Shown: positions 1-64,000 of the stretch, piece by piece
Position numbering within the stretch: position 1 is the first letter of the stretch
Layout of the letters: each line of letters starts with the position of its first letter
Assembly: GCA_026225555.1 (NCBI GenBank)
Contig: JAMFSY010000051.1
Coordinates: forward strand, 1-64,000
Length of the DNA: 64,000 bases
Source: Methylacidiphilales bacterium
GTDB lineage: Bacteria > Verrucomicrobiota > Verrucomicrobiia > Methylacidiphilales > UBA1321
Direction: 5' to 3'
Notes under the pieces: generated by a model
What the model was told of the DNA's origin: nothing
What the model saw: the letters and a program-made list of their open reading frames with translations, nothing else
The model's database searches: none
Translations under genes and position numbers: made by a program

Positions 1-1663
1 CATTATCGAGCCCGAGAAAGCCGCCGGAAAAGAGATTGCGGCCTTCCGCGTCCTTGCGGTTCACCCACCAGGTAAAGTTCATCAGCAGCTTTTGGAAGGC
101 GCTTTCCAGAAACATGAGATCGCGGGCGCCGCGGGCGCCGGTGATTTTGTAAACACGCCAAACCGCCCAGGCATGCACGGGGGGATTCACGTCGGAAAAG
201 GCGAACTCATAGGCGGGTACCTGGCCATTGGGGTGCATATACCACTCGCGCAAAAGGAGCGTGAGTTGCGACTTTGCAAAGGCCGCATCCGTGCGCGCCA
301 GCTCGACAGTGTGGAAGGCGAGATCCCAGGCCGCGAACCAGGGATATTCCCACTTGTCCGGCATGGAGAGCACGTCGCGATTGAACACATGCGGCCAATC
401 ATGGTTGCGTCCGTTCAGCCGTTCCGCCGGCGGTGGAATCTGCCCGGGATCGCCCTTCAGCCAGCGGACGACCTCATAATAGTAAAACTGTTTCGACCAG
501 ATAAGGCCCGCCTGCGCCTGGCGCATAATGCGGAATTCCTCGCTCTCCGGCGCATAAGGAATGTGGGCCTTGTAAAAGGCGTCCGCCTCCTCCCGGCGCT
601 GCCTCATGATCTCTGTGAAGAAGCCGCCAAAAGCCTCTCCCTGGGGCGGAGCATCCTTCTCCTCCACGAGACGCAGACGCAGGACGTAGTTACCGCCGGG
701 CGCGATCTCCACCTGATAATGGGCCGCCGCCTTCGTGCCGATACCGGAGACATTGACCGCGTCGTTGTGCCCGTTGATCACAGCTTCATGAAAGGCGTCC
801 TTCACGAAAGGCTGCGGGTTGGCCGTCCCAAAAAGACGCTGCTGGTTCGTCTCGTTTTCGGTGAAGAGCAGATCGCGGAACTGGGGCTGGGAGGCCGGAT
901 CGAGCAGCCACACAAAGTCACCCAGGGTCGCGTGTTCCGCATGCACGTGGCCATCCTGACGGCGGCGCAATTCGGGTCGCACCGGCGTATCCTCCGTCAT
1001 GCGGCCCCAGGACCACGTATTACGAAACCAGAGAGTGGGAAGCAGGTGCAGCGTGGCCGCCGCGGGACCACGGTTCGTCGCCGTGATCTGGATCAGGATA
1101 TCGTCAGACCCGGCCTTGGCGTACTCGACCTCCACATCGAAGTAGCGGTTCTCCTTGAAGGCGTCCGTGTCGGTGATTTCGTATTCGGGTTCCTCGCGGC
1201 TGCGCTGACCATTCACCGTGCGCAACTGGTCGTAGGGATAGGCGGTCTGCGGATATTTATAGAGCGCGCGTTGATAGGAATGAGTCGGCAGCGCATCGAG
1301 ATAAAAGTAGGCCTCCTTGACATCCTCGCCGTGATTCCCCTCGCCGTTGGAGAGGCCAAAGAGGCGCTCCTTGAGGATCCGGTCCGCCCCGTTCCACAAG
1401 GCGGGTGCGAAGCAGAGACGGCATTCGCGATCGGAGAAGCCGAGCAGGCCGTCCTCGCCCCAACGGTAGGCCCGGCTGCGCGCATGGTCATGCGGCAGGT
1501 AATTCCAGCAGTCGCCGGTGGGCGAATAATCTTCTCGAACGGTACCCCATTGCCGCTCCGCCAGGTAACTGCCCCAGCGTTTCCAATTCTTGACCCGGCG
1601 AATATCTTCGTCCAAACGCCGGGACTCGGGACAATCTTCCATGGTTCCAGTTATAATCGGCAT
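1..1663 (-). CDS. GH63-like glucosidase (MGH1-type), C-terminus beyond window
   Basis: The minus strand is open from the ATG at 1663 to the window edge (about 554 codons, no stop). The product begins MPIITGTMEDCPESRRLDED, and later has RQWGTVREDYSPTGDCWNYL and MPDKWEYPWFAAWDLAFHT. These resemble the bacterial GH63 / mannosylglycerate-hydrolase-like alpha-glucosidase family, whose members are usually about 850-900 residues, so roughly the last third is missing. The DKWEYPWFAAWD segment matches the conserved (alpha/alpha)6-barrel region that carries a catalytic acid in this family. No signal peptide is visible, so it is probably cytoplasmic. An ATG at 1642 (MEDCPESRR) is an alternative start. 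It lies near an alpha-galactosidase and a GH31 enzyme, fitting oligosaccharide breakdown. The exact substrate cannot be read from sequence. Confidence 0.8.
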   Translation of the reverse strand, partial: MPIITGTMEDCPESRRLDEDIRRVKNWKRWGSYLAERQWGTVREDYSPTGDCWNYLPHDHARSRAYRWGEDGLLGFSDRECRLCFAPALWNGADRILKERLFGLSNGEGNHGEDVKEAYFYLDALPTHSYQRALYKYPQTAYPYDQLRTVNGQRSREEPEYEITDTDAFKENRYFDVEVEYAKAGSDDILIQITATNRGPAAATLHLLPTLWFRNTWSWGRMTEDTPVRPELRRRQDGHVHAEHATLGDFVWLLDPASQPQFRDLLFTENETNQQRLFGTANPQPFVKDAFHEAVINGHNDAVNVSGIGTKAAAHYQVEIAPGGNYVLRLRLVEEKDAPPQGEAFGGFFTEIMRQRREEADAFYKAHIPYAPESEEFRIMRQAQAGLIWSKQFYYYEVVRWLKGDPGQIPPPAERLNGRNHDWPHVFNRDVLSMPDKWEYPWFAAWDLAFHTVELARTDAAFAKSQLTLLLREWYMHPNGQVPAYEFAFSDVNPPVHAWAVWRVYKITGARGARDLMFLESAFQKLLMNFTWWVNRKDAEGRNLFSGGFLGLDN

Positions 1664-1710
1664 CTTTGGCTTGTCGAAGACTGAGTTCGCGGACTACTCC
1701 AACTAGGGGC

Positions 1711-1739
1711 TTGCCAATAAATGACGGCCTGTTCAGTTT
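1711..1739 (+). promoter_or_regulatory. Putative promoter, leaderless type
   Basis: TTGCCA (1711-1716), 17-base spacer, CAGTTT (1734-1739), then six bases to the ATG at 1746. The -10 is weak, but the spacing matches better examples elsewhere in the window (12719, 29770, 47375), so transcription probably starts at or next to the ATG. Confidence 0.3.
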
Positions 1740-1745
1740 TGGCGA

Positions 1746-2378
1746 ATGAACGGTCCCTGGTCACGGCTCAAGACCTTCATTCTTTGTCTCATTGCCGGCC
1801 CAGCGGCGGCTGCTCCCCTGGTCGCCGAAGATACGGGGCTAATCGGGGCACATCTGCCCGTCGTCGAGAAAAGCAGCGATTTTTTCACCTTCTTCAACTT
1901 TGCGCGGGTTCCCGGCGACAGCTCGCCAACGATGATCGCCTTCAAGCCCACGGGCGAGGCCTTTCGCGCGCTGGTCACGCTTGATGTGACGACCGACGAC
2001 CAGGGCATCATCGAATCCCTGCGTCTCGAAATCGCTCGCTCGTTCATCGACGATCCGAAGAAATGCATTTATGCGGCGGACCTCGCGAAGAGTTATCTCG
2101 CCAGCGTCGGGGAGGCCTCCACGGGCGATGTTGCCGCACTGGCCAAGGAGATCAGCGCGAGGTCCTTTGCCCGCTCCGGCATGCGGATCCTCACCGCGAG
2201 ACCATTGCCAACCGTTGCGGGCGCGCCTTCGGCAGCCTACGAGACCTATGCGGGCCAGGTTTCCCTGCAGACGGTCTCCAATGCTTCCGGCACGATCCAG
2301 GCTTCGCTGCAAAATCAGGTTAAGGCGACCGAACCGTTGCTCGAATTCACCCTGGCCGCGCCCCCACGGAAACGGTAA
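1746..2378 (+). CDS. Exported protein of unknown function
   Basis: 210 residues. The N-terminus (MNGPWSRLKTFILCLIAGPAAAAPLVAED) is a clear signal peptide with probable cleavage near APAAAA/AP around residue 23, so the protein should be periplasmic or secreted. The mature part has no cysteine pair or enzymatic motif that I recognise. It looks like a single alpha/beta domain with one Cys (DDPKKCIYAADL). It stands alone, divergent from the GH63-like gene and convergent with the alpha-galactosidase gene. No Shine-Dalgarno sequence precedes the ATG. No function is assigned. Confidence 0.65.
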   Translation: MNGPWSRLKTFILCLIAGPAAAAPLVAEDTGLIGAHLPVVEKSSDFFTFFNFARVPGDSSPTMIAFKPTGEAFRALVTLDVTTDDQGIIESLRLEIARSFIDDPKKCIYAADLAKSYLASVGEASTGDVAALAKEISARSFARSGMRILTARPLPTVAGAPSAAYETYAGQVSLQTVSNASGTIQASLQNQVKATEPLLEFTLAAPPRKR

Positions 2379-2420
2379 TCGCCGAGATGCGCGGGCGGAA
2401 CTTTCCTAGCCCGGTTTCCA

Positions 2421-2525
2421 CTTAGATAGTCGCTCCAAAGTCAGCCATCCTGATTCTGCCACACATGTGTGCGACAAGCTCAGGATGACCGAAACTTTGA
2501 GAGTGAGCCTTTTTTCGCAAGCTCC
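2421..2525. repeat. Dispersed repeat family A, copy 1 (degenerate)
   Basis: Intergenic element opening with cacttagatagtcgctcc, which matches the left edge of the copy at 31338. It ends with the sequence gagagtgagccttttttcgc, which matches the right end of the copy at 12527. The core holds catcctga and its complement cgacaagctcaggatga round acacatgtgt. It sits between two converging genes and may help termination. Confidence 0.6.
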
Positions 2526-4714
2526 TAGCGCGCCGCTTTCAATTCCCAGACCGTGCTCTGGAAGTCCTGCGTTTGCTGGGGCACCGGCAGGCCCGCGCCG
2601 TGGAGAAGATCGCCACCAAAAATATTCGGCGTGCCAACGATTTGATAATCGCGCCGTGGATCAAGGCCTTGAAGGCGCAGGAAATGCCGGGGCGGGTTGG
2701 CGGGATTGAGCACGTCGATGTTCCAGACCAGCGCCTGCTTTTGATCCCGACTGACGATCATCCACGCCGCGCGATTTCCCTCGAATGGGCTGAGCAACCT
2801 GTAAAAGCGCCCGAACTGGATCAGCTTGCGATGATGCAGATAGAAGGCGACCTGGTTGCGGACCTCCTTTTGCTCGGACGCGCTCAACGAACCGAGGTCG
2901 AGCTCGTAGCCGAGGTTTCCCGCGGTGGCGACATCGCCACGGGTCTTGAGCGGAGTCAGGCGTCCCACCTGATGATTCGGCACGGCCGAGACATGCGCGG
3001 TAATGGCGCTGACCGGGTAAACCAGGCTCGTTCCGTACTGGATCTGAAGACGCGAAATGGCATCGCTGTTATCGCTGGCCCAATTCTGCGGCATGTAATG
3101 GAGCATGCCCGGATCGAAGCGCCCGCCGCCGCCGGAACAGCTTTCAAAGAGGACGCGGGGGAAGCGCTTGGTCAGCCGTTCCAGCACGTCATAAAGACCG
3201 AGCATATAACGATGAGCCGTCTCCGTCTGGCGATCCGGCGGCAGAGCGGCCGAACCGATCTCGGTCAAGTGCCGGTTCATGTCCCACTTCACGTAATCGA
3301 TCGGCGCGGAGGCCAACACGCCGCCGACGGTCTTGACGACCCAGTCGCAAACCTCGGGACGGGAAAGATCGAGGACGAGTTGGCTGCGGCTGGTGGTTCT
3401 CGACCGGCCCGGCGCATGGAGGCACCAATCGGGATGGGCGCGGTAGAGGTCGCTGTCGGGCGAGACCATTTCCGGCTCGAACCAAAGCCCGAACTTGAGG
3501 CCGATCTTATGAATGCGCCGGGCGAGATCATCCAGCCCGCGTGGCAACTTTTTCAGGTCGACCGTCCAATCGCCCAATGAGGTCGTGTCGTCATCGCGCC
3601 GGCCGAACCAGCCATCGTCGAGCACGAGAAGTTCGATCCCGGCCTTCTTCGCCTGACGGGCCAGTGTTTCCAGCTTGGCCGCGTTGAAATTAAAATAGGT
3701 GGCCTCCCAATTATTGATCAGGATCGGCCGTTCCCGGTCGCGCCAGCCCCCCCGCGCCAGGCGTTCCCGGTAAAGCTCGTGATAAACTTGGGACATGCCG
3801 TTGAGGCCGTCCGCGGAAAAGACAAGGACCGTTTCCGGAGCCTGGAAGGTGTCGCCCGGTTCCAGCCGCCATGAAAAGTCGAAGGGATTAATCCCGATCT
3901 GCACCCGCGTGGTCTGAAACTGATCGACCTCGGCCTGGGCGAGAAAGTTGCCGCTATAAACCAGGCTGAAGCCGTAGACCTCGCCGTGCGCTTCGTCCGT
4001 GCCGGGACGGAGCAGGGCGATGAACGGATTCTGCTGATGGCTGCTGGAGCCGCGACGGCTTTCGACCGATTGCGTCCCCTCACGCAAGGGCTGGCGGACG
4101 ATTCCCCTTTCCCGCGCCCATGCGCCCGAAAGCTGGAGAAAATCGAAGTCCGCGTCGGGCAGATCGATGCTGGCGCTCAGGACCCGGTTCAGGGTGACCG
4201 CCGATTTCCCGCCATTGTGAATCGTGACCGAACGGGTGATGACATCCCGGTCGGTATAAACGCTGAAGCTTAGCGTGGCCTTCAGTTCACTCTTCGGATC
4301 GACGAGATCGATTTCCAGGGTTGTGGCCTCGGTCGGGCGTTCCACGTAGGTCGCGGGGAGCCCCTTTAACTTCGGTTTGCCCGCCGTAATGCGATGGCCC
4401 TTATAGATAAGATCCGGCGTCCGATCACCATCGGCGAAAACGACCTGAAGCGCGGGAGGACGGAAATCGCTCCGGCCGTAGACCGGATATTCCCAAGGCA
4501 ATGTGTCATAACTTAAGCTACGGTCCTTGGGCAACGGCGAGGGACTAAAAGCGCGATCTCCCCGATAAACGAAGCTCCGCAAATCGCCGCCGCGCAGACG
4601 GGGTCCCCAATAAAGATGCAGCAGGCTTTCGAGCGGCCCAACTTCGAGCGCGTAAGTAGTCCGGGGGCTGTGCAGGAAAAAAGTCCGCGTCTTGCGGTCG
4701 TAAATGATAGGCAT
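2525..4714 (-). CDS. Alpha-galactosidase, GH36 family
   Basis: 729 residues, the usual length for bacterial GH36 alpha-galactosidases, which release terminal alpha-1,6-galactose from melibiose, raffinose and galactomannan. Order seen: N-terminal beta-sandwich (1-330), then a TIM barrel with LLVLDDGWFG, LWFEPEMVSPDSDLY, and the nucleophile motif YVKWDMNR (Asp) followed by the SGGGGRFD and WASDNSDA segments, the latter carrying the acid/base Asp. A short C-terminal beta domain follows. There is no signal peptide, so it is cytoplasmic and would need an uptake system, none of which is adjacent. The ATG at 4714 gives MPIIYDRKTRTFFL, a typical N-terminus for the family. Confidence 0.93.
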   Translation of the reverse strand: MPIIYDRKTRTFFLHSPRTTYALEVGPLESLLHLYWGPRLRGGDLRSFVYRGDRAFSPSPLPKDRSLSYDTLPWEYPVYGRSDFRPPALQVVFADGDRTPDLIYKGHRITAGKPKLKGLPATYVERPTEATTLEIDLVDPKSELKATLSFSVYTDRDVITRSVTIHNGGKSAVTLNRVLSASIDLPDADFDFLQLSGAWARERGIVRQPLREGTQSVESRRGSSSHQQNPFIALLRPGTDEAHGEVYGFSLVYSGNFLAQAEVDQFQTTRVQIGINPFDFSWRLEPGDTFQAPETVLVFSADGLNGMSQVYHELYRERLARGGWRDRERPILINNWEATYFNFNAAKLETLARQAKKAGIELLVLDDGWFGRRDDDTTSLGDWTVDLKKLPRGLDDLARRIHKIGLKFGLWFEPEMVSPDSDLYRAHPDWCLHAPGRSRTTSRSQLVLDLSRPEVCDWVVKTVGGVLASAPIDYVKWDMNRHLTEIGSAALPPDRQTETAHRYMLGLYDVLERLTKRFPRVLFESCSGGGGRFDPGMLHYMPQNWASDNSDAISRLQIQYGTSLVYPVSAITAHVSAVPNHQVGRLTPLKTRGDVATAGNLGYELDLGSLSASEQKEVRNQVAFYLHHRKLIQFGRFYRLLSPFEGNRAAWMIVSRDQKQALVWNIDVLNPANPPRHFLRLQGLDPRRDYQIVGTPNIFGGDLLHGAGLPVPQQTQDFQSTVWELKAAR

Positions 4715-4803
4715 GGGCGAAATGGCGAGTTAAGTGATAGACCGCCCTACTTCAATACTATTTTTCAAAAGCCGGTGCGGAAAAAGACTTCGCTGAAACA
4801 AAT

Positions 4804-5196
4804 ATGGCCTTATCTTATTCCATGAGTGTTACTCGAAAATCTTCCTTTTGCCTTTTTGCATTGGTTCTTTGTCTGGTCGGATTGCTGCTGGCCTCAACGG
4901 CGGAAGCGGCCGCCGCCAAGAAAAAGGCGGCCGCGCCTCCCCCCGATAACCGCACCTTGGTGAAACAGGTCGATCCCGGCAAGCAACAGATCGTGCTGAC
5001 ATTCAAGAGGGAAAAGAAAGACGTCACCTATACCGCCGACGGAAACACCGCGATCACGGTGGATGGACAGCCCGGCACGCTTAAGGATGTCAAAACCGGG
5101 ATGGAACTCACCGGCTATATTGAAAGGGACGAGACTTCCCTCGATAGTTTTTCCGTCCAAACCGCCACCTCGCCACCGAAAGCCAAAAAGACTTAA
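4804..5196 (+). CDS. Small exported protein, DUF5666-like
   Basis: 130 residues. A hydrophobic signal sequence (SSFCLFALVLCLVGLLLAS, cut near STAEA/AA) is followed by a Lys/Ala-rich linker and one small beta domain (residues 50-120) containing DGNTAITVDGQPGTLKDV. That pattern of a charged beta-barrel with a T-x-V-x-x-x-G turn resembles DUF5666-type periplasmic domains; the match is tentative. The ATG at 4822 (MSVTRKSS) is an equally good start and gives a more standard signal peptide. The stop codon overlaps the stop of the convergent gene in a shared TTAA. Confidence 0.6.
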   Translation: MALSYSMSVTRKSSFCLFALVLCLVGLLLASTAEAAAAKKKAAAPPPDNRTLVKQVDPGKQQIVLTFKREKKDVTYTADGNTAITVDGQPGTLKDVKTGMELTGYIERDETSLDSFSVQTATSPPKAKKT

Positions 5197-5456
5197 GCCA
5201 GCTCCTCACCCGTCTCGTAAAGAGTGGTGACTTCCTCCTCGGCCATCATCGCTTCCGCTTCTTCGGGGGCGGGGGTCTCCTCGATGATTTCCTGTTCCGC
5301 CACATACTCGATAGGCCTCTTGAAGAGGAGCAGCAGGCGGCTGGCGATCAGCGTGGTGGAGACCAACTCCCATTGTTCGGTCCCATCGCGGTCGAGGATG
5401 GTCTGGAGTTCTCTCGGTGTCGTGGGGGCGTTGGAAACTTTGTATTCCCAGTTCAC
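5193..5456 (-). CDS. DUF4177-like small protein
   Basis: 87 residues from a GTG start. The opening MNWEYKVSNAPTTPRELQ and the block GTEQWELVSTT..LLLLFKRP match the DUF4177 pattern of an aromatic first strand (WEYK), a G-W-E-L-V turn and a final F-K-R strand, a fold of about 55 residues. The remaining 30 residues are acidic (EIIEETPAPEEAEAMMAEEE) and probably disordered. The role of the family is unknown. It converges on the upstream exported protein, and the two TAA stops share four bases (5193-5196). Confidence 0.65.
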   Translation of the reverse strand: MNWEYKVSNAPTTPRELQTILDRDGTEQWELVSTTLIASRLLLLFKRPIEYVAEQEIIEETPAPEEAEAMMAEEEVTTLYETGEELA

Positions 5457-5602
5457 GCCTCAGAAGTTATCCTAGATGGAATAAATTGTAAATGTGATTT
5501 ATAGGAAAGTTGAACCCAACTTTTTGTCTCACTAATTGAGGAACCGAGTCGAAAAGTTGGAGATTCCCCGCAGTTTTCGAACAGGGCGAAGGGCTGGCCT
5601 CT

Positions 5603-6496
5603 TTACTGCGCGCGACCTTTGAAGGTCAACTCCGCCACGCCCGATTTATCGAGTTCACCCAAGCCCTTGTCGACCATCCGCCGATACTGCGCGAGCGTTG
5701 TTTCCGCCAGCGGCACCTGGATTCCGGCCTGCTTCGCCAGCGCAACCGCGATGCCTGAATCCTTCGCGGCATGGGCGGAGGAGAAGTAACAATCGTGCTC
5801 CCGGTTCTGCATGTCGGCGCCATCCGTTTCCAGCACGCGCGAATTGGCGCCGGTCTGGGAAAAAATCTCGCGCAGGACGTTCAGGTCGAGCCCCAGCGCA
5901 TCACCGAGTCCGAGGCCTTCCGCAAGCCCGGCGGTGTTGATGTTCATCACCATATTCACCAGCGCCTTCACCTGTGCGGCGCGGCCGGTCTCACCTACGT
6001 GACGCCGCGCGCTGCTGAGCGCCTCCAGCATGGGAGTCGCCTTTTTCACGACCTGCGCGTCGCCCGCCAGGATCAAATAAAGCGTGCCCTGCCGCGCCTG
6101 GGTGATGCTGGAAGCCATGCAGGCTTCGATGGTCGCCGCGCCGACTTTTTTGGCCGCCGCTTCCACCTCGAGATGGACCTCGGGCGAGACGGTCGCGAAA
6201 TTGATGAAGGTCTTGCCGGAAGCGCCGGTGAGCAGGTTATCGCCAGGCGCGGTAAAGACATCCCGCATCGCCTTATCATCGGAAACCACGGTGAGAATGA
6301 AGTCGGCACCGGAGGTCACTTCCGCCAGGGTGGCCGGAGCGGCGCAGCCGAGTTCCTTCGCGAGTTCCGTGGCCGCTTCGCGACGCACGTCATAGACGGC
6401 GGTGACTTGAAAATTCTTCTCGGCCAGACGTCGCGCCATGTTCGCCCCCATCCGTCCCACGCCGACCACCGCTATTTTGGTTCCCTGATCGCTCAT
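5603..6496 (-). CDS. NAD(P)-dependent beta-hydroxyacid dehydrogenase family
   Basis: 297 residues from MSDQGTKIAVVGVGRMG; an upstream in-frame ATG at 6535 adds 13 residues ahead of the Rossmann strand and is less likely. The N-terminal Rossmann fold has GVGRMGANMA. The C-terminal helical domain has the catalytic lysine motif GRAAQVKALVNMVMN. This is the 3-hydroxyisobutyrate / tartronate-semialdehyde reductase superfamily. The substrate loop that usually reads DAPVSGG is EACMASSITQ here, so the substrate may differ from the named members. It is a single gene with no pathway neighbours. Confidence 0.85.
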   Translation of the reverse strand: MSDQGTKIAVVGVGRMGANMARRLAEKNFQVTAVYDVRREAATELAKELGCAAPATLAEVTSGADFILTVVSDDKAMRDVFTAPGDNLLTGASGKTFINFATVSPEVHLEVEAAAKKVGAATIEACMASSITQARQGTLYLILAGDAQVVKKATPMLEALSSARRHVGETGRAAQVKALVNMVMNINTAGLAEGLGLGDALGLDLNVLREIFSQTGANSRVLETDGADMQNREHDCYFSSAHAAKDSGIAVALAKQAGIQVPLAETTLAQYRRMVDKGLGELDKSGVAELTFKGRAQ

Positions 6497-6599
6497 ATTA
6501 TTTGATTTTAAAAGATAAGATTTCCCCGCCTTCATTGAAGCGAGGAGTTCAAAATTGAACGAGGCCGCGATCTTTGTCGAGAAGCAGAACCGCCGGAAC

Positions 6600-7262
6600 T
6601 CACTTTTTTAATTTCACATCCTTCGGCGGATTCAACTCGAGCTTGAGCAGTTTGGGGCTGATCTCGAAAAGGCAGTACGGTGCGTGCGGATTCTTTTTGA
6701 AATAGTCCTGGTGATATTCCTCCGCCCGATAGAAGGCCGTGAGCGGCACGATTTCCGTCGTCACCGGTTTGCCAAGCTTTGCCGCCTCCTCCTTCTTGGA
6801 TGCTTCGGCTAACCGTTGCTGCTCCGGATTCGAATAGAGAATGATGGAGCGGTATTGCGTGCCTTCGTCGGGCCCCTGCGCGTTCAACGTGGTGGGGTCA
6901 TGCACATCCCAGAAGACTTCCAGCAATTGCTGGTAGGTGATCTTTTGGGGGTCGAAAGTGATCTGCACCGTCTCGGCATGGCCCGTCTGGTCGGTGCAAA
7001 CATCCTCGTAAGTCGGGTTCACCGTGTGCCCGCCCGCGTAGCCGACCACCGTCTGGGTGATCCCACCAAACTTCTCGAAGAGCGCCTGGGCACACCAGAA
7101 GCAGCCCATGCCGAAAGTCGCCGTTTGGAGTCCAGGAGCAGAGGCGGGCACCGGAGCCACCTTTTCTTCGGCTGAAGCCGCAGAGATAAAAAGTAGCAGC
7201 GCCGCGCAGGCGGAAAGGAGACCCACGCAGAGCGGACGGCGGACTAAAGTTGAAGTGAACAT
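6600..7262 (-). CDS. msrA: Peptide methionine-S-sulfoxide reductase MsrA, exported
   Basis: 220 residues. Residues 1-31 are a signal peptide (LSACAALLLFISAASAEE), so this copy works in the periplasm. The MsrA catalytic motif GMGCFWCAQ lies near residue 53, followed by GGITQTVVGYAGG and NPTYEDVC. The conserved GHAETVQITFDP, FWDVHDPTTLN and GTQYRSIIL blocks are all present. The enzyme reduces methionine-S-sulfoxide in proteins and uses the first Cys as nucleophile. A lipoprotein Cys is not evident. No MsrB is adjacent. Confidence 0.95.
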   Translation of the reverse strand: MFTSTLVRRPLCVGLLSACAALLLFISAASAEEKVAPVPASAPGLQTATFGMGCFWCAQALFEKFGGITQTVVGYAGGHTVNPTYEDVCTDQTGHAETVQITFDPQKITYQQLLEVFWDVHDPTTLNAQGPDEGTQYRSIILYSNPEQQRLAEASKKEEAAKLGKPVTTEIVPLTAFYRAEEYHQDYFKKNPHAPYCLFEISPKLLKLELNPPKDVKLKK

Positions 7263-7341
7263 GGCTTTGATAGGATTACGTATCAGAGCCGCCGGGGTAC
7301 GCCCTTATTTCAACATTGCCCAATCGTAATTGCGAGAGGTG

Positions 7342-7956
7342 TCACTTCTTCTCTGCGTGCACGAGGCTGGAAGTAAATTTCCCCTCCGCAATCGTGGCGG
7401 AAAGAGGCCGTCGCTGATTGGGCTCCTCCTTTTCCTGCAGCGCAGCCGGCAGCGACTCCTTCGGCCCCTGACGACCAAGGGCAATCATCGCCTCGACCTT
7501 GAAGTCGTCGGGAATTTCCAGTTCCTTTTGCGCCCGCTCGTAATCGAATCCCTGCATGCCGTGCGCCACATAGCCCTTGAGCCATGCTTGCAACGCCAGG
7601 TTCTGCCAGGCCGCACCGGCGTCGAACGAATGGGTCGGCGCGTCCTTGCCATTGTGGTCGAATTTCTTGTTGGAGACGACCAGGATGAGCACCGCCGCAT
7701 TCTTCGCCCACCCCTGATTTTGTTCGACGAGCAGATTGAAGAAGAGCGGCCAGGCCTCCGTCTCGCGGCGCGCGTAGAGAAAGCGCCACGGCTGATTGTT
7801 ATAGGAGGAAGGCGCCCATCGCGTCGCTTCGAAAAGGCTCAGCAAATTCTCCTCGGCAATCGGTTCGGGCAGCAACGAACGCGGCGACCAGCGATCGACG
7901 AAGAAAGATTCGATGGAATGGGCGGGGCGACGAGTCGAGGTTCCGGGAGTGCTCAT
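7342..7956 (-). CDS. Nitroreductase family protein
   Basis: 204 residues starting MSTPGTSTRR at 7956. AAAGGA lies five bases ahead of that ATG and decides the start over the in-frame ATG at 8025. FFVDRWSPRSL and FEATRWAPSSYNNQPWRF are the FMN-binding N-terminal signatures of the NfsB/FRP fold, and GMQGFDYERA with VEAMIALGR form the second half of the flavin site. It is an oxidoreductase using FMN and NAD(P)H; the physiological substrate is unknown. The gene follows PIG-L on the same strand but probably has its own promoter. Confidence 0.9.
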   Translation of the reverse strand: MSTPGTSTRRPAHSIESFFVDRWSPRSLLPEPIAEENLLSLFEATRWAPSSYNNQPWRFLYARRETEAWPLFFNLLVEQNQGWAKNAAVLILVVSNKKFDHNGKDAPTHSFDAGAAWQNLALQAWLKGYVAHGMQGFDYERAQKELEIPDDFKVEAMIALGRQGPKESLPAALQEKEEPNQRRPLSATIAEGKFTSSLVHAEKK

Positions 7957-7976
7957 GGTTTTCCTTTGGTTAGTGA

Positions 7977-8004
7977 AAAGTAAGGGTGGACTTGCGGCTG
8001 TCAA
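7977..8004 (-). promoter_or_regulatory. Putative promoter of the nitroreductase gene
   Basis: Reading the minus strand: TTGACA (8004-7999), a 16-base spacer, then TACTTT (7982-7977), about 20 bases ahead of the ATG with an AAAGGA ribosome site between. The -35 overlaps the last codons of the upstream deacetylase gene. Confidence 0.45.
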
Positions 8005-8735
8005 ACCGCGCCCGGCGCCGTCCACTGCCGAAGCTTGGCCAGGGCCTCAGTCCGCCGCTCGCCCTCGGCCCAACAATGGTAGCCTTCGTAGCGCCCCAAG
8101 CGGAGTAGATCGCGAAAACTTGCACCCGGCGCCACGGCCGCCAAGGTGCCTTTCTGTGAACGATGGGCGCGCATCACGGCGAGTTTTTTTCGAAAGAAAG
8201 GCTGCGCGTCGAAAATGAAATCGGCGGAGTCGCTCCTGTTCAGAAACCGCGCGTCAGGAGCGCCGGGCCACGTCGCGTTGAAACTTAGCAGCGGATAGCC
8301 ACCCCCTTGTGCGACCGCTTCCCGCGCGATTTGATGCAGCCGCTGATGCGCCGGATGACCGTAATCTCCTTCGGATCCGTGCGTTAAAACCATCTCCGGC
8401 CGATGCTGCTCCAGCAATGCGGCGAGCCTGGGCATCAGCGTTTTATCCTCCACCGGCGCGCGAAGTCCGCCCTCCGCCACGGGATCAATCGCGCCCAGGA
8501 AAGTCAGCGAGGCTGCGCCAAGCACCGCTGCCGACCGGCGCGCCTCCCCCGCCCGCGGATGCCACGCGCGCGGCAGGCAACGCCATAGCGCGCGTCGACG
8601 GAACGAACCGCCTCCCTCGCCCCGGGTCCAGTAAACCAGATGCACCGGCACACCCCGCCCGGCCACGGCGGCAAGCAGACCCGCGCAGAAAATCTCGTCA
8701 TCGGGATGGGCCAATAGCGCAAGAAGTCCCGGCAT
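8001..8735 (-). CDS. PIG-L family deacetylase
   Basis: 244 residues from MPGLLALLAHPDDE. AHPDDE is the zinc-binding signature of the PIG-L / LmbE superfamily, in which His and Asp bind the metal and the second Asp acts as base. The third zinc ligand is in HGSEGDYGHPAHQ. Members remove N-acetyl groups from GlcNAc conjugates or other small amides; the substrate here is unknown. The ATG at 8735 places the zinc motif at residues 9-14, as is normal; an ATG at 8768 would add 11 residues. It is divergent from the GH31 gene. Confidence 0.88.
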   Translation of the reverse strand: MPGLLALLAHPDDEIFCAGLLAAVAGRGVPVHLVYWTRGEGGGSFRRRALWRCLPRAWHPRAGEARRSAAVLGAASLTFLGAIDPVAEGGLRAPVEDKTLMPRLAALLEQHRPEMVLTHGSEGDYGHPAHQRLHQIAREAVAQGGGYPLLSFNATWPGAPDARFLNRSDSADFIFDAQPFFRKKLAVMRAHRSQKGTLAAVAPGASFRDLLRLGRYEGYHCWAEGERRTEALAKLRQWTAPGAV

Positions 8736-8847
8736 GATTCTCGATCCTACCTGCTCCGGCCCAGGCACGGCGAGCTTCCTGCATCTGCTCCATGGAGCCT
8801 TGCTTCTTCTTTTACATTTCCACTGGAGTGGCGTACCTCTTTGGGCC

Positions 8848-11190
8848 GTGCACTTTCATAAGTACCCCTATTCCGCCAATTTCGAGTTCGCCGCCAAATT
8901 TGATCGCGAGAATGCCTTCAAAACGAAGCGCGGTTCCTACCGACTCAAGGTCGTGTCCGGAGCCGATGACATCTATCATCTCCAGATTGTCGGCAAGGGC
9001 TGGGAACGCAATGAATCGCAAGCGGGACTGCGCTTGCGCAAAGGATCTGCGAAATCGGCTCAGACCCAGCTACACATTGCGCGGGACACCGGAATCACGC
9101 TTAAAAACATTGAGGGCGATACGCTGCTCAGCGGGATTTCCCAGCGCTTTTTCGGCCAATGCGGCGAAGCCTCCATCTTCCAATTCAACCGCGAGCCGGG
9201 GAGCCAGTTTTATGGCCTGGGCGAAAAGTGGACCGGGTTTGAACACTCGGGCAAGACCACCAAGTTCTGGAATACGGACGTCTGGGGCGACTTCCCCGCC
9301 TCCGCCTTCATCGAGGGCAAACCGATTCCCGATCCGGTCTACGTCTCGATTCCTTATCTCATCATCAAACGCGAGAACACTTATCTGGGCCTGCTCCTGG
9401 ATAATCCCTACGCGACCTTCATTTCCACCGGCACCAAGACCTCAATTGCCAATCAGCTGGACGTGGCCGGAAGCACCGGAAATATTCTTCTCGGGGCCGA
9501 GCAGGGTCAGCCGAATCTCTACCTCATTTACGGGCCCTCGCTGGCCGACGTGACGCGGAAGGTGCAGCGCTTGATCGGCACGACTCCCCTGCCCCCGGCT
9601 TGGGCGCTCGGCTGCCACCAGTGCCGCTGGGGCTACCAATCCGAATCGGACCTGAAGGATCTCGACCAGAATTTCCGCAAGCATGGCATCCCGGTCGATG
9701 GCCTCTGGCTCGATATCGATTATATGGACCATTACAAGGTCTTCACCTTCGCGAAAAAGCATTTCCCGAATCCTAAAAAGGCACTCGCCCATTTCGAAAG
9801 TCAGGGACGAAAAGTCGTTCCGATTTTTGATCCCGGCATCAAGGTCGAAAAGGGCTATCCCGTTTACGAACGCGGGCGCAAGGCGCGGGCCTTCTGCGAG
9901 AATCCGCAAGGCCGCGAATATGTCGGTCTCGTCTGGCCGGGTGACTCGGCTTTTCCTGATTTCTCGACCGTCTCCGGCCGCAACTGGTGGGCCAAGGAAG
10001 TGGCCGATTTTGTCTCAGCCGGGATTCCCGGCGCGTGGCTGGACATGAATGATCCCTCCACCGGGCCTTCGGAAAATGAAGACATGCTTTTCGATCACGG
10101 GACCAAGAGCCATTCCTCCTTCCACAATCAATACGCCCTCGGCATGGCCATGGCCTCGCGGCAGGGATTTCTCAAGGCACGGCCAAAGGAGCGGCCCTTC
10201 CTCCTCTCGCGCTCCGGCTTCACTGGATCCAATCGCTACACCGCCATCTGGACGGGAGATAACTACAGCAATTTCTTTCACCTCAAGAACAGCATCCCCA
10301 CCACGCTCAACCTCGCCCTCTCCGGGATTCCCTTCAACGGCCCGGATGCGGGAGGTTTCGGCGGAAATACCACGGCGGAACTGATGATCGCCTGGTACAA
10401 GGCGGGATTTCTTTTTCCGTTCTTTCGCAACCATTCCATCGCCAACAGCCGCCAACAGGAGCCATGGGCCTTCGATAAAAAGACGATGCAACTGCTGCGG
10501 CATTATATGCAGCTTCGTTACCGACTGCGGCCCTATCTCTATCAACTCTTCGCGCAACATGAGGAAAGCGGTGAGGCGATCCTGCGTCCGCTCTTCTACG
10601 ATTTCCCGGACACGCAGGAACTGCCTCTGGGCCTGATCGACGATCAATTCATGGTCGGCCCCGCGATCATGCAAGCGCCCTTTGTGAATGAGAATCCCAC
10701 CACCCGAGAAGTGGTGCTGCCCAACCCCGCGCGCTGGTACGCGACGATGGATAATCGCTGGTACGAAGGCGGCCAGAAATTGAGCTTCACCTTCCAGGCC
10801 AATACCACGCCGCTCTTCATTCGAGACGCGACGATCATCCCCCTCGCGCGTCTCAAGCCGGAAGAAAATGTGTTCGATGCGGCGAAGATCGACTTCCACC
10901 TTTTCCTCTCCGACACCGGGAAGACGACGCTCCGCTATGTCTTCGATGACGGGGCTACTTTCGCCTACCAGGAGGACAAGCGATCCGAGATCGAGCTCGA
11001 AGCCGAGCGCTCGAAGAATTCGATCCAGATCACGCTCAAGTCCCTGCGTTCCGGGTATGGAAACGGCGACTTCACCTTCACGACTTCCGCGGAAATCGAG
11101 AAGGTCTCCGTCAACGGAAAGGCCGCGCGTCCCTGCCGGTCCCAAGGTGTGCCGCTGATCGCTTCCGCGAAAACGTGGAGCCTTCGCTGA
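8848..11190 (+). CDS. Alpha-glucosidase, GH31 family
   Basis: 780 residues if the GTG at 8848 is used. An ATG at 8734 adds 38 residues, but those look like translated intergenic DNA and would overlap the start of the divergent PIG-L gene. Residues near 150-180 hold FYGLGEKWTGFEHSG, typical of the N-terminal beta domain. The barrel has GLWLDIDYMD, then the nucleophile motif AWLDMNDPS (Asp near residue 399), RSGFTGSNRYTAIWTGDN (acid/base region) and FRNHSI. The enzyme hydrolyses alpha-glucosides from the non-reducing end. No signal peptide is evident. It has no operon partners. Confidence 0.9.
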   Translation: MHFHKYPYSANFEFAAKFDRENAFKTKRGSYRLKVVSGADDIYHLQIVGKGWERNESQAGLRLRKGSAKSAQTQLHIARDTGITLKNIEGDTLLSGISQRFFGQCGEASIFQFNREPGSQFYGLGEKWTGFEHSGKTTKFWNTDVWGDFPASAFIEGKPIPDPVYVSIPYLIIKRENTYLGLLLDNPYATFISTGTKTSIANQLDVAGSTGNILLGAEQGQPNLYLIYGPSLADVTRKVQRLIGTTPLPPAWALGCHQCRWGYQSESDLKDLDQNFRKHGIPVDGLWLDIDYMDHYKVFTFAKKHFPNPKKALAHFESQGRKVVPIFDPGIKVEKGYPVYERGRKARAFCENPQGREYVGLVWPGDSAFPDFSTVSGRNWWAKEVADFVSAGIPGAWLDMNDPSTGPSENEDMLFDHGTKSHSSFHNQYALGMAMASRQGFLKARPKERPFLLSRSGFTGSNRYTAIWTGDNYSNFFHLKNSIPTTLNLALSGIPFNGPDAGGFGGNTTAELMIAWYKAGFLFPFFRNHSIANSRQQEPWAFDKKTMQLLRHYMQLRYRLRPYLYQLFAQHEESGEAILRPLFYDFPDTQELPLGLIDDQFMVGPAIMQAPFVNENPTTREVVLPNPARWYATMDNRWYEGGQKLSFTFQANTTPLFIRDATIIPLARLKPEENVFDAAKIDFHLFLSDTGKTTLRYVFDDGATFAYQEDKRSEIELEAERSKNSIQITLKSLRSGYGNGDFTFTTSAEIEKVSVNGKAARPCRSQGVPLIASAKTWSLR

Positions 11191-11191
11191 G

Positions 11192-12475
11192 TTACCAGGC
11201 AATCGGCTTTCCCTTGGCCGCGACCGAGGGAGCGATGCCCAGGATCTGTGCGACGGTCGGCTCGATCTGAAGCACGGAAACGTTCCCCAGATCGCGCGCG
11301 CCGATGGGATCGGGATAACGCCAGAGCAGCATCGTGCCCTGCATTTCAGGCGCGGTCTCGAGCGGATATCCATGCATTCCCTGGACATCCGAGGCGTCCG
11401 CGACTTTCAGCAGCGCCTGGTTGACTGTCTTGCCAAAAGTGTAGCCAGGCTTGAGCACCACGACGAGATCGCCCACGCGCGTGGGATGCTGATAATGCCA
11501 GGCTGCGGGCAACTCGTCCCGCGCATAGCATTCGAGAAAGGGCTGAGTTGAGATCTGCGCCTTAACCGCTCCCACGCGACCGGCCAATTCCCCGGCGGCC
11601 ACCTCCGGAAAGTAAAACGAGGCGACCGGGCCATTGGTGACGATCTCCGCGCCCTGTAAAACCAAAGGCGATGCGAGCCGGTGGACATCCACGATGTTTT
11701 GCACCTTTTGCATGCCGTGATCGGTCGTGATGAGGAGATAAAGATGATCGTTCTTCGTCATCTTCTGGTCCCAGAGCTGGAGTACCTCGTGGAGAAAGCT
11801 GCCCATTTCCTGATCAATCCGCTGAAGCGTGGTTGCGATCTGCGGAGCTTCCGGGCCGTACTGATGGCCAGCGTGATCGAGCGAAGGAATATATCCGATG
11901 ATCAGGCGCAGCGGCTGGGGGGCCTGATCGGCTTTCCAGTTTTCCAGAATGCGGGAAAGCCGTTCCTCATCAGTTAGCTTGTCGTCATACCGGTCGAGAA
12001 AATAAGAGGCCCGCACCGGCCCCGGTTCATTTTGCGATAACGGCCAATCAAGCACTGCCGTGCGGACGCCCTGGCGCTCCGCCGTCACCCACAGAGGCTC
12101 CGCCTGCAAAAGGGAGGCATCAGGCGGGAAGTGGACGACTTTATTGGTGCGCTCATCCAGCATGCTATTGCCCGTGATCCCGTTTTGATCCGGCGGCACG
12201 CCGGTCATCTCCACGGAATGACTGGGAAAAGTAATCGAGGGAAAGATGGGCTGAAGATGTCCCGTAAAGCCCCCGTCCTTCATCAATCCATTGAAGAAAG
12301 GCAGCGACTTCTTCCCGATATAATCTCCACGAAACCCATCGATGCTGATCCAAAGCACGACGTTACGCGGAGCGGCTGGAGCCGGGGTCTGGGCATGGAC
12401 TTGGCTTGCCGCCATGAGGAAGCCGATCAATGCCCGGCCCAGACAGACCCATGAAGCTGCAGCGCGGAAAATCAT
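11192..12475 (-). CDS. Exported type I phosphodiesterase / nucleotide pyrophosphatase
   Basis: 427 residues from MIFRAAASWVCLGRALIG, a signal peptide ending at VHAQ. The alkaline-phosphatase superfamily metal sites are complete: ISIDGFRGDY (Asp), the Thr nucleophile in FPSITFPSHSVEMTG, SLDHAGHQYGPE (Asp, His), TTDHGM (Asp-His) and a late His in GMHGYP. These match ENPP-type enzymes that hydrolyse phosphodiester or pyrophosphate bonds with two zinc ions in the periplasm. An earlier ATG at 12547 lies inside a dispersed repeat and is unlikely. It converges tightly with the GH31 gene, leaving one base between them. Confidence 0.9.
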   Translation of the reverse strand: MIFRAAASWVCLGRALIGFLMAASQVHAQTPAPAAPRNVVLWISIDGFRGDYIGKKSLPFFNGLMKDGGFTGHLQPIFPSITFPSHSVEMTGVPPDQNGITGNSMLDERTNKVVHFPPDASLLQAEPLWVTAERQGVRTAVLDWPLSQNEPGPVRASYFLDRYDDKLTDEERLSRILENWKADQAPQPLRLIIGYIPSLDHAGHQYGPEAPQIATTLQRIDQEMGSFLHEVLQLWDQKMTKNDHLYLLITTDHGMQKVQNIVDVHRLASPLVLQGAEIVTNGPVASFYFPEVAAGELAGRVGAVKAQISTQPFLECYARDELPAAWHYQHPTRVGDLVVVLKPGYTFGKTVNQALLKVADASDVQGMHGYPLETAPEMQGTMLLWRYPDPIGARDLGNVSVLQIEPTVAQILGIAPSVAAKGKPIAW

Positions 12476-12526
12476 GCGCCCAAGGAAGCAGAAAAGCCTT
12501 CTCGCGGCAAATGGGCTGTCTAGGAG

Positions 12527-12661
12527 CTTGCTGAAAATTTCAGTCATCCTGAGCTTGTCGAAGGATCAGGTCGGTTGCCTCTTGCTTTTACCGGGGCAGA
12601 ACTGATCCTTCGACAAGCTCAGGATGACTGAAATTTTTGAGAGTGAGTCTTTTTCAGCAAG
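12527..12661. repeat. Dispersed repeat family A, copy 2
   Basis: A perfect 35-base inverted repeat: left arm 12535-12569 and right arm 12602-12636, with a 32-base loop containing tcggttgcct. Outside the arms, cttgctg (12528) pairs with cagcaag (12655). The arm core is catcctgagcttgtcgaagg. It could form a long cruciform or RNA hairpin between the phosphodiesterase and pgl genes. The rest of the gap to 12753 holds only the pgl promoter. Confidence 0.9.
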
Positions 12662-12718
12662 GTCCGAGGATCCGACGTGACAATTGTGAATCGAGTCGAT
12701 CCTCAAAATCGGCGGCGC

Positions 12719-12747
12719 TTGCCTCTCCTGATCTGCGAACGTAGGCT
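12719..12747 (+). promoter_or_regulatory. Putative promoter of pgl, leaderless type
   Basis: TTGCCT (12719-12724), 17 bases, TAGGCT (12742-12747), then exactly six bases to the ATG at 12754. There is no Shine-Dalgarno sequence, so the mRNA probably begins at the ATG. Confidence 0.45.
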
Positions 12748-12753
12748 TAACTC

Positions 12754-13515
12754 ATGAGCCAGGAATTCCGTTACGTTTATGCCGATGGCGACGCCCTCGC
12801 GCTGGCCGCCGCCTCCGAGTTGACCCGGCTGGCGCAGCGCAGTGTGGTTGAGCGTGGCCTCTTCACCCTCGCCCTCGCGGGTGGCTCGACGCCAAAGAAG
12901 CTTTACACCCTACTTGGCACCGACCCCGCCTACCGGGATTTCCCCTGGGACAAAACGCATCTCTTCTTTGGCGATGAGCGCCACGTGCCGCCCGACCATG
13001 CGGACAGCAATTATCTCATGGTCAAGACGACGCTTCTTTCCTCGGGACTGGTGCCGGAAAAGAATGTGCACCGTGTCCGCGCCGAGTTGCCCGACGCGCA
13101 GCAGGCTGCGGCCGATTATGAGGTCGAGATGCGTTCCTTCTTCAACGAGATCCTGCGGGACAAGGGGTTTCCGCAATTCGATTTGATCCTGCTCGGGATG
13201 GGGCCCGACGGCCACACCGCCTCGCTCTTTCCGGACAGCCCCGGCCTCGAGGAAAAAGAACGCTGGGTCATCGCCAACCCGGTCGAGAAATTCAAGACCG
13301 ACCGCATCACCTTCACCTATCCCGTCCTGAACGCCGCGCGCGCCATTTACCTGCTCGTCGCCGGCGCGGACAAGACGGACATGATCTACAACGTCCTCGT
13401 CAAGGACCGCCATAATGCGGTCTATCCTGTCCAACGCGTCGTGCCCGCCGACGGCACCAAGGTCTGGATGCTGGACAAGGCCGCCGCCGCGCGCCTGCCT
13501 CAAATCCTCAGCTAA
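12754..13515 (+). CDS. pgl: 6-phosphogluconolactonase
   Basis: 253 residues, matching the DevB/Pgl family. FTLALAGGSTPKKLYTLL (residues 31-48) is the phosphate-binding loop, HLFFGDERHVPPDHADSNY the conserved substrate block, and LILLGMGPDGHTASLFPDS carries the catalytic His. The enzyme hydrolyses 6-phosphogluconolactone, the second step of the oxidative pentose phosphate pathway. The next gene, ribulose-phosphate epimerase, starts six bases downstream, so the two form a pentose phosphate operon. No zwf or gnd is nearby. Confidence 0.95.
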   Translation: MSQEFRYVYADGDALALAAASELTRLAQRSVVERGLFTLALAGGSTPKKLYTLLGTDPAYRDFPWDKTHLFFGDERHVPPDHADSNYLMVKTTLLSSGLVPEKNVHRVRAELPDAQQAAADYEVEMRSFFNEILRDKGFPQFDLILLGMGPDGHTASLFPDSPGLEEKERWVIANPVEKFKTDRITFTYPVLNAARAIYLLVAGADKTDMIYNVLVKDRHNAVYPVQRVVPADGTKVWMLDKAAAARLPQILS

Positions 13516-13521
13516 ACGCCC

Positions 13522-14205
13522 ATGAATCCCATCCGCATCGCCCCCTCCATCATTGCCGCCGATTTCAGTTATCTTCGCGCGGAAGTTGCCCGCGTTGAAC
13601 AGGGTGGCGCGGATATGCTCCACGTCGATATCATGGATGGCCATTTCGTGCCGAACATCACCTTTGGCCCCGCCATCGTGAAGACGATCAAGGGGCTGAC
13701 CAAGCTGCCGCTCGACGTCCACCTGATGATCTCGCGCCCGCGCAAATTCATCACCTCTTTCTGCGAGGCGGGCGCGGCCAACATCACTTTTCACGTTGAG
13801 ACCGAGGACACCATCTACACCGCGATCGAGGAGATCCGCGTATTCGATTGCAAGGCCGGACTCTCCGTCAAACCGAAGACGCCCCTCTCCGCCGTGCGTG
13901 ACCATCTTGGCCACATCGACCGCCTGCTGATCATGACCGTCGAGCCCGGATTCGGCGGTCAGAAATTCATGCCCGAGATGCTCGAGAAGGTGAAGGAAGC
14001 GGTTGAATTGCGCCGGAAGGGCAACTACAAATTCGATATCGAGGTCGATGGCGGCCTGGACAAGTACACCGTGTGGCCCGCGGTTCGCGCCGGCGCGGAA
14101 GTGATCGTCGCGGGCACGGCGGTTTTCGGTCAGGTCGACGCGGAATTAGCCATTCGCGAAATCCGGGACGGCGCGAAGCAGGCGCTCGCGCATCTTCAGC
14201 CTTAA
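13522..14205 (+). CDS. rpe: Ribulose-phosphate 3-epimerase
   Basis: 227 residues, standard length. The TIM-barrel signatures run in order: IAPSIIAADFSYL (catalytic Asp), DMLHVDIMDGHFVPN (metal ligands), LPLDVHLMI, MTVEPGFGGQKFMPEMLEK and IEVDGGLD (second catalytic Asp). It interconverts ribulose 5-phosphate and xylulose 5-phosphate. It is co-directional with pgl (gap of six bases). Its TAA stop shares four bases with the TAA stop of the convergent adenosyltransferase gene. Confidence 0.96.
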   Translation: MNPIRIAPSIIAADFSYLRAEVARVEQGGADMLHVDIMDGHFVPNITFGPAIVKTIKGLTKLPLDVHLMISRPRKFITSFCEAGAANITFHVETEDTIYTAIEEIRVFDCKAGLSVKPKTPLSAVRDHLGHIDRLLIMTVEPGFGGQKFMPEMLEKVKEAVELRRKGNYKFDIEVDGGLDKYTVWPAVRAGAEVIVAGTAVFGQVDAELAIREIRDGAKQALAHLQP

Positions 14206-14744
14206 TCGTCCGAAACGCCGAGCTGAGTCTCGGTGTAACGCGCGAAAAGCCAGAGCAGGTCCGAGAGCCGGTTCAGGTATTTGATCACGAGCAGTTCCAC
14301 TTCCTTATCGGCGGACAACTTGACCACCAGACGCTCGGCGCGGCGGCAGGTCGTCCGCGCCACATCGAGCGCGCCAGATGCAACGCTTGCCCCCGGCGTG
14401 GCCCAGCCGGCAAAAGTAATCTTTTCTTTTTCGATCCGGGCGACCAGCTCGTCGAGGTGCTGCAGCATCTCGGCTGTCAGCCTCGGGTACTTGTCTTCCG
14501 CATAGCGGTCCGCATCCTCCGGCGCCACGGCCAGTTCGCCCATCAGGGCCACGAGCTGTTTTTGGATGAGCAGCAATTCCTTTTTCACCATCGGCAGGGT
14601 GGCGTGCGCCCGCGCGAGACCGAGCGCGGCGTTGAGCTCATCGACCGTACCGTAGGTCTCCACCCGCAGATCGTATTTCGCGACCCGGCGGCCATACATC
14701 AAGCTTGTCCTCCCTTGGTCCCCCGTGCGCGTGGCAATCGACAT
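14202..14744 (-). CDS. Cob(I)alamin adenosyltransferase, PduO type
   Basis: 180 residues. TRTGDQGRTSLMYGRRV is the N-terminal ATP-binding signature of PduO/EutT/MMAB-type adenosyltransferases. It is followed by VETYGTVDELNAALGLARA and the helical-bundle motif ARTTCRRAERLVVKLSA. The enzyme transfers the adenosyl group of ATP to cob(I)alamin to make coenzyme B12. No cobalamin biosynthesis gene and no recognisable B12 riboswitch is nearby, so salvage is the likely role. It converges on rpe with a four-base stop overlap. Confidence 0.93.
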   Translation of the reverse strand: MSIATRTGDQGRTSLMYGRRVAKYDLRVETYGTVDELNAALGLARAHATLPMVKKELLLIQKQLVALMGELAVAPEDADRYAEDKYPRLTAEMLQHLDELVARIEKEKITFAGWATPGASVASGALDVARTTCRRAERLVVKLSADKEVELLVIKYLNRLSDLLWLFARYTETQLGVSDD

Positions 14745-14806
14745 AAGCTCTCATTTGACAGGAAAATCTTGCGGACACGATCCAAAAATTGACGGTAGAT
14801 TGAGCC

Positions 14807-15913
14807 ATGAGTTCAGCCCGTTTGATGTGTTCCGCGAGTGGTTCCGATGCCGACATGCTTTACGCCATCGGCTTCTATGCCGACGATCCGTTTATCTGGT
14901 GGGAAATTCGCGGCAAGACCCATATTGCGTTGTCGCCCCTCGAGATCGATCGTGCCCGGCCCGTCGCGCGTGCCAGTGAGGTGCATGGCAATGGCGAGTT
15001 TCTCGACCCCAAGGCCAAGGGCTCATTTGCGGGCATCATCGTCGGCATCGCAAAAAAATACCGGCTTCGCTCGTTCCTCGTGCCGGAGCAATTCCCCGCC
15101 GGGCTATTGGAAAAACTTCGCCGGGAAGGACTCAGGATCACCGTTTCCGAGGCGCCTTTTTTCCCGCAACGCGGCCAGAAAACGAAGGAGGAAATCGCGG
15201 CGCTCCAAACAGCCCTGCGTGTCGCTGAGACGGGACTCCGGCGCGGCATCGATGTCCTCAAGGCGAGCAAGTCCGATCGGCGCGGATTTCTGCAATGGAA
15301 CAAAATGGGCCTCACCTCGGAACGGCTCCGGGCCGAGATGGACTCAGCGGTGCTCCATGCCGGAGGCTCGCCCGCCAACACCATTGTCGCCGGCGGCGAG
15401 CAGGGCTGCGATCCCCACGAGCGCGGCCACGGTCCCCTGCGTGCGAACGAGGCGATCGTGCTCGATATTTTTCCACGCCATGCCCGCAATCATTATTATG
15501 GCGATCTCACGCGGACAGTCGTGCGCGGCCGTGCCTCGGAGGGGTTGAAGGCCCAGTATGCCACCGTCCAGAGCGGCAAACGCTGGGTCATGAAACAGAT
15601 GCGCGCGGGCGCGAACGGCCCCGCCCTGCAGAAGGAGCTGATCGAGCGCTTCACCGCCGCCGGTTATCCGACCGAGCAGCGCCAGGGACGATGGGTCGGC
15701 ATGTTCCACGGCGTCGGCCACGGCCTGGGACTTGATCTGCACGAATCCCCGCGCTTTGCCGCCGGCAAACTATTCGAGGGGCTGAGCATCACCGTCGAGC
15801 CCGGACTCTATTACCCCGGCGTCGGCGGCGTGCGGATCGAGGATGTCGTCATCGTCGGCAAGACGGGCGTGCGCAATCTCACGAAATTCGAGGAAGAGCT
15901 GGAGCTGCGCTAA
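14807..15913 (+). CDS. M24 family metallopeptidase (Xaa-Pro peptidase-like)
   Basis: 368 residues: a creatinase-type N-terminal domain (1-140) and a pita-bread catalytic domain. The five metal ligands can be found: Asp in IVLDIFPRH, Asp in YYGDLTRTVV, His in MFHGVGHGLGLDLHES, Glu in SITVEPGLYYP and Glu in VRIEDVVIVG. The fold is shared by Xaa-Pro aminopeptidases and prolidases, which cleave next to proline. There is no signal peptide. TAGATT five bases ahead of the ATG may be a leaderless -10 box, but I see no good -35. It converges on the transglutaminase gene. Confidence 0.9.
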   Translation: MSSARLMCSASGSDADMLYAIGFYADDPFIWWEIRGKTHIALSPLEIDRARPVARASEVHGNGEFLDPKAKGSFAGIIVGIAKKYRLRSFLVPEQFPAGLLEKLRREGLRITVSEAPFFPQRGQKTKEEIAALQTALRVAETGLRRGIDVLKASKSDRRGFLQWNKMGLTSERLRAEMDSAVLHAGGSPANTIVAGGEQGCDPHERGHGPLRANEAIVLDIFPRHARNHYYGDLTRTVVRGRASEGLKAQYATVQSGKRWVMKQMRAGANGPALQKELIERFTAAGYPTEQRQGRWVGMFHGVGHGLGLDLHESPRFAAGKLFEGLSITVEPGLYYPGVGGVRIEDVVIVGKTGVRNLTKFEEELELR

Positions 15914-15925
15914 AACAAAGCGGAC

Positions 15926-16810
15926 CTAAGCCCCAAAAGGAACGCTCTGTCCCGTCGTCCGCGAAACGGTCACGGCCACAGATAGCTCCTGCCGCTCCGG
16001 GCCCTTGAAGACGCCGCGCAGAGGAGAGACATCATGGTAGTCGCGCCCGACGCCGATCTGCACGTGACGCTCACCTTCAAGAATCTCATTGGTCGGGTCG
16101 ATGCCCAGCCAGAAGCCGCTGGGGAGATAAACTTCGACCCAGGCATGGCTGGCCGTCGCGCCGGTCAGCGCATCTGGATCACCCGATGAATTCGTCTCAA
16201 TATAGCCGCTGACATAACGGGCGGGCAGGCCGGCGCAACGAATCAGTGCGATCATCAGATGCGCGAAATCCTGGCAGACGCCCTGCCGCGTGCGCAGCAC
16301 CTCGGCCAGCGGCGTGCGCACATCGGTCACGCCCGGCATGTAAGTGAATTGATTATAGATGAACGAATTCAGGGCCAGGATCGAATCGGCAAACGAGCCA
16401 CTGCTGGGAAGACACTGCTTCGAAAGCGCTTCCAGCTCCGGGGTGAAAGGCGCATGCAGGGACGGCATGAGATAATCGAAGAGCAACCGGCGCTGCGGCC
16501 AGTTCAGGCGCACTGCCTCGCTGACCGTCAGGTCGAGCCCGCTCAGCGCATCCTTGCGCGGCATCGTCTCCACCGTGCTGCGCGAGGTGACGCTCAGGCA
16601 TTTGTGGCGGAACGGGACGGAAAGGCACTCGACCGTGTTCCCGTAATAATCGGTGAATTCCTCCAGCGGCACGCGCGGATTCACTTCCGTGACGTGATGA
16701 AGAATATTCTGCAGATTGCTTTGACGGGGACGCACCCGCAATTCGGTAAACGACTCGATCGCCGGAGCGGAGTATTCGTAGGACGTGTTGTGAACGATAT
16801 TGAAGATCAT
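15926..16810 (-). CDS. Transglutaminase-like cysteine peptidase family protein
   Basis: 294 residues. N-terminal beta domain (MIFNIVHNTSYEYSAPAIES), then the transglutaminase core with catalytic Cys in RQGVCQDFAHLMIALIR, His in ASHAWVEVYLP and Asp in LGIDPTNE. Its ATG overlaps the stop of the upstream ATP-grasp/alpha-E gene by four bases (ATGA), so the two are translationally coupled. In comparative genomics this trio (circularly permuted ATP-grasp, alpha-E, transglutaminase) recurs and is proposed to make and cut a peptide or peptide-like amide. Function in this organism is inferred only from that association. Confidence 0.93.
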   Translation of the reverse strand: MIFNIVHNTSYEYSAPAIESFTELRVRPRQSNLQNILHHVTEVNPRVPLEEFTDYYGNTVECLSVPFRHKCLSVTSRSTVETMPRKDALSGLDLTVSEAVRLNWPQRRLLFDYLMPSLHAPFTPELEALSKQCLPSSGSFADSILALNSFIYNQFTYMPGVTDVRTPLAEVLRTRQGVCQDFAHLMIALIRCAGLPARYVSGYIETNSSGDPDALTGATASHAWVEVYLPSGFWLGIDPTNEILEGERHVQIGVGRDYHDVSPLRGVFKGPERQELSVAVTVSRTTGQSVPFGA

Positions 16811-19374
16811 CGTGGGCTCGGGAGGTCGAAGAGTTCCGGCTCGCGAATGACCACCTGGTGATCGAGATAATGATCGGAGATGAGCACGTTGAACTCGACC
16901 AGGAGGTCGATCAGGTCCTCCAGCTTGCCGGAAAACTCAGCCGTGGGCACGCCGGAAAGATCGTCATCGCCTCCCAGAGGCGAGCTGCTTTCGTTGCCGC
17001 TGCGGCGGGGAAAGTAGGTCATGATGTCAATGTAGTTCAGGTCCGTGATCGCGCGCGCGCAATGCTTGAGCGGCGTATCCGCGCCCTTGGCGGGATTCTC
17101 GCCCAGGGTCGCCTCCAACGCGCGGCGCATGCCGTTCAGGCAAAAGAACGCGGAGCGCGGGAAGTCCTCATCCTGAAGCAGCAAACGCGCCACCCGCGTG
17201 GCGATGGGACGGGCGTGATAGAGACTGCGATAGGCGTATTGTCCCGCCAACATCTGCAGCAACAAATCCAGGTTCGAGCTGCTGATCGAATCCGCAGGCG
17301 AATCTCCGCCCGTCTCCGGCACGAGCACCTGTTCGAGCGCGAGGATGGTCGTCAGGCTTCGCTCCGCATAAACGCCAAGTTGCCAGAAATGCCACGCGTC
17401 GTTATGCAGCATGTGCTTTTCCAAGGCACCCGTCAGTTCATCGAGCTGCATGATGATATCCTGGTGGAGCGAACGGTCCTCCAGGATCATCCGCACGCGA
17501 TCCGTCCCGGCCTGGTCCGCGTCGAAAGCCAGTTGGAGATAAAGCCGGTTGAGCACCGACCAGACTTCCGGCGGGAAATGTTCGCGGATATTTTCCGCGT
17601 TCTCGCGACAGGCCTGCAGCGATGAAAGCACCGAACCGCCGTGCTCGGGATCGAGCAGGAAATAAAACGGCACGTCGCGGACATCCTTGATTTTCTTCTC
17701 CGGCTGTAAAAAGAATTCGGAATCGTGCCCGGTGAGCGCCGCCAGTGCGGCCCAAAGCGGACGGCGTTTCCGGGCGACCGCGGTATGCGCGGGCGGCCAC
17801 GTCTGCATCTGCACGATGCGCAGGGCGCGCGCCGTGACTTCGGCCCGCTCTGCATAACGGCCCATCCAGAAAAGTGATTCCGCCACCCGGCTGGTCAGGC
17901 GCAACCGGGTCGGGGCTTCCTCCGTCTGCGCATAATAGGGAATGGATGCCCCCGAGGACTGGCGCAAGATCCAGACATCCTTGATACGGTCCGTGGCCTG
18001 GACCATCGAGGTCGACAGGGAGGAAATTCCGCCCGTCCAGGCGACCGCGCAGGGTGAGACCCGATTCTGGCCGAGGGCAAAGGCGCGCAACGTCACAGGC
18101 AGCGAGCGCGAGCCTGCCGCCGTCCAGGAAGGAACCGTGGCCTGGGTCAGCGCCTTGTGGGCGACATACTCACTCGGGTTCGCATCGATCTGCTGCCAAA
18201 GCCGGTTCCAATCGTGCGCGGGCATGTGCCGCACCATCCATTCGTGGGCGGGCCCCCGTTTCCAAGCATGGCGAACCACATAGGCATCACGATTATCCGC
18301 CACTTCCTCGCGCACATCGAGATCGCGCAATTCGAACACGTGCGGCGAAGCCAGGAGCGGTCGCTCGCCCGTATAATACTCGATGATCGCGGGTAGATGC
18401 GCCGCCAACGCGCGATTATCGGCGAGATCCGAGCCGAGCCCGTTGGCCATGGCCAGTTCACCCCGGCGCACGCACGAAAGCAGGCCCGGCACGCCAAAAC
18501 GGCTGCCCGCGTCGAAAGTCACCGGATCGAGCAGGGAGGTCTCCAGCCGCCGCAACACGACATCGACCCGTTCCATGCCCGCGATGGTCTTCAGATAAAG
18601 GCGGCTATCCAGCACGACGAGGTCGCTCCCCTGCACGATGGAAACGCCCATCTGCCGCGCCAGACTGGCGTGGTCGAGATAATGCTCGTCGCTGCTGCCC
18701 CGCGCGAGCAGCACGGCGCGCACGCGGCCATCCGGGTTGCGCACCTGTTCCTGCAAAATATCCATGACCTGCGCCGCGAAATCCTCGATGAAGAGCACCT
18801 CCACGCCTTCGAAAAGACGCGGGGCGATCTGACGCATGATCTGCCGCTTTTTCATGGCGTAGGTGGCCCCTTCCGCCACGCCCATGTGATCTTCCATCAC
18901 GAGCCACTGGCCGCGCTCATTTTGCTGGAGATCGAAAGCGGTCAATTGCAGGTAATCCGGGATCGCTCCGGGCAGACGCGCGCACCCGCGATGAAAATTG
19001 GGATCTGCATAGACGATCTCGTAGGGCACCACGCCCGCCTTGAGAATTTCCTGTCCGGCGTAGATGTCGCGTAGGAAGGAGTTCCACGCCCGCACCCGCT
19101 GGATCAGCCCCGCTTCCAGGCGCGCCCATTCCTCGTTTCCGATGACGAGCGGCATGAGATCGAAGCCATTGGCCTGCGACCATTCCGACGGCATCGCATT
19201 CTTGGGATCGAAGTAGGAGCCGTCCTCCTCCCGCAATTCCTCGGCGAGGGAAAAAATGCGGTCCAATTGTTCGGCGAATAAACCACCCAGGTGGTTCTGG
19301 ATTTGAAGCGTCAAGTCCGCCGGAGATGGTGTCTCCTTGGAAAATGAAGAAAAAGAAGATCCCTCTTCGGACAT
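16807..19374 (-). CDS. Circularly permuted ATP-grasp / alpha-E domain fusion
   Basis: 855 residues from the ATG at 19374; the frame extends to a TTG at 19410, which is less likely. Residues about 30-480 are the circularly permuted ATP-grasp type 2 region, with EDHMGVAEGATYAMKKRQ and ARGSSDEHYLDHASLARQMG. Residues about 510-850 form the alpha-helical alpha-E domain, opening with SLFWMGRYAERAEVTARAL. In many bacteria these are two adjacent genes; here they are fused. The ATP-grasp part is expected to activate a carboxylate with ATP and form an amide. The transglutaminase partner follows with a four-base overlap. Confidence 0.92.
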   Translation of the reverse strand: MSEEGSSFSSFSKETPSPADLTLQIQNHLGGLFAEQLDRIFSLAEELREEDGSYFDPKNAMPSEWSQANGFDLMPLVIGNEEWARLEAGLIQRVRAWNSFLRDIYAGQEILKAGVVPYEIVYADPNFHRGCARLPGAIPDYLQLTAFDLQQNERGQWLVMEDHMGVAEGATYAMKKRQIMRQIAPRLFEGVEVLFIEDFAAQVMDILQEQVRNPDGRVRAVLLARGSSDEHYLDHASLARQMGVSIVQGSDLVVLDSRLYLKTIAGMERVDVVLRRLETSLLDPVTFDAGSRFGVPGLLSCVRRGELAMANGLGSDLADNRALAAHLPAIIEYYTGERPLLASPHVFELRDLDVREEVADNRDAYVVRHAWKRGPAHEWMVRHMPAHDWNRLWQQIDANPSEYVAHKALTQATVPSWTAAGSRSLPVTLRAFALGQNRVSPCAVAWTGGISSLSTSMVQATDRIKDVWILRQSSGASIPYYAQTEEAPTRLRLTSRVAESLFWMGRYAERAEVTARALRIVQMQTWPPAHTAVARKRRPLWAALAALTGHDSEFFLQPEKKIKDVRDVPFYFLLDPEHGGSVLSSLQACRENAENIREHFPPEVWSVLNRLYLQLAFDADQAGTDRVRMILEDRSLHQDIIMQLDELTGALEKHMLHNDAWHFWQLGVYAERSLTTILALEQVLVPETGGDSPADSISSSNLDLLLQMLAGQYAYRSLYHARPIATRVARLLLQDEDFPRSAFFCLNGMRRALEATLGENPAKGADTPLKHCARAITDLNYIDIMTYFPRRSGNESSSPLGGDDDLSGVPTAEFSGKLEDLIDLLVEFNVLISDHYLDHQVVIREPELFDLPSPR

Positions 19375-19590
19375 CCGCAAGAAGTTGCCCGACACCTCTT
19401 TTTGACGCAAGGCCAGAGAGTAACCAAGCTTCAGCCTCGAATCCTCAACGCCTCCGTCAAGACACGCCGGATGAAAGGAGCCTGCTGTCCCTGCCCCGAT
19501 AAAACTCCTTCCTAGACAAGGGCGGACTGACGGGCTTTCTTAGCTTCGAAGATCACTCCTCATTCCAGTCACCCAACCAAAAGGCGCATT

Positions 19591-20358
19591 ATGAAACTCT
19601 CAGGCAAAGTCGCACTCGTCACCGGCAGCAGCCAGGGCATCGGTCAATCCATTGCGGAACGGCTCGCCGCCGAGGGCGCCGACATCGTCGTGAATTACCA
19701 CTCGCATCCCGAGGAGGCCGATACGGTGAAGGCGAATATCGAGAAGCTGGGACGCCGCGCGGTTTCCATTGGCGCCGATCTCGGCTCCATCGCGGGCGCA
19801 CAGAAGCTGATCAGCGATGGCGTGGCGGGCCTCGGCCAGATCGATCTGCTGGTGAATAACGCGGGCGTGGAAAAAAACGCCTCATTCTGGGATGTGACCG
19901 AGCACGACTACGATCTCGTGATGAACACGAACCTGAAGGGCCCCTTTTTCGTCACGCAGGCATTTGTGAAACACCTGCAGGGCCGGAAGTCGGGCGGCAA
20001 GATCATCAACATCAGCTCGGTGCATGAAGACCTCCCCTTCCCCCACTTCACCGCCTACTGCGCGAGCAAGGGCGGCCTGAAGATGATGACGCGCAATCTT
20101 TCCATCGAGCTCGCCCCGCTCGGCATCACGATCAATAACATCGCTCCCGGAGCAATCGAGACCCCGATCAATACGGCGCTGCTGAACGATCCCGACAAGC
20201 TCAAGGCGCTGCTCTCCAACATTCCTCTCAACCGGCTGGGCAAGCCCGCCGATGTGGCCTCCGCCGTCGCCTTTCTTGCCTCCTCGGAATCGGATTATAT
20301 CACGGGCACGACGCTGGTCATCGACGGCGGGCTGACTTGGAATTATTCGGAGCAGTAG
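19591..20358 (+). CDS. Short-chain dehydrogenase/reductase, glucose 1-dehydrogenase-like
   Basis: 255 residues, a classical SDR. The coenzyme motif TGSSQGIGQSIAERLA (TGxxxGIG) is at residues 11-26, NNAGVEKNASFWD at about 88, the catalytic Ser in NISSVHEDLPFPHFTAYCASKGG with Tyr and Lys in YCASK. Its length and the motif IAPGAIETPIN match the glucose 1-dehydrogenase / 3-oxoacyl reductase-like group. It has no operon partner. Substrate unknown; NADP(H) or NAD(H) use cannot be decided from the sequence with confidence. Confidence 0.88.
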   Translation: MKLSGKVALVTGSSQGIGQSIAERLAAEGADIVVNYHSHPEEADTVKANIEKLGRRAVSIGADLGSIAGAQKLISDGVAGLGQIDLLVNNAGVEKNASFWDVTEHDYDLVMNTNLKGPFFVTQAFVKHLQGRKSGGKIINISSVHEDLPFPHFTAYCASKGGLKMMTRNLSIELAPLGITINNIAPGAIETPINTALLNDPDKLKALLSNIPLNRLGKPADVASAVAFLASSESDYITGTTLVIDGGLTWNYSEQ

Positions 20359-20368
20359 CCGACCCTCA

Positions 20369-20466
20369 GCTGTAGCGGCGGCCTATGACCGCCGAGGCGT
20401 GAGCGGAGTATCGAATTAATTAGCAAGCGTGGAGAGAACGGCAACGAGTTTAGGGACTTGAGTCCC
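20369..20466. repeat. Intergenic hairpin-rich stretch
   Basis: The 214-base gap after the SDR gene contains two short dyads. One is cggcgg-cctatga-ccgccg inside gtagcggcggcctatgacc (from about 20372). The other is gggactTGagtccc at 20453-20466. They resemble the short palindromes of the other intergenic repeats in the window, and may act as terminators for the converging SDR and cytochrome genes. Nothing else is seen in the gap. Confidence 0.45.
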
Positions 20467-20572
20467 GCACCACTAAGACCGAAAGCCGCCACAGGCAGCT
20501 CAGGCCGGACGCCCCACCGGCCCCCTATCACCAAGGCGAGATATGTCGCCACGCCTTCCCGAGCAACGAAAT

Positions 20573-21112
20573 TTACGGCAGCTTTAAAGGTACCGCAGTC
20601 TGAGAGGAAGCCCCTTGTAAATCGGACATGACCTTGGGTGCCAACTTGTCGGAATTCGCCAAGAGCAGGCTTACCTGCCACATCTGGTCGCTCGTGAGTG
20701 AGGCTTGGAACCCCGGCATGCCGGTCAATCGAATCCCGTTGGCTACCTTCCAATAGGTGACGCCTGCTGGATCATCCGAAACACCTTTCCCCACCAGAAG
20801 CTTCGGAGGCTTCGGAAATTCTCCCTTGGCGATCGGAGTCTGCTCTTGGCCGGGCAGTCCGTGACATACGGCGCAGTTGATTTCGTAAACTTTCGCTCCC
20901 GCGAAATAGACATCATCAGAGGGCTGGATCGGAGAGGTGGTCGGAGCTTCCTTGCTGACGCGTGCGTCAAGCGCGATCCCCGTGATCAGTTTTTCAAAGG
21001 GAAGCGGAGGAGAGGATGTCGCGACAGGCGCAAGGCCCAATTCAATGAAAGCAAAGCCCGCGACGATGATCAGAGCGAAGGCAGAGACAAATCCAAATAG
21101 GAATAAGCGCAT
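20573..21112 (-). CDS. Membrane-anchored class I cytochrome c
   Basis: 179 residues from MRLFLFGFVSAFALIIVAG, an uncleaved signal anchor or signal peptide. One haem-binding motif, CAVCHG, lies near residue 77, and the probable axial Met is in RLTGMPGFQASLTSDQMWQ, which is a normal distance downstream. This is a small electron carrier on the periplasmic face. The frame continues upstream to 21304, but that part overlaps the degraded recombinase and has no signal peptide. It stands alone, with no oxidase gene adjacent. The C-terminal 20 residues are polar and variable. Confidence 0.85.
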   Translation of the reverse strand: MRLFLFGFVSAFALIIVAGFAFIELGLAPVATSSPPLPFEKLITGIALDARVSKEAPTTSPIQPSDDVYFAGAKVYEINCAVCHGLPGQEQTPIAKGEFPKPPKLLVGKGVSDDPAGVTYWKVANGIRLTGMPGFQASLTSDQMWQVSLLLANSDKLAPKVMSDLQGASSQTAVPLKLP

Positions 21113-21187
21113 AAATGAAATCCTTACGAAATGAGTTTTGCCAAGCCGAACGCCTGATACTGCCATAGCTTGGTTCCAAGTAGAAAG

Positions 21188-21640
21188 GCCTTCCTCCTTT
21201 GACCACAAACCCCCGCCCTTCAGCCCAATTGCCACAGGCAACCAAGATAATCCGCATTCCGGTTTTGGTCTTGGTTGCGAATTTGAGGCCGCCAAGCCAA
21301 GCATCGAGTTCCGCCGTTTTCAGATCGGGCAGCGTCTTGCCGGAAACACCTTGGCCAAGTTCCGAGCGTCTTGCGGCACTGGCTGACGTAATGAGCCGAA
21401 AGTCCCGACTGCTGGCGCGATGCCGCGAATTGTTCCGCAATCTCTGCCAGCGTCAACCGGGGTACGTCAGCTCGGTTATGCCAGAGGAAAAACTCCACCG
21501 CTTCCCGCAATGAGGTATTGCCGAGCTCTCCACCGATTGCGCGTGCTCCTCAACCGCCAGATGCAGCGCGTAACCCGAGACCAGCACCTTCCGTGCAGCC
21601 ACGAGACTTTCGAGTTCGGGGATAGCTAGGTCATGGACCG
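21188..21640 (-). pseudogene. Degraded tyrosine-recombinase-like gene (N-terminal/core-binding part)
   Basis: Three minus-strand frame segments read as one protein. The first, from about 21640, has LAIPELESLVAARKVL and AVEEHAQS. The second, from about 21530, has GELGNTSLREAVEFF and LAEIAEQFAASRQQSG. The third, from about 21380, has GKTLPDLKTAELDAWLGG and CGNWAEGRGFVVKGG. The order (helical region, a LREAVxFF segment, a core-binding SAM-like domain ending in an ExDxWLxGL strand-helix) matches integrase-like proteins I associate with Verrucomicrobiota. Two frameshifts and the complete absence of the catalytic R-H-R-Y domain show that it is dead. It fills the 627-base gap between the cytochrome c and exbB genes. 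Confidence 0.6.
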
Positions 21641-21739
21641 CCGCTACAATGGATGCCTTCCCTGGCATGACGCCGCTGTAATCGGGCAAGCACGGAAAAA
21701 GAATCGCTTCCCCAGCGGCCCACGCTATTTTCAAGGCTT

Positions 21740-22381
21740 ATGTTAGGCTCCTGGACAGACACTTTCATTTTCTCCTGGTACGTGATGGTTCCGCTGATGC
21801 TTTGCAGCATCATCTCCATCGCGATCATCTTCGAGCGGATCATTTCACTGCGGCCCAATATCGTGATCAAGCCGGCACTGGCCCGCGCGATTCACGAACT
21901 CGGTTATGGCGGCAAGACCACGTTGATCGAGCAGCTTTCCGTCGATGAGGACACGCCCCTTTCCCGACTGGTCCGCGCCTGTTTGATGTACACCAGTTGG
22001 CCCAAGGAGGAAAACGCTGAGGCCGTCCAGGCCTACGCCCGGCGCGAAATCGTCCGGCTCGAGCGCGGGCTCGTTTTTCTCGAAGTGGTCACCGGTCTCG
22101 GGCCGCTGCTGGGCCTCATGGGCACCATCCTCGGCCTGATCCGTATCTTCGGCTCGGCGGGAACATCGACCGATCTCTCCGCGCAAGGCACGGCCATTGC
22201 CGCCGGTATTGCCGAGGCGATGTATTGCACCGTCGCCGGTCTCTTCGTCGCCATTCCCGCGCTCATCGCCCACAGCCTTTTCTCCCGCCATATCGAGGCG
22301 CTGACCATCGACCTGGAAACGCTTTGCTCGGAACTCCTGGGCAAACTCTACACCCAGGCCGAAGTCGTCGAGACCGCCTAA
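21740..22381 (+). CDS. exbB: MotA/TolQ/ExbB proton channel family protein
   Basis: 213 residues, three transmembrane segments: near residues 8-32, at GLVFLEVVTGLGPLLGLMGTILGLIRIF, and at GIAEAMYCTVAGLFVAIPALIAH. The TVAGLFVAIPALI segment is the hallmark of the ExbB/TolQ channel helix. With ExbD it forms the proton channel that powers TonB or Tol proteins in the inner membrane. ExbD follows after seven bases and peptide deformylase is coupled to ExbD. TonB is encoded 11 kb away (33282). Confidence 0.92.
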   Translation: MLGSWTDTFIFSWYVMVPLMLCSIISIAIIFERIISLRPNIVIKPALARAIHELGYGGKTTLIEQLSVDEDTPLSRLVRACLMYTSWPKEENAEAVQAYARREIVRLERGLVFLEVVTGLGPLLGLMGTILGLIRIFGSAGTSTDLSAQGTAIAAGIAEAMYCTVAGLFVAIPALIAHSLFSRHIEALTIDLETLCSELLGKLYTQAEVVETA

Positions 22382-22388
22382 TCCTTCC

Positions 22389-22814
22389 ATGCGATTCTCC
22401 CGGAAAGTACGGCGTCCGCCGATCATCAACATCATTTCGTTGATCGATATTCTCGTCGTCCTGCTCATTTTCTACATCGCCACCACCGTCTTCAAGCGGA
22501 GCGAGCCGAAGATCAACATCGTCGTGCCTCCTTCCAGCCGCGCGACCACGACGAAGGACACCCAGCCCTCGATCATCTATGTCACCGCCGACAGCAAGAT
22601 GTTCCTGGACGATACGCCCATCGAACCCGACCAACTCGGCGACCTGCTCAAGAGCAAGATCGCGGCGAATCCCGCCTACAAGGTCGCGATGAAAGCCGAC
22701 ACGAAAGCGCCCTTCGGTATGATCACCAAAGTCATGGATGCCGCCCATACGGCGGGCATCACCGATCTTCCCACCTTTATGGACGCCCACGCCGCTGGAG
22801 GAGCCACACCGTGA
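22389..22814 (+). CDS. exbD: ExbD/TolR biopolymer transport protein
   Basis: 141 residues. A short cytoplasmic N-terminus is followed by one transmembrane helix (IINIISLIDILVVLLIFYIATT), in which the conserved Asp of LID is the proton-carrying residue. The periplasmic domain ends with a typical ExbD region (ADTKAPFGMITKVMDAAHTAGI). It partners ExbB. Its TGA stop overlaps the GTG start of the deformylase gene by four bases (GTGA), so the two are coupled. Confidence 0.93.
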   Translation: MRFSRKVRRPPIINIISLIDILVVLLIFYIATTVFKRSEPKINIVVPPSSRATTTKDTQPSIIYVTADSKMFLDDTPIEPDQLGDLLKSKIAANPAYKVAMKADTKAPFGMITKVMDAAHTAGITDLPTFMDAHAAGGATP

Positions 22815-23386
22815 TCCGGGAAATCGTCCATTATGACGCACCCGTGCTCCGCGCCAAAGGTCGCGAGGTGGGTGAAATAACGCCCAAGATTCACGCCTTG
22901 ATCGATGATCTCTTCGATACCATGCGCGAGGCCCGGGGGGTTGGCCTGGCTTCCCAGCAGATTGGAGAGGCGATCCAAGTTGCGGTGATCGATATCACCG
23001 GCATCAAGGAGCGTCCCAGCAAAATGTGGATCGCCGGCAAGCCGGTCGATCCGGAAGCCTTCATGCCGCTGGTCCTCATCAATCCGGTCCTGAAAATGAC
23101 CAAGACGAAAGTGACCAGCCACGAGGGCTGCCTCAGCTTTCCCGGACTCTCGCTCGATATTCCTCGCGCGCAACGCGTCAACGTGAAGACACGCACTCTC
23201 GACGGCGGGACCTTCGAGTTTGACGCCGGCGGACTTCTCGGCCGGGCGGTTCTCCACGAGGTGGATCATCTCCACGGTAAGCTTTTCATCGACCACATCA
23301 GTGCGGCGGAACGGCGCTTGATCCGCGAGGATCTTGAATACATCAAGAGAGGCGAACCGATCCCGACCGAAGAAGATGAAGAATGA
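22811..23386 (+). CDS. def: Peptide deformylase
   Basis: 191 residues from a GTG start that overlaps exbD. The three deformylase motifs are GVGLASQQIG (Gly-x-Gly-Leu-Ala-x-x-Gln), EGCLSFPGL (metal-binding Cys) and VLHEVDHLHGKLF (HExxH metal ligands plus catalytic Glu). The enzyme removes the N-formyl group from nascent proteins. A KIFLIDH-like C-terminus and an acidic tail complete a normal-length type 1/2 enzyme. Being downstream of exbBD is unusual, because def is more often next to fmt. Confidence 0.96.
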   Translation: MIREIVHYDAPVLRAKGREVGEITPKIHALIDDLFDTMREARGVGLASQQIGEAIQVAVIDITGIKERPSKMWIAGKPVDPEAFMPLVLINPVLKMTKTKVTSHEGCLSFPGLSLDIPRAQRVNVKTRTLDGGTFEFDAGGLLGRAVLHEVDHLHGKLFIDHISAAERRLIREDLEYIKRGEPIPTEEDEE

Positions 23387-23430
23387 ATCTTAAGTCTTCG
23401 CGCAAGCCACCGATGCAATAAGATATCTGC

Positions 23431-23862
23431 ATGGGCTCCGTCGACAGCAAGACTAATCAACTACGCGTACGAGTGACTCCCGAAGAGCGGGAGCTCCTCG
23501 AGAAATTACGTACCGATCGCAACCGTGGCGAGACGATCTCCGATCTCGTTCGCGAGGCCATTTCCCTGTTGCTCCGGGGTGGATCGGAAGGAAGATCCAG
23601 CGCGCTGTCGCCCCATACCCAGCGGCAGATGGAGCGCCTCGCTGTCCTGCTCAAGCGCGAACCTCAACAGGTCGAGGAAGCCTGCGTGGAAGGCATTCTC
23701 GACCTGATCGAATCGAAGTGTGAGGTGCCGTTGATCGTCATGGAAACACATCTGCACCTCAAATATCGCAACCGGGAAGAGAAGCCGGAGTTTCCCTGGA
23801 CGCAGCCTCCCGAAGCCGAACCGAAACTGCTGCCATCGGAAGAGGAATCACCGTCTCCCTAA
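23431..23862 (+). CDS. Hypothetical protein with a ribbon-helix-helix-like N-terminus
   Basis: 143 residues. Residues 9-50 (LRVRVTPEERELLEKLR, then ETISDLVREAISLLLRG) have the strand-helix-helix layout of ribbon-helix-helix DNA-binding proteins, in which the short first strand sits in the major groove. Residues 60-110 form a second helical unit, and the C-terminus is Pro/Glu-rich and probably unstructured. DNA binding is inferred from this pattern only. The gene follows def by 44 bases and may be co-transcribed. Confidence 0.5.
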   Translation: MGSVDSKTNQLRVRVTPEERELLEKLRTDRNRGETISDLVREAISLLLRGGSEGRSSALSPHTQRQMERLAVLLKREPQQVEEACVEGILDLIESKCEVPLIVMETHLHLKYRNREEKPEFPWTQPPEAEPKLLPSEEESPSP

Positions 23863-23877
23863 GCTGGCAGCAGGCTG

Positions 23878-24183
23878 TTATCTCCGATAAACCACGCCGA
23901 GCACGTCGCCAAACTGCCTTGAGGCCGTCGCCCGGAAATTCATCCGCAGGCCGTCCGCGGTGTGGAAGGGCGCATTGAGAACCTCGTCCCCGCCTTTCAA
24001 CCGCGGCACCCAGCAGATGCGCAGCTCTTTCACCTGGTCCCCGGAGAGCAGTTGCTCCATCTCCGCGCTTCCGGGCGCCACCTTTCCGCGCAGAAATGCG
24101 CGGGCGGCCGCGGGCAGAGATCGCAACGGCCAGCGCGCGCCATCCCAAGTCAGCGCCAGTCCGATCGCGCTTTGGCTCTTCAT
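23878..24183 (-). CDS. Hypothetical protein, coupled to queA
   Basis: 101 residues. Its start overlaps the queA stop by four bases (ATGA), which supports it as a real gene. No transmembrane segment or signal peptide is seen. The sequence is rich in Arg and hydrophobics (MKSQSAIGLALTWDGARWPL, ELRICWVPRLKGG), suggesting a small alpha/beta domain. I do not recognise the family. It ends 15 bases from the stop of the convergent ribbon-helix-helix-like gene. Confidence 0.5.
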   Translation of the reverse strand: MKSQSAIGLALTWDGARWPLRSLPAAARAFLRGKVAPGSAEMEQLLSGDQVKELRICWVPRLKGGDEVLNAPFHTADGLRMNFRATASRQFGDVLGVVYRR

Positions 24184-25226
24184 AGAATCAACATCGCATC
24201 GCCATAGCTGAAGAAGCGATATTTCAATCCGACCGCCTCGCGATAAATTTCCAGCAGGCGCTCGCGGCCCACCAGAGCGCTCACCAGCATCAGCAATGTC
24301 GAGTGGGGCAAATGAAAATTCGTGAGCAACACATCCACCCGCTTGAACTCGTAGGGCGGATGAATGAAAATCCGTGTCCGGCTCCGATAGGGATGGAGAT
24401 GCGGCGCGGCCTCCAGCACGCGCGCCGAGGTCGTTCCCACCGCGACAATGCGCTTCGCGGCATCGTAGGCCTCCTCGAAGCCGACCGGGATGGAATAGAC
24501 CTCCTCATGCATCTCGTGATCGGCCAAAAACTCAGTCTTCACCGGGCGAAAGGTGCCCAAGCCAACGTGCAGCGTGACGAACGCGTGAGGAAACCGGGCG
24601 AGCAGCTCGGGCGTAAAGTGGAGGCCCGCCGTCGGCGCGGCGACTGAGCCCTCCTGCCGCGCATAGACCGTCTGATAACGCTCGTAATCGGCCGCTTCGT
24701 GCTCCTTCTCGCCCAGGACGCCACGCCGCTTGCGGATGTAGGGAGGCAGGGGCATCTCGCCCATTTTCATAAGATCGATCGGACCGAAAAAGCGCAGCAC
24801 ACGCTCGCCGCCCGGCAGGGTCTTCAACACCTCCGCCTCAACCTGTCCGGCGTTCTCCTCCGGCCCCGCCTTGAAATGGAGCCGCGCGCCGGGCTTGGCC
24901 CTCGCGCCCGGCTTGACCAGGGCGACCCAATGCTGCGGGCTGGTTTCCTCGAGGAGCAAAACTTCGAGCCGTCCGTCCGCCGTGGCCATCGCCGATGGGC
25001 GTACTTTCGAATCGTTCAGGACGAGCAGGTCGTCCGGCCCCAGATATTCCGGCAAATCGTCGAAGCGCCGATGCTCGATCTTGTCCGTCGCGCGATGATA
25101 GACCAACAGGCGCGATTGTTCCCGCCGGGCCGCGGGATGGGTCGCAATCAGCTCGGGATGGAGCTCGTACTCGTAATCGGCGGTGCGGGAACCCGGCTCC
25201 TGCCGGTTGTGAAGAAACCGGGACAT
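24180..25226 (-). CDS. queA: tRNA preQ1(34) S-adenosylmethionine ribosyltransferase-isomerase
   Basis: 348 residues, standard for QueA. DYEYELHPELIATHPAARREQSRLLV is the family N-terminus. LVLNDSKVRPSA, EGSVAAPTAGLHFTPELL, VTLHVGLGTFRPVK and TNFHLPHSTLLMLVSAL are the diagnostic blocks, and FFSYGDAMLIL is the C-terminus. It adds the epoxycyclopentane group from SAM to preQ1 at tRNA position 34 in queuosine synthesis. An Hpt-domain gene lies nine bases upstream on the same strand. No tgt or queG is nearby. Confidence 0.96.
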   Translation of the reverse strand: MSRFLHNRQEPGSRTADYEYELHPELIATHPAARREQSRLLVYHRATDKIEHRRFDDLPEYLGPDDLLVLNDSKVRPSAMATADGRLEVLLLEETSPQHWVALVKPGARAKPGARLHFKAGPEENAGQVEAEVLKTLPGGERVLRFFGPIDLMKMGEMPLPPYIRKRRGVLGEKEHEAADYERYQTVYARQEGSVAAPTAGLHFTPELLARFPHAFVTLHVGLGTFRPVKTEFLADHEMHEEVYSIPVGFEEAYDAAKRIVAVGTTSARVLEAAPHLHPYRSRTRIFIHPPYEFKRVDVLLTNFHLPHSTLLMLVSALVGRERLLEIYREAVGLKYRFFSYGDAMLIL

Positions 25227-25234
25227 GCCGGGAT

Positions 25235-25606
25235 TTAGGAAAGACGTAGAGAGGTGTAACGTCCGGCCAGAAGCTTGTTCGAACTCACGAACGTCTCCTC
25301 GGCCTTTTGCACCAGACCCAGATAATCGGCGGAAGCGTAGGGCTTCTTCTCGATCTCATAAAGGCAGGTTCCCACCTCGACATAGCCGAAATTGAGCAGG
25401 CTTCCGCGCAATTGATGAGCCAGGGCGGAGATCGCCGTGCGATCTGTCTCCGGGCTCATGGCCTTTAGTTCTCCGAACCGCTGCTCGGCGCTCTGGACGA
25501 GCTCGAGGACGATGTCGGCCATGTCCTGCGGGACGTTTTGATAATCGTCGCCCAACAGGGACTCGGCCTGCGACCAATCGAACTCGGGTTGGCTGGAGGT
25601 GGACAT
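25235..25606 (-). CDS. Stand-alone histidine phosphotransfer (Hpt) domain protein
   Basis: 123 residues, one all-helical domain. The Hpt signature ALAHQLRGSLLNFGYVEVG carries the phosphorylatable His, and flanking Asp/Glu-rich helices complete the four-helix bundle. It would relay phosphate from a hybrid kinase to a response regulator. None is encoded in the window, so its partners are elsewhere. It begins four bases after the ssb stop, a compact position that in other bacteria is taken by rpsR. Confidence 0.8.
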   Translation of the reverse strand: MSTSSQPEFDWSQAESLLGDDYQNVPQDMADIVLELVQSAEQRFGELKAMSPETDRTAISALAHQLRGSLLNFGYVEVGTCLYEIEKKPYASADYLGLVQKAEETFVSSNKLLAGRYTSLRLS

Positions 25607-25609
25607 GGC

Positions 25610-26110
25610 TTAAAAGGGGATGTCGTCGTCGTCGGGCGGAGGAGGGCCGTCGTCCGATACCGGCGGGCTGGCAGGCCGGGCCGGACGGGCGCTTTCGCCG
25701 CCGCCGGAACGTTCCGCGCCGCTGCTGTAGTTACCGGTGGGACGGCCACCGCCTCCACCGCTGCCACCGCCTCCAAGGCCACTGCCGAGGAATTGCACCC
25801 GGTCCGCGCGCACCTTCATGCGGCTCTTCTTCTCGCCCTGGGGAGTCTCCCACTGATCGAGACGCAACTGGCCTTCGACAAACACGCCGCGCCCCTTGGC
25901 GAGGTATTGTTTGCAGGTCTCGGCCTGACGGCCCCAGACCTCGATATCGACGTAGGTGACGGTCTCCTTGATCGTGCCGTCCTGGGCCTTGTAACTATCG
26001 TTGATCGCGATGGCCAAATCGCCCACCGCGGTGCCCTTGGGAGTATATTTCACCTCGGGGTCACGGGTCAGGTTTCCCATCAGGAAAACTTTATTGAGGC
26101 TGGCGGCCAT
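25610..26110 (-). CDS. ssb: Single-stranded DNA-binding protein
   Basis: 166 residues. Residues 1-110 are the OB-fold (ASLNKVFLMGNLTRDPEV, TYVDIEVWGRQAETCKQYL, GRGVFVEGQLRLDQWETP). A Gly-rich linker follows, and the acidic tail ends DDDDIPF, which binds partner proteins. The enzyme coats single-stranded DNA in replication, repair and recombination. It lies 16 bases downstream of rpsF, the common rpsF-ssb pairing, but the usual rpsR-rplI continuation is replaced by the Hpt gene. Confidence 0.97.
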   Translation of the reverse strand: MAASLNKVFLMGNLTRDPEVKYTPKGTAVGDLAIAINDSYKAQDGTIKETVTYVDIEVWGRQAETCKQYLAKGRGVFVEGQLRLDQWETPQGEKKSRMKVRADRVQFLGSGLGGGGSGGGGGRPTGNYSSGAERSGGGESARPARPASPPVSDDGPPPPDDDDIPF

Positions 26111-26125
26111 CGCGTTGTCGCGGCC

Positions 26126-26422
26126 TTAGGCGGCCACGACCTCCTGCTTGAGATAGAACTGGCGGTAGACGACTTCGTTCAGCGTGAGCTTGACGCGAAG
26201 CGCTTCCAGCTTGTCCGGCGCGAGGCTGAACTGCACGTTGACGTAAAAGCCGCTGTCGATGTCGCCCGCGGCGCGCTCGAAGCGCTTGCGGTCCATCTTT
26301 TGCGTGCCGGTGATCTTGCCGCCGAAACCTTCGATTTCTTTTTCGATGGATTCGATGGCTTCCTTGAGGCCTTCATCCTTGCCTTGAATGTTCAGGATGA
26401 AGAGGCCGTCGTAGTTATTCAT
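26126..26422 (-). CDS. rpsF: Ribosomal protein S6
   Basis: 98 residues. MNNYDGLFILNIQGKDEGL begins the ferredoxin-like S6 fold; IEKEIEGFGGKITGTQKMDRKRFERAAG and SGFYVNVQFSLAPDKLEALR follow. It is part of the 30S subunit platform with S18. Its start overlaps the pth stop by four bases (26419-26422). The acidic C-terminal extension of enterobacterial S6 is absent. Confidence 0.95.
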   Translation of the reverse strand: MNNYDGLFILNIQGKDEGLKEAIESIEKEIEGFGGKITGTQKMDRKRFERAAGDIDSGFYVNVQFSLAPDKLEALRVKLTLNEVVYRQFYLKQEVVAA

Positions 26423-27042
26423 GAGTTGTTTTCTTTCGTTCCAGTCTGATCGTTCGTTGTCCCGGCGGGATTGATGCCGTTAAACCGATTCATCGCTACC
26501 GCAATTCCCTCGCGCTGGCAACATTCAATCGCCATTCGGGCCGTGCGGATCATCCGCCCGAGCGCGTCCTCCTCCTCCGGTTGGAAACGCGAGAGCACCC
26601 AGTGCTCCAGCGCCCAACCCGGCGGCACGGCGTCCACCCCGCAACGCAACCTCGCGTAGCGATCCGTGCCCAGGTGAGCTTCTATCGACTTTAAACCATT
26701 ATGTCCGCCGCTGGAACCTTCCGGTCGCAACCGGACCTGACCCAGCGTCAGCGCCACATCGTCCACCACCACCAGCAAATCGGCCGGTGTCAGCTTCAGC
26801 CATTCCAGCCACGCGGCGACCGCCTTCCCGCTTTCGTTCATGTAGGTCGCGGGCTTGACCAAACGCTCGCCCGAATCCAACTGCGCCGCCTGGGAAAAAA
26901 GGGCCCGTTCTTCCTTAAAACGCGCTTCCTCTTCATCGACCCAGGCGTCGAGAACCAGGAAACCCACGTTATGCCGGGTCAACAGATACTTCGGGCCGGG
27001 ATTCCCCAAGCCCACCACAAGTTTGAAGGTCGGGTTGGACAC
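26419..27042 (-). CDS. pth: Peptidyl-tRNA hydrolase
   Basis: 207 residues from a GTG start (SNPTFKLVVGLGNPGPKY). The catalytic residues are present: Asn in GLGNPGPKYLLTRHNVGF, His in TRHNVG, Asp in LVVVDDVALTLGQVRLR, and SSGGHNGLKSIEAHLG. It recycles peptidyl-tRNA released from stalled ribosomes. Start overlap with rpsF and proximity to rplY make this an rplY-pth-rpsF-ssb operon. The last 15 residues are polar and unusual. Confidence 0.95.
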   Translation of the reverse strand: MSNPTFKLVVGLGNPGPKYLLTRHNVGFLVLDAWVDEEEARFKEERALFSQAAQLDSGERLVKPATYMNESGKAVAAWLEWLKLTPADLLVVVDDVALTLGQVRLRPEGSSGGHNGLKSIEAHLGTDRYARLRCGVDAVPPGWALEHWVLSRFQPEEEDALGRMIRTARMAIECCQREGIAVAMNRFNGINPAGTTNDQTGTKENNS

Positions 27043-27123
27043 GAAATTCCAAATCCTCGCTCATCCCAGCCCGTTGCCAGGGCCGGGACAACAGCCGGAA
27101 CCCAAAGAGGATCCGGCTGACGA

Positions 27124-27843
27124 TTACTTCTTGGCTTCGGCCTTGGCCGGAGCCTTGCCACCCTTGGCATCCGCCGCAGGGGCGGCTTCATCGGTCTTCT
27201 TTTCCTTGAGCACTTCGGGCTGCTTGACTTCCGCGCCAGGGACCACGGCCGCTTCTTCCTTCGGAGCAAAGACGCTGAACACCGGCAGTTCGCCCGGGTT
27301 CGTAACGGTGACGCCCTCGGAGAGCTTCAATTCGTTGACGTGGACCGATTCCCCAATGCGGAGATGGCTGACGTCGACCGTGATCAATTCCGGCAGATTG
27401 CGGGGCAAACAGGCCACGCGGATCGTGCGGAGCATGGTCTCGAGGAGACCGCCGCCATTCTTGACGCCGTCCGGTTCACCAATGCTGGTGACGGGCACTT
27501 CGGCATGGAGAATCTCGTCCTGCGCGATTTCGTGCAGATCGATATGAATGATATAATCCTCAATCGGGTGATGCTGCACATCGAGCAGGAGCGCGAGGTG
27601 CTGATCGACCTTCTTGCCCGCGTCATCGGTCACTTCCACGTCCACAAGCACGTTCTCGCTGGTGGAGGAGTGAAGCAGTGTCTTCAGCTTCTTGGCGTCG
27701 ATCGCAATCGGGCGCGAACGGACAGAATCCTTGGTCTTGCCATAGAGCACGCCGGGGACGCGGCCAGCCTTGCGCACGGCCTTGAGGGCGGTGCGGCCGA
27801 TGCCGGCACGTTGAGATACTTGGAGAGAGACGGTCTTGGCCAT
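27124..27843 (-). CDS. rplY: Ribosomal protein L25 / general stress protein Ctc
   Basis: 239 residues from MAKTVSLQVSQRAGIGRTAL; the frame runs further upstream to 27984, but that part is not L25-like. Residues 1-95 are the 5S-rRNA-binding L25 domain (KAGRVPGVLYG, LVDVEVTDDAGKK). Residues 96-190 are the TL5/CTC C-terminal beta domain (VPVTSIGEPDGVKNGG, RVACLPRNLPELITVDV). An Ala/Lys-rich low-complexity tail (KAPAKAEAKK) follows. It binds 5S rRNA in the central protuberance. Confidence 0.94.
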   Translation of the reverse strand: MAKTVSLQVSQRAGIGRTALKAVRKAGRVPGVLYGKTKDSVRSRPIAIDAKKLKTLLHSSTSENVLVDVEVTDDAGKKVDQHLALLLDVQHHPIEDYIIHIDLHEIAQDEILHAEVPVTSIGEPDGVKNGGGLLETMLRTIRVACLPRNLPELITVDVSHLRIGESVHVNELKLSEGVTVTNPGELPVFSVFAPKEEAAVVPGAEVKQPEVLKEKKTDEAAPAADAKGGKAPAKAEAKK

Positions 27844-27956
27844 AAAACGCGATAATTCGGGGTTAAAGTTGAGCCGAGAAGTAAAGCGTACCACCTCCGA
27901 GGGGTCAAGGGGTAATTTAAGGTACCCGCGGACGGCCGCGACACCGCCCCCTTCCC

Positions 27957-28424
27957 TTAAAACTGGCGCTGGATCTGTCCGCAATCCAACATCGCCGGCC
28001 CGTAGTAGGGATTTTGGATCTTATGCGGATCGGTCTGCACCCAGTAGGCCCGGACCATGGGACAAAACGCCGAGTGCAGGACGCCTGTCTGGATTTTGTT
28101 CTGGGCCAGCGCCGCGATCAATCCGTTGCTGACATCCTGAAAGGCCAGGCGGGCCGTGTGCAGGTCGGTCGCCGCCGCCAGATGATTGATCGCCTGGATG
28201 AAATCGGGCTCGAAATTCTTTCCCGCATCGCCCGCCAGCGCCGTCTTCATCGCCCCGGCCGCGGCGGGAACGCCATCGAAGGAACTCGCCGCCAGCTTTT
28301 GCTGAACGATCAAATATTGCTCGGTGACCGTCTTAAGTGGTTCATGCAGGCCGGGGAAGTCGAGCGCCCGAACTGAAGGCATTCCCAGCAACACGAACAG
28401 AGAGGCAAGGAAAAGAAATCTCAT
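27957..28424 (-). CDS. Exported DUF3347-like protein (metal-binding type)
   Basis: 155 residues. Signal peptide MRFLFLASLFVLLGMPSVRAL. The mature part is helical and ends with CPMVRAYWVQTD and NPYYGPAMLDCGQIQRQF, which match the DUF3347 signature of CPM...W....NPYYG..M..CG. That module is found in copper- or cobalt-efflux related periplasmic proteins and may bind a metal through its Cys and Met residues. The match is by motif only. It is oriented towards rplY and is preceded by the glycosyltransferase gene. Confidence 0.7.
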   Translation of the reverse strand: MRFLFLASLFVLLGMPSVRALDFPGLHEPLKTVTEQYLIVQQKLAASSFDGVPAAAGAMKTALAGDAGKNFEPDFIQAINHLAAATDLHTARLAFQDVSNGLIAALAQNKIQTGVLHSAFCPMVRAYWVQTDPHKIQNPYYGPAMLDCGQIQRQF

Positions 28425-28484
28425 CCCTCTACCTAAGCACTTCCCCGCCCGGACGCGAGCCGCTCTTTTTTGGGCGACAGCAAC

Positions 28485-29696
28485 CTAGCTTCGTTGGACG
28501 CCCGCCCCGAATGCCGCCAGCAGCGGCTCATAATAATCCCGGTACACCACGCCCGGATCAAAGAGCTCGCGGCATCGGCGTTGCTGCAGGAAAATCGATT
28601 GCTGCTCGAGCCAGCCGACGGCATCGCCCAACTGGGAAATATCTTTCAGCAGGAACGCCGCCCCGCTTTCCTCCAACGCCTGATAGGCTGGCACGTCCTG
28701 GCACCAGACCGGCAGGCGGAACCGCGCCGCTTCCACGATGGGCAGCCCAAAGCCCTCCCGCCGCGAGGGGAAAATGAGGCAATCGGCCAGGAGATAAAGA
28801 TCGCGCAGCGCCGCGTCGCCGACCGGAAAAAAGTCATTCACGAAGACCACATGATGCGCCAATTCCGTCGGCAACGATTGCCGGAGAAAACTCCCGTAAC
28901 GCTCAGCCGCCGCGCTGCCCGAAACCGGAGGCGCGGTGATCAGCACGAGCGGATTCCGATCCGCGGCATGCAGCTGCTTCACCACCTCCAGCGCGAAATC
29001 GATGTTCTTGCTCGGCATCGCCGCCGCGGGCAGGAGGAAGACGAAATCGCGCGCGGGCAAATCGAGCGAGGCGTACGATTCGCGCATCTCGGCGGTCAGC
29101 CCAAAAAGGCGCAGCGGATCGACCGGATTGGGCACGACCTGCGGGGCAATTTCCGGCTTGAGATGCGTCCTCATTTCCTCCGCACGAAATTCAGAAGCGG
29201 CCACATAGACCACATTCGGGCAACTTGTCCGCATCAGGTTCCATGGCGGCTGCGTGGGATTCGGCAAGGCGTAATCGGTATTCGTCGCCACGAGATCGTG
29301 AGTCCACGCGACCATCCGATGGTGCGGGGCAATGTCATGCAGCGCCCGCGTCAGGGCGAGGTTGTGGTGCATGGTAAAGACGTTGTGGACCAGCGTCAGC
29401 TCCACGCCCTCCAGCGCCTTCTTCAATGCCTCGACCAAAGCCGAGCGATATTTGCTGAAATTCTGGTCGGCCTGTCCCCGCTCGAGCACGGCCCGGACCT
29501 GAGTGTTCAAGGGAAAATCCGGGGCCAGTTCAGGCACCACATCCACCGGATAGTCGTCCCCAGGATGGGCTCCCTTTCCGCAAACCACTTTCACCTCGTG
29601 GCCTTCGCGACGGAGCATGGCGGCCTGGTCCCGCATCACCTGCTCGACCCCGCCCATCTCCGGCCAAAACGAATAGTGCAGCAATGCGATCTTCAT
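28485..29696 (-). CDS. Glycosyltransferase family 4
   Basis: 403 residues, GT-B fold. The N-terminal domain starts with KIALLHYSFWPEMGGVEQVM, with the Gly-Gly acceptor loop. The C-terminal nucleotide-sugar domain has PNPVDPLRLFGL, FVFLLPAAAMPSKNIDFALE, YLLADCLIFPSRREGFGLP (the conserved EGFGLPxxEA motif) and VEAARFRLPVWCQDVPAYQAL. It probably adds a sugar to a cell-surface glycan. Donor and acceptor are unknown. It stands alone between the DUF3347-like gene and divergent plsY. Confidence 0.92.
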   Translation of the reverse strand: MKIALLHYSFWPEMGGVEQVMRDQAAMLRREGHEVKVVCGKGAHPGDDYPVDVVPELAPDFPLNTQVRAVLERGQADQNFSKYRSALVEALKKALEGVELTLVHNVFTMHHNLALTRALHDIAPHHRMVAWTHDLVATNTDYALPNPTQPPWNLMRTSCPNVVYVAASEFRAEEMRTHLKPEIAPQVVPNPVDPLRLFGLTAEMRESYASLDLPARDFVFLLPAAAMPSKNIDFALEVVKQLHAADRNPLVLITAPPVSGSAAAERYGSFLRQSLPTELAHHVVFVNDFFPVGDAALRDLYLLADCLIFPSRREGFGLPIVEAARFRLPVWCQDVPAYQALEESGAAFLLKDISQLGDAVGWLEQQSIFLQQRRCRELFDPGVVYRDYYEPLLAAFGAGVQRS

Positions 29697-29769
29697 AGGA
29701 AAGAAACCTAATCGCCTCCCGCCGCGTCAAAAGTCTTTTCTTTTATTTAAGCGTCGCGCACGAATCTGC

Positions 29770-29797
29770 TTGCCGCCATCGCGCCTTTTCGTAATCA
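29770..29797 (+). promoter_or_regulatory. Putative promoter of plsY-gpsA, leaderless type
   Basis: TTGCCG (29770-29775), 16 bases, TAATCA (29792-29797), then six bases to the ATG at 29804. No Shine-Dalgarno sequence is present between the -10 and the start codon. Confidence 0.45.
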
Positions 29798-29803
29798 AGC
29801 GAC

Positions 29804-30433
29804 ATGGGTTCGAACAATCTGGTCTGGCTATGGCCGGTGCTCTTCTACCTGGTCGGCTCGATTCCGACCGGGTACCTCATGGGCCGGTCACGCGGCCTCG
29901 ACATCCGTCAGCACGGCAGCGGCAATATCGGCGCGACCAATGTGGGCCGCGTCATGGGCCGCAACTGGGGCTTCGTCGCCTTCGCCTGCGACTTCCTCAA
30001 GGGCTTTCTGCTGCTTTTCCTGCTGCGCACGCTGGAATTTCCGGGGGATAAAAGCTGGACGACTTCCCTCCTGCTCGTGCTCTGCGGAATGGCGGTCGTC
30101 CTTGGCCATAATTATACTCCGTGGCTCGGCTTCAAGGGTGGCAAGGGCATCGCCACGACGGCGGGCGTCCTCGGCGCTCTGCTGCCGTGGGCTTTGCTCA
30201 TTGTCTTTTCCTTGTGGGGCATCGTCGTGCTCATCACCCGCTGGGTCTCCCTGGGTTCCGTACTGGCCGCAATCATGCTGCCGATCGCCACGGCATTCTT
30301 CTATCCCGGCCAGTGGATTTATTTCGCGCTGGCCTTCCTCGCCGGGACGCTTGCGGTTCTCCGGCATCGCTCCAATATCGGGCGCCTTCTCAACGGGACT
30401 GAACCCAAGCTTTGGACCTCAAAAAAGCCATGA
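29804..30433 (+). CDS. plsY: Acyl-phosphate glycerol-3-phosphate acyltransferase PlsY
   Basis: 209 residues, a polytopic inner-membrane enzyme with about five to seven transmembrane segments. The three PlsY motifs are GSIPTGYLMGRSRGLDIRQ with GSGNIGATNVGRVMG, GHNYTPWLGFKGGKGIATT, and RHRSNIGRLLNGTEPKL. It transfers an acyl chain from acyl phosphate to glycerol 3-phosphate, the first step of phospholipid synthesis. gpsA, which makes its substrate, follows with a four-base ATGA overlap. Confidence 0.96.
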   Translation: MGSNNLVWLWPVLFYLVGSIPTGYLMGRSRGLDIRQHGSGNIGATNVGRVMGRNWGFVAFACDFLKGFLLLFLLRTLEFPGDKSWTTSLLLVLCGMAVVLGHNYTPWLGFKGGKGIATTAGVLGALLPWALLIVFSLWGIVVLITRWVSLGSVLAAIMLPIATAFFYPGQWIYFALAFLAGTLAVLRHRSNIGRLLNGTEPKLWTSKKP

Positions 30434-31317
30434 ACATCCTCATCCTCGGACACGGCGCCTGGGGCTCCTCCATCGGCCAACTCGCGGAGAAGCTGGGCCA
30501 TCGCGTCAGCTTCGTCTCGCACACCGCCACCGCGTGGCCCGAGGTGCGACCCGACTACGTGCTTCTCGCCCTGCCCGTGCAACACATCCGCGAGACGCTC
30601 GCGCATTTCCCCGCTCTCGGCGTGCCGGTCTTGAGCCTGAGCAAGGGACTCGAAATTTCCACCGGCCATCGCGTCAGTGAGATCGTGACGGAAGTCTGGG
30701 GCGAACCCCGCGTCGGCGCACTTTCCGGCCCGAACTTCGCGGCGGAAATCGCGGCGGGCCAACCCGCGACCTGCACCATCGCGGCGCAAAACGATGAGCT
30801 CGCCCGCGAGTTCCAGGCCATCCTTCACCAACCCAGCTTTCGCACGTATCGTTCCTCCGATCTCATCGGCGTGGAACTCGGCGGCGCGTTAAAGAATATT
30901 TACGCCATTGCGGGCGGCGCCTGTCACGGACTCAATCTCGGGCAGAATTCTCTCGCCGGATTGATCACCCGTTGTCTCGCCGAAATGACCCGGCTCGGCG
31001 TGCAGGCCGGCGCGAAGGCCGAGACGTTCGCGGGTCTCAGCGGAATGGGCGACCTGATCCTCACCGCGACGAGCAACCAGAGCCGTAATTTCCGCTTCGG
31101 CACGCTGCTGGCCCAAGGTCTCACCATGAAGGAAATCCTGCCCAAGCTTGGCGGAGTTTGCGAAGGCGTGCCGACCACCCGTTCCGTCTTTCTCAACGAT
31201 GCGATGTCGCCCGATTCGAAGCCCATCGTGACGCAACTGCACGCCGTGCTTTATGAGGGGAAATCACCCTCGGAGGCGGTGAAAGATCTTCTCGGCCGCG
31301 CGCCGCGCGACGAGTGA
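30430..31317 (+). CDS. gpsA: NAD(P)H-dependent glycerol-3-phosphate dehydrogenase
   Basis: 295 residues from MNILILGHGAWGSS, with the ATG overlapping the plsY stop (ATGA). GALSGPNFAAEIAAGQP, GVELGGALKNIYAIAGG (catalytic Lys), GLSGMGDLILTATSNQSRNFRFG and PVTQ-like GVPTT segments are typical of GpsA. It supplies glycerol 3-phosphate to PlsY. The protein is about 35 residues shorter than most GpsA enzymes. The shortening lies between the GxGxWG loop and VLLALPVQHI, where the usual segment with the conserved NxxYL loop is missing. Confidence 0.92.
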   Translation: MNILILGHGAWGSSIGQLAEKLGHRVSFVSHTATAWPEVRPDYVLLALPVQHIRETLAHFPALGVPVLSLSKGLEISTGHRVSEIVTEVWGEPRVGALSGPNFAAEIAAGQPATCTIAAQNDELAREFQAILHQPSFRTYRSSDLIGVELGGALKNIYAIAGGACHGLNLGQNSLAGLITRCLAEMTRLGVQAGAKAETFAGLSGMGDLILTATSNQSRNFRFGTLLAQGLTMKEILPKLGGVCEGVPTTRSVFLNDAMSPDSKPIVTQLHAVLYEGKSPSEAVKDLLGRAPRDE

Positions 31318-31337
31318 GCCGGTGCTTAGAGCAGCTT

Positions 31338-31495
31338 CACTTAGATAATCACTCCAAAGTCAGTCATCCTGAGCTTGTCGCACACACGTGTGGCAGGATC
31401 AGCCTCCGTGGACTTCAACTGTCCGCACGAGCGGCTCTCTCGCTAATTCGGGGACGTGCCGGAGGCTGATCCTTCGACAAGCTCAGGATGACGGC
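31338..31495. repeat. Dispersed repeat family A, copy 3
   Basis: Intergenic element. The left edge is cacttagataatcactccaa, matching copy 1. The left arm gtcatcctgagcttgtcg continues, after cacacacgtgtggc, into aggatcagcctcc. The right arm near 31461-31492 is its complement without the 14-base insert. The central spacer holds the tag gactgtccgcacgagcgg region. It separates gpsA from the convergent symporter gene. The short insert corresponds, inverted, to the middle of copy 1. Confidence 0.75.
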
Positions 31496-31511
31496 AATCT
31501 GATACCACCCT

Positions 31512-33164
31512 TTAGGACCACGGCTTCTCTTTCCGAAAGCAGGCCGCGACCGCATAAGTGATAATCGTCCCGAACATCACCCGCCACGGAAACTCGATTT
31601 GCACCAGCCACGTCGGCGCGGCGATGTAGCCGTTATCCAATCGCGCCCAGCCTCCCTGCACCAGATGCACCACGTTGCCGCTGATATCGTAACTCTGCCC
31701 GCGCACCGCGTTGAAGAGATCCCACGGCAGCCCGCTTAGGATCGCCACGCCGATGAATCCGGCAAACATCCCGATGAGATTTCCCCGGTCCGATCCGCGC
31801 CCCTTCGTCGTCAGGCCGAGCAGGAAAATCCCGAGCAGCGAGCCATAGGTGTAACCGAAAATTCCGAGCACGACGGGGATGATCCGCGCATGCGGCGAAT
31901 AAACCACGACCGCCGCCGTCACCGTGCCGACCAGTGCCAGCAGCGCCGCGAATACCACCGTGCTCCAGCGCACCGCGCTGACCACGCGATGCTCATTCGC
32001 GCCGCGTCCCCAGATCGGCACCCAAAAATCCTGGGTGAAGCTGGTGGCCAGCGCGTTGAGTGCCGTACTCAGCGAACCCATCGCCGTGGCCAGCACGCCC
32101 GCGATCAGCAACCCGCGCGCGCCGGGCGGCAACTGGTGCAGGATATAATAGGCGAAGACTTCCGGATTCTTCACCGGCAAATGGGGATCGGGATGCAGCT
32201 GGTAAAACACCGCCAGCAGCACGCCGATGAAAAGAAAGCCCATGGCGATCGGCACATCGGCCACACCGGAAAGCACCAGGGCCAGACGGCTTTTGTGATG
32301 GTCCTTCGCCGTCAACATCCGCTGCACCATGTCCTGGTCCGTGCCATGCGTCGCCATGGTCGTGAAGACCGAACCGAGCAGCGCGGCCCAGATGGTGTAT
32401 TCGCTGCCCAGGATGCCGTAGACATTCGCGATCACTCCCTTGGAGTGATCAACGCCGCTGTCGAAAACCTGCAAATCGTGCGGCTGATTCAACACGCCCT
32501 GCGCGCCCGCCCAGCCGCCCACGCCATACCAAAGCGAGACCAACGCGTAGATCACCGCCCCGCCCATCACGGTCGCCTGGATCACGTCGGTCCAGACCAC
32601 CGCGCGGATGCCGCCCGCCGCCGTGTAGAGCGTCGTCAGCGCGGTCACCAGAACCACCGCGCCGCCGTAAATCCAGATCTCCTGTTCACTGGTCGCGGCC
32701 GCGCCATGCACCATTTCGTAACCCAGCACCACCACCACCGCCGCGACATAAAGCCGTGTCCCGCTGGCCAGCAGCCGGGTGACTAAAAATACGGCCGAGG
32801 CCGCATCCCGCGTCCCCTTGCCGAAGCGGATTTGCAGGAACTCATAAATCGAAACGACGTTGTGATCGTAAAACGGCCGGATGAAAAGATAGGCCACGAT
32901 GATCCGCGCGATGATCGTGCCGATGGCCAGTTGCGCGTAGGTAAAATTCCGGAGGTGATACCCCTCCCCCGGCGTGCCGAGGAAGGTCGCCGCGCTTAAC
33001 TCCGCCGCGACGATGGAGGCGAGCACGGCCCACCAGGGCAATTGCCGGCTGCCCACGCTGAAGTCGCGCATGTTCTGGCCGTGGTGCCGCGCGGAGCGGA
33101 GCCCCACGCCGACCACGAGGGCGAAATAGGCCAGAATCGCAAAGCCATCCCAAAGGTAAGCCAT
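31512..33164 (-). CDS. Sodium:solute symporter family protein
   Basis: 550 residues with about 13 transmembrane segments, the size and layout of the SSS/SLC5 family. Diagnostic segments are LASIVAAELSAATFLGTPGEGY (first Na+-site helix), TLYTAAGGIRAVVWTDVIQATVMGG (the A-G-G-x-x-A-V-x-W-T-D motif) and GVLATAMGSLSTALNALATSF. It imports a sugar, amino acid or similar solute with Na+. TATTAA ends six bases ahead of the ATG, another possible leaderless -10 box. The substrate cannot be read from sequence. It faces the TonB gene across a 117-base gap. Confidence 0.92.
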   Translation of the reverse strand: MAYLWDGFAILAYFALVVGVGLRSARHHGQNMRDFSVGSRQLPWWAVLASIVAAELSAATFLGTPGEGYHLRNFTYAQLAIGTIIARIIVAYLFIRPFYDHNVVSIYEFLQIRFGKGTRDAASAVFLVTRLLASGTRLYVAAVVVVLGYEMVHGAAATSEQEIWIYGGAVVLVTALTTLYTAAGGIRAVVWTDVIQATVMGGAVIYALVSLWYGVGGWAGAQGVLNQPHDLQVFDSGVDHSKGVIANVYGILGSEYTIWAALLGSVFTTMATHGTDQDMVQRMLTAKDHHKSRLALVLSGVADVPIAMGFLFIGVLLAVFYQLHPDPHLPVKNPEVFAYYILHQLPPGARGLLIAGVLATAMGSLSTALNALATSFTQDFWVPIWGRGANEHRVVSAVRWSTVVFAALLALVGTVTAAVVVYSPHARIIPVVLGIFGYTYGSLLGIFLLGLTTKGRGSDRGNLIGMFAGFIGVAILSGLPWDLFNAVRGQSYDISGNVVHLVQGGWARLDNGYIAAPTWLVQIEFPWRVMFGTIITYAVAACFRKEKPWS

Positions 33165-33246
33165 CGAACCTTAATAAACGGTAATGCGCCCGCAGGAAAA
33201 GGAATTGTCCTGCGAACAGCAGTATTCTTAACTGGCAAAGGGGCGC

Positions 33247-33275
33247 TCGCCTGTTGTCGAGGCCTTCCCTATACT
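33247..33275 (+). promoter_or_regulatory. Putative promoter of the tonB-like gene, leaderless type
   Basis: TCGCCT (33247-33252), 17 bases, TATACT (33270-33275), then six bases to the ATG at 33282. The strong -10 and its fixed distance support 33282 as the start rather than the longer frame that opens at 33042. Confidence 0.5.
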
Positions 33276-33281
33276 CCCTCG

Positions 33282-34358
33282 ATGTCTCCCCCGGTACGAA
33301 AATCACGCGAACGCCGGCCCTGGGTCGTGATTTTCATCCTGCTGTCGCTCATTGCGCATCTGCTCTTTGTGCTGGCCATCGTGCTGATCTCGCATTTCAT
33401 GCCCAAGCCCGAGATCAAGGCCGCGCCGCAGGAAGTCTCCAGCACCACGCTTTCCCTGCAGCCGCCACAGCCCCTCGCGCCCCCGCCCAAGCCGAAGCAC
33501 ATCTTCATGCCGACCGAGCCCGATGCGGCGGCGAAGCACAAGGAGACGCTGGTCGAATCGGACAACGACACCCGTCTCAAATCGCAAAGCCAGGCGGCGC
33601 GGACGCCTGATTCCATCGCGCCCGATATCAAAGTCACCCAGAAGCATGGCGAGAACATGCGGCAGGCCCCGAACTCGCCCGCCAAACCCACGTCGAATCC
33701 CTCCGCCGCTTCACCGGGGCAGAAGAGCCAGCCGCAGCAGAATGTCTCCACCCAGCCGCCGACACCCGCCCCGCCGCCCAAAATCACCTCGCAATCACCG
33801 AAGCCCACGCCGCCGTCCCCCTCCAAGGAGCAGGTGCCCGAGCCGTCCAAGAATCCCACTCCGGGCATGGCCAAACAGCAGTACGACCCGAATGGACTGC
33901 CCGTCCTTCCCGCCCTCGCCGCACCGACCATCGCCCCGATCAGTTCGCATCAGGAGGCCCGGCCCATCTCATCCCAGCCGGAGACAACCCAGGATTCACG
34001 CGGCGCAATCGGCATCCATGGCGATAATTCCCCGGAAGCGATGAAGAGTCCGCTCGGCATGTACAAGGCGAAGGTCTACCGCTCGATCGGCTCCCTCTGG
34101 CACCACAAGGTCGATAATAATATCCAGTACATGGGCGTAGGCCTGGTGCATGTCCAATTCACGATTCATCAGGATGGCACGGTGGAAACCAAGGTGCTTG
34201 AAGGCGATACCGGGCAACTTCAGAGTTTGCTTGCCGCGAGTGTGAACGCGATCCGGGAAGGTGCGCCCTACGATCCTTTTCCTCCTGAGATGGTGAAGGA
34301 CGTCGGCGAAAGTTATACCGACGATTGCACCTTCACCATTTACGGCGACGGGGATTGA
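33282..34358 (+). CDS. TonB-like energy transducer
   Basis: 358 residues from MSPPVRKSRERRPWVVIFIL. A single N-terminal transmembrane helix (VIFILLSLIAHLLFVLAIVL) is followed by a very Pro-rich spacer of about 220 residues (PPQPLAPPPKPKHIF, TPAPPPKITSQSPKPTPPSP). The C-terminal TonB-type domain has YRSIGSLWHHKVDNNIQYM and VQFTIHQDGTVETKV. This layout spans the periplasm to contact outer-membrane receptors, with ExbBD (21740-22814) as the likely energy source. The conserved YP box is not obvious. Confidence 0.8.
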   Translation: MSPPVRKSRERRPWVVIFILLSLIAHLLFVLAIVLISHFMPKPEIKAAPQEVSSTTLSLQPPQPLAPPPKPKHIFMPTEPDAAAKHKETLVESDNDTRLKSQSQAARTPDSIAPDIKVTQKHGENMRQAPNSPAKPTSNPSAASPGQKSQPQQNVSTQPPTPAPPPKITSQSPKPTPPSPSKEQVPEPSKNPTPGMAKQQYDPNGLPVLPALAAPTIAPISSHQEARPISSQPETTQDSRGAIGIHGDNSPEAMKSPLGMYKAKVYRSIGSLWHHKVDNNIQYMGVGLVHVQFTIHQDGTVETKVLEGDTGQLQSLLAASVNAIREGAPYDPFPPEMVKDVGESYTDDCTFTIYGDGD

Positions 34359-34466
34359 TTCCCGGGTGGGACGAATCTAAACTACCCAGGCTGGGATTGC
34401 GCCGGAGGCGTCTTCCGCAAACTCCTCGACAAAGGGACGCTAAACACGGCTAAACTGATCAAGTCT

Positions 34467-34700
34467 ATGTCGAACAACGAATCTCTCGCCGCCCGAGGCG
34501 AACGCGCCGCCCTGATCGCCCGGGAACCCGAGCTCTACAAAATCTGTGAGGGCTGCGAATCGATCGTCATCCGCGATGCAGCCACCTGCCCCAATTGCCA
34601 TGGCTACCGCTTCGACACCGACCCCGATCGCGTCCGCATCCAGGCGGGGGTTTTAGGCAAGCGCCTGCCCACCTCGGTGCCTCCCAGCGAGCTGACCTGA
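34467..34700 (+). CDS. Small zinc-ribbon protein
   Basis: 77 residues. CEGCESIVIRDAATCPNCHG is a CxxC-x11-CxxC zinc ribbon (residues 28-45). The charged N-terminus (MSNNESLAARGERAALIARE) is helical. The C-terminus, VLGKRLPTSVPPSELT, is polar. Such proteins often bind nucleic acids or larger protein complexes. No family name is assigned. Its start sits 109 bases after the TonB-like gene. Confidence 0.65.
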   Translation: MSNNESLAARGERAALIAREPELYKICEGCESIVIRDAATCPNCHGYRFDTDPDRVRIQAGVLGKRLPTSVPPSELT

Positions 34701-34757
34701 TCGACACGCCGCTTTCCCTCCCATTTGCAAAAAACCGAATCTGACGCTTTGTTAACT

Positions 34758-35018
34758 ATGAGCCGGTCCCTCCCCTTAAAAATCCGTGTCCGCTACGAAG
34801 GCCTTTTTCAGACCTTTGACCGGCGTCCGAAGAGTGAAGCCGATGCCGACTTCTTTCGCAGTCCCGTCCGGCGCATCCCGGCCATCACCCTCCCGCGTCG
34901 CTTGGCCAAGACCGTGCTCCCACGAAAGACCGTTCACGGCTCTTCGAATCTGGAAGTGCCCATACCGGCGCTGCCCACGGAATCTCTCGTCACCGAGACT
35001 CCGACATCAGTGAGCTAA
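34758..35018 (+). CDS. Hypothetical basic protein
   Basis: 86 residues from MSRSLPLKIRVRYEGLFQTF. It is rich in Arg, Pro and Thr and has no Cys or transmembrane segment. The segment KIRVRYEGLFQTFDRRPK could bind RNA or DNA, but no family is recognised. An upstream TTG at 34725 gives a longer frame and is less likely. It is a doubtful gene, supported mainly by its position in an otherwise empty interval and by its normal codon usage. Confidence 0.35.
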   Translation: MSRSLPLKIRVRYEGLFQTFDRRPKSEADADFFRSPVRRIPAITLPRRLAKTVLPRKTVHGSSNLEVPIPALPTESLVTETPTSVS

Positions 35019-35061
35019 ACACGGTCGCCGGGAGCCTCGGTCCACCTGCCGGGAGCCGCTC

Positions 35062-36678
35062 TTACTTCGTGGCCGGGGCGAGGTAAACAAAGCTGTTTCC
35101 CCCTTTATCGCGCTCGTGTACGAGCAGCACCACGCCTTCATCGGGCTTAAGGCTGTCGCTGAGGGTCGAAAAATCCTTGGGCGTGGCGAGCGACTGGGTC
35201 GAGCCATGATTGATGGCCGCGCTTTCCAGCACATCTCCGCGCTGGATTCCCTTCACGTCGGCCGCGGAACCGGCCTGCACCGCATTCACGATCACACCGG
35301 CGGTCACCAGGTTCTCGATGCCGAATTTCTGGCGCGCCTTGTCATTTAAATCGACCACCTGAACGCCGTTGAGCACATTGGCCGTGGAAGCGGGCGGCGC
35401 GGCACTGGCGGGAAATTGATCGCCCGATTCCGGTGCGTTTTCGGGATTGAGGCCCACTTGGTCCTCGGACTTGGTTTCGGTGATCTGGACCGTGGTCGAA
35501 AGAGATTTGCCGGCCCGCATGAAATCGACTTTCACTTCCTTGCCGATCGGGATCTGGGCCACGACGAGACGCAGGTCCGCCTCGCTATCGATCTTGTGGC
35601 CGTCCACCCCGGTGACGAAATCGAAGGGCTTCAGCTTCGCCTTCTCCGCGGGTGAATCGGGTTGAATGGCGGCCAGGAAGGCTCCCTGGCTGGACTTGAG
35701 GTTAAGTTGGCTGATCACGCCATCGTCAACCGAATCAGGCAGGATGACGCCCAGGTAACCGCGCACCAGGCGGCCCTCCTTAAGCAGTCCTTCGACCGCA
35801 TAGCGCACCAGGTTGCTCGGGATGGCGAAGCCGATCCCCATGTTGACCCGCGTAGTCGAGGCAATGGCGGCATTGAGGCCAATCAACTCGCCGTGGATAT
35901 TCAGCAGTGCGCCACCTGAATTGCCGGGGTTGATCGCCGCATCGGTCTGGATGTAATCCTCATAATGCGCCAATTCGGTGGGCGAAACCGGGAGATTGCG
36001 CCCCTTCGCGCTGACGATGCCCTTGCTGACCGACGCGCCAAGATCGAAGGGATTGCCGATGGCAAAGACCTGCTCGCCTACCTGGACCTTGTCCGAATCG
36101 CCCCATGGCAGCGGAGGCAGGTCGGCCGCGTCGATCTTCAGAATGGCCACATCGACCAGATCATCCGCCGCGACCAGACGGGCGTTGAAGGTCCGTTTGT
36201 CGCCGAGTTGAACCTCGAGCAGGTTCGCCTCTTCGACGACGTGGTCGTTGGTCAAAATGTAGCCGTCCTTGCTGATGACCACGCCGGAACCGTAAGCCGT
36301 GTCGGGCGGCTGGATGGTGCGGCGTTGGCCGGTGCCGAAGGGCAATTGGAACGGGATCTCATTGCCGAAAAGCCGTACGCGGGGATCACTCGGGCGGGAC
36401 GCGATGATCCGGACAATACTCGGCATGGCCGCGGCGACGATCCGAGTGTTCTCGTGATTGATCTGCTCCAGTAACGGAACTTCCTGGGGGGATAATAGCC
36501 GCCCCGTCTCGGGCGTGAAAGCAACAGGCATGCTCGGCACGGCCGGGGCGGCGACAGGCGCAGCCGGCATCGCGGGCGAGGACGAAATGCCCCGCGTTTC
36601 CACCGAATTCTGCGGGGTCCGGTTACACCCGGAAAGGGCCACGGCGGAGACGAGCGCCAAACGGAGGAGTCGTTTCAT
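35062..36678 (-). CDS. HtrA/DegP-type serine protease, predicted lipoprotein
   Basis: 538 residues. The signal peptide MKRLLRLALVSAVALSGCNRT ends in a lipobox (LSGC), so the enzyme is membrane-tethered in the periplasm. The protease domain has the catalytic triad: His in ILTNDHVVEE, Asp in DDLVDVAILKID, Ser in AINPGNSGGALLN. Two PDZ domains follow, GYLGVILPDSVDDG (about residues 300-400) and VQAGSAADVKGIQRGDVL (about 440-530). TATAAT lies 17 bases ahead of the ATG. It degrades or refolds damaged envelope proteins. Confidence 0.95.
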   Translation of the reverse strand: MKRLLRLALVSAVALSGCNRTPQNSVETRGISSSPAMPAAPVAAPAVPSMPVAFTPETGRLLSPQEVPLLEQINHENTRIVAAAMPSIVRIIASRPSDPRVRLFGNEIPFQLPFGTGQRRTIQPPDTAYGSGVVISKDGYILTNDHVVEEANLLEVQLGDKRTFNARLVAADDLVDVAILKIDAADLPPLPWGDSDKVQVGEQVFAIGNPFDLGASVSKGIVSAKGRNLPVSPTELAHYEDYIQTDAAINPGNSGGALLNIHGELIGLNAAIASTTRVNMGIGFAIPSNLVRYAVEGLLKEGRLVRGYLGVILPDSVDDGVISQLNLKSSQGAFLAAIQPDSPAEKAKLKPFDFVTGVDGHKIDSEADLRLVVAQIPIGKEVKVDFMRAGKSLSTTVQITETKSEDQVGLNPENAPESGDQFPASAAPPASTANVLNGVQVVDLNDKARQKFGIENLVTAGVIVNAVQAGSAADVKGIQRGDVLESAAINHGSTQSLATPKDFSTLSDSLKPDEGVVLLVHERDKGGNSFVYLAPATK

Positions 36679-36742
36679 AGAATGCGGGTGGAGACATTAT
36701 ATCATCTTTGGCAGGGCGCGTGTTTAAAAAAATAACAGGTAG

Positions 36743-36763
36743 GGACGCGAGTCCCTCGCGTCC
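36743..36763. repeat. Short intergenic hairpin
   Basis: ggacgcga-gtccc-tcgcgtcc, an eight-base-pair stem with a five-base loop, between divergent htrA and glk. The right part (cgcgtccgtcgatc) recalls the tagggacgcgag motif at 37999. It is not followed by a T-run, so it is unlikely to be a terminator. Its role is unknown. Confidence 0.5.
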
Positions 36764-36853
36764 GTCGATCTTCGGCTACTCGGGGTCACAGAAATCACAA
36801 ATCTCCGCATTTCAAGCTCCCCTTCCCGCCCTTTCCACCCCTAGATTCGCCCC

Positions 36854-37834
36854 ATGTTCCTCGCAGGCGATATCGGCGGCACGAAAACCAACCTGGCCAT
36901 TTACACGTACCAAAACGACCTTCTGGTGCTGTTGAAAAGCGCCTCCTTCCCGAGTAAAGGCCATGCCAGCCTGGCGGAGATCATCCGGCATTTTCTCGCC
37001 GGGGAGCTTCTGCCGATCCGCAATGCGTGCTTCGGGGTCGCCGGCCCCGTACAGGGCGGTGTGGTGCAGGTGACGAACCTCCCTTGGGTGGTGGATGCCG
37101 CCGCGCTCCAAAACGAACTTGGCTTTCAACAGGTAAGCCTGCTCAACGATCTCGAGGCTAATGCCTATGGCATTGCCACGCTCCAGCCGCACGAATTGCT
37201 TTCGTTAAATCCCAATGGCAACCCCAACCAGGTGGGCCATCGCGCGCTGATCGCCGCCGGAACCGGTCTGGGCGAAGCAGGCCTGATGTGGGATGGCGTG
37301 GCCCATCGCCCTTTCGCCAGCGAGGGCGGACACGCCAGCTTCGCGCCCAATGACACCATTGGCGACGAGTTGCTCGCCTTCCTGCGCCAGGAACGGGGGC
37401 ATGTCAGCTGGGAGCGGGTCCTCTCCGGCATGGGCATAACCAATCTTTACCGTTTCTTCCGTCAACGCTCCGGCGTATCGGAACCCGACTGGCTGGCCGA
37501 GCAACTACGGCAAGGCGACTTGGCGGCGGTGGTCACAGGGGCGGGCTTGGGTAATACCGATCCTGTCTGCGTGGAGGTGGTCGATTGCTTCACTCGCAAT
37601 TACGGCGCCGAGGCGGGCAACCTCGCGCTCAAGCTGCTTTCGCTCGGAGGTGTTTACATCGGCGGAGGTATCGCGCCGAAGATGTTGCCCAAGATGCAGA
37701 GCGCGATCTTTCTCGATGCCTTCTACCATAAGGGGCGGATGAGTCCGCTGCTGAAATCGATGCCCGTTTACGTCATCCTGAACGACAAGACCGCGTTGCA
37801 AGGCGCGGCGTGGTTCGCGGCGCATGTGGGATAA
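36854..37834 (+). CDS. glk: Glucokinase
   Basis: 326 residues, in the length range of the bacterial Glk family. The phosphate-1 loop is GDIGGTKTNLAIYTY (residues 5-20). LLNDLEANAYGI carries the catalytic Asp, IAAGTGLGEAGLMWDG the phosphate-2 loop, and FASEGGHASFAPNDTIGDELL the glucose-binding Glu and His. It phosphorylates glucose released by the GH31 and other glycosidases. TAGATT ends exactly six bases before the ATG, the leaderless pattern, but no clear -35 was found. Confidence 0.95.
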   Translation: MFLAGDIGGTKTNLAIYTYQNDLLVLLKSASFPSKGHASLAEIIRHFLAGELLPIRNACFGVAGPVQGGVVQVTNLPWVVDAAALQNELGFQQVSLLNDLEANAYGIATLQPHELLSLNPNGNPNQVGHRALIAAGTGLGEAGLMWDGVAHRPFASEGGHASFAPNDTIGDELLAFLRQERGHVSWERVLSGMGITNLYRFFRQRSGVSEPDWLAEQLRQGDLAAVVTGAGLGNTDPVCVEVVDCFTRNYGAEAGNLALKLLSLGGVYIGGGIAPKMLPKMQSAIFLDAFYHKGRMSPLLKSMPVYVILNDKTALQGAAWFAAHVG

Positions 37835-37841
37835 TTTTCTA

Positions 37842-38025
37842 AGGTAGGGACGGCTGTCCCAGCTGTCCGACGAAAGGTAGCCGCCGCACGCCGTGCGGTG
37901 GAGGAGAGAAGAAAAACTCCACGTTCCGCATCTCTTTCGAAAAGACACCACCGCACGGCGTGCGGCGGCTACCACCCGAGGCAAAGGGAATAGAATGGGA
38001 CGCGAGGGGACTCGCATCCCTACCT
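37842..38025. repeat. Dispersed repeat family B, copy 1, nested inverted repeats
   Basis: The core is 37876-37973: a perfect 26-base inverted repeat, left arm ggtagccgccgcacgccg... and right arm at 37948-37973. The arms enclose an asymmetric 46-base spacer that starts aggagagaagaaaaactcc. Outside it, aggtaggga (37842) pairs with tccctacct (38017). The spacer and arms closely match the element at 48574. Nothing else is seen in this 196-base gap, which separates the converging glk and rho genes. Confidence 0.85.
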
Positions 38026-38030
38026 AAAGA

Positions 38031-39656
38031 CTATTTCTTGACCTGTAGCGCCATCAAGAACTCGACGTTGTTTTCCGTCTTCTTGATCTTCTCCAGCATC
38101 AGGGTCATCGCCTCGACTGGCGATTCCTCGGAGAGCACGCGGCGCAGCGCGTGGATGCGCGGCAACTCGTCCGCGTGATAAAGCAGTTCTTCCTTGCGCG
38201 TGCCGGAGCGGGAGATGTTGAAGGCGGGGAAAATGCGCTGGTCGGAGAGATTGCGATCCAGGCTCACTTCCATGTTGCCGGTGCCCTTGAACTCCTCGAA
38301 AATCACGTCATCCATCCGGCTGCCAGTCTCGACCAGCGCCGTGGCGATGATGGTCAGGCTGCCGCCCTCCTGGATGTTGCGCGCGGCGCCGAAGAAGCGC
38401 TTCGGCTTTTGCAGCGCGTTGGATTCCACGCCGCCGCTCATGATCTTGCCGCTGCTCGGCTGCATGGTGTTGTAGGCGCGGGCAAGGCGCGTGATGCTGT
38501 CCAGCAGGATCACGACATCGACCTTGTTTTCGACCAGCCGTTTGGCGCGCTCGGTCACCATCTCGGCGACGGCCACGTGCCGCTCGCAGGTCTCGTCGAA
38601 AGTCGAGGCGATCACCTCGCCCTTCACGCTCCGCAGCATGTCGGTCACTTCCTCGGGCCGCTCATCGATCAACATCATGATCAGGTGTGCCTTCGGGTTA
38701 TTCTCCATGATCGCATTGGCGATTTTCTGGAGCAAAATGGTCTTGCCCGTGCGGGGCGGCGCGACGATCAGGCCGCGCTGGCCGAAGCCGAGCGGGCAGA
38801 TGAGATCCATCGCGCGCATCGAGACATCGCCCTTCTTTCCCTCGAGGAAAATCCGGCGGTTCGGGAACATCGGCGTCAGTAGGTCGAAGCCGACGCGGAC
38901 GCGGCCTTCCTCAGCCGGTTCGTTCTCGATCTTGTCCACGCGACCCAGGGCGAAGAAGCGCTCCTTGTCCTTCGGCGCGCGGACGGGGCCGTAAACGAGC
39001 TCGCCCTTGCGCAAATTGAAACGCCGCACCTGCGAGGGCGAGACGTAAAGGTCTTCCGGGCAGGTCAAATAATTGAAGCGGGCCGCGCGGAGAAAGCCGT
39101 GGCCTTCGGGCGAGAGATCGAGCACGCCGCCGCCGTTGGCCGTGCCGTTCTTGGCGGCATTGCGCTTGAGGATCTCGCAAATCAACTCGTGCTTCTTGAG
39201 GGTGAGCGCGTTCTCGATCTCGTATTCCTTCGCGAGAACTTTCAGTAGCTTGGTGGGGCGGGATTGAAGTTCCTCAATCTCCAGATGCGGGCCGGGCGGC
39301 AAAGGCGGCGGGGTCGGAGGGAGGGCGACGACCGCGACTGGGGGTTCCGTGGGCGCTGCCGCGACAGGTGCGGCCTTGTCGGCAGGCGCGTTCTTATCGG
39401 CCAGCGGACGCAAGGGCGGGCGGCGAGTGCCGGTGCGGCCAGGAGGACGCCCTGTGGTGGGCGTGGGTGCCGCAGGTGGGGCGCTGCCTTCCACGGGGGC
39501 GGGAGACGGAGCAGCCGTTGCCACCGGAGGGGCGACCACCGGAGGCGGCGGCGGCGTCAAAGGGAGATCGGGTTCATCCGCCGGCAGACCTTCCATGCGA
39601 TGGGGCTTGCGCGGACCTCGGCGAAAGGGACGATTATTTTGGGGACGACGCCTCAT
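38031..39656 (-). CDS. rho: Transcription termination factor Rho
   Basis: 541 residues from [20 protein letters not shown], whose ATG overlaps the coaE stop (ATGA). Residues 1-140 are a basic then Pro/Ala-rich extension that is probably disordered. The RNA-binding domain ([27 protein letters not shown]) spans about 155-250. The ATPase part has Walker [17 protein letters not shown], Walker [19 protein letters not shown] and the Q-loop/R-loop region [18 protein letters not shown]. It is longer than E. coli Rho because of the extension. Confidence 0.97.
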
Positions 39657-40246
39657 GAAACGCCGACCTGATCGAGTTGCTGGAGCAAAATGGAAGGCTT
39701 TCCCTCGCCCCAAAAGGCGAGTGTGGACCGGGCCATTTTATCCGTCACCGGCAATTGGCTGGACAGTCGCTGTTCGGCCTCGGTTTCGGAGAAACCACGG
39801 GCCTTCAGCCGACTGATTTGCGCGGCGCGCGAAGCGCCCACACACCAGATAGCACGAAAAAGCTGTTCGAGCTTGCACTCGAAGAGTAACGGAATCATCA
39901 CGGCCAAAAATTGAGAGGGATGGGTTCGAGTCCGCTCCTCGAGTTCGCGTTGCCAGGCGGAACGGATAGCGGGGTGGGTGATTTCGTTTAGTTTTACCCG
40001 CAGAAACGGGTCGGCAAAAACGAGTCTACCCAAGACCTTTCGGTCAATCGACTTGTCCGGTTGTAGAATGGATGGGCCGAAAGCGTCAACCACAATCTTC
40101 CACGTCGCCTCCCCGGGCCGCATGACGTCGTGCGCGATCTGGTCCGTGTCGATGATGTGCCAGCCTCGCGCGCGCAACCCTTCCGCGAGCGTCGATTTGC
40201 CGCAGGCGACGCCGCCGGTGAGGCCGATGGGAAGAGGAATGGGCAC
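39653..40246 (-). CDS. coaE: Dephospho-CoA kinase
   Basis: 197 residues from the GTG at 40246 ([18 protein letters not shown]); a TTG at 40270 would add eight residues. The P-loop [10 protein letters not shown] is at the usual position, [17 protein letters not shown] contains the conserved Asp for acceptor binding, and [15 protein letters not shown] the LID region. It catalyses the last step of coenzyme A synthesis. It is coupled to rho by an ATGA overlap. Confidence 0.94.
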
Positions 40247-40279
40247 GATCTTTTGCTTCAGGCTAGCCAATGAGAAACT

Positions 40280-40756
40280 TCACGTTCCCAGGGATTTTAA
40301 ATGCCCTGATACAGCTGCCTCAAAAAGCTGAGTGTCTTTAGGCGGAAAGTAACAATATCCCCCGTTCCACGAAATTCGATAATGCCCAAGCGAACTGAGG
40401 CTCGTCGTCATTTCGCGGGCAGGAAGAAGAGGCCACAGCCAACCATGCCAAATCAATTCTCTCCTCGGAGCCAAACAAATATTTTTTACTTCAGGCCAAG
40501 CCAAAAACTTTGAGTAACCCAGCATGCGGGAAAAAGTTATTCCCTTGGCATCAACCATGACAAAGCGAACAGAATAGAGGGTAAAAATTCCATATATTAT
40601 GATTGGCGCCAATAAAGCCATAAGGACCGATTTCGCAATAAAGAAAGCCATTAAAAACGGCAGCACAAAAAGCGCGGCCGCCTGTATAGACCCAACAAGA
40701 ATACTCACCGCCAGATCGAAGAAGTCCCTTGGGAGGAAGCGAGCCAAGAATTTCAT
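40280..40756 (-). CDS. Hypothetical membrane protein
   Basis: 158 residues. One long hydrophobic region (residues 15-70) forms two transmembrane segments, LVGSIQAAALFVLPFLMAFFIA and LMALLAPIIIYGIFTLYSVRFV. After it, a soluble domain of about 85 residues (TFSRMLGYSKFLAWPEVKNI) has a PH-like beta pattern. That layout recalls bPH/YcxB-type membrane proteins, but I cannot confirm it. It lies between serA and coaE on the same strand, close enough to be co-transcribed with serA. Confidence 0.6.
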   Translation of the reverse strand: MKFLARFLPRDFFDLAVSILVGSIQAAALFVLPFLMAFFIAKSVLMALLAPIIIYGIFTLYSVRFVMVDAKGITFSRMLGYSKFLAWPEVKNICLAPRRELIWHGWLWPLLPAREMTTSLSSLGHYRISWNGGYCYFPPKDTQLFEAAVSGHLKSLGT

Positions 40757-40761
40757 GAGTC

Positions 40762-42354
40762 CTACAGCTGCGCGACCTGAACCGACAAAATTCCGGGGTC
40801 GGCCTCGATCTCCTTCACCAGCTCCGGGCTCGGCATGCTGTCGAGGTTCAACACGCTGAGCGCGTTACCGCCCGTCTCGCCGCGGCTAAGGGACATGCTG
40901 GCGATATTGATTTGCGCCTTGGCCAAGAGCGTGCCGATCCAGCCGATCATGCCGGGACGGTCCTTGTTCTCCACGATGAGGAGCACACCCTTGGGAGTCG
41001 CTTCGAGGTTATGGCCATTGAGGCGCACGATGCGCGGATGCACGCCGACGATGGTCGCGCCCACTTCGTAACGCGCGTCGCCCTTGGTCGCCTCGACGGT
41101 AATCAGGTCGGTGAAGTCGCTGCTCTCGGTGCTTTTCATTTCCGCGACGGTGAGGCCGAGATTCTGCGCGGCGCGCGGCGCGTTGACTTCGTTCACCGCG
41201 ACTTCGGAGGTCTGGAAAAGCAGCCCTTTGAGGATGGAGCGCGTGACGGGAACCGTTTCCCCTTCGCTCACCTTGCCGGTGTAGCGAATGGTCAATTTCT
41301 CCAAGCGCGTCGGCGCGATCTGCGCGAGCAGACGGCCCAGCTTTTCGCCCAGCGTCAGGTAGGGCCGCAGCACTTCCAGCGTGCGCAGATCGACGCTCGG
41401 CACATTCACCGCGTTGGCGATGATGCCGTTGACCAGGAAATCGGAAATGGCCTGAGCGATCTCGATGCCCACGCCTTCCTGCGCCTCGGAAGTCGAAGCG
41501 CCGAGATGCGGCGTCAGCACCACGTTCGGCAGCGAGCGGAAGGGCAGGTCGTCCGCCGGCGGCTCCTTCTCGTAGACATCCAGCGCGGCGCCGCCCACCT
41601 GGCCGCTTTGCAGACCGGCGAGAAGCGCGGCTTCATCGACCAGGCCACCCCGCGCGCAATTGACGATCCGCACGCCTTTCTTGCACTTGGCGATGGCGTC
41701 CGCGCCGATGATCTTGTTCGTCTCGGAAGTCAGCGGCATGTGAACCGTGATGAAATCGGCCTGCGCGAGCAGCGTGCCGAGATTGTCGGCCAACTCCACC
41801 TGAAGGCTGCGGGCGCGGCTCTGGACGAGATAAGGATCGAACGCAATCACGTTCATCCCGAAAGCGATAGCGCGCCGGGCAACCTCGCCGCCGATGCGGC
41901 CCATGCCGACAATACCGAGCGTCTTGCCGCAGAGTTCCGTACCCTCGAAAGATTTGCGGTCCCACTTGCCCGCGACCATGGAGGCATGCGCCTGGGGAAT
42001 CTTACGCGCGAGCGAAAGCAGAAGCGAGAAGGTGTGCTCCGCCGTGGAAATCGTGTTTCCGCCCGGCGTGTTCATGACCACGATGCCGCGTTCCGTGGCC
42101 GCTTCGACGTTGACGTTATCGACGCCGACTCCGGCACGGCCGATGACCTTCAACCGGGTAGCGGCGGCGAGCGCCTTGGCCGTTACCTTGGTCTGGCTGC
42201 GGACGATCAACGCATCGAGTTCGCCGATGCGCGCGATGAGTTCGTCCTCCTTCAAGCCTCCGGAGACCTGGACATCGAAATGGGGGCTTTCAGAGAGGAG
42301 AGCGATGCCCTTGGGGGACACGCCATCAGCGGCGAGAATGCGGTATGAAGTCAC
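40762..42354 (-). CDS. serA: D-3-phosphoglycerate dehydrogenase
   Basis: 530 residues from the GTG at 42354 (VTSYRILAADGVSPKG), with GGGAGA eight bases upstream. The frame continues to 42501, but that part is not SerA-like. The Rossmann motif is LGIVGMGRIGGEVARR. The catalytic Arg is in VNCARGGLVDEAAL, the Glu in VYEKEPP and the His in VLTPHLGASTSEAQ. The allosteric-substrate-binding domain follows, and an ACT domain closes the protein (GVLLIVENKDRPGMIGWIGT). It makes 3-phosphohydroxypyruvate for serine synthesis; ACT suggests serine feedback. Confidence 0.95.
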   Translation of the reverse strand: MTSYRILAADGVSPKGIALLSESPHFDVQVSGGLKEDELIARIGELDALIVRSQTKVTAKALAAATRLKVIGRAGVGVDNVNVEAATERGIVVMNTPGGNTISTAEHTFSLLLSLARKIPQAHASMVAGKWDRKSFEGTELCGKTLGIVGMGRIGGEVARRAIAFGMNVIAFDPYLVQSRARSLQVELADNLGTLLAQADFITVHMPLTSETNKIIGADAIAKCKKGVRIVNCARGGLVDEAALLAGLQSGQVGGAALDVYEKEPPADDLPFRSLPNVVLTPHLGASTSEAQEGVGIEIAQAISDFLVNGIIANAVNVPSVDLRTLEVLRPYLTLGEKLGRLLAQIAPTRLEKLTIRYTGKVSEGETVPVTRSILKGLLFQTSEVAVNEVNAPRAAQNLGLTVAEMKSTESSDFTDLITVEATKGDARYEVGATIVGVHPRIVRLNGHNLEATPKGVLLIVENKDRPGMIGWIGTLLAKAQINIASMSLSRGETGGNALSVLNLDSMPSPELVKEIEADPGILSVQVAQL

Positions 42355-42476
42355 CCGTGAAGTCTCCCGGAATGCGCCCGGAATGTCAAACGCGGGCCTG
42401 CCCCGAAAGCGCTCCTTTTTCTTTTCGTCCCGGCTGGGGGAATGGCGTACAACTTCACCGCACGGCGTTCCACCAA

Positions 42477-42890
42477 ATGAAAACAAGAGCCCCCAACTCA
42501 CTCATGATGCTCTTTGGAATCGGGGCGATCTGCTGGGGTATTTACAGCCTTCACCTCGATGACCGATTTGAAGCAAACGCCACGCATGTTTCGGGCACCG
42601 TGGAGAAGCTTGAGACTTACTACAGAAGGGGTACCAGTTATTCCGTTACTTATCATTACCCTATTGAAAATGCCCAATCAGAGTCCGGATCTTCGTCCGT
42701 ACAAAAATCGACTTGGTCCCAACTTCAGATCGGCGGAGAGATTCCGATAAAATACCTTTCCAACGACCCCAGGTTGAGCCGTGTCGATACGCCGGAGGAG
42801 GATCAGCACGCGCATTTTGGACACGAATTCCTGCTTCTCCTAGGAGCGGGATGGACGCTCTTCACTCTGTGGAAAATGGTCAGGAACTGA
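42477..42890 (+). CDS. DUF3592-like membrane protein
   Basis: 137 residues from MKTRAPNSLMMLFGIGAICW. A TM segment opens the protein. A beta domain follows, with VSGTVEKLETYYRR, YSVTYHYPIENAQSES and IGGEIPIKYLSNDPRLSRVD. A second TM helix lies at the end (FLLLLGAGWTLFTLWKMV). The T-V-x-Y-x-x-x-G-x-x-x-V-x-Y pattern, with the P-I-K-Y-L-x-x-x-P ending, is the DUF3592 signature. Function unknown. It is divergent from serA. Its ATG lies in the leader of that gene, so the two may share a control region. Confidence 0.7.
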   Translation: MKTRAPNSLMMLFGIGAICWGIYSLHLDDRFEANATHVSGTVEKLETYYRRGTSYSVTYHYPIENAQSESGSSSVQKSTWSQLQIGGEIPIKYLSNDPRLSRVDTPEEDQHAHFGHEFLLLLGAGWTLFTLWKMVRN

Positions 42891-43022
42891 AAATCCCTAG
42901 AACTTCCCAGGCATTCTCCCGCAAGTTGAAGTAACCCTAATAGATTTTGAAGCTAAACTACCTTTTTTCAAAAACACCTCTCCATTTAATAATTTTTGAT
43001 GATTGTAACTAAAAAGACTTGC

Positions 43023-43036
43023 GAGCCCATGGGCTC
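43023..43036. promoter_or_regulatory. Perfect 14-base palindrome, possible operator
   Basis: GAGCCCATGGGCTC in the 221-base AT-rich gap upstream of the SufR-like regulator gene, 76 bases before its ATG. It is the only long perfect palindrome in the gap. An operator for the adjacent regulator is a reasonable guess; nothing tests it here. The rest of the gap (42891-43111) holds AT-rich sequence and no gene. Confidence 0.35.
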
Positions 43037-43111
43037 CTAATTACTCTGTCGCTGGGCAGCCATGGGAAAGAACAATAAAAACCGCTAAAAGGCTCGCGAA
43101 ACCAGCACCTT

Positions 43112-43753
43112 ATGAAAAGCAAGCTTCTGCGGAAATTGGCCAAGAGCCAGAAGTATTTGATCTTAGCTGAGATCAAACGAAGCCAGGGACTTTCCGTCTC
43201 TCAATTGTGCGACCGAATTAACCTCTCGTACATGGGCGTCAAGCAACATTGCGTTTCGCTTGAACGCGACGGCTATCTCGACACGTGGCGCCGCCCGAAA
43301 GGGATGGGCCGCCCCGAGAAAGCCTACCGTCTCACTCCCCAGGCGCAGGAGTTCTTCCCCTCCGAGCATACCAACTTCACCGGCGAGATCCTACGCAGCC
43401 TCGAAGAGGTCTACGGCCCCGCCGCGCCGGAGAAGATCCTTTACCAGATCTACCAGAACCAGACGGTGAAGCTGCAAGCGAAGATCACCGGCAACTCGCT
43501 CGAGGAACGGACTCGCTCCCTCGCCGCCTTGCGCGACCAGGACGGGTACATGAGCGAATACTATTTTAATCCCGATATTCAGCGCCACCAGATCATCGAG
43601 TACAATTCGCCAGTGCTCGCGATCGCCGATCGTTTCAAGATTCTGACCCAGCTCGAAAATGCGCTGATCGAGAATATCCTCGGCACCCGCGTCCATCGTG
43701 AACAGGAACGCGTTTCCGGCCTTTATAAATGCCAGTTCACGTTGATGGATTAA
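43112..43753 (+). CDS. SufR-like winged-helix regulator of the Fe-S locus
   Basis: 213 residues. The N-terminal winged helix (YLILAEIKRSQGLSVSQLCD, then INLSYMGVKQHCVSLERDGY) is followed by the wing GRPEKAYRLTPQAQEFFPS typical of SufR/DeoR-like repressors. The C-terminal half aligns with the SufR cluster-binding region. There, C-x12-C-x13-C-x14-C becomes S (NSPVLAIAD), T (ILTQLE), T/R (LGTRVHRE) and only the last Cys (YKCQF) survives. If it senses Fe-S status, it cannot do so with the usual four ligands. It lies directly upstream of iscU, the target expected for such a repressor. Confidence 0.75.
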   Translation: MKSKLLRKLAKSQKYLILAEIKRSQGLSVSQLCDRINLSYMGVKQHCVSLERDGYLDTWRRPKGMGRPEKAYRLTPQAQEFFPSEHTNFTGEILRSLEEVYGPAAPEKILYQIYQNQTVKLQAKITGNSLEERTRSLAALRDQDGYMSEYYFNPDIQRHQIIEYNSPVLAIADRFKILTQLENALIENILGTRVHREQERVSGLYKCQFTLMD

Positions 43754-43831
43754 TTTCCATCGGCGGTTCTGCATTCCGATCAGACGACGAAAAAGTCGGA
43801 CGAAAGTTTGCGTCGATTTACGGATCGCCCC

Positions 43832-43859
43832 TTTACATCGACCGCCGATCGGTTAATCT
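43832..43859 (+). promoter_or_regulatory. Putative iscU promoter with overlapping dyad
   Basis: TTTACA (43832-43837), 16 bases, TAATCT (43854-43859), with iscU ATG at 43880 and GGAG at 43867-43870 as ribosome site. Between the boxes the dyad accg-ccgat-cggt (43841-43853) would block RNA polymerase if bound. A distant copy of half of it, atcggcggt, is at 43759-43767. Operator function is inference. Confidence 0.4.
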
Positions 43860-43879
43860 AATCCTTGGAGAATTGCTTT

Positions 43880-44281
43880 ATGAAAGAGACCAAAGAATAC
43901 ACCCTTTACAACGACACCGTGATGGATCACTTCCTCAATCCCCGCAACATGGGCGATGTGCAGGAAGCAGACGGCGTCGGTGAAGTCGGCGCGGCAGCTT
44001 GCGGCGACATCATGAAAATTTCGCTCAAGATCCGTGACGGCAAGATCGAAGACGCCCGGTTCAAGACCTTCGGTTGCGGCAGCGCCATCGCTTCCTCCAG
44101 CATGGCCACCGAACTGATCAAGGGCCGCACCCTTGAAGAAGCCAAGAATTTTTCCAACCAGGAAGTGGTCGATGCGTTGGGCGGTCTGCCTCCCGTCAAG
44201 ATTCACTGTTCGGTTTTGGCGGAAGAAGCGCTCAAAGCGGCCATCGAAGATTACGAAGCCAAGCAATCCGCCTCCGCTTAA
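43880..44281 (+). CDS. iscU: IscU-type Fe-S cluster scaffold
   Basis: 133 residues from MKETKEYTLYNDTVMDHFLN, placed by GGAG nine bases upstream. All three ligand cysteines and the conserved Asp are present: AAACGDIMKISLKI, FKTFGCGSAIASSS and PPVKIHCSVLAEEALKAA. The LPPVK motif, which binds the HscA-type chaperone, is also kept although no hsc genes are adjacent. It builds [2Fe-2S]/[4Fe-4S] clusters from iron and sulfur and passes them on. A strong terminator follows, so it may be made in excess over the downstream genes. Confidence 0.97.
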   Translation: MKETKEYTLYNDTVMDHFLNPRNMGDVQEADGVGEVGAAACGDIMKISLKIRDGKIEDARFKTFGCGSAIASSSMATELIKGRTLEEAKNFSNQEVVDALGGLPPVKIHCSVLAEEALKAAIEDYEAKQSASA

Positions 44282-44293
44282 GTTGTACCGCGA

Positions 44294-44326
44294 AACGGAA
44301 ACCTCGCCGAGGTTTCCGTTTTCTTA
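44294..44326 (+). terminator. Rho-independent terminator between iscU and the nifS-like gene
   Basis: Perfect 13-base-pair stem, aacggaaacctcg (44294-44306) and cgaggtttccgtt (44308-44320), with a minimal loop, followed by ttttcttatttt. It lies 13 bases after the iscU stop, so it ends the iscU transcript or lets part of it read through. Confidence 0.85.
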
Positions 44327-44383
44327 TTTTATCAGGCCGACCGAGTCCGCTCGACCAAGCCGCGTCGGCCACTGAGAATTTCC

Positions 44384-45841
44384 ATGGATAAACGCTCCGT
44401 CTATCTCGATCATCAAACGACCACTCCCGTGCTGGAGGAGGCGTTGCAGGCCATGATCCCCTATTTCCGGGAAGCCTATGGCTCTCCCTCCAGCCTGCAT
44501 CGCTACGGCCTCCAGGTCCGCGAAGGGCTCAGCGAAGCGCGCAAGCAAATCGCCGCGATGATCAACGCCGAAAGCGAGGAAGACCTGATCTTCACCTCCG
44601 GCGGCACCGAGTCGGCCAATCTTGCGATCAAGGGTTTCGCCGACGCGAACATGCGGACCAAGGGCAACCACATTGTCGTCTCCGCCATCGAGCATCCTTC
44701 GGTGATGAACTCGGTCGAGTACCTGACCAAGCACGGCTTCGAAGTCACACAGGTTCCCGTCGATGACATCGGGCGGATCCATCCCGAGGACGTTCGCGCG
44801 GCCATCACGCCGAAGACCGCGCTCGTCGCCATCCATCTCGTTAATCACGACATTGGCACCATCCAGCCCGTCAAGGAGATCGCGAAGATCACCGCTGAGA
44901 AAGGCATCGCACTTTATGCGGATGCCCTCGCCGCCGCAGGCTGGATGCCGATCGATGTGCGCGACCTTGGCGTGCAACTGCTCAGCTTCAGCCCGCACCG
45001 CTTTTACGGCCCCAAGGGAATCGGCGTGCTTTACCGCAGCCGCAAGGCCCGCGTGACCAGCCATATTCACGGCGGCGTGCAGGAAGGCGGACGTCGCGCC
45101 GGAACGGAAAACGTTCCCGCGATCATCGGAGCCGGAGTCGCCGCCGAAGTCGCCGTGCGCGACATGGAAAAGAACGTCGCGCATGTCGCCATGCTGCAGA
45201 AGCGGCTTTACGACGGCCTCTGGAAGCACGTCGATTTCATCAAGCTCAATGGTCCCGTCCCCGGCCCTCTGCGCATTTGCAACACTCTCAATCTGAGCAC
45301 CGAATTCATTGAAGGCGAAGGCCAGCTTCTCCTGCTCGACCACCAGGGCATCGCCGTCGCCAGCGGCTCAAGCTGCGTCAGCAAATCGCTCAAGGTCTCC
45401 CACGTCCTCAGCGCGATCAAACTCGATCACGCGCTCGCCCAGGGCAACATCATCATGAGTCTCGGCAAGGACAACACCGTCGAGGATGTCGATTACGTCG
45501 TCGAAACTTTTTCGAAGATCGTTCACAAGCTGCGCAACATGTCTCCGATGTGGAAGGAATTCGAGGAAGGCGTGATCGACTCCGTTATCAATCCAACCGG
45601 CCGCGGCAAATCGTTCACTCAGCACGCCGCCGATATTTCCGGCAAACCTGCGCACGAGGCCGAAAAGGCAAGTCCACTTTCTGCGGAGAGGACCGAGGAA
45701 CTCGTCCGGGAAGCGATCTCCGAAGCGAAGGCGACCGGAGATTCTACTCCCGACGCCGTCTTGAAACGCGCCTCCATCAAGGCCGGTGGACGCGTCGACT
45801 CGCCGACCCTCGTCGAAGTGATCAAAAGACTTTTAGGATAA
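44384..45841 (+). CDS. NifS/IscS homologue lacking the PLP-binding lysine
   Basis: 485 residues. About residues 1-390 match group I cysteine desulfurases: SGGTESANLAIKG, VVSAIEHPSVMNSVEYL, LVNHDIGTIQ, IHGGVQEGGRRAGTENVP, and the sulfur-carrying Cys in ASGSSCVSKSLKVSHVL. The cofactor site is changed. SFSPHRFYGPKG has Arg where IscS has the Schiff-base Lys (SGHKIYGPKG), ADALAAAG has Ala in place of the PLP-contacting Gln (DATQ), and GNIIMSLG has Ile for the substrate-binding Arg (SIRFSLG). A 90-residue tail ends AGGRVDSPTLVEVIKRLLG. Its PLP chemistry is probably lost; a structural or sulfur-accepting role with IscU is inferred. Confidence 0.9.
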   Translation: MDKRSVYLDHQTTTPVLEEALQAMIPYFREAYGSPSSLHRYGLQVREGLSEARKQIAAMINAESEEDLIFTSGGTESANLAIKGFADANMRTKGNHIVVSAIEHPSVMNSVEYLTKHGFEVTQVPVDDIGRIHPEDVRAAITPKTALVAIHLVNHDIGTIQPVKEIAKITAEKGIALYADALAAAGWMPIDVRDLGVQLLSFSPHRFYGPKGIGVLYRSRKARVTSHIHGGVQEGGRRAGTENVPAIIGAGVAAEVAVRDMEKNVAHVAMLQKRLYDGLWKHVDFIKLNGPVPGPLRICNTLNLSTEFIEGEGQLLLLDHQGIAVASGSSCVSKSLKVSHVLSAIKLDHALAQGNIIMSLGKDNTVEDVDYVVETFSKIVHKLRNMSPMWKEFEEGVIDSVINPTGRGKSFTQHAADISGKPAHEAEKASPLSAERTEELVREAISEAKATGDSTPDAVLKRASIKAGGRVDSPTLVEVIKRLLG

Positions 45842-45866
45842 TTCCGGCTGGAATCGTCTCTCCCTC

Positions 45867-46934
45867 ATGCCCCCTCCCCTGACTTCCGAAGCCGTCCTCG
45901 ACCACTTGCGGGGCGTCAAATATCCCGGTTATTCACGGGACATCGTCTCTTTCGGCCTCATCAAGGATGTGCAGATCGATGGCACCCGCGTCCTCGTTCG
46001 CATCGCGCTGACCACCGCTGATGCCAACATCCCCAAGGCCATTCAGGAGAATGCGACCGCCGTGCTCGAATCGATTCCCGGCGTCAGCGAAGCCGAGGTG
46101 AACATCGATCTCAGCGCGCCGGTCAGCAAGGCGCTTCAGGCCGACGCCGGTGGCCTGCCGCAAACCAAAATCGAAGGCGTCAAACACGTCATCGCCGTCG
46201 CGAGTGGAAAAGGCGGCGTGGGGAAATCGACCGTGGCGGCCAATCTCGCCGTCGCGTTGCGCGGGGAAAAAAGCGACAAGAAAGTCGGCCTCTGCGACTG
46301 CGATATTTATGGCCCCAGCGTCGGCCTCATGTTCGGCACTCACGAACGTCCTTCCGCCACCGAGGAGGGCCGCATCCAGCCGATTCGCCGCTACGATCTC
46401 AATTTGATGAGCATGGGCTTTTTGCTCGACGACACCTCGCCCGCCATCCTGCGCGGCCCGATGGTCACGCGCTACACCCAGCAGTTTTTGCGCAACGTCG
46501 ACTGGGGCGAGCTCGATTACCTCATCCTCGATCTTCCGCCGGGCACCGGCGACATCCAGCTCACTATCGTGCAGACCGTCGCGCTATCCGGCGCCATCAT
46601 CGTTACCACGCCCCAGGAAGTCGCGTTGATCGATGCGCGCAAAGCCGCGACCATGTTTGAGAAAGTCAACGTTGCTATTATCGGCCTGGTTGAGAACATG
46701 AGTTACTTCGTCTGCCCCAATGATGGCAATCGCTACGCGATATTCGGTTCCGGTGGCGGCGAACGCGAAGCCGCGCGACTAGGGGTTTCCCTACTTGCCC
46801 AGATTCCGATTGAAATGCGCGTGCGCGAATCGGGCGATCAGGGGCAGCCAATTACGCTTTCCGAACCCGCGAGTCCGACGGCGAAACTCTTTCAGCAAGC
46901 TGCGCAAGCCATTCGCAATCAATTTCCTACCTAA
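45867..46934 (+). CDS. Mrp/ApbC/NBP35-type Fe-S carrier ATPase
   Basis: 355 residues. Residues 1-95 are the DUF59/MIP18-like domain (LDHLRGVKYPGYSRDIVSFG). The ParA-like ATPase has the deviant Walker A VASGKGGVGKSTVAANLA, DCDIYGPSVGLMFG and LDLPPGTGDIQLT. The C-terminal cysteine motif, usually CxxC that bridges a [4Fe-4S] cluster between two subunits, reads YFVCPNDGNRYAIFG here, with one Cys. It moves clusters from the scaffold to targets. It follows the NifS-like gene by 25 bases, so the two are one operon. Confidence 0.93.
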   Translation: MPPPLTSEAVLDHLRGVKYPGYSRDIVSFGLIKDVQIDGTRVLVRIALTTADANIPKAIQENATAVLESIPGVSEAEVNIDLSAPVSKALQADAGGLPQTKIEGVKHVIAVASGKGGVGKSTVAANLAVALRGEKSDKKVGLCDCDIYGPSVGLMFGTHERPSATEEGRIQPIRRYDLNLMSMGFLLDDTSPAILRGPMVTRYTQQFLRNVDWGELDYLILDLPPGTGDIQLTIVQTVALSGAIIVTTPQEVALIDARKAATMFEKVNVAIIGLVENMSYFVCPNDGNRYAIFGSGGGEREAARLGVSLLAQIPIEMRVRESGDQGQPITLSEPASPTAKLFQQAAQAIRNQFPT

Positions 46935-46986
46935 GATCCTAACGACCTCACCACCGCCGGGGCCACGTTTCCAACAATTTAACCAT

Positions 46987-47015
46987 TTGACAAAGCCTTC
47001 CCCGTTTCGTCTAGT
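46987..47015 (+). promoter_or_regulatory. Putative promoter, leaderless type
   Basis: Consensus TTGACA (46987-46992), 17 bases, TCTAGT (47010-47015), then six bases to the ATG at 47022. It gives the small downstream gene an independent promoter inside the Fe-S locus. Confidence 0.5.
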
Positions 47016-47021
47016 AACTGT

Positions 47022-47270
47022 ATGTCGGACTCTTCTCTGAAGGACCACGATAATTTGTTCCACAAGTCCGCGCTTTATCAGGAGTTTCTGGCCGAGCGCG
47101 AAGAGATCTTGCGGCACAAGTGGATCGAGAGCGAAAAGCTGGGTCACGACATCGGCTTCGAAAAAGCCCTGCTCGACTGGATCGTCAAGCATCGCGCGGG
47201 CTGGCGGGCCTTGCGGCAATCGAAGCCCTCCAATCCCGGTTACACCAACGGCCAGCACGCCAAGGTCTAA
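47022..47270 (+). CDS. Small conserved-looking protein in the Fe-S locus
   Basis: 82 residues, highly charged and helical: FHKSALYQEFLAEREEILRH and KWIESEKLGHDIGFEKALLD, ending WIVKHRAGWRALRQ. No signal peptide, TM or Cys. The pattern H-K-W-x-E-S-E-x-x-G-x-D-I-G-F-E-x-A recalls a short segment of DUF4032-type proteins, a weak resemblance I cannot test. Its promoter and its location between mrp and the A-type carrier gene suggest a role in metal or cluster assembly; this is inference. Confidence 0.6.
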   Translation: MSDSSLKDHDNLFHKSALYQEFLAEREEILRHKWIESEKLGHDIGFEKALLDWIVKHRAGWRALRQSKPSNPGYTNGQHAKV

Positions 47271-47374
47271 CCTTTGCAGCGACCTAAGCTTGTCCGGGAA
47301 CAGGATTAAGTGGACGAAAATATCGGAGGCTTCTGATTTTTGCCGTCCGCGCTCACTTACGTTTCGCCCCCCAA

Positions 47375-47403
47375 TTGACACCCATCCGATTGCCCCCTAA
47401 ATT
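47375..47403 (+). promoter_or_regulatory. Putative promoter of the A-type carrier gene, leaderless type
   Basis: TTGACA (47375-47380), 17 bases, TAAATT (47398-47403), then six bases to the ATG at 47410. This is the best promoter match in the window, with a full -35 consensus. Confidence 0.6.
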
Positions 47404-47409
47404 GTCTCC

Positions 47410-47748
47410 ATGACCGCTGTTGCCTCCCTCCCCTCTGTTAGCCTGACTGAAGATGCCGCCCGGCACATCGCCGAGATCATCGGTGACGCCCAGGATAAGG
47501 GTCTGCGTATCTACATCGAGACCGGCGGTTGTTCCGGCATGTCCTACGCCATGGAAATTTCCACCCGCAAAACCGGCGACGAAGAATTCGTCTGCCACGG
47601 CGTGAATCTGTTCGTCGAAGATCGCGGCCTGGTCTACCTGGCCGGCTCGGTCATCGATTACAAGGACGGCCTGACCGGGGCTGGTTTCCGGATCACCAAT
47701 CCCAATGCCAAACAGACTTGTGGCTGCGGGAAATCCTTTGAAGCCTGA
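47410..47748 (+). CDS. A-type Fe-S cluster carrier (IscA/ErpA/HesB family)
   Basis: 112 residues. VSLTEDAARHIAEIIGDAQD begins the fold; the three cluster cysteines are in IETGGCSGMSY and in KQTCGCGKSFEA (C-x-C), the pattern of functional A-type proteins. GAGFRITNPNAKQ is the conserved approach to the CGC motif. It accepts clusters from IscU and delivers them to apo-enzymes. It has its own leaderless promoter and overlaps the following membrane protein gene, so the membrane protein may be co-translated. Confidence 0.95.
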   Translation: MTAVASLPSVSLTEDAARHIAEIIGDAQDKGLRIYIETGGCSGMSYAMEISTRKTGDEEFVCHGVNLFVEDRGLVYLAGSVIDYKDGLTGAGFRITNPNAKQTCGCGKSFEA

Positions 47749-48529
47749 TCCGGCTCCGACCATCTCCGCGTGGCTCGAGGCCGTGCGCAAGGCACTTCGG
47801 GCCGCCCGTCAGAACCTGCCCGCCACGCTTGCGCTGGAAGCCGCCATGGCCGGCCTCGTCGCCATTTATTATGGCTGGCCCGCAGGCGCATCCTTCCTGA
47901 CCCGCTTTGCCGGGTGGGAGCGTGAGGGGGGGATTCTCGCCGCCGCCGTGGGAACGGCCCTGGCAGGCGGACTTCTTTCGGAGCTGGCCGTCATCTATTT
48001 CCAGAACGCGGGCCGGTGGACCGTCGGGAACGTTGAAAACGCGGCCTTCAAAATGGGGATGTTCTTCATCAGCGGCGCCGTCGTTTACGAATTCTATCGG
48101 CAGCAGGCGGTCTGGTTCGGCGACGACAACAACTGGTCCGTGCTGGTGCGGAAAGTCCTGGTCGATCAACTCGGCTACACGCCGATCTTCGCCGTTCCCT
48201 ACATGGCTCTCCTCACCCGCTGGCAGACGTTGCGCTATTCCCCGCTCCTTCTCTGGCAGGAACTCGATCGTTCCTTCATCGCCGAGCGAATGTTACCCGT
48301 GCTCGTCACCAACTGGATGCTGTGGGTGCCCGGCGTCACGCTGGTCTACGCCATGCCGCAGATTCTCCAGACGCCGCTCTTTATTTTCGCGACCGCGATC
48401 TGGGGAATCCTCCTGTCTTCCGTCGCCGGGCAACCGCAGTACCGCAGCACCGGCACCCTTCGGGACCTCGTCGTGCCCGCGCGAAAAATCGAGCCCGGCG
48501 TTCCGCCTTCGCTGCTTTCGTCCGAGTAA
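47705..48529 (+). CDS. Membrane protein of unknown function, coupled to iscA-like gene
   Basis: 274 residues with four or five transmembrane segments. The ATG at 47705 overlaps the A-type carrier gene by 44 bases; GTG at 47720 and TTG at 47738 are alternatives and would shorten the overlap. The segments VLVDQLGYTPIFAVPYMALL and MLPVLVTNWMLWVPGVTLVY recall Mpv17/PMP22-type proteins (DQxxxxP, then a helix with W and P), only loosely. Its coupling to an Fe-S carrier gene is notable. No function is assigned. Confidence 0.6.
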   Translation: MPNRLVAAGNPLKPDPAPTISAWLEAVRKALRAARQNLPATLALEAAMAGLVAIYYGWPAGASFLTRFAGWEREGGILAAAVGTALAGGLLSELAVIYFQNAGRWTVGNVENAAFKMGMFFISGAVVYEFYRQQAVWFGDDNNWSVLVRKVLVDQLGYTPIFAVPYMALLTRWQTLRYSPLLLWQELDRSFIAERMLPVLVTNWMLWVPGVTLVYAMPQILQTPLFIFATAIWGILLSSVAGQPQYRSTGTLRDLVVPARKIEPGVPPSLLSSE

Positions 48530-48573
48530 AGCGAAACCTAGATAAAAAACCCGGCGCAAGCTCCGAGCACTCC

Positions 48574-48673
48574 GTGGTAGCCGCCGCACGCCGTGCGGTG
48601 GAGGAGAGAAGGAAAGCCTACACGCTCCGCTCCTTCGAAAAGACACCACCGCACGGCGTGCGGCGGCTACCAC
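48574..48673. repeat. Dispersed repeat family B, copy 2
   Basis: Perfect 28-base inverted repeat, left arm 48574-48601 and right arm 48646-48673, with a 44-base spacer that starts aggagagaaggaaagcc. It matches the copy at 37876 almost base for base. It fills a third of the 302-base gap between the membrane protein and ispA genes; the rest of the gap shows no gene. It could be a REPIN-like or MITE-like element. Confidence 0.88.
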
Positions 48674-48831
48674 CAAGCCGAAGCGAGCTTAGGGGGAATT
48701 AGCCCCCAAGAGATTAACCGGATCGCCGGGCCATGCCGCGCGCGGGTTCGCCCAAGTTTCCGTGGCACGGAAAACCCGACCGCCTTCGAACAAGATTGCC
48801 AAAGCGCCGCCTCGTTCGCATAACTCGAAGG

Positions 48832-49713
48832 ATGGATTTCTCTCATTATTGGGCGGCGCGTCAGAAAAAAGTCGATGCCGCGCTCAACCGCTATCTTCCG
48901 CCCGCCACCACCAAGCCCAAAACGATCCATAAGGCGATGCGTTACAGTATCTTTGCCGGGGGGAAACGGTTGCGTCCGGTCATCTGTCTCGCCACTGCCG
49001 AAGTCTTGCGCGGGCCGGTCGATGAGGCCCTGCCTCTTGCCTGCGCGGTCGAGTGCATCCATACCTACTCGCTCATCCACGACGATCTGCCCTGCATGGA
49101 TAACGACGATTTCCGCCGCGGCAAGCCGACCTCGCATAAAGTTTTTGGGGAAGGCATGGCCGTCCTGGCGGGCGATGCGCTGCTCACCATTGCGTTTGAA
49201 ATGGCCGCCTCCTGCAAATCGTGGCCTCGTTATTCCCACGCCGATATCATCCGTGAAATCGCCGTCGCCGCCGGCAGCCAGGCGCTGATCGCCGGACAAG
49301 TCGCCGATGCCGAGGGTGAAGGCAAGAAGATCAGCCCCGCCGAGCTCCGCTACATCCATCTCAATAAGACGGCCGCGCTCATCACCACCTCCATCCGCCT
49401 CGGCGCGATGTCGGCCAATGCGACTCCGGCGCAGATGAAAAACCTGACCGAATTCGGCCAGAGTCTCGGTCTCGCGTTCCAGGTCATCGACGATATTCTC
49501 GACGTTACCCAAACGACCGAGAAGCTCGGCAAAAGCGCCGGCAAGGATCTCAAGGCACAGAAGGCCACCTATCCCGCCCTGCTCGGCCTCGAGAAAGCCA
49601 AGAAGGAAGCCGACAAGCTTACCGCCCGGGCTCTCGCCGCGCTCAAGCCGTTTGGCAAGAATGCCGAGCCGCTCAAGGCCATCGCGGATTATCTTCTCAG
49701 CCGCGAGAATTGA
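48832..49713 (+). CDS. ispA: Polyprenyl synthetase (farnesyl-diphosphate synthase type)
   Basis: 293 residues from MDFSHYWAARQKKVDAAL; an earlier ATG at 48733 gives a basic extension that is not part of the family. The conserved blocks are IFAGGKRLRPVICLATAEVL, the first Asp-rich motif HDDLPCMDNDDFRRGKPTSHK, and the second, FQVIDDILDVT. The residues before the first motif, YSLIHDDLPCMD with Tyr-Ser, suggest a short product such as farnesyl diphosphate. It supplies isoprenoid chains for undecaprenol and quinones. Confidence 0.94.
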   Translation: MDFSHYWAARQKKVDAALNRYLPPATTKPKTIHKAMRYSIFAGGKRLRPVICLATAEVLRGPVDEALPLACAVECIHTYSLIHDDLPCMDNDDFRRGKPTSHKVFGEGMAVLAGDALLTIAFEMAASCKSWPRYSHADIIREIAVAAGSQALIAGQVADAEGEGKKISPAELRYIHLNKTAALITTSIRLGAMSANATPAQMKNLTEFGQSLGLAFQVIDDILDVTQTTEKLGKSAGKDLKAQKATYPALLGLEKAKKEADKLTARALAALKPFGKNAEPLKAIADYLLSREN

Positions 49714-49748
49714 TTTTCAAGCGCGGCGCTTCGTACCCGCCGCGCTTT

Positions 49749-50963
49749 CTACCGCGCCTTGAACGCGGGCCCGGCAAAGGCCGCTTCGAGCAAGATCGCC
49801 TCTGCCGCGCGATGGCTGGCCCCTGGCCCGCCGAGGGTCGCGACCACTTGGGCCACACGCTGCTTCATGATCTCCCGCCGTTGGGGATTGCCCAGGAGAT
49901 CGAGCGCGACCTGCGCCACCGCCTCGGGTTGCAATTTGTCCTGCAAAAATTCGGGCACGATCTGTTCCTTCGCCATCACGTTGATGAGGCTCAGGTACTT
50001 CACCTTCACCACCCGCCGACCGATCGCATAAGTGAGTGGATGGACGCGGTAGACGACGACCTGCGGAATGCCCACCAGCGCACATTCCAACGAGGCGGTG
50101 CCGGAGGCGACCAGTGCCAACGAGCAACGGGAAAGATGCGAGATGGCGTAGCCGATATTGTATTCGAAATCGAAATTCGGCGGCGGATCTTTTTCCAGCA
50201 GCTCGAGCGAGAACTTCTGCATCTCCTCATTCGGCGAAAGCAGAATGAACTTCAGCCCCTTGCGCTGCCGCGCCATCAGTCGCGCCGTGGCCCAAAGCTC
50301 GGGAAGATGCGCGGCAATCTCCGTCCGACGGCTGCCCGGCAGAAGCGCAACCCAATCGGGATTGGGGTTGGCATCCTCAACTTTATGAATGCGGTCCAAT
50401 ACCGGATGACCGACCCAGCGCACATTGAATTTCGGTGCGCGCTCGGCGAACCATTCCCGCTCGAAAGGCAGAATGGTCAGGAGCAGGTCGATCGTTTTGC
50501 TCATGATGCGAACCCGGCCCGCGCGGGAGGCCCAGACCTGAGGGCTGACGTAATAAATGATGCGCGTGTCGGGCAGTTCCTTCCGGATCCTGGGCGAGAG
50601 GCGCAGATTAAAGCCGGAACTATCGATCAGGATGATGGCATCGGGCTGCTCGCGCTTGGCAAGGCTGACGACCTTCTCCATGAATTGCCGGAACTTGAAA
50701 AAATGCTTCAGCACCTCGACCAGCCCCAGCACCGCGTGGGCCGAGAGATCGAAAAGCTGTTCCTGGCCCGCGGCCGCCATGCGCGGGCCGCCCACGCCGA
50801 TGATGCGGAGATTCTTGCGCTGCTGCTTCAGGGCCTGGATCAACTCCGCCCCGTGGGCATCGCCGCTCGCCTCGCCCGCCACCATCATCAGGATCAGCGG
50901 TCTCTCGGCAACGATGGCTTCGGGCTCGCGCATAAGTGAGGTGGGTTCGAACGCGAGAGACAT
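49749..50963 (-). CDS. lpxB: Lipid-A-disaccharide synthase
   Basis: 404 residues. MMVAGEASGDAHGAELIQALK is the N-terminal signature, ELPDTRIIYYVSPQVWAS a conserved donor-site block, and SGTASLECALVGIPQVVVYR the C-terminal one. It joins UDP-2,3-diacylglucosamine to lipid X to make the lipid A disaccharide. The start codon overlaps the Gfo/Idh stop by one base (TGATG). It is the last gene of the lnt-GT2-lpxI-Gfo/Idh-lpxB run. The Met at 50933 is a possible shorter start. Confidence 0.95.
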   Translation of the reverse strand: MSLAFEPTSLMREPEAIVAERPLILMMVAGEASGDAHGAELIQALKQQRKNLRIIGVGGPRMAAAGQEQLFDLSAHAVLGLVEVLKHFFKFRQFMEKVVSLAKREQPDAIILIDSSGFNLRLSPRIRKELPDTRIIYYVSPQVWASRAGRVRIMSKTIDLLLTILPFEREWFAERAPKFNVRWVGHPVLDRIHKVEDANPNPDWVALLPGSRRTEIAAHLPELWATARLMARQRKGLKFILLSPNEEMQKFSLELLEKDPPPNFDFEYNIGYAISHLSRCSLALVASGTASLECALVGIPQVVVYRVHPLTYAIGRRVVKVKYLSLINVMAKEQIVPEFLQDKLQPEAVAQVALDLLGNPQRREIMKQRVAQVVATLGGPGASHRAAEAILLEAAFAGPAFKAR

Positions 50964-51895
50964 CAGGGCTTGATCGCGTTCTGTTGCGCAATCTGCTCAG
51001 TGATCTGCATCGCAATATCGAGCGCGACGGCGCCCTGGCGGCCATCGACGCGCGGCGACTGGCGCGAGCGCACGCAATCGACGAAGGCGGAGAGTTCGAG
51101 CTTGAGCGGCTCGTCCTTCTCGACCTTGATGTTCTCCTTCACGATCTGCGTATCGACCTTGCGATAAATCACGCCGCTCTGATCGAAATAATCGAGTGAG
51201 AGATAAGCGTCGTCCTGGAAGACGCGGATCTTGCGCATCTTCTCAAAGCTGATCCGGCTCGTGGTCAGGTTCGCCACGCAGCCGTTTTCGAAACGGATGC
51301 GCGCGTTGGCGATGTCCTCGCCCTTGCTCAGGACGGGCGTGCCGACGGAATCGATGCTCTGGATGGGCGAGCGCACCAGGTGGAGCACGACGTCGATGTC
51401 GTGAATCATCAAATCGAGAACCACGCCGATATCGGTGCTGCGTCCCGGATAGGTGGAGAGCCGGTGCGCCTCGATAAACTTGGGGTGCGTGAGCTTCTCT
51501 TCCAGCGCGTTCAGCGCGGGATTGAAGCGCTCGATGTGCCCGACCTGGAGCACGAGATTCTTGGTCTGGGCGAGATCGACCAGTGCCTTGGCCTGCGCGC
51601 TATTGTCGGTGATCGGCTTCTCGATCAGCACATGCTTGCCGAGTCCGAGGAAAAGGCCGCCCAATTCATGGTGCGTGCTCGTCGGGGTGGAAATCGTCGC
51701 CGCGTCGCATTCCTCCGCCAGCGCCTGGGCGGTGCCGAACGTTTTCACGCCATGGCGCTGGGCGACCTTTTGCGCCACCTGACCATCGAGATCATAGAGT
51801 CCCACGAATTCCACGCCGGGCAGCTGCGAATAAATTCGCGCATGTTCCCGGCCGATATGTCCGACACCCACCACGCCTACTCGTACTTTGGTCAT
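50963..51895 (-). CDS. Gfo/Idh/MocA oxidoreductase of the lipid A locus
   Basis: 310 residues. The Rossmann motif VGVVGVGHIGREHARIYSQL, the EKP motif (HVLIEKPITDNSAQAKALVD) and the GHIERFNPALNAL loop are typical. LDLMIHDIDVVLHL is the substrate-binding His region. The family reduces or oxidises sugar nucleotides; the GnnA branch oxidises UDP-GlcNAc at C3 for 3-amino lipid A. Gene order lpxI - Gfo/Idh - lpxB is kept tight, with gaps of four bases or less. No GnnB-type aminotransferase is in the window. Confidence 0.92.
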   Translation of the reverse strand: MTKVRVGVVGVGHIGREHARIYSQLPGVEFVGLYDLDGQVAQKVAQRHGVKTFGTAQALAEECDAATISTPTSTHHELGGLFLGLGKHVLIEKPITDNSAQAKALVDLAQTKNLVLQVGHIERFNPALNALEEKLTHPKFIEAHRLSTYPGRSTDIGVVLDLMIHDIDVVLHLVRSPIQSIDSVGTPVLSKGEDIANARIRFENGCVANLTTSRISFEKMRKIRVFQDDAYLSLDYFDQSGVIYRKVDTQIVKENIKVEKDEPLKLELSAFVDCVRSRQSPRVDGRQGAVALDIAMQITEQIAQQNAIKP

Positions 51896-51899
51896 AAAA

Positions 51900-52739
51900 T
51901 TATTGATTCAAGAGCGATTCATCCGCCGCGAAAAGACTGATCCCCCAGCGCTCCGCCTGCTCCAGCACCAGCTTGCGATCGAGCAACAAGGTCCGCCCCG
52001 CCTCGCAGGCCACGACGCGGACAGCCGATTCCCGCGCCCGCTCCATCGTGCGCGGACCGACAACGGGAACATCGAAACGAAAATCCTGGTTCGGCTTGCT
52101 GACCTTTACCAGCACAACTTCCCCCTTCCCGAGCCGCCCGCCCCGCTCCATCGCCGCATCGGTCCCCTCGAAGGCTTCCACCGCGACGATGGTGCCTTTT
52201 TTTACCACGACGCTTTGGCCGATGTCCATGCGGCTGATTTCCTTCGCCACCCGGAAACCAAGGGCGACGTCGGCCTGTTCGCGCCGTGAAAGCTTCGGCC
52301 CCGCGATGTGTCCCGGCGCGGGCAGGCAATCCTCCAGGAAAGTCGTGGCGGGAAGCAGCTCCACACCGACTTTCTTTAATTCATCGGCAATCGCGCCAAA
52401 GATCGACTCGGCATTGCGCTCTTTTAGCTTCGCCAGCAGGAGCACCGCCTTGATATCGGGCCGGAGATCGAACAGATTTCCCGGCGTGATCTGGCCGGCC
52501 ATGATGGCCTGCGTGACTTTTTGCTCGCGGAAATAATTGCAGAGTCCGCCGAGTTGGCCGACCCGCAGACGGGTGTAGACGTCGGCCATTCCTTCCATCT
52601 CCGGCGCGGTCTCGCCGGAAAAGCCCACGACGACGAGACGCTTCACTCCCCGCGCGCGCGCGGCTTCCGCGAGCAGCACCGGGTAGCGGCCATTGCCCGC
52701 GATGATGCCGAGCGAATCAAGGGAAACAGGAGAGGTCAT
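51900..52739 (-). CDS. lpxI: UDP-2,3-diacylglucosamine pyrophosphatase LpxI
   Basis: 279 residues from MTSPVSLDSLGIIAGNGRYP. The frame stays open upstream to 53162, but this part overlaps GT2 and is not LpxI. Signatures: GNGRYPVLLAEAARARG, MAGQITPGNLFDLRPD, KEISRMDIGQSVVVKKGTIVAVEAFEGTDA and FDVPVVGPRTMERARES. It hydrolyses UDP-2,3-diacylglucosamine to lipid X, the step before LpxB. Organisms with LpxI generally lack LpxH. It is in the lnt-to-lpxB operon. Confidence 0.93.
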   Translation of the reverse strand: MTSPVSLDSLGIIAGNGRYPVLLAEAARARGVKRLVVVGFSGETAPEMEGMADVYTRLRVGQLGGLCNYFREQKVTQAIMAGQITPGNLFDLRPDIKAVLLLAKLKERNAESIFGAIADELKKVGVELLPATTFLEDCLPAPGHIAGPKLSRREQADVALGFRVAKEISRMDIGQSVVVKKGTIVAVEAFEGTDAAMERGGRLGKGEVVLVKVSKPNQDFRFDVPVVGPRTMERARESAVRVVACEAGRTLLLDRKLVLEQAERWGISLFAADESLLNQ

Positions 52740-52759
52740 GCAGGGGGGACGGGTGAAGT

Positions 52760-53479
52760 TTACTCGTCTTCCGGAAGAAGCCGGCCCTTGAACTGACGGC
52801 GGGAGAACCACAGCATGCCGAGCAGATCGATCGTCGCGCGCACCGCCCGCTTGCCCCCGGAAACCTTGCTCACACCCGCAAACCGCGCGCGGTGATTGAC
52901 CGGCATCTCCCCGATCTTGTAACCGGCGGCGAGCGTCAACGCGGGCATGAATCGATGCATCCCATTCCAGGCGGGCAATCGCTTGGCCGCCTCGCGGGTA
53001 AGAACTTTCAAGGTGCAGCCGGTATCGCTGGTATGGTCCTGCAATAAGACCGAGCGAACCGTGTTCGCGACGCGCGAGGACATCCGGCGCACCCAGGTAT
53101 CGTTTCGGTTCAGCCGCACGCCCGTCACCATGTCGAGGTCCTCCTCCACCAGTTTGCGCCAAAGCTGCGGCGCATCCATCGGGTCGTTCTGCAAATCGGC
53201 ATCCAGCAGGATGACATACTGGCCGCGCGCGGCCTGCATCCCGTAATACATGGCGGCGCTCTGCCCACTGTTGCGGCTCAGGTTGAGCCAGCGAATGACG
53301 AACGCCGGACTGGCGGGCTGGCGCGCAAACTCGTCCGTGCTGCCGTCGTTCACCAGGATGATCTCCGCGGTCCTTTCCAACATGCGCAGCATGGCGTCGA
53401 TCTCCCGGATGAGCTTGGGCAGATTCTCCGCTTCATTATAAAACGGGACGACAACGGAAAAGAAAGGTTCAGGATTCAC
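52760..53479 (-). CDS. Glycosyltransferase family 2
   Basis: 239 residues from a GTG at 53479; a TTG at 53491 adds four residues. FFSVVVPFYNEAENLPKLI, TAEIILVNDGSTDEF, LSRNSGQSAAMYYGMQAARG and ILLDADLQNDP (DxD metal motif) define a GT-A enzyme of the dolichol-phosphate mannosyltransferase/ArnC type. The C-terminal TM helices of ArnC are absent. It probably moves a sugar onto undecaprenyl phosphate for later transfer to lipid A or another surface glycan. It overlaps the end of lnt by 11 bases. Confidence 0.92.
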   Translation of the reverse strand: MNPEPFFSVVVPFYNEAENLPKLIREIDAMLRMLERTAEIILVNDGSTDEFARQPASPAFVIRWLNLSRNSGQSAAMYYGMQAARGQYVILLDADLQNDPMDAPQLWRKLVEEDLDMVTGVRLNRNDTWVRRMSSRVANTVRSVLLQDHTSDTGCTLKVLTREAAKRLPAWNGMHRFMPALTLAAGYKIGEMPVNHRARFAGVSKVSGGKRAVRATIDLLGMLWFSRRQFKGRLLPEDE

Positions 53480-55058
53480 GGGTGGGGGCAAGGCGCTGGC
53501 TCAAAAAGCGAACGGTCATCATGACGCTGACCAGAGCGGAGAGCAAGACGATCCAGTCCCCCCACGCCTCATAAAAGGTCGGGTGCGGGGGGTAAAATTG
53601 CAGGGTCCGGGCGAAGATTCCCCGCACATCGATGTCCGCCCCGGCGCTGTTGCACAGCCGGTCGGTCACCGTACCATCCTGGTTAATCTCGCACGAGACA
53701 CCGGTATTCGCGCACCGGACCATGGCCCGGTCGTGCTCCACGCAGCGGAAAACCGCCAGGTTGAGGTGTTGCCGGACGCCCCAGGTCGCGAACCAGCCGG
53801 TATACCAGCCGTCGTTCGTGATTGTGATCATAAAATCGGGATTCAATTTCACCGCCTTCGCGGGCACGGACGCCAGGGTATCCTCGAAGCAAATCAACGG
53901 CGCGAAACTGACCTTCGGGCCGGGCACCATGAAACGCTTCGGTCCCGTCCCCGGCGTGAAATCCATGCCCATTCCGACCGCCTTCCGTAGCCAGGGGAAG
54001 GTATCTCCGAAGGGCAGATATTCGCCTAAAATGACCAGCCGCGTTTTCTGGTAATACTCGTACTGATCGCCGCCTGGCGTGAAGAGATAGGCGCAGTTGT
54101 AGAGCTTGTGCTTTTCGTTATCGAAGTCCTGCGAGCCGAGCATGAAGCAGCCGTCGTATTTCTCGCAGATCCCGTGCACCGCCTCGTTCAAAGGCCGGTC
54201 CTGAAAAATGCCCTCGTCGAGGATCGCCTCCGGCCAGATGAGCAACTGGGGCTTGGCCTTGATCGCCTCGTCGGAAAGCGCCACCTCCTGCGCCAGCGCG
54301 GCGTCCTCGCTGTGCTGGAAATCAATCCACGGGCCGCCCGCATAGGCGATTTGCGGAATGTTTGGCTGGATGCAGGCGAAGCTCAGCCCCGGCCGCAACG
54401 CTTCGCCCCGATGCCGGAAAAGATGATGCGCGCCGAAGGCAAACGAAACCGCCACGATGAAAAGCGCGGCCGCAAAGGGAAACGACGCGCGGATGACCCG
54501 TTGCCGGCGAAACGTCTCCGCCATCGCGGGCAGGCTTTCCGCCCAAAGGATATTGACCGTGACCAGGATGAAGGAGATCAGCGGCACTCCGCCGAACGCC
54601 GCCAGTTGCCGGAAGACGATGCTGGTCGATTGCGACGCCCCCAGTTCATTCCAATCGAAGCCGGTGAGCAACCAGCTGCGCAGCCATTCCAGCGATACCC
54701 AGAACCCCGCGCCCGCGAGCGCCTGTACCAAAGTGGGCAGCCGTGGCAGCATTCGTGCCACTAGCAAAAACCAGAGACCCGGGTAGAGCGCCAGGTAGAG
54801 GACCAGGAAAAACGCGCCCACGGGAGTCACGTCGCTGATCCACCAAAACGTGCCGCCGAAATAAATCAGGCCGATGAGATAACCGTGGCGGATCGGTTGG
54901 CGCCGCACTCGTTCACTGCGCGTCACGACCCACCAGGCCGGGACCAGCGCAATCCAGCCGCATGTCGCGCTGGCGAAGGGCGCGAAGCTCAGAACCAGCA
55001 GCAGCCCCGCCAGGGCGCACCACCACCAACGATAAGTCTCAAACCAACGATCAGGCAC
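53469..55058 (-). CDS. lnt: Apolipoprotein N-acyltransferase
   Basis: 529 residues from a GTG start. About seven N-terminal TM segments (WWWCALAGLLLVLSFAPF and later ones) are followed by the nitrilase-like domain. The catalytic triad is visible: Glu in LLIWPEAILDEG, Lys in YQKTRLVILGEYLPFGD and Cys in APLICFEDTLA. It adds the third acyl chain to lipoproteins such as the HtrA in this window. It is the first or second gene of the run that leads to lpxB. Confidence 0.95.
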   Translation of the reverse strand: MPDRWFETYRWWWCALAGLLLVLSFAPFASATCGWIALVPAWWVVTRSERVRRQPIRHGYLIGLIYFGGTFWWISDVTPVGAFFLVLYLALYPGLWFLLVARMLPRLPTLVQALAGAGFWVSLEWLRSWLLTGFDWNELGASQSTSIVFRQLAAFGGVPLISFILVTVNILWAESLPAMAETFRRQRVIRASFPFAAALFIVAVSFAFGAHHLFRHRGEALRPGLSFACIQPNIPQIAYAGGPWIDFQHSEDAALAQEVALSDEAIKAKPQLLIWPEAILDEGIFQDRPLNEAVHGICEKYDGCFMLGSQDFDNEKHKLYNCAYLFTPGGDQYEYYQKTRLVILGEYLPFGDTFPWLRKAVGMGMDFTPGTGPKRFMVPGPKVSFAPLICFEDTLASVPAKAVKLNPDFMITITNDGWYTGWFATWGVRQHLNLAVFRCVEHDRAMVRCANTGVSCEINQDGTVTDRLCNSAGADIDVRGIFARTLQFYPPHPTFYEAWGDWIVLLSALVSVMMTVRFLSQRLAPTRES

Positions 55059-55185
55059 GCATCACCTTGCCAAGAGAAGCCGCGCGCGCCAATCGTTTCG
55101 TCCTAAAAAAGGTGGCCGTTCGCTTGAGCTGACCGATAACGCCAGGGACGGGAAGAGGCTCGCCGCCCGGGGCTTTATTCGGCAT
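55051..55185 (-). CDS. Possible small basic protein upstream of lnt
   Basis: 44 codons on the minus strand from ATG (55185) to TGA (55051-55053), overlapping the lnt GTG start by eight bases. AAAGGA lies six bases ahead of the ATG, a good ribosome site. The product, MPNKAPGGEPLPVPGVIGQL then KRTATFFRTKRLARAA, is basic with no TM. It may be a translated leader that couples to lnt. It is short, so a chance frame is possible. Confidence 0.4.
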   Translation of the reverse strand: MPNKAPGGEPLPVPGVIGQLKRTATFFRTKRLARAASLGKVMRA

Positions 55186-55207
55186 GGTCTATCCTTTGAA
55201 ATCAGCG

Positions 55208-55213
55208 TATAAT
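55208..55213 (+). promoter_or_regulatory. Perfect TATAAT -10 box, leaderless spacing
   Basis: TATAAT at 55208-55213, six bases before the ATG at 55220. No convincing -35 is found 16-18 bases upstream. It supports 55220 as the start of the VWA gene. Confidence 0.5.
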
Positions 55214-55219
55214 CATATC

Positions 55220-56143
55220 ATGCGCATGGGTCTACCCCGGATGCTGGCGATCTCGTTCGCCTTGCACTTCTGCGTGGTGCTCATCGTGGTGGGGTTCCAC
55301 CTTCACGCTTCCGCGCGGCGCGGCTCCCTCGATCCCGACCCGCTCTCGAAGACTTCGCTCGTCTTCACGGTCCGGACCAAGGCGGCGCCCGATCGTCAGT
55401 CCCTGCTTTCCGATAACCTGCGCGCCGACAGCCAGGCCCCGGCCTCGAGCGATTCGGATCCGCTCTCCCCTTTTCCCGCCATCCCTCACCCCGTGCCGCC
55501 GCCCACCCCGGCATTCGCCTTGAAGCAGGACGCCAAGGTCCACGTGCGTTGGCCGGCTGAATCACCCCTTAACCCGTCTTCCGCGCCTCACCTGAATGGC
55601 CGCGAGGGCATCGTCTTCGTGCTCGATATTTCCGGCAGCATGTACGAGGCCTACGCCGGTTCCACGCGGCTTGCCGTCGCCCGGCAGATTCTCACCCAGC
55701 GATTGCAGGCGCTCAAGAACGGCACGCCCTTCGCCATCGTCGTGTACGGGGAAACGACCCGTCGTAGCGGCCCTCTCGTGGCCGCGAGCGATGCGACTCG
55801 TGAGGCCGCCATCCAGTTCATCAATCGCGATTACGATTGTGGCGGCGGCACCGATCTTCCCGCCGGGCTCGCCTGCGCCGAGGAATTACAGATGGGCGCC
55901 GTCCTGCTCGTCACCGATGGCGATCTCAATGCGAACGCGAACGAGCTCCTGCCCAAGGTAAGCGAAATCCTTGGCGACAGCACGAGCATGACTGTTATCG
56001 GTATCAGTCCGCGCCCGAAAACGAACGCCCGGGAATTGCTCCAGGGCCTCGCCGATCAAGAGGGGGGCAGCTATCTGGTCGCGCGCAATGCTGATTCGCC
56101 CGATTTGCTGACCACGAACAAGCCCGAGGCTGCCGCGCAGTAA
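55220..56143 (+). CDS. VWA-domain protein with N-terminal membrane anchor
   Basis: 307 residues from MRMGLPRMLAISFALHFCVV; upstream ATG at 55184 is less likely because TATAAT lies between it and 55220. One TM helix (LAISFALHFCVVLIVVGFHL) is followed by a Pro/Ser-rich linker. The von Willebrand A domain starts near residue 132 with the metal site FVLDISGSMYEAY (DxSxS), GGGTDLPAG (Thr ligand) and LLVTDGDLNANAN (Asp ligand). Such domains mediate metal-dependent protein contacts. The partner is unknown. Confidence 0.85.
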   Translation: MRMGLPRMLAISFALHFCVVLIVVGFHLHASARRGSLDPDPLSKTSLVFTVRTKAAPDRQSLLSDNLRADSQAPASSDSDPLSPFPAIPHPVPPPTPAFALKQDAKVHVRWPAESPLNPSSAPHLNGREGIVFVLDISGSMYEAYAGSTRLAVARQILTQRLQALKNGTPFAIVVYGETTRRSGPLVAASDATREAAIQFINRDYDCGGGTDLPAGLACAEELQMGAVLLVTDGDLNANANELLPKVSEILGDSTSMTVIGISPRPKTNARELLQGLADQEGGSYLVARNADSPDLLTTNKPEAAAQ

Positions 56144-56210
56144 TTTTCCTCCAGCTCGAGCGAATCGAGATGCCTGGACCGTTTTTTAATTGGATTGTCG
56201 CTCTTTTTCC

Positions 56211-56293
56211 CTGTCATCCTGAGCTTGTCGAAGGATCAGTTCGGTTGCCTTTACCGAAGCGAAGCTGATCCTTCGACAAGCTCAGGATGACAG
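56211..56293. repeat. Dispersed repeat family A, copy 4
   Basis: Perfect 29-base inverted repeat, left arm 56211-56239 and right arm 56265-56293, loop of 25 bases (tcggttgcctttaccgaagc). The arms carry the same catcctgagcttgtcgaagg core as copies 2 and 3. It separates the converging VWA and GST/methyltransferase genes and may act as a two-way terminator. Confidence 0.88.
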
Positions 56294-56336
56294 ATTTTAA
56301 TGCGCCACCAGCGACGGGAACTTACCCCGATGAGAC

Positions 56337-57782
56337 TTAAATCTTCCCCGCCACCACCGTCACCCGCCGCGCGGACCAGACAATCTTCCCGTCCTCCTGC
56401 CCGATCTTGAACAGTTCGCGCACGGAAGACGGCGCCTTGGCCAGCATCTCCATCACCTTTTTCCGGTTCTCGGGCGGCGTATTCATCTCGTTGAAATACC
56501 AGTTCAATTCTGGTTGCCGGATCGACTCGACCTGCAGCCGCGTCACGGTCAGCCCCGCATCCATGCACCATTTGCGCCACACGTTCGGCGTGATGAAGCG
56601 CACGTGACTCGGATCGCGCAGACGCTCCACCGCGTTCATCCATTCATGCGCCTCCACCTGGTCGTCCGGCGCCGTTCCATCGATCACCACCAGGTAACCG
56701 TAGGTCTTCAGCACGCGCGCCGCCTCGCGGATAAAGGATTCCGGCGCGGTGAAGTGATGCGCCGCCATGCGGCATGTCACCAGGCCAAAGGAGCCGTCCG
56801 CGTAGGGGAGCTTCTCCGGCGTATGCTCGTGGAAAATGATCTCCAGCTTTTGCTCCTGGGCCACCCGCGCCGCCTCCTGCAACACGGGTAGCGAGGTGTC
56901 GCTCGCTGTCACCGCATAACCCTTTGCCGCCAGCGCAAAGGCCACGTGACCATGGCCGGTGCCGACATCGAGGGCCAGGGTATTCGCGCGCAGCTTCAAC
57001 TCCGTGACCGCCTTTTCCATGTCGGCCACGTCGGCCAGAAGAGAATTCCCACCGGTCAGGGAGAGATCGTGCTCCCCGAGTTGCATGGCATCGAGCGAAT
57101 GGCGGAAATTGCCCGCCCGCATTCTCGTGTACCAGGCTTCCAGCATGAGACAATTTCCCGGCAGTGAAGTGCAGGCCGGAAAAAGGAAATTGCCCAAGAC
57201 ACCACAAAGCGCGTAATCCGCGAACGTCGGGCGGTCTCCCGTCAGAAACGGATGCGTGCCGAGAATCTGCTCGAACGGCTGAATGGCGCGATAGAACTGA
57301 TCGATCAGCACGTTGATATTGCGCGCCCATTCGTCGAGGCAACCAGGACCGAACTTGCGTTCCTTGTGTCGCTGATGCAGGGCCCGCTCGAGATCGCTCT
57401 TCAGCCACCGGTCGCGATAGGCGTCGCAAATCTTGAAGGAAATATTTTCACATTCGTTCTCGATATAATGGGTGAGGATCTGCTGGATGCCCCAGACTTC
57501 GGGCGGGAAGAGATTCATCAACGGCGCAACTTCGGCCACATAGCGGGCCACGTCATCGCCCGAGGGACTTTTATCATAGACCACCTGACGGCTGAACAGG
57601 TCCTCGATCACCGGCACCTGATAATATTCGCCCTTCGTCAGTTTGATCACCGGCGTCGGATCGAGAATCTCCAGATTCACGACCTCGTAAGGAATGCCCG
57701 AATGACGCAGAGCCAGCTCGATGGGAATGCAAAACGGGCTGTAGGCATACTGATAAAGCCGAAGACGGGCGGGAGTGGCCAT
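56337..57782 (-). CDS. Glutathione transferase / SAM methyltransferase fusion
   Basis: 481 residues from MATPARLRLYQYAYSPFCIP, with GGAGG close upstream. Residues 1-80 are a thioredoxin-like GST N-domain (YQYAYSPFCIPIELALRHSG, VPVIED). Residues 85-230 are the helical GST C-domain (THPFLTGDRPTFADYALCG). Residues about 265-440 are a class I methyltransferase with the SAM loop LALDVGTGHGHVAFALAAKG, the acidic motif VTASDTS, and LVTCRMAAHHFTAPESFIREAARVL. The two halves normally occur on separate proteins. Substrate unknown. Confidence 0.85.
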   Translation of the reverse strand: MATPARLRLYQYAYSPFCIPIELALRHSGIPYEVVNLEILDPTPVIKLTKGEYYQVPVIEDLFSRQVVYDKSPSGDDVARYVAEVAPLMNLFPPEVWGIQQILTHYIENECENISFKICDAYRDRWLKSDLERALHQRHKERKFGPGCLDEWARNINVLIDQFYRAIQPFEQILGTHPFLTGDRPTFADYALCGVLGNFLFPACTSLPGNCLMLEAWYTRMRAGNFRHSLDAMQLGEHDLSLTGGNSLLADVADMEKAVTELKLRANTLALDVGTGHGHVAFALAAKGYAVTASDTSLPVLQEAARVAQEQKLEIIFHEHTPEKLPYADGSFGLVTCRMAAHHFTAPESFIREAARVLKTYGYLVVIDGTAPDDQVEAHEWMNAVERLRDPSHVRFITPNVWRKWCMDAGLTVTRLQVESIRQPELNWYFNEMNTPPENRKKVMEMLAKAPSSVRELFKIGQEDGKIVWSARRVTVVAGKI

Positions 57783-57879
57783 GCCTCCAAGGTAAGAACG
57801 CGCGCCCGGACTGGCAAGGCTCTCCTCCTTCAAAGGCTCGAGATGACATCCTCTCAAATAAAATCTATATTACCCCTCT

Positions 57880-58950
57880 GTGAAAAACCTCCACCCTCTC
57901 CTCCTAGACCAGAATCCCGACGAATGGGATCTTGGCGGAGGCCCCGACTATCGCCGCAAGCAGCTCACGGAATGGATCTTTCAAAAGCGCGCGGCCTCGG
58001 TTGCGGAGATGACCAACCTGCCTGCCGCGCTTCGCCAGCATTTGGAAACGGCCTACGATTTCTCCGCCCTCAAGCTGGTCAAGCTTCAAGGCTCGTCCGA
58101 CACCACGCGCAAACTTTTGTGGGAACTTCGCTCCGGCGACTACATCGAAAGCGTCCTGATCCCCGCCTCGATGGATCTTTTTGGCGAGCGCTCCGACCGC
58201 TTCACCCTCTGCGTTTCCACCCAGGTCGGTTGCGCCTACGGCTGCAAGTTCTGCGCAAGCGGGCTCGAAGGCTGGAAGCGGAATCTCACCGCGGGTGAGA
58301 TCGTCGCGCAGATCATCGAGACCGAACGCGCCACGAAAACGCGCATCAATAATCTCGTCTTCATGGGCATGGGCGAACCGCTGGCCAATTACGCCAATCT
58401 CATGCGGGCGCTTAATACCATCAACGCGCCCTGGGGTGTCGGCATCGGCGCACGGCACATCACGATTTCCACCAGCGGCCTCGCGCCGCAGATCCGCGAA
58501 CTCGCCGACCAGCCGCTGCAGATCCGCCTCGCCCTCTCGCTCCACGGCGCGACCGACGACGTGCGCGAGCAGATCATGCCGGTGAACCGCAAATATCCCC
58601 TCGCGGAACTGCTCGCCGCCTGCGCCGAGTACCAGGAAAAAAAGCGCAAGATGATGACGCTCGAATATATCCTGATCGAGAACGTCAACGACTCGCTCGA
58701 ACAGGCCACGATCCTCGGCCGCCACGCCCGCCGCCTCCACGCCAAGGTCAATCTCATCCCCTACAACACGGTCGAGGGACTGCCCTGGAAACGGCCCAGC
58801 GACCGCGTGATCGACCAATTCGCCGACGTGCTGAAAGGCGGCCATGTCACCGCCACCGTGCGTCGTGAAAAAGGCCACGATATCGACGCCGCCTGCGGCC
58901 AGTTGCGTCTGAAGCAACTGAAGGCGGACGCCGCCGAGGCGGTCGTTTAG
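57880..58950 (+). CDS. rlmN: 23S rRNA/tRNA (adenine-C2)-methyltransferase RlmN
   Basis: 356 residues from a GTG start. The radical-SAM motif CAYGCKFCAS (CxxxCxxC) lies near residue 117, with FMGMGEPLANYANLMRAL, ITISTSGLAPQIREL and LSLHGATDDVREQIMPVN. The catalytic Cys is in DIDAACGQLR near the C-terminus. It methylates C2 of A2503 in 23S rRNA and A37 in some tRNAs. It stands alone, divergent from the GST/methyltransferase gene, and needs Fe-S clusters, such as those made by the 43-48 kb locus. Confidence 0.96.
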   Translation: MKNLHPLLLDQNPDEWDLGGGPDYRRKQLTEWIFQKRAASVAEMTNLPAALRQHLETAYDFSALKLVKLQGSSDTTRKLLWELRSGDYIESVLIPASMDLFGERSDRFTLCVSTQVGCAYGCKFCASGLEGWKRNLTAGEIVAQIIETERATKTRINNLVFMGMGEPLANYANLMRALNTINAPWGVGIGARHITISTSGLAPQIRELADQPLQIRLALSLHGATDDVREQIMPVNRKYPLAELLAACAEYQEKKRKMMTLEYILIENVNDSLEQATILGRHARRLHAKVNLIPYNTVEGLPWKRPSDRVIDQFADVLKGGHVTATVRREKGHDIDAACGQLRLKQLKADAAEAVV

Positions 58951-58956
58951 GTCAAA

Positions 58957-59023
58957 GGGGTAGCTGCCGACCGCCGGGCGGCAGTGCCTTGTCCGACCGT
59001 CGCCCGGCGGTCGACGGCTACCC
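58957..59023. repeat. Intergenic inverted repeat
   Basis: Imperfect inverted repeat between converging rlmN and the EamA gene. The left arm, gggtagctgccgaccgccgg (from 58958), pairs with the right arm ending cggtcgacggctaccc. A few G/C mismatches occur. It resembles family B arms (gtagc at the edge, a GC-rich centre), but the core differs. It may terminate both transcripts. Confidence 0.6.
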
Positions 59024-59929
59024 TCAGACCGAGTAGCGCACCAGCAACACTACTCCGACGACCGCCAGGATCGCTCCCGCCACCGCCCGGCGCGTGGGCC
59101 GGCTTCCCTCCAGCCCGAAGGCTAGCAACATCGCCATCAAGGGCGTCGTCGCCACGATGGGCAGTACGATCGAACTGGGCGCCGACTTCAAGGCCCACTG
59201 GTAACAGCTCACTCCCAGCGTCGCTCCGACCACCGCGTTGGCGACGATCCATGGCCACGCCTTGCGCCATTCCCGCCGCGGTATTTCCGGCCCCGCTCCC
59301 CGCCAGCGGGAATGCAGCCCGCCCAGGAGCAGTAACAGCCCGATACTTAATGCTCCGCCCCAAAGCCGCTGATATGCCGCCGTGATGCCGTCGAGCGCAA
59401 AACCATTTTCCGCCGCGCGCTGAAAAGCATAGCGGCTCAGCACCGCTCCCCAGGCCTGACCGGCCGCCGCCACCACTCCAAATCCGATTCCTGCCGCCCG
59501 ATGTCCGGCCGGAATGACATCCTGTTTTCCCGGAGCCAGCGCGAGCGCGACACCCACCAGGATCAGCGCGGAGCTCGCCATTTGGATTCCGGTCATGCCC
59601 GTCCCCAGCCACAGCCATTCAGTCAACGCCGCAATCGGCGCGGCGAGGCATTGGCAAAGCAGAATCGTCAGCGCCGGGCCGATGCGAGGCAGCGACTCGA
59701 ACAGCGCCCAATCGCCCATCCCAAATCCAATCACACCGCTGAGAAAAAGAAGACCGAAGGTCGCGCCGTGAAGTCCCTGCCCGAAGGTATGGGCCCAAAG
59801 AGCAAGCAAACCGAGCGCGACAATCTGCCGGCCAAAATTCGCCCGCTGCGAGCCGATATAACTGATTGACCGACGTGCCACAATCGCGGAGAGCGCGAAA
59901 AAAAACGTGGTCAGGATCGCGGCGAACAT
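59024..59929 (-). CDS. EamA/DMT-family transporter
   Basis: 301 residues from MFAAILTTFFFALSAIVARR; an earlier ATG at 60049 overlaps pirin and is unlikely. Ten TM segments in two five-helix EamA repeats, the second starting near QAWGAVLSRYAFQRA. Features such as GDWALFESLPRIGPALTILL and VVGATLGVSCYQWALKSAPSSIV with the conserved P-S-S-I-V are typical. It exports or imports small metabolites. The substrate is unknown. The gene follows pirin by 28 bases. Confidence 0.88.
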   Translation of the reverse strand: MFAAILTTFFFALSAIVARRSISYIGSQRANFGRQIVALGLLALWAHTFGQGLHGATFGLLFLSGVIGFGMGDWALFESLPRIGPALTILLCQCLAAPIAALTEWLWLGTGMTGIQMASSALILVGVALALAPGKQDVIPAGHRAAGIGFGVVAAAGQAWGAVLSRYAFQRAAENGFALDGITAAYQRLWGGALSIGLLLLLGGLHSRWRGAGPEIPRREWRKAWPWIVANAVVGATLGVSCYQWALKSAPSSIVLPIVATTPLMAMLLAFGLEGSRPTRRAVAGAILAVVGVVLLVRYSV

Positions 59930-59957
59930 TTCTCGATCTTGAAAGGAGCCCGCCTGC

Positions 59958-60665
59958 TCAAGCCAGGTCGAAGAGAAGAAAGAGCGTCGTAGAATCTGCT
60001 TCGATCTCGCACGAATCCACTCCCTCCAGCGCCAATCCGTCACCCACACCGAGGGACAGCCCGTTCACCGTCAGCTCGCCTGAAATCACCTGAAACCAAA
60101 CCCCGCGATCCACATAGGTATCGTGGCAGATCGACTTCCCCTCGCCCAATTTCCCAAGATAAATCGTCACATCCTGCCGAAGGGCGAGGCTGGTCCCGCC
60201 TCCCTCCGCCGAAGCGATGAGCGTCAGCGGTTCATCTGAATCGGGCGCCGGAGACCATTCCGCATAAGCAGGCCGCAAACCGTGCGCATGAGGGTTGATC
60301 CAGATTTGCAGGAGATGCACGGGCTCCGTCGGCGAATCGTTGGACTCGCTATGGCTCACGCCGCTGCCCGCGCTCATGTATTGCACCTGGCCGGGCCCGA
60401 CCGTGCGCGTATGTCCCATGCTGTCGCGATGCGTCAACTCGCCGGAAACGATGTAGCTCAGGATTTCCATGTTGCGATGCGGATGGGTCGGAAAGCCGTG
60501 CCCGGGCGCGACCCGATCCTCGTTGATCACGCGCAGGGCGCGAAACGAGTGATGATCGGGATCCTCGTAATCCCCGAAGGAAAACGTGTGCCAGCTGTTC
60601 AGCCACGCGATCTCGGTGTGTCCCCGCTCGGCGGCGGGACGTTTCAGGGCGGTGCGTTGCGTCAT
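59958..60665 (-). CDS. Pirin family protein
   Basis: 235 residues. Bicupin fold with the metal-binding residues in THPHRNMEILSYIV and SGVSHSESND, and the N-terminal block TEIAWLNSWHTFSFGDYEDP. The PHRNMEI motif holds two His, and HSE and the later GELTHRDSMGHTRTV supply the others. Some pirins have quercetin 2,3-dioxygenase activity; others act as redox-sensitive regulators. No target or substrate is visible here. It is upstream of the EamA gene on the same strand. Confidence 0.92.
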   Translation of the reverse strand: MTQRTALKRPAAERGHTEIAWLNSWHTFSFGDYEDPDHHSFRALRVINEDRVAPGHGFPTHPHRNMEILSYIVSGELTHRDSMGHTRTVGPGQVQYMSAGSGVSHSESNDSPTEPVHLLQIWINPHAHGLRPAYAEWSPAPDSDEPLTLIASAEGGGTSLALRQDVTIYLGKLGEGKSICHDTYVDRGVWFQVISGELTVNGLSLGVGDGLALEGVDSCEIEADSTTLFLLFDLA

Positions 60666-60753
60666 GCGAGTCCTACACTCGCGTACTTTGCGCCCATGGC
60701 AATCATCTCCCGCGCTCGCCAGCGCGCGCGTCTCCGGTTAAACTGAGCCCAGT

Positions 60754-62313
60754 ATGCCCCGCACCCGCCAGACTGATCCCGTCTCAAAGCGGGAACTCTA
60801 CACCGTTTTCGCCGGGCTCATGCTCGCGCTCACCCTCGCGGCACTGGATCAGAACATCGTTAACACGGCTCTCCCTCGTATCGTCAGCGATCTGGGCGGC
60901 CTGGCCCATCTCTCCTGGGTCGTTACCGCCTTTATGGTCACCTCCACGACCAGCACGCCGCTCTACGGAAAACTGAGCGACATGTACGGGCGCAAGCGTC
61001 TCTTCTTCGTTGCGATTGGCATCTTCCTGGTCGGCTCCATTTTATGCGGCTTGGCGCAGACGATGTTCCAACTGATTCTTTTCCGCGCCGTGCAGGGCGC
61101 AGGCGCAGGCGGCTTGATGACCCTCGCCCAGACCACGGTTAGCGACCTGATCGAGCCGCGAGAGCGGGGACGTTATCAAGGTCTCTTCGGTGCGGTCTTT
61201 GCCGCCTGCAGCGTCGCCGGACCGCTCCTCGGCGGTGTGATCACCGATGCGCTTTCGTGGCGCTGGATTTTTTACGTCAACCTGCCCGTTGGGGCGGCCG
61301 CGCTCTTTCTCATCGCCATTGGCTTGCGCCATCCCTCCAAGTCGGTCACTCACCGGATCGATTATGAAGGCGCGGGGTTCCTCACCGCCGGGACCGTCGC
61401 CCTGCTCCTTCTGCTCAGCTGGGGCGGAGGCGCCTACCCGTGGCTCTCGCCGATCATCCTGGGACTGGCCATGGTCGCCGCGCTTTTTTATGGCCTGCTC
61501 ATTGCCCAGGAAAACCGCGCCGCCGAGCCGATCCTGCCGCTCCGCCTTTTTAAGAATCGCGTCTTCACCGTCGGAGTCAGCGTGATTGGCCTCAACGCGA
61601 TGGCGCTCTTTGGCAGCCTCGTGTTCCTGCCGCTCTTTTTCCAACTCGTCCTGAGTGCGTCGGCCTCCCATGCGGGTCTGATGATGGCGCCCATGATGGG
61701 CGGCGTCATTGTCGCCTCAATTTTCGGCGGAAGACTCGTTGCGCGAACGGGCCGTTATAAAACGTTTCTGATTACGGGACTTCTCGCGTCGATCATCGGC
61801 TTCCTGGTCCTGGCCTGGTCCGCCATCACCGCCCAGGGCACGGCGATCATCGAAAGCGCGCTCGTGCTTCTCGGAGCGGGGCTTGGCCTTGTCATGCCAA
61901 ATCTCACGGTCGCGATCCAGAATTCGGTTGAGCGTGCCGACATGGGCGTCGCGACCTCCGTCTCCGCATTTATCCGCTCCCTTGGCGGTGCCCTTGGTGT
62001 CGCGGTGGCGGGGGCGGTCGTGGCGGTGCGTCTGCGCTCGCTTTTACCGGCCTCGTGGACGCATTCAACCACGACCGGAGGAACAACGCCTCTCGAAATG
62101 GGCGTACAGCAAATCGGTCAGATTCCTCCCGCGCAGCGCGACCTTCTGATGCATGCCTACCGACACGCGATCGCCACCACTTTTTTTGCCGGCGCAACCA
62201 TCGCGGCGCTCGCCTTTGTCATCGTGCTCTTTTTACCCGAAAGACCGCTTCGCTCCTCGACGCCAGTTGAGAATCCCAAACCGAAAGAGGCTTCCGAACC
62301 TGCGGCTTACTGA
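60754..62313 (+). CDS. MFS multidrug exporter, DHA2 (EmrB/QacA) type
   Basis: 519 residues with 14 TM segments, the DHA2 layout. Motif A is GKLSDMYGRKRLFFVAIG. LAALDQNIVNTALPRIVSDL carries motif D1, with the Asp common to multidrug pumps. Motif C (GPLLGGVITDALSWRWIFYVNLPVG) marks an antiporter. It exports hydrophobic compounds in exchange for protons. No membrane-fusion partner (EmrA) or local repressor is adjacent. The gene is divergent from pirin. Confidence 0.92.
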   Translation: MPRTRQTDPVSKRELYTVFAGLMLALTLAALDQNIVNTALPRIVSDLGGLAHLSWVVTAFMVTSTTSTPLYGKLSDMYGRKRLFFVAIGIFLVGSILCGLAQTMFQLILFRAVQGAGAGGLMTLAQTTVSDLIEPRERGRYQGLFGAVFAACSVAGPLLGGVITDALSWRWIFYVNLPVGAAALFLIAIGLRHPSKSVTHRIDYEGAGFLTAGTVALLLLLSWGGGAYPWLSPIILGLAMVAALFYGLLIAQENRAAEPILPLRLFKNRVFTVGVSVIGLNAMALFGSLVFLPLFFQLVLSASASHAGLMMAPMMGGVIVASIFGGRLVARTGRYKTFLITGLLASIIGFLVLAWSAITAQGTAIIESALVLLGAGLGLVMPNLTVAIQNSVERADMGVATSVSAFIRSLGGALGVAVAGAVVAVRLRSLLPASWTHSTTTGGTTPLEMGVQQIGQIPPAQRDLLMHAYRHAIATTFFAGATIAALAFVIVLFLPERPLRSSTPVENPKPKEASEPAAY

Positions 62314-62332
62314 TTCGGCGGACGGCTCGTTC

Positions 62333-63424
62333 CTACTTAAGAGCCTTCCACACGCTGACACATTCGATCTGCGCCGTGCGCGGGAAAAGATCGATCGGCT
62401 GCACGCTCACCAGGCGGTAGCTCTTCGCCAGCATCCGCGCATCGCGCGCCAGGGTCGCCGGGTCGCAAGAGACGTAAACCAGGCACGACACTGCATCCAG
62501 GCACAGCGCCTCGGCCAGCCGCACTGGCAGGCCTTCGCGGGGAGGATCGAGCAGCACCGCCATGTCCGCACCTTGTCCAGGCCGGGCGCGCAATTCCTCC
62601 GGCAACGCGATGGCGGCATCGCCCTGCTGCCAATCAACATTCTTCAGGCCAAGCCTCAAGGCATCCCGTAAGGTCCGCGGATCGTTATCCACCGCGATCA
62701 CCTGCTCGAAACGCGCCGCCACCGGCTCGGTGAAAAAACCGCCGCCGCAATAGCCTTCGAGCAACGTCTTGCCCTTTTCGGGCAGTGCCTGCGCGATGAG
62801 GTCGCGGAGGGTCTCCCGCAAGTCATGGTTCGCCTGAAAAAATCCGCTCGGCGGCACGGTCGCGTCGCGTAGGGAAAAATGGCCCTCTGCCGGCGGGCTG
62901 GCACGCAGCTTCGTCAGCTCGGCATTAACCTCGTCCCGCGCCAGCAGGCATTCCCGGATATCGACCAATTCACGCCCGCCCACACTGCGAAATCCGATCC
63001 GCCCACCCTCGGCATGCACGGTGATCCGGTTACGATAACGATAAGGCTTGGGACTCGCGATGATCGGAAGCACCGGCGCCTCCGGCAGCTTCGCCACGCG
63101 CGTGAAAGCCTCCCGCACCTGCGCCTCTTTCAATCGGCATTCCTCCACGTAAGTGAGATGCTGATACTGGCAGCCGCCGCAGTGGGCATAGTAGGGACAG
63201 GGCGGCGTTTCGCGGTCCGCGCCAGCTTCCAGGATTTCGATCACTTCGGCGCGGCCATGGTGGGCCTTGCGCTCAGTCACGCGAACGCGCGCGCGCTCGC
63301 CTTCGCCCGTAAAGGGCACAAAAAGAATGAAGCCGCCTTCGGTGCGAGCCAGACCGTCTCCGCCAAAAATCACCTTTTCGATGGTGACTTCCAAAACGTC
63401 CCCGACCGAAAAGGGCCGGGGCAC
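62333..63424 (-). CDS. TrmA/RlmD-type RNA (uracil-5-)-methyltransferase
   Basis: 363 residues from a GTG start. An N-terminal TRAM domain (PFSVGDVLEVTIEKVIFGGD) is followed by a cysteine cluster, CPYYAHCGGCQYQHL, that can bind a [4Fe-4S] cluster. The methyltransferase has SGFFQANHDLRETL, LLEGYCGGGFFTEPVAARFE, VLLDPPREGLPVRLAE and the catalytic-Cys motif VYVSCDPATLARDARML. It adds a methyl group to uracil C5 in rRNA or tRNA. Which uracil cannot be decided from sequence. Confidence 0.93.
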   Translation of the reverse strand: MPRPFSVGDVLEVTIEKVIFGGDGLARTEGGFILFVPFTGEGERARVRVTERKAHHGRAEVIEILEAGADRETPPCPYYAHCGGCQYQHLTYVEECRLKEAQVREAFTRVAKLPEAPVLPIIASPKPYRYRNRITVHAEGGRIGFRSVGGRELVDIRECLLARDEVNAELTKLRASPPAEGHFSLRDATVPPSGFFQANHDLRETLRDLIAQALPEKGKTLLEGYCGGGFFTEPVAARFEQVIAVDNDPRTLRDALRLGLKNVDWQQGDAAIALPEELRARPGQGADMAVLLDPPREGLPVRLAEALCLDAVSCLVYVSCDPATLARDARMLAKSYRLVSVQPIDLFPRTAQIECVSVWKALK

Positions 63425-63481
63425 CGCGGAGGATGGGCTAAAGCTAATGAACGACCTCGAGAACGACCAAGCCGGAACGGC

Positions 63482-63859
63482 TTAGTACCAGTTCTTCAAA
63501 TCCGCCGGGGGATAATCATTGACCACCATGGAATCGTAAGGCGGCAACTTCTGGCTGCGATAGGAACCATCGTTGGTCGGGAAAGGAGAGGTGGCGACTT
63601 CGAAAATGCCGTGGCCGATGTCCATCACCATGCGGGAAACGCCCTGAACGAGGAAGCCCTTGGTGAAGGCGACCGTGTTGCCTTCCGTATCGATCATGCT
63701 GAATTGCGAATCGAGCATCTCGGAGGGAGAAACGACGATATCGGCCAGACCGCGGCCCAATTTATCGTAGAACGAATCGCGGACGGGCATGGAAATATCA
63801 GCGTGTACCATCAACTGGGGCGCAACGAGAAGCAGCGCCAGGGCGAGAATTCGTTTCAT
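63482..63859 (-). CDS. Exported TIGR04073-family (exosortase-associated) protein
   Basis: 125 residues. Signal peptide MKRILALALLLVAPQLMVHA. The mature part, DISMPVRDSFYDKLGRGLAD, then KGFLVQGVSRMVMDIGHGIFEVATSPFPTND, matches the TIGR04073 pattern K-L-G-R-G-x-x-(N/D)...GxxxGxxRxxxxxxxGxxEVxTxPFP. That family occurs in Verrucomicrobiota, Lentisphaerota and relatives and is linked to exosortase systems. No PEP-CTERM signal or exosortase is in the window. Function unknown. A TAAATT box ends six bases ahead of the ATG. Confidence 0.8.
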   Translation of the reverse strand: MKRILALALLLVAPQLMVHADISMPVRDSFYDKLGRGLADIVVSPSEMLDSQFSMIDTEGNTVAFTKGFLVQGVSRMVMDIGHGIFEVATSPFPTNDGSYRSQKLPPYDSMVVNDYPPADLKNWY

Positions 63860-63865
63860 TGATAA

Positions 63866-63895
63866 AATTTAATGCTAAAAGTGTAAAAAGGGCAA
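63866..63895 (-). promoter_or_regulatory. Putative promoter of the TIGR04073 gene, leaderless type
   Basis: On the minus strand, TTGCCC (63895-63890), 18 bases, TAAATT (63871-63866), then six bases to the ATG at 63859. The -10 is identical to that of the A-type carrier gene at 47398. Confidence 0.45.
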
Positions 63896-63948
63896 GTGGG
63901 AAACTCCTGCGGAGGGCAATATTTTCAAAATATCCTCATGAGGCTTTC

Positions 63949-64000
63949 ATGACACAGGCCCCTCACCCCGGCCAAAAAGATCCAGTTCCCGCAGCACTTC
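63949..64000 (+). other. Possible gene edge, strand undecided
   Basis: On the plus strand, ATG at 63949 opens a frame (MTQAPHPGQKDPVPAAL) to the edge. On the minus strand, a frame coming from beyond the window stops at TGA (63949-63947) after the residues EVLRELDLFGRGEGPVS. Either could be a real gene end. The minus reading would place the gene 88 bases upstream of the TIGR04073 gene. The sequence ends too soon to choose. Confidence 0.3.

Follow-up and report, generated by a model that had tools for sequence, protein, structure and literature searches.

In the textbook ISC system, cysteine desulfuration by IscS is coupled to Fe-S cluster assembly on IscU. The locus described here raises the question of what an IscS-like protein may do beside IscU once the residues used for this chemistry have been lost. 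It lies in the window, that is, the whole 64,000-nucleotide stretch of a Methylacidiphilales genome that was analyzed, where one open reading frame (Table 1) encodes an aminotransferase class V protein of 485 amino acids that resembles IscS and NifS.

Residue changes and gene order

Residues were assigned by alignment to Escherichia coli IscS, using a sequence identical to MG1655 b2530. The original prediction had placed Arg (codon CGC) at the Schiff-base Lys, Ala at Gln183 and Ile at the substrate-binding Arg, and had noted that the fold and the mobile-loop Cys were kept beside an intact iscU; all of this was borne out, and a fourth change that it had missed, Asn155 to His, was found in addition. 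H104, D180, S203, H205, and T243 are unchanged. The protein thus shares the fold, the mobile-loop Cys, and the iscU neighbor with group I cysteine desulfurases (IscS/NifS), but it lacks the PLP-aldimine Lys, both Gln183 and Asn155, and the substrate Arg, and it falls below all NCBIfam cutoffs for the IscS, NifS, and SufS families (441 vs 530.75 bits for NifS and 361.5 vs 643.2 bits for IscS).

Table 1. Features of the Lys-less IscS-like gene and its operon, in window coordinates
Feature	Position	Strand	Remark
SufR-like winged-helix regulator	43112..43753	+	NCBIfam SufR_cyano 79 bits, below cutoff 178.8
iscU, intact scaffold (three Cys, Asp, LPPVK)	43880..44281	+	Upstream of the Lys-less gene
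IscS-like protein without PLP lysine	44384..45841	+	Alignment to E. coli IscS, structure comparison
Asn155 to His, PLP contact lost (NNE to NHD)	44846..44848	+	
Gln183 to Ala, PLP contact lost	44930..44932	+	
Lys206 to Arg, Schiff-base residue lost (HK206 to HR)	44999..45001	+	Codon CGC
Mobile-loop Cys331 (E. coli Cys328), kept	45374..45376	+	SGSSC
Lys334, +3 residues from loop Cys331	45383..45385	+	
Substrate Arg354 of SIRFSLG to Ile357	45452..45454	+	
Tail LRNMSPMWKEFEEGV	45530..45574	+	Like the C-terminal tail of E. coli IscS
C-terminal extension	45656..45838	+	Weak YqeY match, only in the window genome
mrp/apbC, Fe-S carrier P-loop NTPase	45867..46934	+	Downstream of the Lys-less gene
A-type (IscA/ErpA-like) Fe-S carrier	47410..47748	+	Also downstream in locus L064

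The iscU gene is the only NifU_N gene found in the window genome, and the SufR-like regulator is 86-87% identical in relatives of the same genus (g1). A small open reading frame (47022-47270, 82 amino acids, weak DUF4032 match) lies between mrp and the A-type carrier gene and is 70-84% identical in family relatives. The last 61 residues of the Lys-less protein form an extension carried by the window copy only, as all 11 family relatives end just before it; this part is predicted to be helical, matches the C-terminal part of YqeY weakly (E 0.001, below cutoff), and gave no match in a PDB search.

Conservation, distribution, and genomic context

The Lys-less gene was detected in all 12 genomes of the window's family (f1), with 72-93% identity. 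NIIMSLGKDNT and the Cys loop SGSSCVSKSLKVSHVL are invariant across them, and at position 206, 11 of the genomes have Arg and the remaining one has His; because every family genome carries the gene with these motifs, assembly error or chance does not account for it. It adjoins iscU in 12/12 genomes, with mrp downstream in most and the SufR-like regulator in genus g1. The dN/dS values against the window copy range from 0.04 to 0.23, and the gene is under purifying selection.

A scan of GTDB genomes with the motif HRF[YF]GPKG returned at least 118 stretches. Among the matches listed, 75/80 are IscS-like (one, L154, has Ser at the Lys position); most belong to Verrucomicrobiota, many in the order iscR-iscU-gene-mrp, and others come from Acidulodesulfobacteriota, Nitrospirota, MAGs labelled Deltaproteobacteria, and Hydrothermarchaeota, where a canonical IscS adjoins the Arg copy. 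In Hydrothermarchaeota (L104, L127, L255, and L256), canonical IscS lies next to the Arg copy and two iscU matches, and a third copy, encoded elsewhere, has Thr in place of the Lys. An exact-motif sample of the phylum matched only the window genome, which says little on frequency, as the sample drew almost entirely on highly complete genomes and the exact pattern misses variants such as HRFGG and RGCGG.

Other families of the window's order carry the variants HRFFGPKG, RGCGG, and NQFNGPKG, and iscU is not adjacent there. In family f9 (L047-L053 and L056-L059), relatives with complete small genomes replace the Lys by Gly (RGCGG) or Gln (NQFNGPKG); iscU is not adjacent in them, and SUF is intact where tested. 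In two further families of the order (L042:7980-11356 and L054:8036-11375), the Lys-less gene lies beside aspartate kinase-like and LarE genes; the latter, a sulfur transferase, was confirmed by NCBIfam TIGR00268.

The catalytic residues are retained or lost as a set. Gln183, Lys206, and Arg354 occur together in 37 of 43 Lys-type sequences, whereas among 123 Arg-type sequences Gln183 is kept in three, Arg354 in two, and both in none; Asn155 is present in 43/43 and 17/123, respectively. The loop Cys is kept in 121/123 Arg-type sequences, and Lys or Arg at +3 from it marks 113/123 of them vs 0/43 of the Lys type. Asp180 (122/123) and His104 (118/123) persist, and Ser203, His205, and Thr243 are largely kept; since the Arg motif served to retrieve most of the Arg-type set, some of the conservation at 205-212 is built in, while N155, Q183, R354, and Cys328 lie outside the motif. 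Widespread in Verrucomicrobiota and maintained by selection, this dead-enzyme form of IscS points to a role in Fe-S assembly other than cysteine desulfuration. The near-invariance of Asp180 and His104 means that loss of the aldimine need not imply full loss of PLP, and the window protein may still bind the cofactor non-covalently.

With regard to other routes of sulfur mobilization and assembly, PLP-competent paralogues bearing HK and Gln were confirmed in 11/12 family genomes; the original prediction had proposed to look for a second, PLP-competent SufS. The window genome encodes a NifS on contig C123 (546 bits, cutoff 531), which lacks the IscS-like C-terminal tail present in the window protein, another paralogue on C35, and an encapsulin-cargo-like SufS on C88. 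The SufS (L070:7762-9459 in G000) has 566 amino acids with an N-terminal extension, falls just short of the family-2A encapsulin cargo desulfurase cutoff, and adjoins a SulP-like transporter and a rhodanese-like gene. In 11/12 family genomes the adjacent IscU is the only NifU_N protein, while G009 has a second one in a suf locus. SufB/D is absent in 10/12 (G007 has one partial match and G009 two), and HscB was sought in the 12 genomes and found in none. Among 50 other genomes carrying the motif, SufB/D is absent in 31/34 with adjacent iscU and in 6/16 without it (present in 10/16), counting L167 as not adjacent even though iscU lies in its locus; the association (Fisher p 3e-4 without edge loci) ignores relatedness and draws on incomplete MAGs. 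Several lineages keep the gene without adjacent iscU and with SUF, so not every member needs an IscU partner.

An archaeal precedent and its probable separate origin

The AlphaFold2 model of the window protein, built with 40 sequences, has a pLDDT of 91.8, residues 330-335 at the start of the Cys loop being among the least certain. Its best structural match (target-normalized TM-score 0.97, 1.3 A) is IscS of Archaeoglobus fulgidus, alone or bound to IscU; human NFS1 scores 0.96. The archaeal protein (PDB entries 4EB5, 4EB7, and 4HVK; D199K mutant 4R5F), which the original prediction had not named, bears the same three losses, as its motifs in 4EB5 read DATASVG, SSNDIYGPKG, and HGTLLLTLG; the A. 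fulgidus sequence used as query matched 4eb5 over its full length. It was reported to have no desulfurase activity (PMC7585200), and its Cys321 serves as a ligand of the [2Fe-2S] cluster on IscU (PMC9769115, PMC7585200). Both proteins lack the Lys, the Gln, and the substrate Arg, and retain the loop Cys and the fold; the archaeal protein works with IscU, and for the window protein such a pairing is suggested by gene linkage and the IscS-like tail. They differ in that the Lys position is Asp in A. fulgidus and Arg in the window protein, the preceding residue is Asn and His, respectively, and Asn155 is kept in the archaeal protein but is His here. The window gene also differs in belonging to a bacterial clade of separate origin in the tree and to an operon with genes for the SufR-like regulator, Mrp, and the A-type carrier.

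In addition, IscS1 of Methanosarcina acetivorans lacks the catalytic Lys and is encoded in an iscSU cluster, and it formed inclusion bodies and is uncharacterized (PMC7585200); this protein is archaeal, and it is likened to the window protein by its published description only. Minimal ISC-type systems (MIS, ISC) also place an IscU scaffold beside an IscS-fold partner, as does the window locus, in whose family no HscB was found. The MIS system was described as a desulfurase and a scaffold (PMC12192291), whereas the partner in the window locus is without desulfurase residues. A search of the available literature found no paper on such Lys-less proteins in Verrucomicrobiota. The Lys-less kind of IscS is already known from archaea, and what is new here is a widespread bacterial variant.

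A tree of 92 sequences, built without the trait columns, places every Lys-less protein of Verrucomicrobiota in a single clade (99% SH-aLRT, 45 rows). The original prediction spoke of three independent losses; the changes instead go together, having been inherited jointly within one old clade. The Lys/no-Lys label requires three changes on the tree. Because A. fulgidus IscS clusters with Lys-bearing archaeal IscS (98%) and a single clade of all Lys-less rows was rejected (AU p 0.023, with a quick tree and a group defined by the trait), a single descent shared with A. fulgidus IscS is not supported, and these losses probably have more than one origin.

Possible roles beside IscU

That selection has kept the gene for a role other than PLP-aldimine desulfuration, as originally proposed, is well supported by the phylum-wide clade, purifying selection, iscU adjacency, and the PLP-competent paralogues. 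Sequence alone cannot separate the sulfur acceptor, scaffold, and regulator that had been suggested, nor can it tell cluster ligation from sulfur relay. We give roughly even credence to a partner of IscU that works independently of desulfuration: its Cys331 would have a direct part in assembly, most likely by ligating the cluster, and sulfur would be delivered in trans. Briefly, the window protein would be a catalytically dead IscS dedicated to the neighboring IscU. It would form no Lys-PLP aldimine and would lack the usual means of binding the carboxylate of the cysteine substrate, so that no cysteine desulfuration would be expected. Judging from the iscU linkage and the IscS-like tail, it would dock on IscU, and the mobile loop would bring Cys331 into the assembly site, where, by analogy with A. 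fulgidus IscS, it would most likely be a ligand of the nascent [2Fe-2S] cluster. Sulfide or persulfide would be supplied by the PLP-competent desulfurases encoded elsewhere, and clusters would be passed on by Mrp and the A-type carrier. The likeness to A. fulgidus IscS, the loop Cys kept against lost PLP residues, the dN/dS values, and the adjacency of iscU count for this reading, as do an IscU that is usually the only scaffold, the absence of SUF, the tail, and the HK/Gln paralogues; the retained Asp180 and His104, by which some B6 binding may remain, and the lineages with SUF and without adjacent iscU count against it.

SufE and SufU accept sulfur from SufS, and on this model a PLP-competent NifS or IscS could load a persulfide on Cys331, from which the window protein would hand sulfur to IscU. 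The kept loop Cys and the available paralogues agree with such a relay, and the clade-specific Lys/Arg at +3 could tune the thiol. Yet transfer of sulfur between two IscS-fold proteins has no known example, an entire IscS fold would be a bulky means of presenting a single Cys, and the nearest characterized analogue uses its Cys as a cluster ligand; a relay is rather unlikely.

Some PMP enzymes with His in place of Lys hold B6 without a covalent lysine, and PLP or PMP held non-covalently could likewise serve some other chemistry here, for which the largely kept Asp180, His104, Ser203, His205, and Thr243 speak. The joint loss of Asn155, Gln183, and the substrate Arg, together with Gly, Gln, or Thr at the Lys position of some homologues, makes this improbable.

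In IscS dimers, Thr243 completes the PLP site of the neighboring subunit, and its retention would suit a dead subunit that pairs with a PLP-competent paralogue and activates it or aims it at IscU. Activation of partners by dead paralogues has precedent in other families, such as deoxyhypusine synthase (PMC3663545). Such a heterodimer is quite improbable, as the paralogues are only ~39% identical and encoded far away.

Finally, a decaying copy or a sequencing error, to which the lost catalytic residues and the extension unique to the window genome might be ascribed, has a negligible chance, given a frame open in 12/12 genomes, the low dN/dS, and the phylum-wide clade; relatives restoring HK, Gln, and Arg with the gene as a lone decaying copy were not found.

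The A. fulgidus complex, whose structure shows IscS and IscU with a cluster between them, had seemed to be an exception confined to archaea. That these losses recur in a conserved bacterial clade, mostly in genomes without a SUF backup, suggests that the IscS fold contributes to assembly independently of desulfuration and that selection can maintain this contribution by itself. Somewhat short of even confidence, we propose that large SUF-less lineages of Verrucomicrobiota build clusters on IscU with an obligate dead-IscS partner, sulfur mobilization and assembly being placed on different proteins, and that this arrangement has two or more origins, one in this clade and one in Archaeoglobus. 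Homology-based names such as "cysteine desulfurase" are probably wrong for the Lys-less proteins. These may be regarded as natural separation-of-function forms, with which the question whether the loop Cys is only a sulfur donor or also a cluster holder becomes testable.
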